Of a stretch of DNA of 40,421 nt, positions 1-40,421 are shown one piece after another. The notes under the pieces were generated by a model. The model worked only from the letters and a program-made list of their open reading frames with translations. It was not told the DNA's origin and searched no databases. Position 1 is the first letter of the stretch, and each line of letters opens with the position of its first letter. The DNA is taken from contig CAIXSY010000192.1 of assembly GCA_903922175.1 (NCBI GenBank), forward strand, positions 1 to 40,421, given 5' to 3'. The stretch comes from an uncultured delta proteobacterium (GTDB lineage Bacteria; Bdellovibrionota_C; UBA2361; CAIXSY01). The position numbers were made by a program, and so were the translations under genes.

Positions 1-563
1 CGGTAGTAAAGAGCAGCCAGCACGCCCAGTAGGAGCATAAAGACGAGGGCACTGCCGCCATATCCTAATGCTTCGTTGTCTGCCGTCCAGTCTCCCATGG
101 CGGTGCCGAGTGTTTGAGAAAACATGATCGTTACCCAGTAGAACGTCTCGGCTTTCGGCGAACTGACCGTATTAATAGAAACGGAGCCGAGTGTTCGGTG
201 CCAGATCGCCAATGAAGCGATCAACAGGACGAAGAGTAACAACGAACCACCGCCATAGCCGATGCCAAGGGAGCGATCGGCAAAATCAGCCAACGTTGTC
301 CCTACCGTGGTCGTCGCCAGGATGGTCGTCCAATACAAAAAAGGGTGAAAGCGCTTGGCCATGATCTGTGCCACCACGGCAACGAGAAAGATCGCGGCAA
401 AGATGGCCGTTCCCACAAGATAGCCCAGGTTCATCGACATCGAGACCGCGTCACCGCCGGTTTCGCCGAGTGTCGTCGCCGCAATTTTTATAATCCAGAA
501 GATCAGGGTGACCTCTGGTACCTTGCTCAAAGCCTGTTCAGTCTGAGTTCTCGTTGTTTTCAT
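1..563 (-). CDS. COG4705/DUF347-like multi-pass membrane protein, 3' end truncated by window edge
   Basis: Reverse strand from ATG at 563 is open to position 1: MKTTRTQTEQALSKVPEVTLIFWIIKIAATTLGETGGDAVSMSMNLGYLVGTAIFAAIFL...TTVGTTLADFADRSLGIGYGGGS...TLGTAMGDWTADNEALGYGGSAL; repeated TTxGETxGD/TLGTxxGD motifs and hydrophobic segments. Absent from the ORF track because it has no stop in the window. Confidence 0.8.
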   Translation of the reverse strand, partial: MKTTRTQTEQALSKVPEVTLIFWIIKIAATTLGETGGDAVSMSMNLGYLVGTAIFAAIFLVAVVAQIMAKRFHPFLYWTTILATTTVGTTLADFADRSLGIGYGGGSLLLFVLLIASLAIWHRTLGSVSINTVSSPKAETFYWVTIMFSQTLGTAMGDWTADNEALGYGGSALVFMLLLGVLAALYY

Positions 564-871
564 GCCTGGTGATGATGCTCTTAGTTTTCGACGAGGGCAA
601 TTGGGCTCGTGCGAGGAGTTGCCTCCGTATCCTCCGCGATACTAACTGTCACCTAGCACCTTCACCGCAACGCTATAGTCTCAAATGTGCTGAGTACTCA
701 GAGTACCACTGGGCGAGCCGGTGGACTCTGACCAATAGCGTACACTTAGAAAGACGGGGAGCTTGGCCTTGGATTGCGGCTCAGCGTTGACCTGTAGGCT
801 TAGCCTTCTTATTTGCTTAAGCCGCTCTCTAGTGCTAGAGTGTAATTTACACAGCCCAATTGGAGCCATCT

Positions 872-2209
872 ATGAAACTCTTGATCGCCGTTGTCGCCGC
901 CCTTCTGCCCTGTTTCGCAGCCGCCTTGCCCAAGGCGCCGCGGCTGCATCTCCTTTCGCGCTCGGGGTACAATACTCCGCTCGCATTTAATGGACGCGGC
1001 CAAGTGCTCCTCAGCACAGAAATGGCAAGCACCCTCACCTTCTATCTTGAGCGCTACACTCCCGGTATCGGCTGGGAAAGGATCAACAGCACGTCCGATG
1101 GATTTGTGGCGATGGGCGATACCGGAACCGTCGTCCAGAGTGGCCCCTCACTTGCCCAGCCGGGGAACACGGCGGTCTTCCGCGTCGACGTCGGCGTGCA
1201 CGAAGAGCTTTTGAATGTTCCCACGCTGGTCGGCCTCGCCCTTGGCCGTCAGGGGCAGCTCGTTGTCTGTACCCCAACGTTGCTTCTAACCCGTGCCGTA
1301 GACGGAACGGTTTCGACCATCGCCCTGCCGGAGGGCGTTAGTGCCACCGAGCTGGCTCTTCTGGGCAACGGCACTGCGGTCGTACACTACGTCACGCAGG
1401 ACTTAACCAAACATTACCTTGCTGTCCAAGATGGCAGCATCACACTTCTTGCCAACTCGGTTCTTGACGGTGAGGCAGATATCGCCGCGGCCTGGTCAGA
1501 CAGCGTTCTTTTTAGCCGTTTCGAAAACTACTATTACCGGCTTTACCAGAGCGATCTTAGGCACGCCGCGCATTCCTACCGGAAGATCAACGCCGATCTC
1601 GTCACCGGCACTGAGAGCGGCTACACGGTAACTAAATCAGACAACGGGCCGGGGATCGTCTTTCCGGACGGCACACAGCGCGACCTGGCCTGTTTATTTC
1701 CGAATTACAAACGAGTATTTCTCCACACCGAAGATAGTTACGAGCTGCTGCCGAATGGGCGCGGCCAAGTGATACTACAGGTAAGAAATATCGATCATCA
1801 GGACGAGCCGGGGAGGCTGGCTATCTTGGATCTTGCTCATGCGTCTAGAGAAAACTACTGCACACAGATATCCGTCAAGATGAATAAAGAGTGCAGTTCG
1901 GGGACGATTCAACCCGGGACAACCTGCCAAGCGTGGATCTCGGTGCGAGATTCCCACTTACATCCGATTGCCTTTCGGCAGGCGGTCGTGATCGATATGA
2001 ACGTTTGGCAGGGGGACGCCGACGGCGGATGGCTGCCCGGGCCGTACAGTATCGCAGCCAGTGCGAGGCCGAATAAAAAAGGAGGCGCGCTGCTTATGTT
2101 CCGCCCTAAAGGAGGTACGCGGGGATTCTCAATCGTCGCCCCCTTCGGCGATCCGAAATGGCGCGCCGCTACCTCAGACTTTACCCTTGCGATGGGAAAC
2201 AACCCGTAA
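872..2209 (+). CDS. Hypothetical secreted protein
   Basis: Long ORF; TTG at 860 is listed but ATG at 872 gives a clean signal peptide (MKLLIAVVAALLPCFAAALP). No recognised domain. Confidence 0.75.
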   Translation: MKLLIAVVAALLPCFAAALPKAPRLHLLSRSGYNTPLAFNGRGQVLLSTEMASTLTFYLERYTPGIGWERINSTSDGFVAMGDTGTVVQSGPSLAQPGNTAVFRVDVGVHEELLNVPTLVGLALGRQGQLVVCTPTLLLTRAVDGTVSTIALPEGVSATELALLGNGTAVVHYVTQDLTKHYLAVQDGSITLLANSVLDGEADIAAAWSDSVLFSRFENYYYRLYQSDLRHAAHSYRKINADLVTGTESGYTVTKSDNGPGIVFPDGTQRDLACLFPNYKRVFLHTEDSYELLPNGRGQVILQVRNIDHQDEPGRLAILDLAHASRENYCTQISVKMNKECSSGTIQPGTTCQAWISVRDSHLHPIAFRQAVVIDMNVWQGDADGGWLPGPYSIAASARPNKKGGALLMFRPKGGTRGFSIVAPFGDPKWRAATSDFTLAMGNNP

Positions 2210-2244
2210 CAACGAGTCGCAAGATATATTGCTTGCACAAGGCC

Positions 2245-2302
2245 TTATCGACGTCAGCCGTCAGCGTTCTCCGATTTATGGTTATGAGAGGCGAGCAGTT
2301 AG
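2245..2302. repeat. GACGTC-hairpin element (family A), partial copy A1
   Basis: cgacgtcagccgtcagcgtt...gagaggcgagcagttag: half of the GACGTC core plus one terminus (revcomp CTAACTGCTCGCCTCTC). Confidence 0.55.
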
Positions 2303-2311
2303 AAGCTTTTC

Positions 2312-3874
2312 CTACCACTCCGTTGGGAGGTAATCTTTGAGGAAATTCCCCCAGCTGTGTATTCCTGTCTTGAGTCCTGAAAAGATCGGGTCCATCACCC
2401 GCGCGGCGCCGTCGACGATGTCGAGAGGCGGTTGGAAGTCGTGTTCCTCTTGTTTGCGGGCTGAAATCTCTGCCGGGTCCTCGTCGGTGACCCAGCCGGT
2501 GTCGACGGCATTCATAAAGATCCCATCCTTGGCGTAGTCTCGCGCCGAGGTTAGGGTCATCATGTTGAGCGCCGCTTTGGCCATATTCGTGTGCGGGTGC
2601 CTGTCGGTTTTGGTGTGGCGTGAGAACTTGCCCTCCATCGCCGAAACGTTTACCACATGCTTTTCGTTGGTACGGTCGCGGAGCATCAAAGGTTTGAGCT
2701 TACTGCACAGGATAAAAGGGGCGATCGAATTAACGAGCTGCACCTCGAGCAGCTCCGCCGTTGGCACGTCTTGGAGCTTCATGCGCCAGCTGTTCATTCG
2801 TCGCAGATCGACCTGCTGCAGGTCGGCGTCAAGCTGCCCAACGGGAAAGAGTGTCGGATCGAGCCCCGGGGCTTCATCACAGGCATAGGGGATCTGCGAA
2901 AGCTGCGCCGCGCTGACGAGGCCCAATGATGCGGGGAGTTTGCCTTTGTGCCACTCGGAGATCCAGGTCGTTCCCTCCTCGGCATTGCCACCAACGCTAA
3001 TCTGCGTGAGCGCGGCTTTGCACTCTTCGTAGCCGTGGAGGAGCGTTTGGGCGTCAACGGGAAGCTCGTGAATGGGGAGCTCCTCGCGCTCTATGAGGTG
3101 TGCGTAAAAACCTGGAGGACGCCGTACCGTCTGCGCCGCGTTGTTAATCAAGATGTCGAGCCGCGCGTATCTTTGATCGACGTAACGTGTAAAGGCCTCA
3201 ACGCTTGGCGAGTGGCGTAGGTCGAGCCCGAAGATATCCAAGCGGCTCCCCCACTCCTTAAAATCTGCCTCGCGTGCGTAGCGCAGGGCTGCATCTCGTG
3301 GAAAGCGAGTGGTGACGATTACCTTGGCCCCCGCCCGCAGCATCATCAGCGCCGCTTGATAGCCGATCTTGAGGCGTGCGCCCGTAATCAGCGCCACCCG
3401 CCCGACAAGAGAATGCGACTGAAAGCGCTTTTCGTAGTTGAGCTTGGCGCAGGAGGGACAGAGGGAGTCGTAGAAATGGTGCACCGTGGTGAAGTCGCTC
3501 TTGCAGATATAGCACGCATCTGGAGTCTGCAGTACTCGGCTGGCTGGTTCGGCTGAGTCTCCGATCTGGCGCAGCGGAGCGACAAACAAGGAGTCCGCGC
3601 GGGCAAGACGAATGGACGTGGCCGAGCGGACCTGGCGGTCGCCCTCTTTTCGAGCCTCGTTTCGAGCGCGGCGTACGACCTTTATTCTTCGGCGCACTTC
3701 GAGCTGGTCAGGGCGCACGGCCCTCCCTGCGGCGATCAGAAAGCGAATGCGATCTTCCTTGGTTAGTTTGGAGAGGAGTAGCGAGTCTTCAACGAGAGCC
3801 TCGAGGACCCGCAGGCAATCTTGAAGCTCTTCGACGGTAATCGTGGAGGTGGTGAGGGGGGGGATGGCTGACAT
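2312..3874 (-). CDS. SDR-family NAD(P)-dependent oxidoreductase with N-terminal Cys4 extension
   Basis: 520 aa; CYICKSDF...LCPSCAKLNYEKRF followed by Rossmann motif GRVALITGARLKIGYQAALMMLRAGAKVIVTTRF, LDILINNAAQTVRR, VVNVSAMEGKF...HTNMAKAALNMMT. Confidence 0.85.
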   Translation of the reverse strand: MSAIPPLTTSTITVEELQDCLRVLEALVEDSLLLSKLTKEDRIRFLIAAGRAVRPDQLEVRRRIKVVRRARNEARKEGDRQVRSATSIRLARADSLFVAPLRQIGDSAEPASRVLQTPDACYICKSDFTTVHHFYDSLCPSCAKLNYEKRFQSHSLVGRVALITGARLKIGYQAALMMLRAGAKVIVTTRFPRDAALRYAREADFKEWGSRLDIFGLDLRHSPSVEAFTRYVDQRYARLDILINNAAQTVRRPPGFYAHLIEREELPIHELPVDAQTLLHGYEECKAALTQISVGGNAEEGTTWISEWHKGKLPASLGLVSAAQLSQIPYACDEAPGLDPTLFPVGQLDADLQQVDLRRMNSWRMKLQDVPTAELLEVQLVNSIAPFILCSKLKPLMLRDRTNEKHVVNVSAMEGKFSRHTKTDRHPHTNMAKAALNMMTLTSARDYAKDGIFMNAVDTGWVTDEDPAEISARKQEEHDFQPPLDIVDGAARVMDPIFSGLKTGIHSWGNFLKDYLPTEW

Positions 3875-4073
3875 AGGGAGGGTAGACTACCTAGTTTTTG
3901 TTGGGAAATCCACTAAGTGCATCTTCGTGCAGGGCTACCACAAAGTCGAATTTTTTATTGCGTTTAAAGATATTTTTCACTCCGTCGCCGGCCCAGGCTT
4001 GGTGGTGCCGCTTTCATTGCGCACTTTGTCAGGATATGCTCAATAGGTCCCACCATTTTAGCCGGAGGCATCT

Positions 4074-5711
4074 ATGTTGAAGGCCATCCTTATTGTAGCG
4101 CTTCTTGCAGTCACGGCATGCAGCGTTGTCCCTCGCGAATTGTCAAAGCACGACAAATTGCTGCTGCAGGCAGCGACTGGCTCCGAGGCTGCACCCTCGC
4201 TAAAAGAATTTGTACAGCGCCGGACGCTGTTTTCTCAGTCAAAGCTGTCGCTGGAAGACCTGCTTGCGGAGGCGCGCAAGGACCAAGATCCGTTCGTACG
4301 TGACTGGGGAGTATGGGGCCTATCATGTGAAGAGGCTGAAACGATCAAGGGCTTTTTAAAAGACCCGGCACCTGAGGTGCGAATAGCGGCTTTTTACTCT
4401 TTGCAGCGGTGTCCATTAGTCAGCGACGCGCTATGGGATCAGTATGGCGCAGTGCTGCTACGGGATCCTGCGTCCTCCGTTCGTATGGCGGCGTATCTAT
4501 CTTGCCCCGAACGAGTAATCACGCAATGCGTGCAGCAGAGTTTTGACGAAAGTGAAAGTTCGGTTCGGAAAGCCTTCTACGGGAAGCTTCCAGCGGATCT
4601 CTTTGATGATGCAGCTATTAAAAAAGCGCAGGAGCCCCAGGAATCGATGCGTAAGGTGATCGCCGGGGCGGTGCAAGACAGCGCAAATAGCATGGCGGTG
4701 GCGGAGGTGCTGCAGCGTTACGCGGGTCATGAGGCGTTGGTACCGCTCATCGAGAAGGCTCTAAGGCGAGGTGGCCTTAAGCCGGGAGAAGAGTCGCTGC
4801 TATATGCTGCATTGTTGGGGACGTCGCATGAGGCAAAGGCTAAGAAGTGGCAAGACAGTAATTGGACGAGCGATGATGAGCAGATACGATTCAACACATG
4901 GGATGCGCATACTGTCGGTAAGGTGTGCACGGGCCGTTCCTTGACTCATACCTATGGAACAGATCCCGTGAGCGGGGCAATCTTGGGATGGAAGGTGTAT
5001 AACCCTTCGACCAAAGAACCGGCGCTTCCATTTGCAGATGGCATGCGCGATCCCTCGATGCGAGTCCGCGTACTCATTGTGCAGCGCTGCGGTGTTGATG
5101 TCCCCCTATCGGCGCTCCTCGATGCTCTAGCGACGGCTCCGGATAGTTTGCGCACGGATATTTTGCGGGTGCTTGCGGTGCAAGCGGAGGTAAGAAAGCT
5201 CAGTGAATCTGAGGAAAAGCGACTGTACGAGGCTGCTCTGTATTACCGCGATAATTTCAGTGATGAAGTCGGGCTAGCGGCCGTCAATCTGCTAAAAATC
5301 ATGGAAGGAGTTGAGTCGGCCCCACACGGAGGAAACATCGAAGCCTCCGCGGGGGTGTCTGTGCAAAAAAAGTTAGTTGCCTTGAGTGAGAGTCGGGATG
5401 ATTGGGTACGATTACAGACGTATTTGGATCTGGTGGATTCACGCGACGCCACCTATTTGCCCATCTTCTTGCGCGGACTGCATGACAGCTATGATCAGGT
5501 CCGGGTAGCCAGTATAGATGGGATTCTGCTTCTCAACGATGAAAAGCTTGTACGCGCCCAAATTCCGTATATTTTAGCCTTATGCGACGATCTCTCGTTC
5601 GATGTACGTGAAGACCTCCGCCAGCTGATAGAGAGGCCTCAGCCTTTAGTTGATTCGGAGGAGGGAAAGGAGTGTTTGAAAAAATTACAGTTGGATCGGC
5701 CGGAGTTTTAG
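4074..5711 (+). CDS. HEAT-repeat lipoprotein
   Basis: 545 aa; lipoprotein signal MLKAILIVALLAVTAC; repeated helical-pair segments (DPAPEVRIAAFYSLQRC, DPASSVRMAAYLSC, DSYDQVRVASIDGILLL); GGAGG Shine-Dalgarno at 4064. Confidence 0.8.
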   Translation: MLKAILIVALLAVTACSVVPRELSKHDKLLLQAATGSEAAPSLKEFVQRRTLFSQSKLSLEDLLAEARKDQDPFVRDWGVWGLSCEEAETIKGFLKDPAPEVRIAAFYSLQRCPLVSDALWDQYGAVLLRDPASSVRMAAYLSCPERVITQCVQQSFDESESSVRKAFYGKLPADLFDDAAIKKAQEPQESMRKVIAGAVQDSANSMAVAEVLQRYAGHEALVPLIEKALRRGGLKPGEESLLYAALLGTSHEAKAKKWQDSNWTSDDEQIRFNTWDAHTVGKVCTGRSLTHTYGTDPVSGAILGWKVYNPSTKEPALPFADGMRDPSMRVRVLIVQRCGVDVPLSALLDALATAPDSLRTDILRVLAVQAEVRKLSESEEKRLYEAALYYRDNFSDEVGLAAVNLLKIMEGVESAPHGGNIEASAGVSVQKKLVALSESRDDWVRLQTYLDLVDSRDATYLPIFLRGLHDSYDQVRVASIDGILLLNDEKLVRAQIPYILALCDDLSFDVREDLRQLIERPQPLVDSEEGKECLKKLQLDRPEF

Positions 5712-5843
5712 CGCTGGGGTCGTATTCATATCCAAGAAGCCCTCTGGTACATTATTTTTCTCAGAAGCATCGTAGGGGACTGGTAGGTGAAGCCCGGTGC
5801 CTTGCTTCCCGTAACTCCCTATGCTTGGATCTCATCAAATCCT

Positions 5844-6755
5844 ATGCCTCCACGACAATCCTCCGGCACCTTCTTCTGGCTTATTCTCATAGCCGCCTTT
5901 ATTGGTGGTGGCTTGCCTGTCGCCATTCGCATCGGAGTGGAGGCGCTTAATGCGCTTGGTTTTTCGTGCGCACGTTTTGTGATCGCCGTTGTCGGCCTTG
6001 TGCCGCTGGTACTTCTCTCCGGTAGGACTCTTCGAAGCCAACTTCGCCTCTCTCCGGTGCTGCTCGGTGCTGCCCTGGCCAACTGTGGCAACGTGATCTT
6101 TTTTGCCTTTGGCGTTGCGCGCACGAGTCCGGTATTAAGCCAGATCCTCTACCTTCTCTCACCTCCCCTTATCTGCTTGGTGGAATGGCTTTTCATGCAC
6201 GAGCATATTCGCCGAATTCAAGTCTACGGGATCGTCCTCGCCACTCTTGGTGCGGGCTTAAGCATCTATGCACGTCTTTCGGGGCATCTTGCGGGGGAGC
6301 CTCTCGGTATTTTGCTGGTGGCTCTTGCCGTTCTCTCCTACTCCGGCTATCCGCTGTTATCGCGCCATGCGCGTGAACGCTACGATCCGTTGCTTCAGAC
6401 ATTTACCATGTCATGCATCACCGCCGTCGTGCTTGCCGCAGTAGCCACGCTCACGGGGCAGACCACGATCTCTTCGGCTCGAGCGCTGGTTGAGGGTTCA
6501 AGCACAGTGGCGCTGTGGCGCTTTTTGGCAGCGGCGGCATATGCCGGAATTCTTGGAGGGGCGGTCTATTACCTTTGTATTCAACGCATCGTGCGTATGG
6601 CTTCAGCCTTTTCGGCTTCAACCGTGCTCTATCTGCAGCCAGCTACAGCGGTGTTTTGGGCATGGCTGGTTGACGGCACCCTTCCCTCACCCCTCCTTGT
6701 GGGCGGAGGAGTCGTAAGTATATTCGGCGCTTGGATGACGAGCCGGAGGGGATGA
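5844..6755 (+). CDS. EamA/DMT-family transporter
   Basis: About 10 hydrophobic segments with EamA-like pattern; ORF track starts at GTG 5787, ATG at 5844 is an alternative start. Confidence 0.8.
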   Translation: MPPRQSSGTFFWLILIAAFIGGGLPVAIRIGVEALNALGFSCARFVIAVVGLVPLVLLSGRTLRSQLRLSPVLLGAALANCGNVIFFAFGVARTSPVLSQILYLLSPPLICLVEWLFMHEHIRRIQVYGIVLATLGAGLSIYARLSGHLAGEPLGILLVALAVLSYSGYPLLSRHARERYDPLLQTFTMSCITAVVLAAVATLTGQTTISSARALVEGSSTVALWRFLAAAAYAGILGGAVYYLCIQRIVRMASAFSASTVLYLQPATAVFWAWLVDGTLPSPLLVGGGVVSIFGAWMTSRRG

Positions 6756-6814
6756 TGTGCGTGCATCGACCGATGTTGCTTGCACTAAAGCATGCTGTTC
6801 GTCATACTACGAAC

Positions 6815-6876
6815 GTAACTGCTCAATAACCCTGGGTAACTCTTTGTCTTGGTCCTGGTTTTGGTCGTGGTCTTTG
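6815..6876. repeat. Family C element C1: GTAACTGCTCAATAACCCTGG terminus plus period-6 array
   Basis: 6815-6835 GTAACTGCTCAATAACCCTGG is identical over 21 nt to the reverse complement of 9433-9453; followed by ctttgt cttggt cctggt tttggt cgtggt ctttga (6842-6877). Confidence 0.65.
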
Positions 6877-6991
6877 AAACTGACGTCTTAACCATCTGGG
6901 CTAACTATCACAAAACAACTCCGGGAGCGATTTTTCTAGGCCTCATGGTAGACGCTGTAGACAAAGACAAATGCGCACAGGAAATTGATCG

Positions 6992-7663
6992 ATGAACCCG
7001 CATGATACCCTTCTTCTCTTTGATATTGACGGAACGCTGCTCCGCAGCTCGCGATTGCACAGCACCATACTAGTTTCAGCCGTTGAACATATTTATGGGA
7101 CAAAAATTTCTCACCTCACCCTGGTAACGAAGGGAAAAACCGATACACAAATTGCCATGGAATATTTGGACCTAGCCGGCGTGAGCGTAGAGGAATTTGA
7201 GCAGAAACGTGAAGAATATGTGCAGCACGCCGCAAACCTTTTTCTAGCCGCTGTGACAGCCACCGACATTGAAGTTATTGATGGCGTCAGAGAGTGCTTG
7301 GAGCTGGTTACTGAACTCGGGTACCGTGTGGGGCTCCTTACGGGAAACATTGAGGCCATCGCATGGAAAAAGATGGATTTGGGTGGCCTGCGACAGTATT
7401 TTTCACTCGGCGGCTTTGGTTCCGAAAGCACTCAACGTTATCGCCTCGTTGAATTCGCGGAACGCCGCTTCGAGAAGCTGTATGGCGACCGACCAAAGCG
7501 GCGAGTGCTTATAGGCGACACGCCGCGTGATGTCGCTGCAGCTCTTGAATCAGGATCGGATATTGTGGGTGTTGCTACCGGGCATTTCTCATCAGCTGAC
7601 CTCCACGCTGCAGGCGCATCAACCGTAATTCCAAATTTGCGAAAGCTGGTCGATGTGCTGTAA
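6992..7663 (+). CDS. HAD-superfamily hydrolase (phosphoglycolate phosphatase-like)
   Basis: 223 aa; motif I LLFDIDGTLL, motif II VGLLTGN, motif IV RRVLIGDTPRDVAAA. Confidence 0.9.
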   Translation: MNPHDTLLLFDIDGTLLRSSRLHSTILVSAVEHIYGTKISHLTLVTKGKTDTQIAMEYLDLAGVSVEEFEQKREEYVQHAANLFLAAVTATDIEVIDGVRECLELVTELGYRVGLLTGNIEAIAWKKMDLGGLRQYFSLGGFGSESTQRYRLVEFAERRFEKLYGDRPKRRVLIGDTPRDVAAALESGSDIVGVATGHFSSADLHAAGASTVIPNLRKLVDVL

Positions 7664-7697
7664 TATTCTGTCATGAGGATAGTGTGAGATTAGAAAT

Positions 7698-8246
7698 ATG
7701 ACTCTGCTCGCACGTTCTAATATTAATCTTAATATATTTTCCGGTGCGATTTCATTCTGGGGCCTTGTAAAGACTCCTACCTCAGAATCTCTTCAGAAGA
7801 CTATTGACGACGTGAACTCTATTTGCGAAGGGCCTCGTTTTGTTCCTCATTTGACATTCTGCTCGTCGCCCTATCCTGCCTCGGGGCAGGGTAAAAGTAA
7901 TCGCTTTAATCCGCGCGATATTATCGCACGGCTTCCAGAAGCTATTTCCTGTAGGTTTAGAGTGAGTCCCGAAGTACATTTCTCAGATAATTATACCATG
8001 TCTTGTTGTTTGATATTGGAGGAATTAGGGGAGACAACGACGAAGTATAAAGCAATAGGAGATAGTATTGTTTCGATGACTGGTGGAAGCCCCTATACGA
8101 AACCACCGCATATAAGTCTTCATTATGGTGCTATTCCTGCTGCATCCCGACAGACTGTTTCTCGACTCATTACCCAGAGTGCCCCCTCTGAAGTTGAGAT
8201 TTATAAAGTGGCCGCCGTGACAAGTGCTCCTGGAGTTATCCCATAA
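7698..8246 (+). CDS. 2H phosphoesterase, cyclic phosphodiesterase (CPDase)-like
   Basis: Two HxT/S motifs: FVPHLTFC and KPPHISLHYG; N-terminal ISFWGLVKTP...LQKTIDDVNSICEGPRFVPHLTF resembles the CPDase pattern. Confidence 0.65.
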   Translation: MTLLARSNINLNIFSGAISFWGLVKTPTSESLQKTIDDVNSICEGPRFVPHLTFCSSPYPASGQGKSNRFNPRDIIARLPEAISCRFRVSPEVHFSDNYTMSCCLILEELGETTTKYKAIGDSIVSMTGGSPYTKPPHISLHYGAIPAASRQTVSRLITQSAPSEVEIYKVAAVTSAPGVIP

Positions 8247-9018
8247 GCTTGAAGCTATTCACCAATTAACTTTTTCATTGCCGCCGCTTCTTACCCAAAA
8301 AGAGGAGCTTTTCATTACGCTGGCAGGACTTCGAGGGGCACTCTTTCCTTTCCTTGACGGCGTGTGCTCTTCCTCCTCGATCACCCTCGTTGACCTTGAA
8401 CGCCTTGGGGAGCAGTTCGGACGGCTTCATGGTTTGCCGCCTGATGCCGGCATTCGGCTTGCGGCAGAAGACTTTGGAATTGAAGAGGGTGCACGCTTCG
8501 ATCGAGCCATAGAGAAAATCCTAACCCGTCGGACGTCGGCCACGAATTCCGCGGCAGGCGCCGCGAAGGTCCGAGAGCAACTCAAGATTGTGAAAGAGGC
8601 GTCGCGAGAACTAACACGGTTGCGAGAGAATGCTCTCTTGAGCCAACAATATTTTGTGATTACTCATGGTGACGCTCACCCGGCCAATATGTTGCGCGAG
8701 GGGTCAGGAAACATTCGCCTCATTGATTGGGACTTGGCGATTCGAGCACCGGCCGAGCGCGATCTCTTTATGTTCCGAGGTCGTGATACTTTACGGTTCG
8801 AAGCGTTTTACAAAGGTTATAAGCGGTTACGCCCTGCGTTTGAAATCTCCCCTGGGCTTCTCTCGTTCTTTGCTCTGGTTCGCACGGTGAGTGACATCGC
8901 TGATTGGGCGGAGCAGCTTGCATCTCCTCATCAAGCCGAGGACGAGGCCGTCCACTCGTTGGACGGGCTGGATGAAGAGCTCGAGAGGCTGAATATAATT
9001 CTCGGAGCTCTCACTTGA
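8224..9018 (+). CDS. Aminoglycoside phosphotransferase/choline kinase-like protein, apparently lacking the N-lobe
   Basis: Brenner motif ITHGDAHPANML and IDWD; GTG start at 8224 overlaps the upstream CDS by 23 nt; in-frame TGA at 8218-8220. Confidence 0.75.
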   Translation: MLLELSHKLEAIHQLTFSLPPLLTQKEELFITLAGLRGALFPFLDGVCSSSSITLVDLERLGEQFGRLHGLPPDAGIRLAAEDFGIEEGARFDRAIEKILTRRTSATNSAAGAAKVREQLKIVKEASRELTRLRENALLSQQYFVITHGDAHPANMLREGSGNIRLIDWDLAIRAPAERDLFMFRGRDTLRFEAFYKGYKRLRPAFEISPGLLSFFALVRTVSDIADWAEQLASPHQAEDEAVHSLDGLDEELERLNIILGALT

Positions 9019-9112
9019 AGCGATTTGCCCATACTGCCTCTTCCGCGATGTGAAAAATGTGCATAGGGGTCGAGATGTCTTTATCACTCTATTCCCTATT
9101 CCCTTTCTCAGA

Positions 9113-9176
9113 ACCGATGACGCCGACGTCTAAGGTTGACGTCAGCGTTAGCCGATTAGGGGCGAGCAGTTACCAT
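9113..9176. repeat. GACGTC-hairpin element (family A), short copy A2
   Basis: gatgacgccgacgtctaaggttgacgtcagcgttagccgattaggggcgagcagttac; terminus revcomp GTAACTGCTCGCCCC. Confidence 0.6.
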
Positions 9177-9202
9177 CAAGTTAGTTGACGTTATGACAGC
9201 TA

Positions 9203-9360
9203 ACATCTATTGCCTCATCAGGAGTTTCCTACCTCGCTCGGCCTTCCGCCTTCGCTCGGCCTTCCGCCATCGCTCGGCCTCGCGGCCGAAGCTATGGCGA
9301 GACAGGCTGCGGCCGAAAGCTGCAGCTGCATCAGATGCAGTCGTCAGAAAGCAGACGGCA
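9203..9360. repeat. Dispersed repeat family D, copy 1
   Basis: tctattgcctcatca.gagtttc...cggccgaagctatggcgagacaggct.cggccgaaagctgcag.tgcatcagatgcagtc shared with 30665-30830; contains 18-nt tandem tcgctcggccttccgcc(t/a). Confidence 0.75.
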
Positions 9361-9394
9361 GAGCGCTGATATCAGATCACAGATGCAAAGCCTC

Positions 9395-9453
9395 GTGGAC
9401 GTGCAGGTGCTGGTGCAGGGTGCACGGGGCTTCCAGGGTTATTGAGCAGTTAC
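9395..9453. repeat. Family C element C2: period-6 array plus CCAGGGTTATTGAGCAGTTAC terminus
   Basis: gtggac gtgcag gtgctg gtgcag array, then a terminus exactly reverse-complementary to 6815-6835; abuts the glnA stop codon (9454-9456). Confidence 0.65.
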
Positions 9454-10923
9454 CTAAAAGATCCCCCAAATATGCTGATTCGTCACCTCATGGTGGAAGA
9501 GGATCTCTTCGGTCTTGACGATCGTGCCGAGAGCCTTCGGGCAGCGTTCAGCCGAGGCCATTTTGCGTTCAACGAATTTCTCCTTGTTCCCCTCGCCCAT
9601 CATCTGGCCGACGAATTCGCTCTGCTTGAACAGGCGTACGGCGTCATAGATGTTGTCTGGCAGGAACTTGGTGCGCTTGCGGCGCTCTTCGGAGGTGATG
9701 GTCTCGGTCATCGGTCCTTCAATTCCGGTCTTGAGCAGGGCGAGGAAGGAGAGGTACGGATTGGCGTCCGGTGCTACCGTACGCACCTCGATACGCGCTG
9801 ATTTCTCGTTACCCAACGGGACGCGGATCATTGAGGTACGATCCACCGCCGAGGATTTAATCTGGTTCGGAGCCTCGAAATGCGGATCAAGGCGGCGGTA
9901 AGAATTGACGCTGGAGTTTAGCACCAGGCAGATATCATTAGCATTATTCAAGATGCGATCAACAAAGGTCCAGGCGCTCTTGGAGAGATTGTCTTCTCCC
10001 TTTGCATCCCAGAAGAGGTTCTTGCCCTTGCGCGAGAGTGAGATGTTGCAGTGCATGCCTGAACCGTTAATCCCCGCCACCGGCTTCGGTAAGAATGAGG
10101 CGGTACAGCCCATATTGGCTGCTACCTGTCGTGCGACGAGCTTGTAGAGCTGCACCAGATCCGCCGCCAGTAGAGCGTCGGTGTAGGTGTAGTTCAGCTC
10201 AAACTGCGAGGGGGCCACTTCGGGGTGGTCTTTCTCATTCTCAAAGCCAAGGGCACGCTGCGCCTCGGCTAGACGGTCGATAAACAGCTTGAGGGGATCG
10301 TTGGGGAGCGAGTTGAAGTAGCCGCCGCTTGAGACGAGCTTGAATCCGTTATGTGAGCGATAGCTCTGTTCGGCATTCAATCCCTCAAAGAGGAAGCCCT
10401 CGCTTTCAACCGAGACGTGGGCGATGGTGCCGTCCTTTTTGTAAAGCGCGTCGGTGAACTTAAGCAGCTCGCTGCGCATATCGGAGGCATAGGGGGCGCC
10501 GTCTCGATCTTGGATCAGGCCAAAGACGATAACTTTTCCCGGACCAAAGACGTCGCTGGGCAACCAACGAAGGGAGCCCCAGTCAATGGTGAGGCGCAGA
10601 TCGGATTCACGTACCTGCGAGAATCCGCGAATTGAGGATCCATCGAAGGTCAGATTGTCATACGACTTGAGTAAAAATTTCTTGTCGTAATCGAGCATGT
10701 GGAACTTGCCTTCGAGATCGGTGAAGCAAACCGTAACCGCCTTGAGGCGTTTTTCGTCGCTAAGCTTCTTAAGGTAGTCCTCTTGGAGTTTGTGTGCCGG
10801 GGTGTGATCGAGGATCTTCTTTTTCGCCGTGAGGTTTAGCTCTTCGAGCTCATCGTAGGGGATTTCAAGGAAGTTGCGCAGCTGAATGGCGGGAGCAATC
10901 GGGGTTATGACTGATTGGGGCAT
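9454..10923 (-). CDS. glnA: Glutamine synthetase
   Basis: 489 aa; VCFTDLEGKFHMLDY, DGSSIRGFSQVRESD, ...GINGSGMHCNISL, NSYRRLDPHFEAPNQI, RIEVRTVAPDANPYL. Confidence 0.92.
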   Translation of the reverse strand: MPQSVITPIAPAIQLRNFLEIPYDELEELNLTAKKKILDHTPAHKLQEDYLKKLSDEKRLKAVTVCFTDLEGKFHMLDYDKKFLLKSYDNLTFDGSSIRGFSQVRESDLRLTIDWGSLRWLPSDVFGPGKVIVFGLIQDRDGAPYASDMRSELLKFTDALYKKDGTIAHVSVESEGFLFEGLNAEQSYRSHNGFKLVSSGGYFNSLPNDPLKLFIDRLAEAQRALGFENEKDHPEVAPSQFELNYTYTDALLAADLVQLYKLVARQVAANMGCTASFLPKPVAGINGSGMHCNISLSRKGKNLFWDAKGEDNLSKSAWTFVDRILNNANDICLVLNSSVNSYRRLDPHFEAPNQIKSSAVDRTSMIRVPLGNEKSARIEVRTVAPDANPYLSFLALLKTGIEGPMTETITSEERRKRTKFLPDNIYDAVRLFKQSEFVGQMMGEGNKEKFVERKMASAERCPKALGTIVKTEEILFHHEVTNQHIWGIF

Positions 10924-10953
10924 GTCTGGTTCCTTTTAAATAAGAAAAAAACA

Positions 10954-11135
10954 TAACTGCTCGCCCCTCATAGCAGAAAATCGGATAACGTTGACGTCTA
11001 ACGTCCAACGTCGGACGTAAAACGTCGACGTCTGACGTCCGGCGTTATACGTTTGTCGTCAGCGTCATCGTTCCTCAAAAATCTTCGTCTTACGCTGAGT
11101 ATTCCAATATTCATACAGAGGGCGTGAGTAGTTAC
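10954..11135. repeat. GACGTC-hairpin element (family A), full-length copy A3
   Basis: TIR-like ends TAACTGCTCGCCCCTC ... GAGGGCGTGAGTAGTTAC; core acgttg acgtcta acgtcca acgtcgg acgtaaa acgtcg acgtctg acgtcc. Confidence 0.75.
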
Positions 11136-11273
11136 AAAGAAATAACGTAATTTAATCTAAGAGCTAGATCAATAAGCTTAATATCGGTGAATATTAGTGT
11201 AAAGATGAGCTGTTTTCAAGTATATAAAACGACGCAGGCCCGAACTGTTCATTAACCCGGACTTAATGAGTAA

Positions 11274-12380
11274 TTACGCGCAGACCAAACTAACGGCGCG
11301 CTCCTCCCAATTAAAACGTAGGTCTGCGGCGTAGCGGCTGCACCTGTTTTGCAGCTCGGTTAGGTTGGAGCGTTGTCTGTGCAGCGCCTCGAGCTTGGTG
11401 GCTAACGTTGCCGGGCTATGTGGATCGAAGAGTAGTGTAGTATCGGGAAGAATTTCACGGATCTCTGGGATATCCGAGGCGATAACCGGAATGCTAAGTG
11501 CCAACGCTTCGAGCACTGAATTGGGGGCTCCCTCGTGCAATGATGGGTGAATGACAAGGTCCATGCCCTGCATGGCCTTGGCCAGGTCGTCAACCCAGCC
11601 AAGAAAGGTCACCCCGGCGATCTTCTTCTGCACTACGAAAGCTTTGAGCGAGTTAAGCAGTGGGCCATCCCCGGCGATGGTGAGCGTGGCGGCATCTGGG
11701 CCGCAGCGCTCCTGGAGTAGCACCAGGGCCTCAAGCAGGCGCACTATGTTCTTTCTTGCGTCGAGCACTCCCGAGGTGAAGATCTGCAGGGGGGCGGCCG
11801 GAGCACTTTTTATGCAGGAGGTAGGAGGTGGTAGTAAGGGGACGTCGTTGGGGAGGATCTCGCAGCACCGAAGCGCTCTACCGATGAATCGCTCCACCTC
11901 CGCTCTCATCGATTGGCCCATGCATACGACCACGGAGGCGCTTGAGATCCCAAGGTAGTCGATTAGGTCGCTTATCTTTCTCAAAATTGCTGGTTTGCCT
12001 GTAATTAAGTTAATTTTAAAAACGAGTGAACGTAAGAAGAGCACCAGGGGGATACGGCGTATGATTCGAGCCGGAAGGCAGATACTCGAGTAGAACGCGC
12101 CAAATACGGCGATGCGCTCAATCGGCTGGCGTAGGCAGAAGTACCATAGGTAGAGGGGGCACCAGCAGGTGAATAACGCCCAGAATATGAGACCGCAGCG
12201 CTGTTTGAGCGGAAATGGGATGCGTTGAAAATGGATGGCTGGAACGAGGCTATCTGTCGGGCGATCGAGGGCTAGGTAGTGCACCATGTGCCCCGCAGCG
12301 GCGAGGGCGTTAAGCAGGCGGTAGAGTCGTTTACAGAAGCCGCCCGGCTTATGGGTGTAGTAGATGCTTAGGATATGCAT
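11274..12380 (-). CDS. Glycosyltransferase family 4
   Basis: 368 aa; C-terminal GT4 pattern LTIAGDGPLLNSLKAFV...VTFLGWVDDLAKAMQGMDLVIHPSLHEGAPNSVLEALALSIPVIASDIPEIREIL. Confidence 0.9.
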   Translation of the reverse strand: MHILSIYYTHKPGGFCKRLYRLLNALAAAGHMVHYLALDRPTDSLVPAIHFQRIPFPLKQRCGLIFWALFTCWCPLYLWYFCLRQPIERIAVFGAFYSSICLPARIIRRIPLVLFLRSLVFKINLITGKPAILRKISDLIDYLGISSASVVVCMGQSMRAEVERFIGRALRCCEILPNDVPLLPPPTSCIKSAPAAPLQIFTSGVLDARKNIVRLLEALVLLQERCGPDAATLTIAGDGPLLNSLKAFVVQKKIAGVTFLGWVDDLAKAMQGMDLVIHPSLHEGAPNSVLEALALSIPVIASDIPEIREILPDTTLLFDPHSPATLATKLEALHRQRSNLTELQNRCSRYAADLRFNWEERAVSLVCA

Positions 12381-12383
12381 TAG

Positions 12384-12734
12384 GGTCCCGTCCTGAGATA
12401 AGTATACACATCAGGAGGCAGTGGTGCTATGGGACGGGACCTAAGAAGAAAGACAGTAATGGTGATAAAACGGTATAGTGAAGTGTTGAAATGCCAAGTA
12501 GTGTTAGAGTAGGAGCGTGGAGAGAGCACAACGCGGGACTTGGTTGAGCAATGCGGGATTGGTGCGCGAGGACCAGGAGCACGCGCACGATATTCTTCGT
12601 TCGGGGTTGTTGAGCAAATACAGATCACCGTCCAAACAAAACGGATCCGTTCAACACATTACTGTATTCCATCCCAGGTCCCGGCCAATATCCCCTCTAC
12701 CGCTTGAAGTGCCAGCGGAAATCAGGACGGGACC
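12384..12734. repeat. Candidate MITE (about 351 bp) bounded by inverted GGTCCCGTCCTGA
   Basis: GGTCCCGTCCTGA at 12384 and TCAGGACGGGACC ending 12734 (13-bp perfect TIR); each end is a 58-nt module with its own inner inverted copy (GGACGGGACC at 12432-12441; GGTCCCGGCC near 12677). Confidence 0.55.
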
Positions 12735-12788
12735 TCCCAAAGACAGGGATTTGTCTCATTCCTCGGCATTCGTTATTGTAAGAGGTAT

Positions 12789-13589
12789 ATGAAGACATTC
12801 CGAATTCTCAAGTCGTCGTTATTGGCAGTAGCCTTAGCCTTGCTTTCAGCAGGTCCCCTCCTGGCGCAGGAGGCTGGTGTCTCAGCCGGGCCGGCCGCGA
12901 TCGATACCAACGCGATCAATACCAAGCTGAGCGATGATCTGGTACATAGGCTCGAAAGCGCTGAAGATAAGGACTGGGCGGCGATCTATAAGACGTTCAC
13001 AGAGCACCCCGAGCAATATCAACCCTTTGCACTCTATGCGATGTCGCGAGCGATATTGAAGCGGGGAGACAAAGATGAATCGGCTTTTTGGTATGCCGTG
13101 GGTAAGATTCGCTCGTCGTTCGATGCTGCGCGCTGCGCGGATTATACCGCTGGGGAGTCACTCGTCATTCTGGAACAGCAGTATCCTGAGCTTAGCATCA
13201 ACTTTAAGTGTAAGTATGATCGCTTCCGTAACAGTCTGATCAAGGCTCTCGCCTGGGACGAGAAGAACCCATACAGATACGATCATCGCTGGATTAATCT
13301 TCTCGGGAGCGGTTTGAAGACGAGTGGTTCGATGTCGCTCTCCGAGGCCACGTGGCCGCAGATTCGTCAAACGACCAGAGAAGAGATGGTAAGCACCGTG
13401 CACCAACTTGAATCGCAGGGTAAGGAGCGTTGGAACAGCACGCAGCGAGGTTCTGCTCAAAAGGGGGTGGATGAATACGAGAACACCCTTAAGCGCGCTA
13501 AGGCGGAGAACAACGCCGAGTTAGAGAAGCTCCTTGAGCGTCTCAAGCGCACCAAAGATGCGTTGGAAGCCTGTTTGAAAGAGGGTTAA
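12789..13589 (+). CDS. Hypothetical secreted protein
   Basis: 266 aa; signal peptide MKTFRILKSSLLAVALALLSAGPLLAQ; no recognised domain. Confidence 0.7.
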   Translation: MKTFRILKSSLLAVALALLSAGPLLAQEAGVSAGPAAIDTNAINTKLSDDLVHRLESAEDKDWAAIYKTFTEHPEQYQPFALYAMSRAILKRGDKDESAFWYAVGKIRSSFDAARCADYTAGESLVILEQQYPELSINFKCKYDRFRNSLIKALAWDEKNPYRYDHRWINLLGSGLKTSGSMSLSEATWPQIRQTTREEMVSTVHQLESQGKERWNSTQRGSAQKGVDEYENTLKRAKAENNAELEKLLERLKRTKDALEACLKEG

Positions 13590-13600
13590 GGGAAGTTACT

Positions 13601-14554
13601 ATGTCCGAAGAACTTCTCCTAAGCATCATCATCCCAGCCTATAACGAAGAGTCTGTAATCGGCGAAACATTACGTAAGATCGGCGGTCTGGGGCTTCCTG
13701 ATTATGAAGTAATAGTCGTCGATGACGGTAGCCAGGACGGTACTGCCAAGGTAGCGGAGCAGTCCGGTGTGCGGGTGATCTCGCACCCCTACAATATTGG
13801 TAACGGTGCCGCCGTAAAGACCGGCATTCGCTCAGCTCGCGGCCGGGTCCTCGTATTTATGGACGGTGACGGCCAGCACGATCCGGCGGATATTCCGCGC
13901 TTAGTGAGTAAGATTGCGAACTACCACATGGTCGTTGGTGCACGTTCGCGCGGCTCAGAGACCCACTGGCACCGTGATATGGCGAATGCCCTCTACAACA
14001 AGTTTGCCTCGTTCGTTGCCGATTTCGAGATTAAAGATCTCACCAGTGGATTTCGCGTCATGCGCCGCGACGACGCCGTGCGTTTCTGTGACATGTTCCC
14101 CAATCGCTTCTCCTATCCGACGACCTCAACCCTGGCCTTTATCCGCTCAGGCCGGGCAGTGACCTACCTGCCGATTCAGACTAAGTATCGCGTCGGCAAA
14201 AGTAAGATTAAGCTCTTGCACGATGGGGTCGAATTTCTCCTGATTATCATCAAGATCGCCATGACATTCTCGCCGCTGCGTGTCTTTTTACCGATAAGTT
14301 CGTTCCTCTTCTTCCTCGGCCTGGCGCGTTATGTGCAGACCTTTATCGAATTTCATCGCTTCACCAATATGTCGCACCTGCTGATCAATTCAGCCGTAAT
14401 CGTCTTTATGCTCGGTCTTATCGCCGAGCAGATCGCCGCGCTGCGGATGGAGAAGGGCGACAAGCTCTTTGCTATTGAAGATCAGAAACGCTACCAGGAG
14501 TTTGAGAAGTGGTATAAGGATTCATCCGCAGGGCAAACTCCGATGAGATACTGA
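13601..14554 (+). CDS. Glycosyltransferase family 2, polyprenyl-phosphate sugar transferase-like
   Basis: 317 aa; LSIIIPAYNEESVIGETL, EVIVVDDGSQDGT, VLVFMDGDGQHDPADI, two C-terminal TM segments. Confidence 0.9.
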   Translation: MSEELLLSIIIPAYNEESVIGETLRKIGGLGLPDYEVIVVDDGSQDGTAKVAEQSGVRVISHPYNIGNGAAVKTGIRSARGRVLVFMDGDGQHDPADIPRLVSKIANYHMVVGARSRGSETHWHRDMANALYNKFASFVADFEIKDLTSGFRVMRRDDAVRFCDMFPNRFSYPTTSTLAFIRSGRAVTYLPIQTKYRVGKSKIKLLHDGVEFLLIIIKIAMTFSPLRVFLPISSFLFFLGLARYVQTFIEFHRFTNMSHLLINSAVIVFMLGLIAEQIAALRMEKGDKLFAIEDQKRYQEFEKWYKDSSAGQTPMRY

Positions 14555-14621
14555 AACCGTCAACCGTTTATAGCCGATCTGCCTCTTTCCTGAGGTGGAT
14601 GACCCAGGTTACTATCAAGGC

Positions 14622-14894
14622 ATGGCACTACTCTTCGAATGGGATGCAGCAAAGGCACGGAAAAATATTCAAAAGCATCGTGTGTCATTTGAGGAGGCAA
14701 CATCAATTTTCGGAGATCCTGCAGCAGTTACCATAGAATCTCCATTTCTGGGGGGTGAATATAGGTTCGTTACTATTGGGTATTCTTCTACTGGCAGGCT
14801 TTTAGTAGTGGCGCATACCGATAGAAATGATAGAATTAGAATGATTAGCGTGCGAAAAGCCACAAAGAAAGAGAGGCAACAGTATGAGCAATGA
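14622..14894 (+). CDS. brnT: BrnT-family (DUF497) toxin
   Basis: MALLFEWDAAKARKNIQKHRVSFEEATSIFGDPAAV...EYRFVTIGYSSTGRLLVVAHTDRNDRIRMISVRKATKKERQQYEQ: typical BrnT pattern. ATG 14622 preferred over 14595. Confidence 0.85.
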   Translation: MALLFEWDAAKARKNIQKHRVSFEEATSIFGDPAAVTIESPFLGGEYRFVTIGYSSTGRLLVVAHTDRNDRIRMISVRKATKKERQQYEQ

Positions 14895-15105
14895 TATCGA
14901 ACCAGAATTCGACTTTTCTCAAGGTGCACGTGGAAAATATCATGCAAAGTACCTAAAGGGGACCAATGTCGTGGTTCTTGAGCCTGAGATAGCAAAAATA
15001 TTTCCCGATTCTATCGCAGTCAACAATGCGCTGCGAACATTAATCCAAGCAGCTGGCCATAACCAAACGTTGCAACGGACGCGCAAAGCGCGCCGCAGAG
15101 CCTAA
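14884..15105 (+). CDS. Cognate antitoxin-like protein
   Basis: Overlaps the BrnT stop by 11 nt; MSNDIEPEFDFSQGARGKYHAKYLKGTNVVVLEPEIAKIFPDSIAVNNALRTLIQ matches a common small antitoxin pattern. C-terminal tail NQTLQRTRKARRRA is encoded by a palindromic attC-like sequence. Confidence 0.75.
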   Translation: MSNDIEPEFDFSQGARGKYHAKYLKGTNVVVLEPEIAKIFPDSIAVNNALRTLIQAAGHNQTLQRTRKARRRA

Positions 15106-15114
15106 CGTTCTCGG
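15059..15114. other. attC-like palindromic site
   Basis: ataaccaaacgttgcaacggacgcgcAAAgcgcgccgcagagcctaacgttctcggc; imperfect CGG-A-CGCGC/GCGCG-CCG stem, flanking AACGTT boxes. The canonical R' box GTTRRRY is not present. Confidence 0.3.
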
Positions 15115-15115
15115 C

Positions 15116-15433
15116 TTAGTTCTTATCTCGACCAAATCCAATGGAGCGTTTGTTGGAAGGAATCGGTAGAGCCACTATTTTGCGAATGGCTTCAAAGACG
15201 ATCTTGAATTGTCTATCATAGCGTCTTTCAAGATCGTCTAGCCTCAGCATTAACTCCGAGTTATTTGCGATGAGATTTCTCAGCTGTACAAAGGTTCTCA
15301 TGATCTGAATGTTGACTTCGATTGCTCGCTCAGAGTTAAGGACGGTTGAAAGCATCGCTACACCTTGCTCAGTAAACGCAAATGGAAGTGTCCTTCGCCC
15401 TCCCCAACTTGAGGTCACAATTTGTGACCTCAA
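15116..15433 (-). pseudogene. ORF6N-domain protein, C-terminal fragment
   Basis: LRSQIVTSSWGGRRTLPFAFTEQGVAMLSTVLNSERAIEVNIQIMRTFVQLRNLI: ORF6N C-terminal half; reading frame is open upstream to TAG near 15538 but lacks the N-terminal half and an ATG. Confidence 0.7.
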
Positions 15434-15509
15434 AGCGCCAAACTCTTGAGTTGAAAGAAAGTTACTTAAGCTATAACAAGTTTTGAGGGTAGGGTTTGAT
15501 TCTCCGATT

Positions 15510-15547
15510 AAGCTACTCCCTTGCTGAATAAGCTACTAATAAGCTAC
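15510..15547 (+). promoter_or_regulatory. Three direct AAGCTAC iterons upstream of fic
   Basis: AAGCTAC at 15510, 15530 and 15541, the last two as aatAAGCTAC; the last ends 12 nt before the Fic ATG (15560). Confidence 0.4.
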
Positions 15548-15559
15548 CATAGCTTTACT

Positions 15560-16612
15560 ATGAGATCTTTTTCCACTGAATTCCTCCAAAATATCGAGGT
15601 TCCCGTCGGCACCTCATGGCTGCTCGGTAGCTGTATGGAGGCGCGAGGGAAGCAGGATCTCTGGCTAAAAACAAGGCCGGACGTCCTAAAGGCATTGCGC
15701 GAGATCGCCGTAATCCAATCAGCGGAGTCTTCTAACCGAATTGAGGGAGTAACCGTAGAACGGGCGCGACTTATTCCACTACTCGAAAGGAAAATACGAC
15801 CCCGTGATCGTTCGGAAGAAGAGGTATTCGGGTATCGCAAGGCTTTAGATTGGATCCACTCAAAGCACGCATCAATCGAGATTACCCCCGCCACTATTCG
15901 TCATCTGCATTTCCTTGCGCAATCAGGGTTCTCCGGCGACGCAGGCGCCTGGAAAAAGAAGAGTAACAAAATCATTGAGATTCAAGTGGACGGGAGAAGG
16001 GCGGTTAGATTTATCCCCGTCAGCCCTAAAGAGACCCCCGCGGCTATGAAGGAGACATGCCTAGGTTACAAGCACGCTGGACAGAGCTCCCTACTACCCG
16101 ACGCCCTCGCCATCGCCTCGTTTACTCTTGATTTTCTGTGCGTTCACCCATTCAGAGATGGGAATGGACGAGTGTCTCGATTGCTCTCACTTTTACTGCT
16201 CTATCAATGCGGCTATCAGGTGGGAAGGTTTATTAGCCTAGAGAGAATCATTGAGAGCACGAAAGAGGAGTACTACGAGGCATTGCGCCAGAGCTCGGTC
16301 GGCTGGCACGAGGGTAAACACGATCCGATCCCTTACTGGAACTACTTCCTACGTTGCCTAAAGGAGGCTTATAGCGAACTTTCTAGTCGAGTTTCGATGC
16401 AGGAGGCCCACTCAGGTGGCAGTAGCGAACTCATTCGCAAAAATATTCTAGCTCAGCATTCCGCATTTACCCTCGCTGAGATAACTGAGCAGTTTAAATC
16501 TTCGAGCAATCAACTAGTAAGAAAAGTGCTCTATCAACTTAAAAGCGAGCGCAAGGTCAAGCTCGTCGGCCGCGGGCGTGGAGCTCGATGGAGGGTGCTT
16601 AAAGATAAATAG
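15560..16612 (+). CDS. Fic-domain protein (class II-like) with C-terminal winged-helix-like region
   Basis: HPFRDGNGRVSRLLS Fic motif; N-terminal inhibitory-type motif SSNRIEGV; C-terminal KNILAQHSAFTLAEITEQFKSSSNQLVRKVLYQLKSERKVKLVGRGRGARWRV. Confidence 0.9.
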   Translation: MRSFSTEFLQNIEVPVGTSWLLGSCMEARGKQDLWLKTRPDVLKALREIAVIQSAESSNRIEGVTVERARLIPLLERKIRPRDRSEEEVFGYRKALDWIHSKHASIEITPATIRHLHFLAQSGFSGDAGAWKKKSNKIIEIQVDGRRAVRFIPVSPKETPAAMKETCLGYKHAGQSSLLPDALAIASFTLDFLCVHPFRDGNGRVSRLLSLLLLYQCGYQVGRFISLERIIESTKEEYYEALRQSSVGWHEGKHDPIPYWNYFLRCLKEAYSELSSRVSMQEAHSGGSSELIRKNILAQHSAFTLAEITEQFKSSSNQLVRKVLYQLKSERKVKLVGRGRGARWRVLKDK

Positions 16613-16904
16613 AGTCGCTATGCGCAAGCAATGAGAGTTTAAAATGCAAACTGTTGCGCCGCAGTCTGAGAAGACATTAGGCTAGAAAGAGAATGAAAAG
16701 CCCCGCTGATATTAGTAATAAATTCTTCTCGTCAATTGCACGGCGTTGTCCAATGTGCGCGAACTCGTTTTATTAAATTATTTTTCTCTACCAACCTAAT
16801 TTTTTGCACTCCGAGCGATACAAAAAATGAGCGAGAGAGGTAGACATTCTTAACCCAGGGACCTCAAGTTACTAAAAATTACTACGTCTACATACTTTCG
16901 AATA

Positions 16905-17098
16905 AACACCACATGGTCTTCAATAACTCAACAGGTTGCTTCTGAGCGTACATTGGCGTGAAAGGTTCTTCCACCGAAGGTGGGCTAGGTCTACCCTTTT
17001 TGTGGAGTTATCAATAGCTGTAACATGGTGCAAAAAAGGGTAGACCTTCGTCTGCCCTCAATGCTCTTTCGCCTGAAAATCTCTAGCGGACGGCTGCA
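16905..17098. repeat. Two-hairpin repeat (family B), copy B1
   Basis: AGGTCTACCCTTTTT (16987) ... AAAAAGGGTAGACCT (to 17047), then cgtctgc...gcggacgg; shared with 36840-37060 and 40190-40400. Confidence 0.75.
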
Positions 17099-18775
17099 TT
17101 ACCGTTTCACCACCTCGCACGGTGCAACCGTAACCGACACCGAGCGCGCTCTGCCATTTATCGGATCAGCATCGAGTTCAAGAGCGATATTGTTATCGAC
17201 AAGAATGGCGTTGGTCGCTTGCAGGGCTTGAGTCAGTGCCCGTATGCGCTGCGACTGCACAGCTGCCGCATCGAGCTGTTCAATGCAGCGGCGCATGTCG
17301 GAAGAGCTGGGGAGGCTGGGCTGGACGAGCACGGCAAGCCTGCGTGCGACGGCGATAATTGACGCTGCTCCACTGTCATACTTCTCGCGCTGAGCGAGTA
17401 AGATCGTGTGCCGTAGTTGGCGCAACAGTGCGGCTTTTTTATAGAGGCGCTTGCTCTGGGTTAAGTCACTGGTGCAGGCGTCACCGATACCATCGCGGTT
17501 TGAGTCTCGGGTGAGTGCACTGACCACACCGGGGCAGTTGTCGATCTGCTCTTCAAATGCAGCGTAGCCTGTGGGCGCATTGTCGCCAAAGCATATTCTG
17601 GCCGACTCACGACTGTCGGGAATACCATCATCGTCAGCATCTATGGCAGCCAACGTGCTCCAGGAGAGTGGATCGTCAGCAGCGCAATCTTGCGCATCCA
17701 GCACACCGTCGTTATCACGGTCGCCTTCGGGAACTCCAGGAGGGTCGAGGGCAAGGGGGCGTTCATTGCCGGGAAGGATCACGCGTACGCTTGCTGCGCC
17801 TGCCCCATGAGAGATCTGAATTATTTTTAGCGCACTAGCAGGGTCGAAGAATGACTCGCCGTCGCGTAGGGTGGCGGCGAGGACGGTCATGTTGCCAAGT
17901 CCTCGCTCAAGGTGAACGCTCACTCCCTGTTGAAAGATGCGTAACCCCGGCAGGGCCGGTGACTGTAGTTGACGATACGAAATAATATAACGCCGGCGCG
18001 GGGCGGGGGTATCAACTCGTAGCATAATCGGATCAGCTGAATCTCCAGAGGTGTAAGTTTCGAGTGCACCGAGGCGCTGCTCATAGGTGCCATAGGTTGA
18101 GATCTTTGTGGTCGAGGCGGGACTAATCCACCTAAGCTGGGCGAGCTCTGGAGCGTTAAAAAGCATCGTCCCTGATACGGGAAATCCCATGGGACTGGAG
18201 CGGTCGCCATATTCGGAGGTAATGTTGCGGCTATCGCCAAGGGCGGCGTGTCCGAGCCCTAGGTTGTGGCCGATCTCGTGCACGATCGTGTTTACCACCG
18301 GTACGAAGATCCACGAATAGTTGCCGAAGAGCTCCCCGCGCGCACGAACGCTACACCCTAAGAGGTCTGCTGGCGGGAATAGAAATACCACGTGGTCGAC
18401 CTGCTCCAGAGCGGCACGATCACTGCCAAGCATATCAAGTGCGCGATCAGACCACTGCCGGTAGGCGTTATCGCAGAGCTCTCCGCTTTTGGGCATCACC
18501 GTCACCGGGCCATAAACAAAGGGTTTGCGACTGCTCCAGCGTTTAAGCGATATCTGGTTGCTCGAGATCTGTTGGTAGGTTTCGGCCACCCCGGAGGTCC
18601 CCCAAAAGAGGTTCTCCACGGCGGCGCTGCTCAAGCCGCTTTCGACCCCCGGAATCTCAATTATCACTACCGCTACAGAGTGGCGCGAACTGCGCGCAGT
18701 CGTCTGAGCAGGGGCGATGAGCGGCATGCCTAGGATGGCCGTGACGAGGAAAGGTAATAGAAATGTTTGTTTCAC
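17099..18775 (-). CDS. Secreted M11 gametolysin-type metalloprotease with thrombospondin type 3 repeats
   Basis: 558 aa, GTG start; signal peptide; metzincin motif TIVHEIGHNLGLGHA with downstream EYGDRSSPMGF; TSP3 DRDNDGVLDAQDC, DADDDGIPDSRE, DSNRDGIGDAC. Confidence 0.8.
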   Translation of the reverse strand: MKQTFLLPFLVTAILGMPLIAPAQTTARSSRHSVAVVIIEIPGVESGLSSAAVENLFWGTSGVAETYQQISSNQISLKRWSSRKPFVYGPVTVMPKSGELCDNAYRQWSDRALDMLGSDRAALEQVDHVVFLFPPADLLGCSVRARGELFGNYSWIFVPVVNTIVHEIGHNLGLGHAALGDSRNITSEYGDRSSPMGFPVSGTMLFNAPELAQLRWISPASTTKISTYGTYEQRLGALETYTSGDSADPIMLRVDTPAPRRRYIISYRQLQSPALPGLRIFQQGVSVHLERGLGNMTVLAATLRDGESFFDPASALKIIQISHGAGAASVRVILPGNERPLALDPPGVPEGDRDNDGVLDAQDCAADDPLSWSTLAAIDADDDGIPDSRESARICFGDNAPTGYAAFEEQIDNCPGVVSALTRDSNRDGIGDACTSDLTQSKRLYKKAALLRQLRHTILLAQREKYDSGAASIIAVARRLAVLVQPSLPSSSDMRRCIEQLDAAAVQSQRIRALTQALQATNAILVDNNIALELDADPINGRARSVSVTVAPCEVVKR

Positions 18776-18776
18776 A

Positions 18777-18969
18777 GTAACTGCGCACTCCTCGTAACAG
18801 AAAACGAATGACGCTGACGGCTAACGTCCAACGCCGGGCTCCGGCGAGCACCGTCGAGTCGACGTCTGACGTCGACGTTTGACGTCCGGACGTCAGCGTC
18901 AGCGATCCTCAAAAATTGCCATTTTGTGCTGAGTATCTCCATATTCACACCGAGGAGGTGAGTAGTTCC
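18777..18969. repeat. GACGTC-hairpin element (family A), full-length copy A4
   Basis: GTAACTGCGCACTCCTCG ... CGAGGAGGTGAGTAGTTCC ends; large imperfect hairpin core; right arm cctcaaaaat...gctgagtat..c.atattcacac is shared with A3. Confidence 0.75.
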
Positions 18970-18980
18970 GTTTCAAAAGC

Positions 18981-19736
18981 CTATCTCACCAGCGCTTGGC
19001 CAATATCAATGTTAAGTATCTTTTTCGGCTTACCCGTACCAGGATCTATCTGCCCCTCTTCGACAGTAAGCTTGATCGCGAGTTTTATGAGTACGTTGCG
19101 GTCCGCCGGAATCCCGTGCAGCATAAACCTACCCGAGGCGTCACGATACGTAACCATAAAAGAGACATCGTTGATAGCTGCCGTGGTGTGGAGTGTACAA
19201 ACCCCGCTAGTGCCACTGCTATCTCGCACGCCTAGAGCAGGGATGCTTAGCACTGCCCCTTCAATCGCCTTGCCCTGTTTTGTGCGCATCGTTGCGACGA
19301 ATGTTTGCTGCGGCGCTGTGACGGGGCCTGTAGGGTCTAATTCCTCGACGACAACCGCGGTGACGATGCCGTGTAGCTCGTCAACCTCGATACGCACCTT
19401 TACCTCGGATGCATCTTGTGGGGCCCCCATAAGTATCGTTGTGGCCTCAAACGATCCGACCTGAACTAAGATCTCTTGGGAGCCTGGGGCAACCTCGCTC
19501 GTAAAGCTAAAGTGGCCGATAGCGTCGCTTCGCCCGCTATCGCCCGTAGTCAAGAGAGTGACCAGGGCATTAGGGATCCCGTTACCGTCAGTGCCGACCA
19601 CGACTCCGCTAAAGGTGGTTGGAGAGGTGCCGATCGTCCCACCGCTTGAGCCGCAGCCGCCGAAGATAGCGACGCAGCAAAACAGAACGAGCATCGAGAG
19701 CGCGCGTCCTAGGTTTTTATAGACCTCTTTTTTCAT
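18981..19736 (-). CDS. Lipoprotein with carboxypeptidase-regulatory-like/Ig-like beta domain
   Basis: Lipobox region LFCCVAIFGGCGSSGG; TTFSGVVVGTDGNGIPNALVTLLTTGDSGRSDAIGHFSFTSEVAPG; ATGA overlap with the upstream gene. Confidence 0.7.
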   Translation of the reverse strand: MKKEVYKNLGRALSMLVLFCCVAIFGGCGSSGGTIGTSPTTFSGVVVGTDGNGIPNALVTLLTTGDSGRSDAIGHFSFTSEVAPGSQEILVQVGSFEATTILMGAPQDASEVKVRIEVDELHGIVTAVVVEELDPTGPVTAPQQTFVATMRTKQGKAIEGAVLSIPALGVRDSSGTSGVCTLHTTAAINDVSFMVTYRDASGRFMLHGIPADRNVLIKLAIKLTVEEGQIDPGTGKPKKILNIDIGQALVR

Positions 19737-20548
19737 ACTACCTCCTCGTTCTCGCTAAACACCTTGCCAAAACTACCGACAACGACGCGCATCCCCTTCC
19801 CTTTAAAGTTGGGGTCGGGATTCACATCTTGGTCATACTTGGAAAGCTTCTCGCGCACCCGCGCGTGCAGGGCGTTGCCTTCGACGAGCAGCCAGCTCTT
19901 CAGTTCAACCAGGGCCTCGGGGCGGATGCGATCGTATTCGGTGCGCAGGTGAAGGTTGCCGATATCGGGTTGATGAAAGACGTTCTCTTCGACGACGCGT
20001 GTTAGGTCGTTGATGTCGTCGCCGAGGACACGAAAGCCGGTTTCAACATCGCCGCGTGGTCGGTAGCTCTGGACGACAAGGCGTAGCCCCTCATCGCTGC
20101 GCTCTACTGCTTTAACCCGCTCGAGCTCGAAGAGCAGTGTGGCCGGGTTAAGGTCTGTGCTGATGTGATTCACGAGTCGGTTAAAATCACTCTTTTCAGA
20201 TCCGAAGCTGAGGACCCGAGGCGCTCCAGCTTTATCAATGAATTTACGGTCAGTTTGCCATTGTCCAAGTACCTTCATGATCAATGTAGGGGTTGTGTCG
20301 GTGTGTGCAGGCAGCTGTTCGAGGCGTTGCACCTCGCGTCGCCCAAGACCAGTAATTATACTGACACGGCTCAGTGAGGGTTCGTCGCCCTGCTGGCGAA
20401 GCTCATTCTTAGCACCCTCGATGAACGCTCGACGCAGGCAGGTTTCGACGTCTTGGACCTTCAGTGAATGGCGTATGCAGAAGCGCACGAGAGCCCGCGT
20501 GATCTCCCTGATGCAGGTAAGTAATATGCGCCGTTCAATCGCCAACAT
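19733..20548 (-). CDS. DUF6502-like protein
   Basis: From ATG 20548: MLAIERRILLTCIREITRALVRFCIRHSLKVQDVETCLRRAFIEGAKNEL...SLSRVSIITGLGRREVQRL. The listed upstream start (20722) adds an unlikely extension. Confidence 0.65.
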   Translation of the reverse strand: MLAIERRILLTCIREITRALVRFCIRHSLKVQDVETCLRRAFIEGAKNELRQQGDEPSLSRVSIITGLGRREVQRLEQLPAHTDTTPTLIMKVLGQWQTDRKFIDKAGAPRVLSFGSEKSDFNRLVNHISTDLNPATLLFELERVKAVERSDEGLRLVVQSYRPRGDVETGFRVLGDDINDLTRVVEENVFHQPDIGNLHLRTEYDRIRPEALVELKSWLLVEGNALHARVREKLSKYDQDVNPDPNFKGKGMRVVVGSFGKVFSENEEVV

Positions 20549-20633
20549 TACCTTGTCTCGGTTAATAAAGCATGTGCATATAACACATATATCATATATT
20601 GAAGCAGTGTGCAAGAATGATGTTTTAAAGGGG

Positions 20634-20662
20634 TTGACTGGTGAATTGAATGCTGTTATATT
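20634..20662 (+). promoter_or_regulatory. Sigma70-like promoter for the 20717 CDS
   Basis: TTGACT (20634-20639), 17-nt spacer, TATATT (20657-20662), 54 nt before ATG 20717. Confidence 0.55.
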
Positions 20663-20716
20663 TAGGCATGGGTAGAGTGCACATGTATAGATGTTGTTTA
20701 TCTTAAAGGTGTCATT

Positions 20717-22978
20717 ATGCATAATTTTTATAAATCAGTATTCTTTGTGATTTTGGGTCTGCTCCTTAGTTTCGCTCCAATGAGTGTGTGGGCCGGAACC
20801 CGCAGCCTCAAGGAGGTAAATCTTCAGCTTGAAGATGGCGAGCTTCTGGCGAACCAGGCAGTTCTTGGACAGGCGGGAGCAAAGCTGATCATGATGATTG
20901 GCACAGCCCAAAGCTCCGATAAAACGAAGCAGTATCGCCGCTTGCTTATTGCTGTTGAAGGCACAAAGGCTGATGTCTTGGCTGACACTACTGATTTTGA
21001 CGATGACTATACTCCGGAAGGCGCTAAAGTGTTTTCCTCATTTTCTGCGGTTCCATTTGGCGCTCGCTTAATGGTACGGCTAAGCGAAGGTTGGAATAGC
21101 CGCTATCTGGTAACTGATGGGACACGCTCTGGAACAGTCGCAATATCGGAACAGCCTCTTGGAGGCGGTGATACCATCGTTGGCAATAAACTTTTCACAC
21201 AGCGCCAGGAGGGACCTTACTCTGATTTCTCCTACCTCTCGGCTCTTGATCTCGTTACCGGCCAGGTTGAAAGAATTCTTAGCCACAATCATGGAGCATT
21301 CGAGCTACAGAAGCTGGCAGACGGCTCGGCAGTGTTGGTGCGAGGGCTCGACGACCTTGGTGTAACACTTTGGAGAAGCGATGGCAGCATGGCCGGGACG
21401 AGCTTACTGATCAGGACGCCAGCGCCAAGCTATGATTTTGGTGGTTATCATAGTGCGCAGTGGCTGGTGAGACCCTCTGATGGTACCGATGGTGCCTCGC
21501 TGCGCATGTTTCAATCATTTAACTTCGCCTCCGAGGGCACGATTGCAGGATCAAAGGTACTTGATCCCGCCCCGCTGCATGATGCCTGTAGCCTAGATTT
21601 ACGTACCGCTGTAAGCTTTCAGCTTGGCGACAAAGCTATCTTTTCACGTTGTGTGGAAAGTGGAGGCACTGAGATCGCCGCTTTCAATCTCGTGTCGCTG
21701 AGCACGGAGGTTCTCACCGTCATACCGCTGGGACCAGACGGTCGACGTTTCTCTCTCTATGGGGCAAGCACGAACTCGCTCTGGCATAACTATCTGGGGC
21801 ATCTCCTCTTCTTCTCTTTCCAGCGGGCTGATAATAACTTTGAACTTTGGCGCACGGACGGTACGCCCGAGGGTACCTTCCGGCTAGCCGATCTTGGTCA
21901 ACCGATTGTTGGGAAACGTTACCTATCGCCAATCAATGGCCCAGGTGCATTTGCTACAGCTGGCGGGAATATCTACTACGCTAGCTTTGATTCTTCGATA
22001 TGGGTGTCTGATGGCAGCGTGAATGGGACCTACAAAATGAGTGGTCCGTGGTCCGCAAATCCATGGGGACCGACGCCAGGTGCCGTTACCCTGCCAGACG
22101 GGCTTCTCCTCGCATCGCTGCATGACTACCTCCTGAGCGAGCTAAAGCCAAATGAAGGGGGTAACCAGGGTAATGATAAGCTAATCTTTACGCTCTCACT
22201 CGGCATACACCAGCCCGACGTTAGCCGCGTCCCTGCTCAGGTGCTGCTGCGGATGCCTCGCTTAGGGAGCGATAGCAATATTGCATTCCTAAATCTGGAT
22301 GGGATTGCGGCAACCTCTCAATGGATTTATGTAGCTGTTGAAACCTTTCATAATGCACCGTTGCCGGGCGGTGGTATGACGACCAACCCCTACGACAAAC
22401 ATCTGCTGGTCGTTGAGAGTGACTTATGCGCAGGTGACGACGAAAAATTAGTCCCTGGGTTATGTGGCTGTGGCGTTGAAGAAAGCCCTCTACTGCTGCC
22501 CGAAATCGGGATCGATGCACCCCACGCTTCGATGTGTCTGACTTCGGAAGGAGCTGTGCTGATTGACCCCGACAGCGTCTCGGGGCCAAGCCTTGAACGG
22601 CAAACCACTCGCGGCGCCACAACCGAGCTGGCCCTCACCTTTGATGATAACATATTGCAGCACATGACAACGGGAATTGTCGTGGCTCAGGGATCGAGTT
22701 CATCAGCCGTAGAACTATCACGTGCCAATCGTTCCATGGCCAAGAAGGTTCAGGTGCAACACAATCTGCGCCTTCTGCGTGTGCGCTCGGGAAAATCACG
22801 GGCCGTTAGCGTTCACGCGCAGGGGCGTGGCCGATTCCTCGTACGCATCAATGGTGCGCTACGTTCCGGTGACAGGCTTTTGTTTGAATACGGAATTGAG
22901 GCCAGGGACCTCGTGACGAAGGCACGAGTGCTCTCGGTGGCTTCGCTTCGCAAGGGGATAGTTCGTACACGCCGATAG
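20717..22978 (+). CDS. Secreted DGTxxGT-repeat (beta-propeller-like) protein
   Basis: 753 aa; signal peptide; repeats RYLVTDGTRSGTVAI, TLWRSDGSMAGTSLL, ELWRTDGTPEGTFRLADLG, SIWVSDGSVNGTYKM. Confidence 0.75.
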   Translation: MHNFYKSVFFVILGLLLSFAPMSVWAGTRSLKEVNLQLEDGELLANQAVLGQAGAKLIMMIGTAQSSDKTKQYRRLLIAVEGTKADVLADTTDFDDDYTPEGAKVFSSFSAVPFGARLMVRLSEGWNSRYLVTDGTRSGTVAISEQPLGGGDTIVGNKLFTQRQEGPYSDFSYLSALDLVTGQVERILSHNHGAFELQKLADGSAVLVRGLDDLGVTLWRSDGSMAGTSLLIRTPAPSYDFGGYHSAQWLVRPSDGTDGASLRMFQSFNFASEGTIAGSKVLDPAPLHDACSLDLRTAVSFQLGDKAIFSRCVESGGTEIAAFNLVSLSTEVLTVIPLGPDGRRFSLYGASTNSLWHNYLGHLLFFSFQRADNNFELWRTDGTPEGTFRLADLGQPIVGKRYLSPINGPGAFATAGGNIYYASFDSSIWVSDGSVNGTYKMSGPWSANPWGPTPGAVTLPDGLLLASLHDYLLSELKPNEGGNQGNDKLIFTLSLGIHQPDVSRVPAQVLLRMPRLGSDSNIAFLNLDGIAATSQWIYVAVETFHNAPLPGGGMTTNPYDKHLLVVESDLCAGDDEKLVPGLCGCGVEESPLLLPEIGIDAPHASMCLTSEGAVLIDPDSVSGPSLERQTTRGATTELALTFDDNILQHMTTGIVVAQGSSSSAVELSRANRSMAKKVQVQHNLRLLRVRSGKSRAVSVHAQGRGRFLVRINGALRSGDRLLFEYGIEARDLVTKARVLSVASLRKGIVRTRR

Positions 22979-23036
22979 AGAAGTTATTAACTGATATTCG
23001 TTGTTAATTAATGTGTAGTTGTTGTTGGAGAGATAT

Positions 23037-24199
23037 ATGAAGAAGTTATTCATCGCTCTTATTGGTATCATGCAGTTGCCCGTTCTGGCGCACGCCGATG
23101 TGCTCTGTGAGCAAAAAGGGCAGGTACAGCTTGTGCGCAAGGCTACTCAATGCCCACGTAAGTGGAGCAAGGTAGACCTCAATAGTCTGGTAGTGATCAA
23201 GGATGTGACGGGGCAGAAAGGCGACACGGGAGCCCAAGGGATACAGGGCATACAGGGGCTCAAGGTGTTGCTGGCCCTCAAGGGTTAAAAGGAGACAAGG
23301 GAGAGCAAGGCATTCAAGGACTCCCCGGCGCCCAGGGAGTTAAGGGTGAACAGGGCCTGCAGGGGCTAAAAGGTGATAGTGGCGCGCAGGGCATTCAGGG
23401 AGTCGCAGGTGCAAGGGGCGATAAAGGTGAGCCGGGGGTGCAGGGTCTTAAAGGAGACGCCGGTTCGCAGGGCATTCAGGGGATCGCTGGTGCCAAGGGC
23501 GACAAAGGTGAGCCGGGAGTGCAGGGTCTTAAAGGAGACGCCGGCGCACAGGGCATTCAAGGGATCGCTGGTGCTAAGGGCGACAAGGGTGAGCTGGGAC
23601 TGCAGGGTCTTAAAGGAGACACTGGAGCGCAGGGCATTCAAGGGATAGCTGGTGCTAAGGGCGATCAGGGTCTGCAAGGTCTAAAAGGCGACAGAGGTCT
23701 CCCAGGGCTTCAAGGTCTGCAGGGGGTGAAGGGTAACAAGGGGGATACCGGCGAGCCTGGTATTGCAGGGTTTTTTAACACTGCTGACTTCATCAATGGT
23801 CACGCCACAGTTAACGAATATAGGATCAATTATGTGAGCGGCGGATACTCTGAACAGACCCCCGTTGAGATCCCCTGTACGCCGAACTTCATTACCAAGA
23901 TTACCTGCAAGCGTGCGGGTGGATCGCTGCCCATGGCTAGAATTTGTAAGTACGGTGGCCAGAACAATCAGTGCGCTGAATCTCTTGTCAGCGTGACCTT
24001 CGGGCCGCAGATAGCATACGGATTCGACTCGTACTACACCCTCGATATTAGCCTGCACACGCCGATCTATGTGGCGCCTCCTGCTAACTGCGCAGCAAGC
24101 GGTGGTGTTTATAGCAGCACGTCAAACTTCCTCTCCATTGCAAATGATGCAGCGGCCACTCCGGAGTGTGAGCTGACGATCGTCTCAATCCAGCCGTAG
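23037..24199 (+). CDS. Collagen-like (Gly-X-Y) secreted protein, interrupted by a single-base frameshift near 23257-23263
   Basis: Signal peptide MKKLFIALIGIMQLPVLAHA; GQKGDTGAQGIQGIQGL breaks frame (TAA at 23286) but GVAGPQGLKGDKGEQGIQGLPGAQGVKG... continues in another frame through 24199. Confidence 0.8.
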
Positions 24200-24223
24200 G
24201 CTGGTAGGCGCTACTAATCAGCA

Positions 24224-24259
24224 AAAGCCTCGTGCTTCGTAACACAAGCACGAGGCTTT
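24224..24259 (+). terminator. Rho-independent terminator
   Basis: AAAGCCTCGTGCTT-cgtaacac-AAGCACGAGGCTTT, 14-bp perfect stem, T-rich tail. Confidence 0.85.
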
Positions 24260-24339
24260 CTTATACCGTTCGCAAAATTTCTACGGCTTTGTGAGACTGT
24301 TGAACCGACCTGCGCATTCGCGCGGAAAAGACTGGACTG

Positions 24340-24464
24340 GTGATGTCTACTTTTCAGTCAGCAGCTATCAGCTCTCTGCTGACTGCATCAGCTCGCAGTT
24401 ACAGCTACAGCCACAGCTGCGGTCGCCGCCGATAGCCTTTGCCGCACTTAATGAATAGTTCCCG
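24340..24464. repeat. Family C-like element C3 with period-6 array
   Basis: cagtcagcagctatcagctctctgctgactgcatc; gcagtt acagct acagcc acagct array; end acttaatgaatagttccc. Confidence 0.4.
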
Positions 24465-24517
24465 ATTCTAGTTCTATCACCCAGAGATAACAGTATTTAT
24501 TTTGCCCGCCTTGGTCG

Positions 24518-24716
24518 CATTGACGCTTTGTGCTGGGGGTGCTACGAAGCACCGTAGGAGTTCAAGGGAAGAACGGTGAAATTCCGTCACGGGCCCGCCG
24601 CTGTAACCGGATAAAGCACTCCAAGCCACTGCGCGAAGAGCGCGGGAAGGCGTGCGTTATTGTCGTCATCCCCTAGCGGGGAAGAGGCAGTAATCTGGAA
24701 GTCAGAAGACCTACTC
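24518..24716 (+). promoter_or_regulatory. Cobalamin riboswitch
   Basis: AAGGGAAgaacGGTGAAATTCCGTCACGGGCCCGCCGCTGTAAccgg...aaGCCACTGcgcgaagagcgcGGGAAGGCG...GGAAGTCAGAAGACCTAC, upstream of btuB. Confidence 0.95.
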
Positions 24717-24887
24717 TGTATTTGAGGAAGAGTTCACTTCTTCGAATGCCCTATCTTGTATTTTATCGCAGGGATTGCTCTCGGGGAGAGGAGCTAATCT
24801 TGGGAAAGTTGATGCTGCTACGCTGTTGTGTTGCTGTTCGCTGACGTAAGCGTGGTTGATGTCCCCTGCCGTTCAAGTGGGCTTTAA

Positions 24888-26816
24888 ATGTATCATTTTA
24901 ACGTGCTGGTGCGCGCATCTGTCCTGTTGGTTAGTTTCGCCTATGGGGCTGGTGGTGCTTGGGCTGAAGATCCGACGGGGGCTTCTCCGGTGGAGATTGT
25001 GGTCACTCCGAACAGGACCGAGACCCCGCTGCGCGAGGTGGCGAGCTCGGTGAGCGTCATTACGGCGGCTGATATTAAGGAAAAAGGATCGAACTCGGTT
25101 GTTGACGTGCTGCACGATATTCCGGGGGTCGATGTGGTGCAAAGCGGCGGCCCGGGTGGAAACGCTGCAGTTTTTATTCGCGGTGCCAATGCCGATCATA
25201 CCCTCGTGCTGATCGATGGGATTGAGGCTAACAATCCGATCTCACCCAACCGAGCCTTTAATTTTGCTGACCTGAGCGTTGATGATATCGAGCGCATCGA
25301 AGTGCTGCGTGGTCCACAGAGCACGCTTTATGGCTCAGATGCTCTCGGCGGGGTGATCCAGATTATCACGAAGAAGGGAACCAAGAAGACGATCGTCGGC
25401 GCTTCGGCAGAAGCGGGTTCGTATGATTCCTACACCGAAACAGCGCATGCTTCGGGCGGCAACGATCTTCGTAACTTCTCTTTTTCAGCATCGCAGCGCA
25501 ACGTGCATAGCTTCTCGGCTGCAGACAAGCGTGATGGCAATAGCGAAGCCGATGCCTATGCCAATAGCTCCTTTGCGGGACGCGTTGGTGTGACGCCTGC
25601 AAAAGACCTCGAAGGGGCCCTTTTCCTGCGCTACAACGATGCTCACACGAACCTTGACAATAGCGCTGGCGCTGGCGGTGACGATCCGAACAGGCTGCTC
25701 AAGAATCAAGAGATCTTTACGCGCGGTGAAGTGCGTAACTCTTTCTTCGATGAAACACTGAAGCAGATCTGGTTTGGCGATTACACCGAGCATCGGCTCG
25801 ACGATGACAATGATCCCGATCCGGCACACCCGCTTGATAGTCAGCGTAGCCACTATAACGGAGGCTTGTTTAAGTACGGACTGGAAAATGCTCTCCGTCT
25901 AACCTCGTACCTATCCTTACTTGGTGGGGTGGAGAATGCGGTTGAGCGCGGCAGCTCTCTTTTGGATAGCGATAGTGCCTACGGCCCCTACACCGACCAG
26001 TTCTATGGCAAAAGTCAGCGTACGACGGGCTACTTTGGCCAGGCGAGCCTCTCGCTATGCGAGGCTTTTCACAGCACGTTCGGTGTGCGCTTGGATGATA
26101 ATTCGGCGTTTGGCACGCATGCCACTTGGCGTGTAGCACCCACGTACTATGTAAGTGATAGTGGCACTAAGTTTTCGGCGAGTGTCGGAACGGGATTTAA
26201 GGCACCGTCGTTGTATCAGCTCTATTCACCGTACGGCGACCCAACGCTGCTACCGGAAAAGAGCTTGGGGATTGATGCTGGTGTCAGTCAGTCGTTTCTG
26301 GGTGAGAGTGTTACGCTCGGTGTCACCTACTTCTGGAATAGGTTTGATAACCTGGTGACCTTTAACCCAGCTACATTCGTTCTTGAAAATAGTGGCGGGG
26401 CACATACACAAGGCATCGAAGCTTCGTCTGAGTATGAAATAAGTAAGGCCTGGCAGGCGCGCGGTACCTTTACGTACACCGATACCAGTGATGATGAAAC
26501 GGGACAATCGCTGCTTCGGCGTGCACGTCTGATGTCTTCGGCACGTCTAAGCTACAAAGAGGAGGAGCGTTGGGGGGCACATGCCGAGGTTCTTGCCGTG
26601 GGGAGCCGTCCCGATAACGACTACAACAGCTATCCGCCGACTCGTACCACGTTGGCAGGCTATGCTCTGCTCAATGTTGGGGCTTTTTATGGGTTGTCCA
26701 GGAATGTTGAGCTCTATGTTCGGGCGGAAAATCTGCTTGATAAAAAATATCAGGAGGTTCTTGGTTACGGCACGGCGGGAGCTACGGGGTATATTGGGGT
26801 GAAGGTGAGGATGTAG
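24888..26816 (+). CDS. btuB: TonB-dependent vitamin B12 receptor
   Basis: 642 aa; TonB box-like PVEIVVTPNRTETPLREV; plug SVSVITAADIKEKGSNSVVDVLHDIPGVDVVQSGGPGGNAAVFIRGANADHTLVLIDGIEANNP; C-terminal barrel; riboswitch upstream. Confidence 0.9.
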   Translation: MYHFNVLVRASVLLVSFAYGAGGAWAEDPTGASPVEIVVTPNRTETPLREVASSVSVITAADIKEKGSNSVVDVLHDIPGVDVVQSGGPGGNAAVFIRGANADHTLVLIDGIEANNPISPNRAFNFADLSVDDIERIEVLRGPQSTLYGSDALGGVIQIITKKGTKKTIVGASAEAGSYDSYTETAHASGGNDLRNFSFSASQRNVHSFSAADKRDGNSEADAYANSSFAGRVGVTPAKDLEGALFLRYNDAHTNLDNSAGAGGDDPNRLLKNQEIFTRGEVRNSFFDETLKQIWFGDYTEHRLDDDNDPDPAHPLDSQRSHYNGGLFKYGLENALRLTSYLSLLGGVENAVERGSSLLDSDSAYGPYTDQFYGKSQRTTGYFGQASLSLCEAFHSTFGVRLDDNSAFGTHATWRVAPTYYVSDSGTKFSASVGTGFKAPSLYQLYSPYGDPTLLPEKSLGIDAGVSQSFLGESVTLGVTYFWNRFDNLVTFNPATFVLENSGGAHTQGIEASSEYEISKAWQARGTFTYTDTSDDETGQSLLRRARLMSSARLSYKEEERWGAHAEVLAVGSRPDNDYNSYPPTRTTLAGYALLNVGAFYGLSRNVELYVRAENLLDKKYQEVLGYGTAGATGYIGVKVRM

Positions 26817-26837
26817 GGAGGTGCTCGCACCTCCCTA
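26814..26837 (+). terminator. Hairpin incorporating the btuB stop codon
   Basis: TAGGGAGGTG-ctcg-CACCTCCCTA; 10-bp perfect stem, first 3 nt are the stop codon; no T-run. Confidence 0.5.
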
Positions 26838-26935
26838 ATCGTATAGTTATATGCCATCACCATTTCTACTAAGAATAAATATTGAAGATGGGTCAGGATT
26901 GGTGAACATAGTGAGAAGTAGGAATGAATGTTGCT

Positions 26936-27112
26936 TGCTCGTAGCGACGGAGGTCCCTCCTCTCCCCTTTTGGTGGAATCATCGGTAGCTTTGGCAAAGC
27001 ACGGGAAAAGGGGAGAGTTCGGGATGACATTAAAAAAAATGTCATCCCGAGCGCAAGTCACTAGTTGGAGTGTGCTTGACTCAACTGCTAGCGAGGACCT
27101 CCGTCGTTCGCC
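26936..27112. repeat. Nested palindromic repeat (family F)
   Basis: Outer CGACGGAGGTCC / GGACCTCCGTCG; inner ccccttttggtgg...gggaaaagggg similar to family B; TCGGGATGACATT-aaaaaa-AATGTCATCCCGA hairpin (27019-27050). Confidence 0.7.
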
Positions 27113-27190
27113 GAGCCCTATACCTCGTCGGACCGAGGTGAGCTTTTGCTAACGGCAGAATTAGGTAAAGGTTTCTTTTGAGAAGGTAAT

Positions 27191-28075
27191 ATGACGAAAG
27201 CATACCTCCCCTATTTAACCCTCTGCAGCGCATTGCTCCTCCTTTTACCTACGTTCGCCGCCAACGCCGACGTCGTCCCTGCCCCTACCTGCGCCCGTAT
27301 CGTGTCTTTGTCGCCGAGCGTAACCGAGACGCTGTACGTGCTTGGGCTTGGGGATTCGATCGTTGGCGTGACGCGCTATTGCCTGTACCCAGTGCAGGCT
27401 CAGGCAAAACCTAAGGTGGGAGGATTTCTTGATCCGAGTAATGAAACTATCGCCTCACTCACCCCATCGCTGGTGATTACCGTTCGCGAGCAGGAGGAGG
27501 AACGGCGCTTCCTGGAGACGCTTGGTATAAAAACATTGTCGGTTGAGCACAAAAGTATCAAGGGCATCCTCAACTCGATTGACGAGATCGCCTCTATCTG
27601 TGGCCGTGCAGAGGAGGGGCGTAGGCTGCGCGCAGATTTAGAGCAACGGGTAGAAGCCGTTCGTCAGCGGAGTGCAGGAAGGCCGCGTGTGCGGGTATTG
27701 GTCGCCGTGGGTGGTAATGAACAGGACGGTGAGCTCTCGCATCTGTTTGTCTCTGGCCGCGATGGCTACTACGACCAGATGCTCTCGATTGTCGGTGCGG
27801 ATAATGTTTATAGCGGCACGACCGCCAATCTGCCTTCGCTTTCTAAGGAGGGGCTGATTGTGCTTAATCCCGAGGTGGTGATTCAGATCGGCTCAGAGAG
27901 CGATGGGTTGCGGGTTGCCCCCGAGGCGATACTTCGAGCATGGTCTAAGCTGTCCATGATCAATGCCGTGAAAAACAAGCGAATTCATATATTTACACAG
28001 GACTTCGCCTCGATCCCAGGACCTCGCTTTGTGCTTCTCCTCGAAGAATTTGCTAGAGTTATACATCCAACCTAG
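27191..28075 (+). CDS. btuF: ABC transporter periplasmic cobalamin-binding protein
   Basis: 294 aa; CARIVSLSPSVTETLYVLGLGDSIVGVTRYC...VGGFLDPSNETIASLTPSLVITV; position between btuB and btuDC. Confidence 0.88.
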   Translation: MTKAYLPYLTLCSALLLLLPTFAANADVVPAPTCARIVSLSPSVTETLYVLGLGDSIVGVTRYCLYPVQAQAKPKVGGFLDPSNETIASLTPSLVITVREQEEERRFLETLGIKTLSVEHKSIKGILNSIDEIASICGRAEEGRRLRADLEQRVEAVRQRSAGRPRVRVLVAVGGNEQDGELSHLFVSGRDGYYDQMLSIVGADNVYSGTTANLPSLSKEGLIVLNPEVVIQIGSESDGLRVAPEAILRAWSKLSMINAVKNKRIHIFTQDFASIPGPRFVLLLEEFARVIHPT

Positions 28076-28088
28076 GCGGCGCCAACGT

Positions 28089-28874
28089 ATGAACGAACAA
28101 GCAATCCTTAATGTCGTAAACCTTGGCGTTCGCCGTGGTAGCCGAACCATCTTGCAGCAGCTGACGTGGAGCGTTGCCAGTGGGGAGTTGCTGGCGCTCG
28201 TCGGTCCTAATGGCGCTGGCAAGACGACGCTTCTTAAATGTTTGGCGGGACTAATTGCACACACAGGAGAGGTGGCGTTGCACGGTGTCTCGCTTTCGAG
28301 CCTGGCTCGCAGGAAGTTGGCCCAGATAGTTGCCTATGTGCCGCAGAGTGTCGACCTCTCCTTTCCCTTCAGCGTGCGCGAGTTCGTTAGCTTTGGGCGC
28401 TATCCCCATCTTGAGCGCTTTTGCGGGTTACAGCCCGAGGATGAGCGCTTTGTAGAAGCTCTTCTCGAAAAGGTTGGTATTCGCTCACTTGCAGATCAAC
28501 GTGTCAGCTCGCTCAGCGGTGGTGAGCGGCAGAAGGTGCTGCTTGCCTCGGCGCTGGCGCAACAGCCGAAGCTGCTCCTTCTGGATGAGCCGACGGCCTA
28601 TCTTGATCCGAAGCGGCAGCGAGATCTTATGGCGCTGCTCCATACGCTCTGTTCCGACGGGCTCTCGGTGGTGGCGGTTACGCACGACATTAACGGTATG
28701 GGGCGTGAGGCCGATCGAATCTTGGCACTTAAAGCCGGTCAGCAGCATTTCTTGGGAACTCCTGAGGAGTTTATCCGTCCCGAAATATTGGCGGGACTGT
28801 ATGACGAGCGCTTTACGCTCTTTACTCATCCCGAGTCCAAGCGCCAGGTGGCTATTACCCATTCTACTCACTAA
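28089..28874 (+). CDS. btuD: ABC transporter ATP-binding protein (cobalamin uptake)
   Basis: Walker A GPNGAGKTTLLK; signature VSSLSGGERQKVLLASAL; Walker B LLLLDEPT. ATG 28089. Confidence 0.9.
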   Translation: MNEQAILNVVNLGVRRGSRTILQQLTWSVASGELLALVGPNGAGKTTLLKCLAGLIAHTGEVALHGVSLSSLARRKLAQIVAYVPQSVDLSFPFSVREFVSFGRYPHLERFCGLQPEDERFVEALLEKVGIRSLADQRVSSLSGGERQKVLLASALAQQPKLLLLDEPTAYLDPKRQRDLMALLHTLCSDGLSVVAVTHDINGMGREADRILALKAGQQHFLGTPEEFIRPEILAGLYDERFTLFTHPESKRQVAITHSTH

Positions 28875-29866
28875 TGATCTCCACGATGATCTCGACAAGG
28901 CGACGCCTCATTATTTTCGGACTGGCAATGATCGCCATCCTCTTCGCTTGCCCGTTCCTTCCGCTCTCGCTCTGGGATGGGCCGGCACAGGCGGTGGCGC
29001 CGATGATCTTCTGGGAGATTCGCGTTCCACGAGTCTTGGGTGCTTTTTTGGCGGGTGCCGGGTTGGCGACCTGCGGGTTAGTCTTTCAGAGCATGTTTCG
29101 TAATGTGCTAGCGACGCCGTTTACGCTGGGGGTCTCGAGCGGCGCCGCTTTTGGGGCCAGTCTCTTCTATGCTTTGGGGTTTAATTGGTCGCTTGTTGGG
29201 CTTTCAGGCTCAGCATTATTTGCGATTCTTGGAGCACTAGGAACAACATTTCTGGTCTTTCTCCTCGGTCGCTTGCGACGCAGCGCAAACTCGGCGGAGG
29301 TCACCTTGCTTCTTTCGGGCGTGGTGATCAGTTTCTTCTTTTCAAGCCTGATCCTTCTTTTGCAGTATCTGAGTGACTTCGCTGGACTGTTTAAGATTAC
29401 ACGCTGGCTGATGGGAAGCCTCGAGCTGATGGAGTACCGCGTGGTTGTTGCCCTTCTTATCGTTGTCGTCTTTGGGGCAGTAATAAGTTTCCTGAATGCG
29501 CATGAACTTAACCTGCTTAGTGCTGGTGAGGAGTTCGCTTTAAGTAAGGGGGTGGCGGTAGTGCGCGTGCGCTGGACACTGGTGGCGGTGACCTCGCTTG
29601 TTGTCGGCGCTGTGGTTTCGTTTTGCGGTCCGATCGGCTTTGTCGGGATTATGGTGCCACACATCTGTCGAATCCTCTTTGGTCTAAATCACCGCGTCTT
29701 AAGCCCCTGTGTTTTTCTCTTCGGCGGCGCATTTTTAGTTCTCTGTGACACGCTGGCGCGGACAGCCATCGCCCCGTATGAGATACCGGTGGGGGTGATC
29801 ACCTCGCTTCTCGGCGGGCCGTTTTTCTTGTGGCTGTTGCTGCGCGGGGAGGAGGAGCAGAGTTAG
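28874..29866 (+). CDS. btuC: FecCD-family ABC permease (cobalamin uptake)
   Basis: 330 aa; RVPRVLGAFLAGAGLATCGLVFQSMFRNVLATPFTLGVSSGAAFGA; TAATG overlap with btuD. Confidence 0.9.
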   Translation: MISTMISTRRRLIIFGLAMIAILFACPFLPLSLWDGPAQAVAPMIFWEIRVPRVLGAFLAGAGLATCGLVFQSMFRNVLATPFTLGVSSGAAFGASLFYALGFNWSLVGLSGSALFAILGALGTTFLVFLLGRLRRSANSAEVTLLLSGVVISFFFSSLILLLQYLSDFAGLFKITRWLMGSLELMEYRVVVALLIVVVFGAVISFLNAHELNLLSAGEEFALSKGVAVVRVRWTLVAVTSLVVGAVVSFCGPIGFVGIMVPHICRILFGLNHRVLSPCVFLFGGAFLVLCDTLARTAIAPYEIPVGVITSLLGGPFFLWLLLRGEEEQS

Positions 29867-29887
29867 CAGGGCCCTTCGGTCCCTGCT
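29864..29887 (+). terminator. Hairpin incorporating the btuC stop codon
   Basis: TAGCAGGGccc-TTCG-gtCCCTGCTA starting at the stop codon. Confidence 0.5.
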
Positions 29888-29901
29888 AGCCTTGTTAAAG
29901 C

Positions 29902-30198
29902 ATGGGATTGTGCGTGCATAGTATCCCCCCTCCAAGAACGATTGTATATGAGAGGAAGATGCGACCTGGCGAAGTGGGGTTAAGCCTTCTTAATCCGGAG
30001 CAGTACCGATATGAATTGCTCGGAAAGATTGCTGATGATGTGAAACAAGCAGCGAAAATCTTTGCAAATAACTATTCTGTTAGCGGAATTGATACTAAGA
30101 TGCTCATCCGCCGTATCAGTGTTACCGAAGTTGAACTCTATTTGCACTATCGAGTCATAATTTTGCCGCAGGGAATGGGGTTTCTTGGGGCACAATAG
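29902..30198 (+). CDS. Hypothetical small protein
   Basis: 98 aa ORF; no recognised family. Confidence 0.4.
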   Translation: MGLCVHSIPPPRTIVYERKMRPGEVGLSLLNPEQYRYELLGKIADDVKQAAKIFANNYSVSGIDTKMLIRRISVTEVELYLHYRVIILPQGMGFLGAQ

Positions 30199-30293
30199 AT
30201 GAGCGGGGTTTGGGCAGCGCTTAGTGCCAATCTTTTTGGCTTGAGGCAATAACCAAGCCAGGGAATTAATTTCGCAAAGAAAGATGAGAATAA

Positions 30294-30683
30294 ATGGAAA
30301 ATGACGAAATATCTAAACTGCACACGTACCAGTGGATGCAGAGCCGGATTCCTGCACTGGATGCGCTTACTGCTTTCGTGCCTGAGAAGTTGCTGCCGAT
30401 AAATTCTTCCATGAAGCAGACTTTGGACCAAATCAAAGGCGAATCACGATGGTATCCTGTTGAGGGGGGACACCGAGTTCTCATACGTGACTTTAATGAT
30501 CTCACCTACGATAGTGCCCTGTTCACGATTGAGAAAGGTGCCTGGGCTCATGAACACTGTGATATCTGTGACGAACGTATTCCACAGATGACTCTTTGCT
30601 ATGTCACAGGAGTTGATGAGCCTTATCATCTTCTATGCGTCAAGTGCTATGAAGAGAAGGTAATGTCTATTGCCTCATCATGA
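30294..30683 (+). CDS. Hypothetical zinc-binding protein
   Basis: 129 aa; HEHCDICDERIPQMTLCY...YHLLCVKCYEEKV two CxxC pairs; C-terminus VMSIASS* is inside repeat family D. Confidence 0.6.
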   Translation: MENDEISKLHTYQWMQSRIPALDALTAFVPEKLLPINSSMKQTLDQIKGESRWYPVEGGHRVLIRDFNDLTYDSALFTIEKGAWAHEHCDICDERIPQMTLCYVTGVDEPYHLLCVKCYEEKVMSIASS

Positions 30684-30830
30684 GTTTCCCCCTTCGCTCG
30701 GCCTTCCCACTTCGCCTGGCCTTGCGGCCAGTGCTTCGTGGGACAAGTGCGGCCGAAGCTATGGCGAGACAGGCTACGGCCGAAAGCTGCAGCGGCATCA
30801 GATGCAGTCAGCAGAAAACTGACTTCGGAT
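30665..30830. repeat. Dispersed repeat family D, copy 2
   Basis: tctattgcctcatcatgagtttc...gcggccgaagctatggcgagacaggctacggccgaaagctgcagcggcatcagatgcagtc; compare 9203-9360. Confidence 0.75.
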
Positions 30831-30953
30831 CGCTCCCGTCTCGGCTCTCACCGATCCGAGGTATGGAGGTTGGTGAAACACCTTGCGGCGAGAGACGGAG
30901 AGAGCCGATTAAAGATAAACGCTCGTCGGTCTGAAATATCGCCTCGCTAGCCC

Positions 30954-31226
30954 TTATAACCACTCCAGCAGCGTGCTTCTCAGCGCCTCCTTGAGATCAT
31001 AAAAAGCCAGATTATGACCAGCTGTCGTCGATGTAAGGCGACGAACACGTCCCGCACCTTTGTAGGCCAACTCCAATTTAGCCGAATGGCTAGGGGGCAC
31101 CATCGTATCTTTGAGGCCATGGGCAAGGAGTAGGTCCGTTGTCTTAAGATCTTTGGGAAGTAAGGGCTCCAGGAAAGATATGCACGTCCTGCGTAAGTAC
31201 GAGGAGCGCAGCAAACCCGGCAACAT
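30954..31226 (-). pseudogene. Alpha/beta-hydrolase C-terminal fragment
   Basis: LLLAHGLKDTMVPPSHSAKLELAYKGAG...STTAGHNLAFYD: acid/His region of an alpha/beta-hydrolase with no nucleophile elbow. Confidence 0.55.
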
Positions 31227-31288
31227 AAAGAGCGAATTTTATTAGGTCCATCTATCTCAGACTATCGGTTGATTGTTCCATCTTACAG

Positions 31289-31366
31289 GTTATAAACCTT
31301 CGGCTTTAGCCGGAAAAGCGACTTTCGGTCGCCTTCAAACCTACCGGCTTTAGTCGGTAGTGGTTT
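31289..31366. repeat. Three tandem hairpins
   Basis: TTCGGCTTTAGCCGGAA (31299), GCGACTTTCGGTCGC (31318-31332), CTACCGGCTTTAGTCGGTAG (31341-31360). Confidence 0.6.
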
Positions 31367-31451
31367 AGTTATTCCGACTGTTCAGTCCAACATTCCTCTG
31401 TTTATCCTATGGGTTATCTTTGCCCGAGGGATTGGTCAGTTCAGGGCGCAA

Positions 31452-31540
31452 GGATTATTTTTAACGCGAATGGGCGAAGTCACGAAGGATTACAATGCCT
31501 TACCTTCGTTCCTTTCATCCTTCGCGTTGAAAATAAAATC
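31452..31540. repeat. Nested long inverted repeat
   Basis: GGATTATTTTTAACGCGAA ... TTCGCGTTGAAAATAAAATC with inner ACGAAGG/CCTTCGT. Confidence 0.6.
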
Positions 31541-31706
31541 GTAAAAGTATCGCTAGGTTATAGTGAACATTCTTACGCCCTAGTAGTTATTTATCTTTGC
31601 CTACCTCTTTTTAACGCGGTATAAACCTTGCGGCTGCTACCTGTTCATTGAGTGACGCCTCATGGGCGTGAATTTCGCTTTTGTAGTTGAGTTTGGGGAG
31701 CCTTAT

Positions 31707-32447
31707 ATGAACCAGCATCATTTATCACGTCATATCCCGGCACATCGCGCTGGTGAACGGTGGGGCGAAATGACACTACAGCATCAGCCCACGTTAGGCT
31801 GTGAATTCGATCTTCTTCCGGATTTCGAAATCGCCAGAGTAATTCGGGAGCACTCCCCTTTTCATAATCACCCGTTGACCCCGCGAGGGATTCCAGAATT
31901 TATAACGCAGGTCACGGGGGAGTTGGTAGAGCGAACGCTGGATAAGGAGACACTTCGGCAGCACTACATTGTAGCTGCATCCCTCGTCTTGTTCGCGCGC
32001 CATCTGCTGAACTTGGGAATAGAAGAGGTAAGCGTGAGTGCCTTTGAGCGACTTCTGCGACATCCTCCGCATAATATAGAGAAACCGCTTGGTCTTATCT
32101 TTAAGGCCTCGGATGGTGGTGATCTGGTAGAGTTAAATGGGGCACACCTCTCTAGTGGGGGGCTGCTTGAGGTGAGCGAAGAGTCGGAAGCTGGAGGTCC
32201 GAGATTTAAGACCAGTGATCGTGTCCAGGCTACCATTGAAGACGCTCTGCGCGAAGTGCGCGCAGAGATCTCTCATGGGTATCGGTATGCACTGCACTTT
32301 GCTTTTATCGGATATCACCACGTTTGCCTGCCTATATTTAATATTCGTTCATCCTCAGAAACGGCGGACTTAATACTGTCTGAAGAATTGCGCGTTCATC
32401 GTGGCCGGTTTTTTCTGCAGATGCCTGAGTTCTTGAGTGAATCTTGA
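31707..32447 (+). CDS. Hypothetical protein
   Basis: ORF with GGGGAG Shine-Dalgarno before ATG 31707 (ORF track gives 31662); no recognised family. Confidence 0.6.
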   Translation: MNQHHLSRHIPAHRAGERWGEMTLQHQPTLGCEFDLLPDFEIARVIREHSPFHNHPLTPRGIPEFITQVTGELVERTLDKETLRQHYIVAASLVLFARHLLNLGIEEVSVSAFERLLRHPPHNIEKPLGLIFKASDGGDLVELNGAHLSSGGLLEVSEESEAGGPRFKTSDRVQATIEDALREVRAEISHGYRYALHFAFIGYHHVCLPIFNIRSSSETADLILSEELRVHRGRFFLQMPEFLSES

Positions 32448-32453
32448 GCTGCC

Positions 32454-32622
32454 GTAACTAGTCAGCACTTTTAGTGAAGGCGCAGGGAAAATTCGATGAC
32501 GTTGACGTCTAATGTCTTACGCCGGACGTCCTACGTCGACGCAAGACGTCCGGCGTTAGTCGTTTGACGTCGGCATCATCGATCTTTTAGTTAAATAGTT
32601 CCCTAGAGTACGGACTAGTTAC
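32454..32622. repeat. GACGTC-hairpin element (family A), full-length copy A5
   Basis: Perfect 10-bp TIR GTAACTAGTC (32454-32463) / GACTAGTTAC (32613-32622); core arms 32494-32530 and 32545-32581 pair at about 30/37 positions. Confidence 0.8.
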
Positions 32623-32793
32623 GAGCTACCCTTCCTTGGGATCCTGCGGTAAGTATCGCCTATTGCGGCCCTAGTGGCCTACATTGCCTTCTCTCGGAGG
32701 CCGTTGTATTTTCACGGGGAGCCTTGCCGCTATAAGTTCGTGCAAGGAGGGAGCGATGTCACGCTCTTCCATGAGACAATTTAAGTACCCCCC

Positions 32794-34239
32794 ATGAGCG
32801 ACTCAGTTGGTAAACTCTTAGGTAGCATCGCCCCATCTCAAGAGCGAGCCTCTCTGTTTTTAGAGCGTCATGGCATCGTTCTTCTTTCGATTGCAGCCTT
32901 TCTCATTCCTCTAAAGCTATTGGCCGCTTATATCGTAATCATTCCCCTACTCAGCCTGTGGCTCTTTGCTCGCCTGCCCAAGCCCCAACTCTCCCCGATT
33001 CTGACTCCATTCCTGCTTTATGCGGCTATTGCATTTGTCTCTTCTTTCTTCGGGTTAGACCCGTCGCGCGCCCTGCGAGGGTTGCTATCGTTGGTCTTTT
33101 TCTCCCTCCTCGTCGGCTATAGCAGCGAGGTTTTTGGTAAGCCCAAAGGGTATTACCCGCTTTTTTTCTTATTGCTCGCGCAAGCAATTGCTGCTTTTCA
33201 AGGTGCCGTGTTTTCAGCATATCCTGATTTCATCCACCAATTGTTCCCGAAGATGGAGCGTCTCTTCCTCGGACGAATCGCCGAATCCGGTCAGATGGCG
33301 CTCTCCTTGGTTCTGGCTTTTGGGCTCTTCCTGCTTCTGGCCAAGAGGGAAAAGATGAGATCTCCTTGGCCACTTTTGACCCTGCCCAAGGCAGGCATCG
33401 GCATCGAGATCGTCGCCGCTCTTTTTGCCTGTCTATTGTTCGCTTCCCTTGGTTTCTCTTTTAATCTGGGGATCGCTGGAACGCAGAAGCTCCTCTTGCT
33501 GGGTGTTGCCTGTCTGTGGATCGCGTTGTCTTTTGGCAGATCTGTGGCTATTTTTCGTTCAGGAGAGGTAGCTCGGGCTTGGCGCGCTTTTCTCTGTTCG
33601 TTTGTAATCCCGGCGATAAGCGTCGGAGCCTTGGTTAACCTTAAGCGTGGCCCATGGGTTGGAATCGCCGTGGCGAGTGTCATACTACTCCTACGGTATG
33701 AGAGAAAGCTTGTTTTGCCCCTGCTTGCGGCGGCGCTTCTGGCAGCGACGTTGATCTCTCCCGTTCGTGCCCGTCTAGCGCAATCATCACACGACTTCTT
33801 TATATACGGTGGACGAAACGTCATCTGGCAGGTAGGAGCAGAGCTGGCACCGCGCTATCCGCTGGGAGTTGGATACAAGAATAGCCGGGTGTTGCGTGAA
33901 TACTCACAGCAGATCCCTGCGGAGTTAACCCACTTTCACAACAATGCTCTCAATATCCTTGTTGAAAGTGGTTGGATGGCGCTCCTCGCTTTTGCGTGGT
34001 GGATTATCAGGATTGTAAGAACCGGATTTAAGAAAGAGATATACGCTGGCGTGTTGGGGACGAGTGTGGCCTGTGCGGTCATCTCTTGGCAGGTAGCCGG
34101 CCTGGTGGAGTACAACGCTGGTGACAGCGAGGTGCTGCTCGTCGTCTATCTCGCCTTGGGATTGCTTGTGGCGATCGGAAAGATGGCGCAGGATGGTAGG
34201 AATGCCGTCTCCCAGAATATCGGGCAGGCGTTAGGCTGA
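32794..34239 (+). CDS. O-antigen ligase/polymerase-like polytopic membrane protein
   Basis: 481 aa, many TM segments; RGPWVGIAVASVILLLRYERK and HFHNNALNILVESGWMALLAFAWW typical of the O-antigen ligase (Wzy_C/WaaL) family. Confidence 0.8.
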   Translation: MSDSVGKLLGSIAPSQERASLFLERHGIVLLSIAAFLIPLKLLAAYIVIIPLLSLWLFARLPKPQLSPILTPFLLYAAIAFVSSFFGLDPSRALRGLLSLVFFSLLVGYSSEVFGKPKGYYPLFFLLLAQAIAAFQGAVFSAYPDFIHQLFPKMERLFLGRIAESGQMALSLVLAFGLFLLLAKREKMRSPWPLLTLPKAGIGIEIVAALFACLLFASLGFSFNLGIAGTQKLLLLGVACLWIALSFGRSVAIFRSGEVARAWRAFLCSFVIPAISVGALVNLKRGPWVGIAVASVILLLRYERKLVLPLLAAALLAATLISPVRARLAQSSHDFFIYGGRNVIWQVGAELAPRYPLGVGYKNSRVLREYSQQIPAELTHFHNNALNILVESGWMALLAFAWWIIRIVRTGFKKEIYAGVLGTSVACAVISWQVAGLVEYNAGDSEVLLVVYLALGLLVAIGKMAQDGRNAVSQNIGQALG

Positions 34240-34250
34240 TTTCGTTAGAA

Positions 34251-34368
34251 GGTAACTATGCGCCCTCATCGACTAACGCTGACGTCAAACGTCTAGCGCC
34301 GGACGTAAAGCGTCGAGGTCAGACGTCCGGCGTTAGACGTCAGCGTTATACGATCCTCGCACTACTCC
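34251..34368. repeat. GACGTC-hairpin element (family A), copy A6
   Basis: TAACGCTGACGTC (34274-34286) / GACGTCAGCGTTA (34336-34348) perfect arms plus GCGCCGGACGT/ACGTCCGGCGT; terminus GGTAACTATGCGCCCTC. Confidence 0.75.
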
Positions 34369-34426
34369 TATCTGTATGGGGAGACTAATTACGTACTTTT
34401 TGACTAACAACATTAAGAAGGCACCT

Positions 34427-34861
34427 ATGAAACGAGGAACAGATTATATTGGGGTGACAGTCTCTTTTCTCTGCCATGACGGCAGGGGAAAAATTCTATT
34501 GCACAAACGCACTCAAAATAGTCGTGACGAGCAAGGGAAGTGGGACAACGGTGGCGGGGCGTTGGAGTTCGGGGAGGGGTTTGAAGAGGCTGTCGCGCGT
34601 GAGATTAAAGAGGAATATTGCGCCGATGTTGTAGAGAGTAAATTTCTCTGCGCGTACAACAACCTGCGGCAGCAAGATGGCGCGCCAACACACTGGGTGA
34701 ATATTGTGTATTTTGTGCAGATTGATCCGGCGCAGGTCCGAATCGGTGAGCCGACAAAGATGGAGGAGCTTGGTTGGTTTTCTCCCAACGCCCTGCCTGA
34801 ACCGCAACATCCGACTCTTGCAAGGTGGATTGTTGAGGCGAGAAAGGCGAAGATGATTTAA
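34427..34861 (+). CDS. Nudix hydrolase
   Basis: Nudix box GGGALEFGEGFEEAVAREIKEEYCAD. ATG 34427. Confidence 0.92.
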   Translation: MKRGTDYIGVTVSFLCHDGRGKILLHKRTQNSRDEQGKWDNGGGALEFGEGFEEAVAREIKEEYCADVVESKFLCAYNNLRQQDGAPTHWVNIVYFVQIDPAQVRIGEPTKMEELGWFSPNALPEPQHPTLARWIVEARKAKMI

Positions 34862-34888
34862 GTCGCTATGCTTCGCATAGCGACTTAA
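34858..34888 (+). terminator. Perfect hairpin incorporating the Nudix stop codon
   Basis: TTAAGTCGCTATGC-ttc-GCATAGCGACTTAA, 14-bp perfect stem; stop TAA at 34859-34861. Confidence 0.55.
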
Positions 34889-34942
34889 TGGGAACAGCTT
34901 GTCTAGAGCGTAAGTTGAAGGGGAGAGATACTCCTAGGCGAT

Positions 34943-36622
34943 CTACTCAAACTCCCTCTCAAATACATCTTTCGCAAAAATCCTAACTCGCGATTCATCG
35001 TCATACGCAGTTAGAACTTGCTGCCCTGTCTTTTCGCATCTTCTTTGAACTAATTTGAGTTTACCAACAAGCTTCGTGCGGCCCTCCATCCTTTCTCGAT
35101 AGGTGGTTCGAGGAAGTGGAACCCCGAATTTTCGATAGCTTTTTATCTCCTGAGTGGTGATCCGAAATGGCTGTTGCGATTCTGCGCTTCGCACCGTGAT
35201 TGAATCATCTGAGTCGGGAAGTCCCTCGGGAAGCTCCGATGCGTTTATTGCCCCGGGAAATTCCTTGATGTCCTCTTCCCACCAGAGGAGTCCTTGGCGC
35301 CGCACTTCGTGATAGGTTAGCGGAAAGTAGCGCTGCGCGAGTGAGATATTATAGGGGTGCGCTGAAAGACGCATTGGAAAATATTGCCCCCATTCGCCGG
35401 TTTCGCGCATGTGTTCCACAAGTTTAAGAGCGAGCTTGTCATACGCGTCCTTTGAATATTGCTTGTTTAGGATGCAGTGAGATCTCTTCTGTGCGGAGAT
35501 GCACCCAAAGCATGATTTTGAACCGTGGCATAGCTGACAATACAGAAGATCCGCAACGCCGTACCAGCAACTGTCACAATACGCACAGTGGAATGCCCCA
35601 CCACCGGTCACGGTGCATTCGTAAATAAGCTCGGCCCCCTCCCCCCAACAGTAATAGTCCTGACAACTTTTGCCGGCTGTCTGAATATTAAAGCAGTAGC
35701 GCATTGATTCGGAGTCGCGCACAAGAAAGCTATCTCGGACGTCTTTACAGGAATGGAGATGATTGCCTGTGCAACGTTCCAATCGAGAGCCGGATAGATG
35801 AGGACGTGGTGATCTGTTCCAAAAAGCGAGAGTTCGCTGATGAATATCTTCTCGGGCCGAAAAAAAGTCGAGGTGAAGCGTGGCAATATATTGCTTATAC
35901 TCCTCTGCCGTGACTTGCTTATTGAAGATGTAAAACTCTTTGTGGCGAAGGTTGACGCAACCAAAGCAGCTTTTACAAGAGCGGCATCCTCTTAGGAAAT
36001 AACTCTCACTGCAATCTGCGCAGTCCTCTGAGCTCTGTAGACCGTAGCAGCGCACACAGGAGGTGCAGTCGTAACAAAGCTCGCAGTATGAGATTAAGGT
36101 GCACTCAATGCACGTGCGACAGTCCGATGCCATTTCGCAGTAGAGGGAATCCTCGACTCTGCCGGCATCGAAGACAAAATAGCAGTTGCGGAGATTATCA
36201 CTATTATTACAGAAGTCGCTATTTTCAGTTTGCACGTTGATCACGGCGAGACGGGGTACGGTGTTTGATAGCTCTTCAAACTGATCAAAGAAGGGTCGCG
36301 AGAAATCGACTTCTTGCCCATACTGCTCTGGACACCAGCCGCTTTCATCGTACCATTCTTTTACACTGATTAGTGGGAACGGGGGCGGGCGAACAAACTG
36401 GCTAAAAAGTAATTCATCCGTGGTGGTTGACCTTTGCCGAGCAACAAAGGTTTGATTTCTGAAGGAAAGCCTTCTCTGCAGTCGACAGTCAGGACAGAGC
36501 GTTGGAGCTGGAATCTCAACAGTGGCCCCTCCAAAACGGAAGGCCAGGGAAGCATAAAAGGCTTGGTCGTAATCGTCGACCGAAAATAGTGCTCTACATT
36601 GGTGGCAAGAACGCTCTTCCAT
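34943..36622 (-). CDS. Cysteine-rich multi-zinc-ribbon protein of unknown function
   Basis: 559 aa; many CxxC pairs (CHQC, CPDC, CRTCIEC, CELCYDC, CRSCKSCFGC); EEYKQYI and HCILNKQYSKDAYDKL; RPFFDQFEELSNTVPRLAVINVQTENSDFCNNSDNLRNCYFVFDA. Confidence 0.85.
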   Translation of the reverse strand: MEERSCHQCRALFSVDDYDQAFYASLAFRFGGATVEIPAPTLCPDCRLQRRLSFRNQTFVARQRSTTTDELLFSQFVRPPPFPLISVKEWYDESGWCPEQYGQEVDFSRPFFDQFEELSNTVPRLAVINVQTENSDFCNNSDNLRNCYFVFDAGRVEDSLYCEMASDCRTCIECTLISYCELCYDCTSCVRCYGLQSSEDCADCSESYFLRGCRSCKSCFGCVNLRHKEFYIFNKQVTAEEYKQYIATLHLDFFSAREDIHQRTLAFWNRSPRPHLSGSRLERCTGNHLHSCKDVRDSFLVRDSESMRYCFNIQTAGKSCQDYYCWGEGAELIYECTVTGGGAFHCAYCDSCWYGVADLLYCQLCHGSKSCFGCISAQKRSHCILNKQYSKDAYDKLALKLVEHMRETGEWGQYFPMRLSAHPYNISLAQRYFPLTYHEVRRQGLLWWEEDIKEFPGAINASELPEGLPDSDDSITVRSAESQQPFRITTQEIKSYRKFGVPLPRTTYRERMEGRTKLVGKLKLVQRRCEKTGQQVLTAYDDESRVRIFAKDVFEREFE

Positions 36623-36839
36623 CCATGCCAGTCTACAATGTCCAGATACACAAGGCTAGTTCTTAGTCGACAGGGAGAGTTTTACCTCGACCATAAAAAT
36701 AGGGCAAAACCGAAGGTTTTTCCATTCAAAAGAAAGGTTGCTCCAGGGCACGACATCGTTATTCTTAAGTGAAAAAACTTTCCGGTCGAGGTACTAGTTA
36801 CATCGATCACGATCACTTTTCTCCTACCCACACTTAATG

Positions 36840-37060
36840 AGTAAATATCACCCTATGTCTTCCTTATGCCAGGCTGCTTCCGAGGGTACTTGGCTCTGCA
36901 TGTCAGCACGGTGTCTGCGCTGGTGGTTCTCGCACCGAAGGTGGGCTAGGTCTACCCTTTTTGTGGCGTTATCAACGGCTGCAGCATGGTGCAAGAAAAG
37001 GGTAGACCTCCGTCCGCCATCAATGCGCTTTTTGCGTCACAACTTTGTGCGGACGGTATA
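36840..37060. repeat. Two-hairpin repeat (family B), copy B2
   Basis: AGGTCTACCCTTTTT (36948) / AAAAGGGTAGACCT (to 37009) then CCGTCCGC (37010) / GCGGACGG (to 37056). Confidence 0.8.
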
Positions 37061-38875
37061 CCCAAACACTGTCCGCAAAAAGTAGCGTCCGGCGGGACGC
37101 CCATTGCGCTGCGAGCGAAACTCATAGACTTCGCCAAGTCTCGTAAAACTTGAGGCTATCTCGGGAACCTCAAGGTCGCTACGGCTACGGGCTACGAGGA
37201 GCGCGTCTTTTCCTTTGAGGTTGCCGCTGGGGAGCCAATCGTTAAACATCAGACTATCTAGGCCAATGAGGTTTCGCCCTGCTACTTCTGGTGCGGCGCT
37301 GTGGTGGGCGATGGCCGCAAGGCGTGTGTAAAAGCTAAGTTCCGCCGCTGTAAAATGTTTGTCCATGCCGACGATGAGCGGAAGTTTGCCCGTGGCGTTG
37401 CGTATGCTCAGCGCCACATTAAAAGAGTGTTCCCCAAGATTACGCCAGCCGATGAGGCGTCCGACCTTGGATGAGTACGGTACTCCGGGATACCCAAGCG
37501 CTGGATAGTAGATTACAGCGCCAAATCCGATAAGAGATGCGGGGATCATCACCAGCCAGCTTTTGTACAGATAGCGCTCGGTGTCGGTCTGAGCAGGGCC
37601 TATGCCCAGTGCAAGATGTCGAGCCATGAGGGGGAGTGCCGCCAAAAATGCCGGCCCGGCCCAGATGATCTTCGTTCCATGGCTAAGGCTAAAAAGTAGA
37701 AACACCGCTAGCGGGACAAAAAACAGCGCAGCACAAAACCGACGTGTCGCTGCTGAGACGAGGACCTCTCGCGTCGACCGCCAGTAAAGCCAACTCGCAG
37801 CCGCAATCCCGGTAGGTGTGGTCAGGACCAAGAGATGAAGCAGGTAGGAGGGCAGCCCAAAGGTAGCCACGGCATTGAGACGCCTGCTTCCTTGAAAAGC
37901 GAACGATGCCCATTGGTGGGTGGCGTTCCAGTAAATTACGGGAGAAAAAACGGCGAGGGCGACCACGACGGCGAGGTATGGCTGGGGGCGCAAAAAGTAA
38001 CGCCGCAGCGGCGGATGCCACACAAAGACAAAGAGACTAGATAGCCCGACAAGAGCGATGGTGTATTTGGAGAGCATGCCGAGACCAAGGCAGAGTCCTA
38101 AGCCGAGCCACTCTTTCCAGCAGGCCTGCTCTAGGTTCTCGCATTTTCTAATGAGGCGCAGTAAAAAGTACAAGCTTGCCGCCCACCAGGTTACCAGCGG
38201 AGCATCCGGGGTAATCGCCGTTCCAATGCCGAAGAAATAGGGCACACTTGCGAATATGGCAGCGCCGAGCCAAGCCGTGCGACGATCGAAGGCCACGTTG
38301 ACGAGCTGAAATGCAAAAAATAGAGAACCCAAGGAGCAGATCCAGGCGGGGAAGCGTACGCTAAACTCTGAGTTGCCCAGCAGCTTGACGCTGGCGGCGA
38401 TGAGCCAGGCTGAGAGTGGAGGATGATCGAGGTAGCCGAGGGCGAGATGCTGGGCATAGTTCCAGTAGTAGGCCTCTTCGGGGATAAGCTCAGGGAGGCC
38501 AATGAGGAGCAATCGTAGGAGCACGCTATAGGCAACGATGAGCTGCGCTGCCCTCGGGGTAACACCAGAACTTATCCTGCTCTGCCACGCTCGGCGCCAG
38601 ATCTCACTGAGCACTACCGCAAAGATGAAACACAGCCATGCTGGTAAGCCAAGGCGAACGAAGAGTACACCAAAAAATGCACCACGAAGCACAAGGTTAA
38701 GCAGGAGCGAGCAGAGAGCGGGCCAGATCGAATCCGGCTTAATGCTCGATGACCCTCGCCTGTCGAGTGTTAGCATTAGTGTCGATGCAACGAGGGCTAG
38801 TAGTTGACTGTCTTCAGGTCTGAGCTTTATCCAGCTCAAGCCAAAGCAGATGATGAGGTCCAGTGCTATGAGCAT
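37037..38875 (-). CDS. Glycosyltransferase family 39 (ArnT/PMT_2-like)
   Basis: 612 aa; LLIGLPELIPEEAYYWNYAQHLALGYLDHPPLSAWLIAASVKLLGNSEFSVRFPAWI and multiple TM segments. Confidence 0.88.
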   Translation of the reverse strand: MLIALDLIICFGLSWIKLRPEDSQLLALVASTLMLTLDRRGSSSIKPDSIWPALCSLLLNLVLRGAFFGVLFVRLGLPAWLCFIFAVVLSEIWRRAWQSRISSGVTPRAAQLIVAYSVLLRLLLIGLPELIPEEAYYWNYAQHLALGYLDHPPLSAWLIAASVKLLGNSEFSVRFPAWICSLGSLFFAFQLVNVAFDRRTAWLGAAIFASVPYFFGIGTAITPDAPLVTWWAASLYFLLRLIRKCENLEQACWKEWLGLGLCLGLGMLSKYTIALVGLSSLFVFVWHPPLRRYFLRPQPYLAVVVALAVFSPVIYWNATHQWASFAFQGSRRLNAVATFGLPSYLLHLLVLTTPTGIAAASWLYWRSTREVLVSAATRRFCAALFFVPLAVFLLFSLSHGTKIIWAGPAFLAALPLMARHLALGIGPAQTDTERYLYKSWLVMIPASLIGFGAVIYYPALGYPGVPYSSKVGRLIGWRNLGEHSFNVALSIRNATGKLPLIVGMDKHFTAAELSFYTRLAAIAHHSAAPEVAGRNLIGLDSLMFNDWLPSGNLKGKDALLVARSRSDLEVPEIASSFTRLGEVYEFRSQRNGRPAGRYFLRTVFGYTVRTKL

Positions 38876-38876
38876 A

Positions 38877-40121
38877 TCAGGCCTTACGCTGCTCTTCGGG
38901 AAGGCCTAGGGCCTTTCGGGTTGCCTGGTAAACTTCGGCCACGCTAATCGCCTTGAGGCACAGGTTTTCGGTACAGCGTGTGTGGCGGTGATTGAGCGCA
39001 GATAGGCACGGGCTGCATGAGTAGTGGGCGAAGAGCGTCGTTGCTTTTCTGCTTAGCGGACCATACAGCGCTGGGGTTTCCGGTCCATAGAGCACCACCG
39101 ATGGTAGCGCCGTTAGCGCTGCCAGATGTGCCGGGCCACTGTCGTTGGTGACGAGTACTTTGGAGAATTCGAGCAAGGTTACTACCGATCGCAGGGTTGG
39201 GGTTTTGCCGGTGAGGTCTAAGCAACGTGTTGTGCCGAGGCTGTGCTGCAATTTTTCGGCATACGGTTTCGATCCCTTGAGGCCGATGACGACGACGATG
39301 GCTTGAGGTAGGTCGCTGAGCAGCTGCTCTGCCACGGCGATAAAGTTTGACACTGGCCAGCCGCGAATAGGCAGTGCCTCGCCCGGGTCGGGGTTGAAAA
39401 CGAGGAGCCAGTTGTTTTCAGTCAGCTCCGGGCTTTCGCGTTTGAGAAGTTCCCACACCTGCGCTTTCTCAGTTGTGTTGGCGTGCAGCTGAGGAAGATC
39501 TAAAAGTTCACTACGCAGATCGTTTTTCACCAAGGGGATCTGTGTTGCCGGGGCCTGGAGTGCTTCGACCAGGGCGAGAAAATTTAGGGCGATGTGCAGG
39601 TGAGGATTGTAGGGCACGTCGTGGGTAAGCAGGTTCCCGCGGTACAGGCCCTCGTTGGTTGCGCGATGAAATCCGACGCGGCGGCACGCCCCGGAAAGAT
39701 AGGTAAGTAGCGCTGTACAGCGCGAGAAGAGTTCGAGATCGATGACGGTGTCGATGCCGATGCGGTGCAGCTGCTGCAGCGCGCGTAGGGTACTCAAACT
39801 AAAGGCAAGCAGATTCGAGTCGTCTATGACGAGGATGTTCTCGGCTGGAATCAGGTTGAGGATGGCGCAGCTCTCACTGTTCTTCCTAAAGATAAGAAAG
39901 TAGAGCTTGGCTTGAGGGAACTTGCGTTGAGCTTGGACGAGGCTGGAATAGGCCAAGATCGCACTGCCCATCTCACTTAGTTCGATGAACAGGATGTGTC
40001 GAATTGCATCCTCAGTCTGGCGCGGGGCAATAAGAGAGAAGATCGAGTGCCAAACCGAAACCAGAAAGCACAGCGGCACACCAACCCAAAAATCTATTAT
40101 CTGTAATAGTCTAACGCGCAT
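38877..40121 (-). CDS. Glycosyltransferase family 9 (heptosyltransferase-like)
   Basis: 414 aa; RHILFIELSEMGSAILA; LVTNDSGPAHLAALTALPSVVLYGPETPALYGPL; Cys-rich C-terminal CSPCLSALNHRHTRCTENLCL. Confidence 0.88.
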   Translation of the reverse strand: MRVRLLQIIDFWVGVPLCFLVSVWHSIFSLIAPRQTEDAIRHILFIELSEMGSAILAYSSLVQAQRKFPQAKLYFLIFRKNSESCAILNLIPAENILVIDDSNLLAFSLSTLRALQQLHRIGIDTVIDLELFSRCTALLTYLSGACRRVGFHRATNEGLYRGNLLTHDVPYNPHLHIALNFLALVEALQAPATQIPLVKNDLRSELLDLPQLHANTTEKAQVWELLKRESPELTENNWLLVFNPDPGEALPIRGWPVSNFIAVAEQLLSDLPQAIVVVIGLKGSKPYAEKLQHSLGTTRCLDLTGKTPTLRSVVTLLEFSKVLVTNDSGPAHLAALTALPSVVLYGPETPALYGPLSRKATTLFAHYSCSPCLSALNHRHTRCTENLCLKAISVAEVYQATRKALGLPEEQRKA

Positions 40122-40189
40122 GCGCTATGACTATAGCCCAACGGGGGGTGGAAATATAGCACTAGGTTCCTTGACCCTTGAAACGTGTA

Positions 40190-40400
40190 CTATACCGTCC
40201 GCAAAAAGTCTTGGCGTAAAAAACGCATTGATGGCGGACGGAGGTCTACCCTTTTCTTGCACCATGCCACAGCTGTTGATAACGCCACAAAAAGGGTAGA
40301 CCGAGAACCTTTCGCTCTATTGCCGTGCAGACAAGCAAAGCCAAAAACTCTCTGGAAGCAGCATAGCATAAGGAAAAAGATGGGTGTATCTAACCTGTTG
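40190..40400. repeat. Two-hairpin repeat (family B), copy B3, inverted orientation
   Basis: CCGTCCGC (40195) / GCGGACGG (to 40241), AGGTCTACCCTTTT (40242) / AAAAAGGGTAGACC (to 40302); flank ccaaaaactctctggaagcagcatagcataaggaa is a revcomp match to the 36860 region. Confidence 0.8.
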
Positions 40401-40421
40401 ATTTCATGTAATAAAATGCGA

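What the first reader, a model, noticed from the sequence alone, without database searches (positions are those of the whole stretch)
32454..32622. Dispersed ACGT-heptamer/GACGTC hairpin element with terminal inverted repeats (family A)
At least six intergenic loci (2245-2302, 9113-9176, 10954-11135, 18777-18969, 32454-32622, 34251-34368) share a core of ACGTnnn units at about 7-nt spacing that folds into a large imperfect hairpin. The ends resemble GTAACT(R)(S)TC in inverted orientation. A5 has perfect 10-bp ends (GTAACTAGTC/GACTAGTTAC) and about 30/37 paired core positions. A3 and A4 also share a right arm (cctcaaaaat...gctgagtat..c.atattca). Copies diverge in unit order but keep pairing, which suggests selection or mobilisation of a structured, non-autonomous element built from a short-period array. 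No transposase is visible in the window.
Basis: partly seen in the sequence, partly recalled or inferred. Interest (0 to 1): 0.8.

Follow-up and report, generated by a model that had tools for sequence, protein, structure and literature searches.

The report
High-copy IS66-type miniature transposon family
The repeated hairpin is a short "passenger" transposon (a MITE) that has spread to at least 86 places in this bacterium's genome, probably by borrowing the machinery of an IS66-family jumping gene; it is a new family of a well-known kind, with an unusually well-kept palindromic centre.

Summary
The element at 32454-32622 is a complete 169-bp non-autonomous transposable element: 10-bp perfect ends, a near-perfect 8-bp target duplication outside them (GAGCTGCC/GAGCTACC), and a ~93-nt quasi-palindromic core of ACGTnnn units. 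A covariance model of the core finds at least 86 distinct places in the genome; the terminal motif GTAACTRSTC occurs 506 times against 46 for a reversed control. Target duplications are exactly 8 bp (19 of 100 end pairs perfect, 0-2 at any other length). Ends and duplication match the ISBst12 group of the IS66 family: ISDge4 of Deinococcus (published TIR GTAACTGCTCAGCA, 8-bp repeat) and an IS66 element on plasmid pHTA426 that I measured (GTAACTATTCAGC, 8/8). So: a new IS66-type MITE family. No autonomous element with these ends is in the assembly. Other genomes (45 of the phylum; GTDB r220 pattern scan) lack the core, but one relative (G010) carries a separate MITE expansion with the same ends. 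The core is better conserved among lineages than the arms, hinting at a role in transposition. Coordinates of A1, A2, A3 and A6 need correction.

The parts
32454..32622 (.). Copy A5: complete MITE, 169 bp, subfamily with GTAACTAGTCAGCAC end
   Evidence: perfect 10-bp TIRs; full-length relatives L002 (94%), L003 (93%), L004 (87%), L005 (82%)
32446..32453 (+). Left target-site duplication of A5, GAGCTGCC; begins inside the TGA stop codon of ORF 31662-32447
   Evidence: 7/8 match with the right copy
32623..32630 (+). Right target-site duplication of A5, GAGCTACC
32454..32463 (+). Left terminal inverted repeat of A5, GTAACTAGTC
32613..32622 (-). Right terminal inverted repeat of A5, GTAACTAGTC read on the - strand
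32491..32583 (-). Quasi-palindromic core of ACGTnnn units in A5
   Evidence: 89.5 bits, E 5e-18; the palindrome also matches on + (32492-32584)
10953..11135 (.). Copy A3, 183 bp, first base mutated (ATAACT); target duplication AAAAAAAC/AAAGAAAT (6/8)
   Evidence: core 10980-11072, 90.7 bits
18777..18969 (.). Copy A4, 193 bp; target duplication GTTTCACA/GTTTCAAA (7/8); same right arm as A3
   Evidence: core 18803-18906, 40 bits
34252..34392 (.). Copy A6, 141 bp; right end degenerate (GACTAATTAC); no target duplication recognisable; right arm like L164
9113..9173 (.). Copy A2: internally deleted remnant with an intact right end GGGGCGAGCAGTTAC
   Evidence: (31.2 bits)
2245..2302 (.). Copy A1: decayed right end only (GAGGCGAGCAGTTAG)
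   Evidence: (not detected by the model)

Best explanation
It is a non-autonomous miniature transposon (MITE), about 170 bp when complete, that was moved in trans by an IS66-family transposase recognising ends of the ISBst12 type (GTAACT-R-S-TC). Shown: discrete ends, exact 8-bp target duplications, at least 86 dispersed copies, several subfamilies with one core but different arms, and the same end type plus 8-bp duplication on real ISBst12-group IS66 elements. Inferred: the transposase binds the GTAACTRSTC ends and inserts the element into staggered 8-bp targets; insertions that survive lie between genes. Also inferred: the palindromic ACGTnnn core arose when an internal deletion joined the inverted subterminal short-period arrays of a parent IS (the intact IS66 in this genome has such inverted arrays, with a different unit); the core is kept in propagating lineages because it helps transposition or is tolerated best, while individual copies decay neutrally.
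For: 8-bp duplications: 19 of 100 end pairs perfect at 8 bp, 26 at 7/8 or better, 0-2 at any other length, against about 0.003 perfect expected; 25 perfect cases listed after more loci were fetched. TIR motif 506 hits against 46 for the reversed control. 86 core places. ISDge4, IS66 family, ISBst12 group: TIRs GTGACTACTCAGCA/GTAACTGCTCAGCA and 8-bp repeat, seen to transpose (PMC12898284). pHTA426 IS66 element 14107-15741: ends GTATCTATTCAGCCCA/GTAACTATTCAGCCCG, 8/8 duplication GACGAGTT. IS66 elements of the same phylum have GTAA ends (several 17-18/20) and one has an 8/8 duplication. Sister MITEs with the same ends carry the subterminal motif AAGTGTGGGTA of the intact IS66 at C429. G010, a relative, has its own MITEs with the same ends and 8-bp duplications.
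Against: No autonomous element with GTAACT ends was found: the assembly has one intact IS66 (ends GGTTCCTCACC), one truncated IS66 and one weak remnant, although an ISBst12-type transposase would score about 218 bits on the model used. IS66 searches in G010 also gave only a fragment. So the link to IS66 rests on ends and duplication length, not on a matched transposase.
Confidence: 0.88

Rival explanations
1. A MITE, but mobilised by a transposase of another family that also makes 8-bp duplications (for example IS256, ISL3 or IS1595 type).
For: No IS66 with identical ends in the assembly; other families also give 8-bp repeats (established knowledge).
Against: The 10-bp end motif is identical or nearly so to ISBst12-group IS66 ends and IS66 elements of the phylum start with GTAA; sister MITEs share a subterminal motif with the resident IS66. 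Other transposase families were not searched for in the genome.
Confidence: 0.08
2. A structured RNA or regulatory hairpin kept by selection on its base pairing, copied around the genome.
For: Very stable fold (z -7.5); core less diverse than arms.
Against: No covariation beyond shuffles; no Rfam match at these loci; exact 8-bp duplications and TIRs explain the dispersal; recent (singleton) changes are spread evenly over core, spacers and arms.
Confidence: 0.03
3. A REP/REPIN-type palindromic element mobilised by a RAYT (TnpA_REP, Y1/HUH) protein.
For: Intergenic, palindromic, high copy.
Against: REP elements have no long TIRs at the ends of a 170-bp unit and make no target duplications (established knowledge); here both are present.
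Confidence: 0.01

Closest known systems
IS66 family, ISBst12 group (ISDge4 of Deinococcus geothermalis, PMC12898284; ISGka4-family IS66-like element on pHTA426)
   Same: End sequence GTAACT..TCAGC and 8-bp direct repeats
   Different: Those elements encode a single-ORF transposase (449 and 485 aa); the element here has no ORF and a palindromic ACGTnnn core not reported for them
Bacterial MITEs in general, e.g. MITECca01 of Cardinium (IS982-derived, 169 copies, PMC9769881) and MITEPsy1/2 of Pseudomonas syringae (PMC3189936)
   Same: Short, TIR-bounded, no transposase gene; MITECca01 is likewise high-copy and reported mostly intergenic
   Different: Different parental IS families; the ACGT-array core and multi-arm subfamilies are particular to this genome
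MITE family of relative G010 (GTAACTGGTCACC...TGCTGACTAGTTAC, 182-303 bp)
   Same: Same terminal motif, 8-bp duplications, A5-like end GTAACTAGTCAGCA
   Different: Interior unrelated; no ACGT core

Membership tests
MITE (miniature inverted-repeat transposable element) | Short (<~500 bp), terminal inverted repeats, no coding capacity for a transposase | tested here: met
   169-197 bp complete copies, TIRs of 10 bp or more; scanned window ORFs include no transposase
MITE (miniature inverted-repeat transposable element) | Target-site duplications of fixed length | tested here: met
   8 bp, 19 perfect of 100 pairs, none at other lengths above chance
MITE (miniature inverted-repeat transposable element) | High copy number, dispersed | tested here: met
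   86 distinct core places on many contigs
IS66-family derivative (ISBst12 end type) | Ends beginning 5'-GTAA and resembling a named IS66 element | tested here: met
   8-10 of 10 terminal bases equal to ISDge4 right end; pHTA426 IS66 ends; phylum IS66 ends
IS66-family derivative (ISBst12 end type) | 8-bp target duplication | tested here: met
IS66-family derivative (ISBst12 end type) | A cognate autonomous IS66 with the same ends in the genome (supporting, not strictly defining for a MITE) | tested here: not met
   Only an IS66 with GGTTCCTCACC ends, a truncated one and a weak remnant; assembly is fragmented (432 contigs)
IS66-family derivative (ISBst12 end type) | Mobilisation by an IS66 transposase in trans | not testable with these tools
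   needs a transposition assay
Structured RNA family | Compensatory base-pair changes beyond chance | tested here: not met
   no Rfam match at these loci
REP/REPIN | No target duplication, RAYT-mobilised paired palindromes | tested here: not met
   8-bp duplications and ~170-bp TIR-bounded unit

The most novel reading that the evidence does not exclude
The ACGTnnn palindromic core is a functional module for the element itself (for example a binding array for a host or transposase-associated protein, or a replication/strand-transfer hairpin) that has been passed between different MITE arms, and is the reason this family is so numerous.
Probability: 0.2. Interest if true: 0.55.

Novelty: new member of a known kind. 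Interest (0 to 1): 0.35.

Why it matters
It adds a high-copy MITE family with IS66/ISBst12-type ends; a text search of the held open-access papers found none described, though that library is partial. It shows that one terminal signal has driven separate MITE expansions with unrelated interiors in two families of one bacterial order. The pattern of a conserved core with variable arms gives a direct, testable handle on what an IS66-type transposase needs inside the ends. For genome reading it is a caution: a striking array-plus-hairpin repeat was an ordinary MITE once its target duplications were measured.

Tried and rejected
RNA covariation test: negative. Rfam: only a cobalamin riboswitch elsewhere. 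Long TIR pairs in relative G010 (about 2.6 kb, C4 and C22) as candidate autonomous elements: they enclose ordinary genes, so they are pairs of separate MITEs. Truncated IS66 at C316 as the source: no paired GTAACT ends. Intact IS66 at C429 as direct source: 8-bp duplication GGATTTTG but ends GGTTCCTCACC. DruA (PF14236) as a second mobile lineage: only the copy inside that IS66. Exact core pattern in GTDB r220 genomes and IMG/VR: none, while the same pattern hits 82 of the 266 loci then held, some of them overlapping, as a positive control. Naming the host through its BtuC protein: best relatives only 54% identical, an unclassified bacterium, Omnitrophota and Elusimicrobia MAGs, so the host is left unnamed. 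Promoter/terminator scan near A5/A6: no excess over shuffles.

Full report
What was checked. The sequence at 32454-32622 has perfect 10-bp inverted ends, a 100-bp quasi-palindromic centre and imperfect 17-bp terminal arms. It folds as single-stranded DNA at -41.5 kcal/mol against -21.3 +/- 2.7 for shuffles.

Dispersal. A DNA search of the window's own genome (4.79 Mb, 432 contigs) with this copy gave 76 matches, many of them the two strands of one palindrome. A covariance model of the 93-nt core, built from 37 copies, gave 146 matches, which collapse to 86 distinct places; this is a lower bound because only 150 of 1754 candidates were scored. The end motif GTAACTRSTC occurs 506 times, against 46 for the same motif read backwards, so the genome also holds other MITE families with the same ends. 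Examples with 8-bp duplications and no ACGT core are L069:2411-2586 and L009:1705-1885.

Transposition. For 100 inverted end pairs in fetched loci, flanking 8-mers were perfect duplicates in 19 and at least 7/8 in 26; any other length from 4 to 12 gave 0-2 perfect. About 0.003 perfect pairs are expected by chance. A5 has GAGCTGCC/GAGCTACC, A4 GTTTCACA/GTTTCAAA, A3 AAAAAAAC/AAAGAAAT. This establishes insertion by a transposase making 8-bp staggered cuts. The six window copies all lie between the main ORFs (my own reading of the ORF list).

Which transposase. IS66 elements in genomes of the same phylum have ends starting GTAA (GTAACCGTCCACT, GTAAGCGTCCTA, GTAAGCGATTCCTA and others), one with an 8/8 duplication. 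A paper on Deinococcus geothermalis reports ISDge4, IS66 family, ISBst12 group, with ends GTGACTACTCAGCA and GTAACTGCTCAGCA and an 8-bp direct repeat, and observed it to transpose (PMC12898284). As an independent test I took the IS66-like element of plasmid pHTA426 (a plasmid listed as carrying an ISBst12-subgroup IS66 in PMC8024623): its ends are GTATCTATTCAGCCCA and GTAACTATTCAGCCCG, with duplication GACGAGTT on both sides. The element studied here has GTAACTAGTCAGCAC or GTAACTRCTCGCCCC. End type and duplication length therefore match the ISBst12 group.

The missing parent. In this genome an IS66 transposase model finds one intact element at C429 (tnpB, a DruA-domain gene and a 556-aa transposase, plus an unassigned 138-aa ORF; ends GGTTCCTCACC, duplication GGATTTTG), one truncated element at C316 and a weak remnant. 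None has GTAACT ends. An ISBst12-type transposase scores 218 bits on the Pfam model, so an intact one in the assembly should have been seen. It may be lost, or missing from this fragmented assembly. One sister MITE group (GTAACTGCTCATTAAGTGTGGGTA...) shares the subterminal motif AAGTGTGGGTA with the intact IS66 at nearly the same distance from the end, a further link to IS66.

The core. Subfamilies with different arms (A5-like, standard, A3/A4-like) share one core. Among 48 near-full standard copies mean column diversity is 0.07 in ACGT motifs, 0.12 in spacers, 0.23 in arms and 0.09 in the ends, yet changes seen in one copy only are spread much more evenly (0.52, 0.46, 0.38, 0.90 per column). 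I read this as neutral decay of individual copies with constraint on lineages that propagate; recombination between subfamilies could give a similar picture. Complementarity at non-ACGT positions exceeds a spacer shuffle (p 0.003), so the palindrome is more than a by-product of ACGT being self-complementary. Compensatory change is not above shuffles, so selection on RNA pairing is not supported. The intact IS66 carries inverted subterminal hexamer arrays (43 bp, 81% complementary); joining such arrays by internal deletion would yield a palindromic array core like this one. That origin is an inference by analogy.

Distribution. The core is absent from 45 other genomes of the phylum, from GTDB r220 genomes by exact pattern and from IMG/VR. 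The end motif is amplified in one other genome of the order, G010 (120 hits against 16 control), where it bounds 182-303-bp MITEs with 8-bp duplications and a different interior. Separate expansions under one end signal is the simplest reading.

Verdict. A new MITE family with IS66/ISBst12-type ends: new member of a known kind.

Noticed in passing
window 24518-24732: Cobalamin riboswitch (Rfam RF00174, 78.5 bits) ahead of a BtuB-like TonB receptor and BtuF/BtuC/ABC-ATPase genes (24888-29866): an ordinary B12 uptake operon.
   Followed up: partly
L061:1627-5549 (G000:C429): IS66 element with tnpB, a DruA-domain (PF14236) gene and transposase, plus an unassigned 138-aa ORF; 8-bp duplication GGATTTTG; unusual ends GGTTCCTCACC instead of GTAA. 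A MITE-like end with the same sequence lies at L030:1057.
   Followed up: partly
L062, L063, L065, L066, L070 (own genome): Other MITE groups with GTAACT ends (CATTAAGTGTGGG, CAATAACCCCGGG next to the end) whose interiors contain short repeats such as CGTGAT- or GTTCCT-like hexamers; several nested or adjacent insertions.
   Followed up: partly
G010 loci L207-L223: A relative in another family of the order has its own expansion of 182-303-bp MITEs with GTAACTGGTC/GTAACTAGTC ends and 8-bp duplications; interior with CCCCGATTTGCTCCGCAAATCGG palindromes of variable number.
   Followed up: partly
window 23438-24199: ORF with collagen-like triple-helix repeats (PF01391).
   Followed up: no
window 34376-34427: The first ATG of the NUDIX ORF (34376) lies inside the right arm of MITE copy A6; the likely true start is 34427.
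   Followed up: partly
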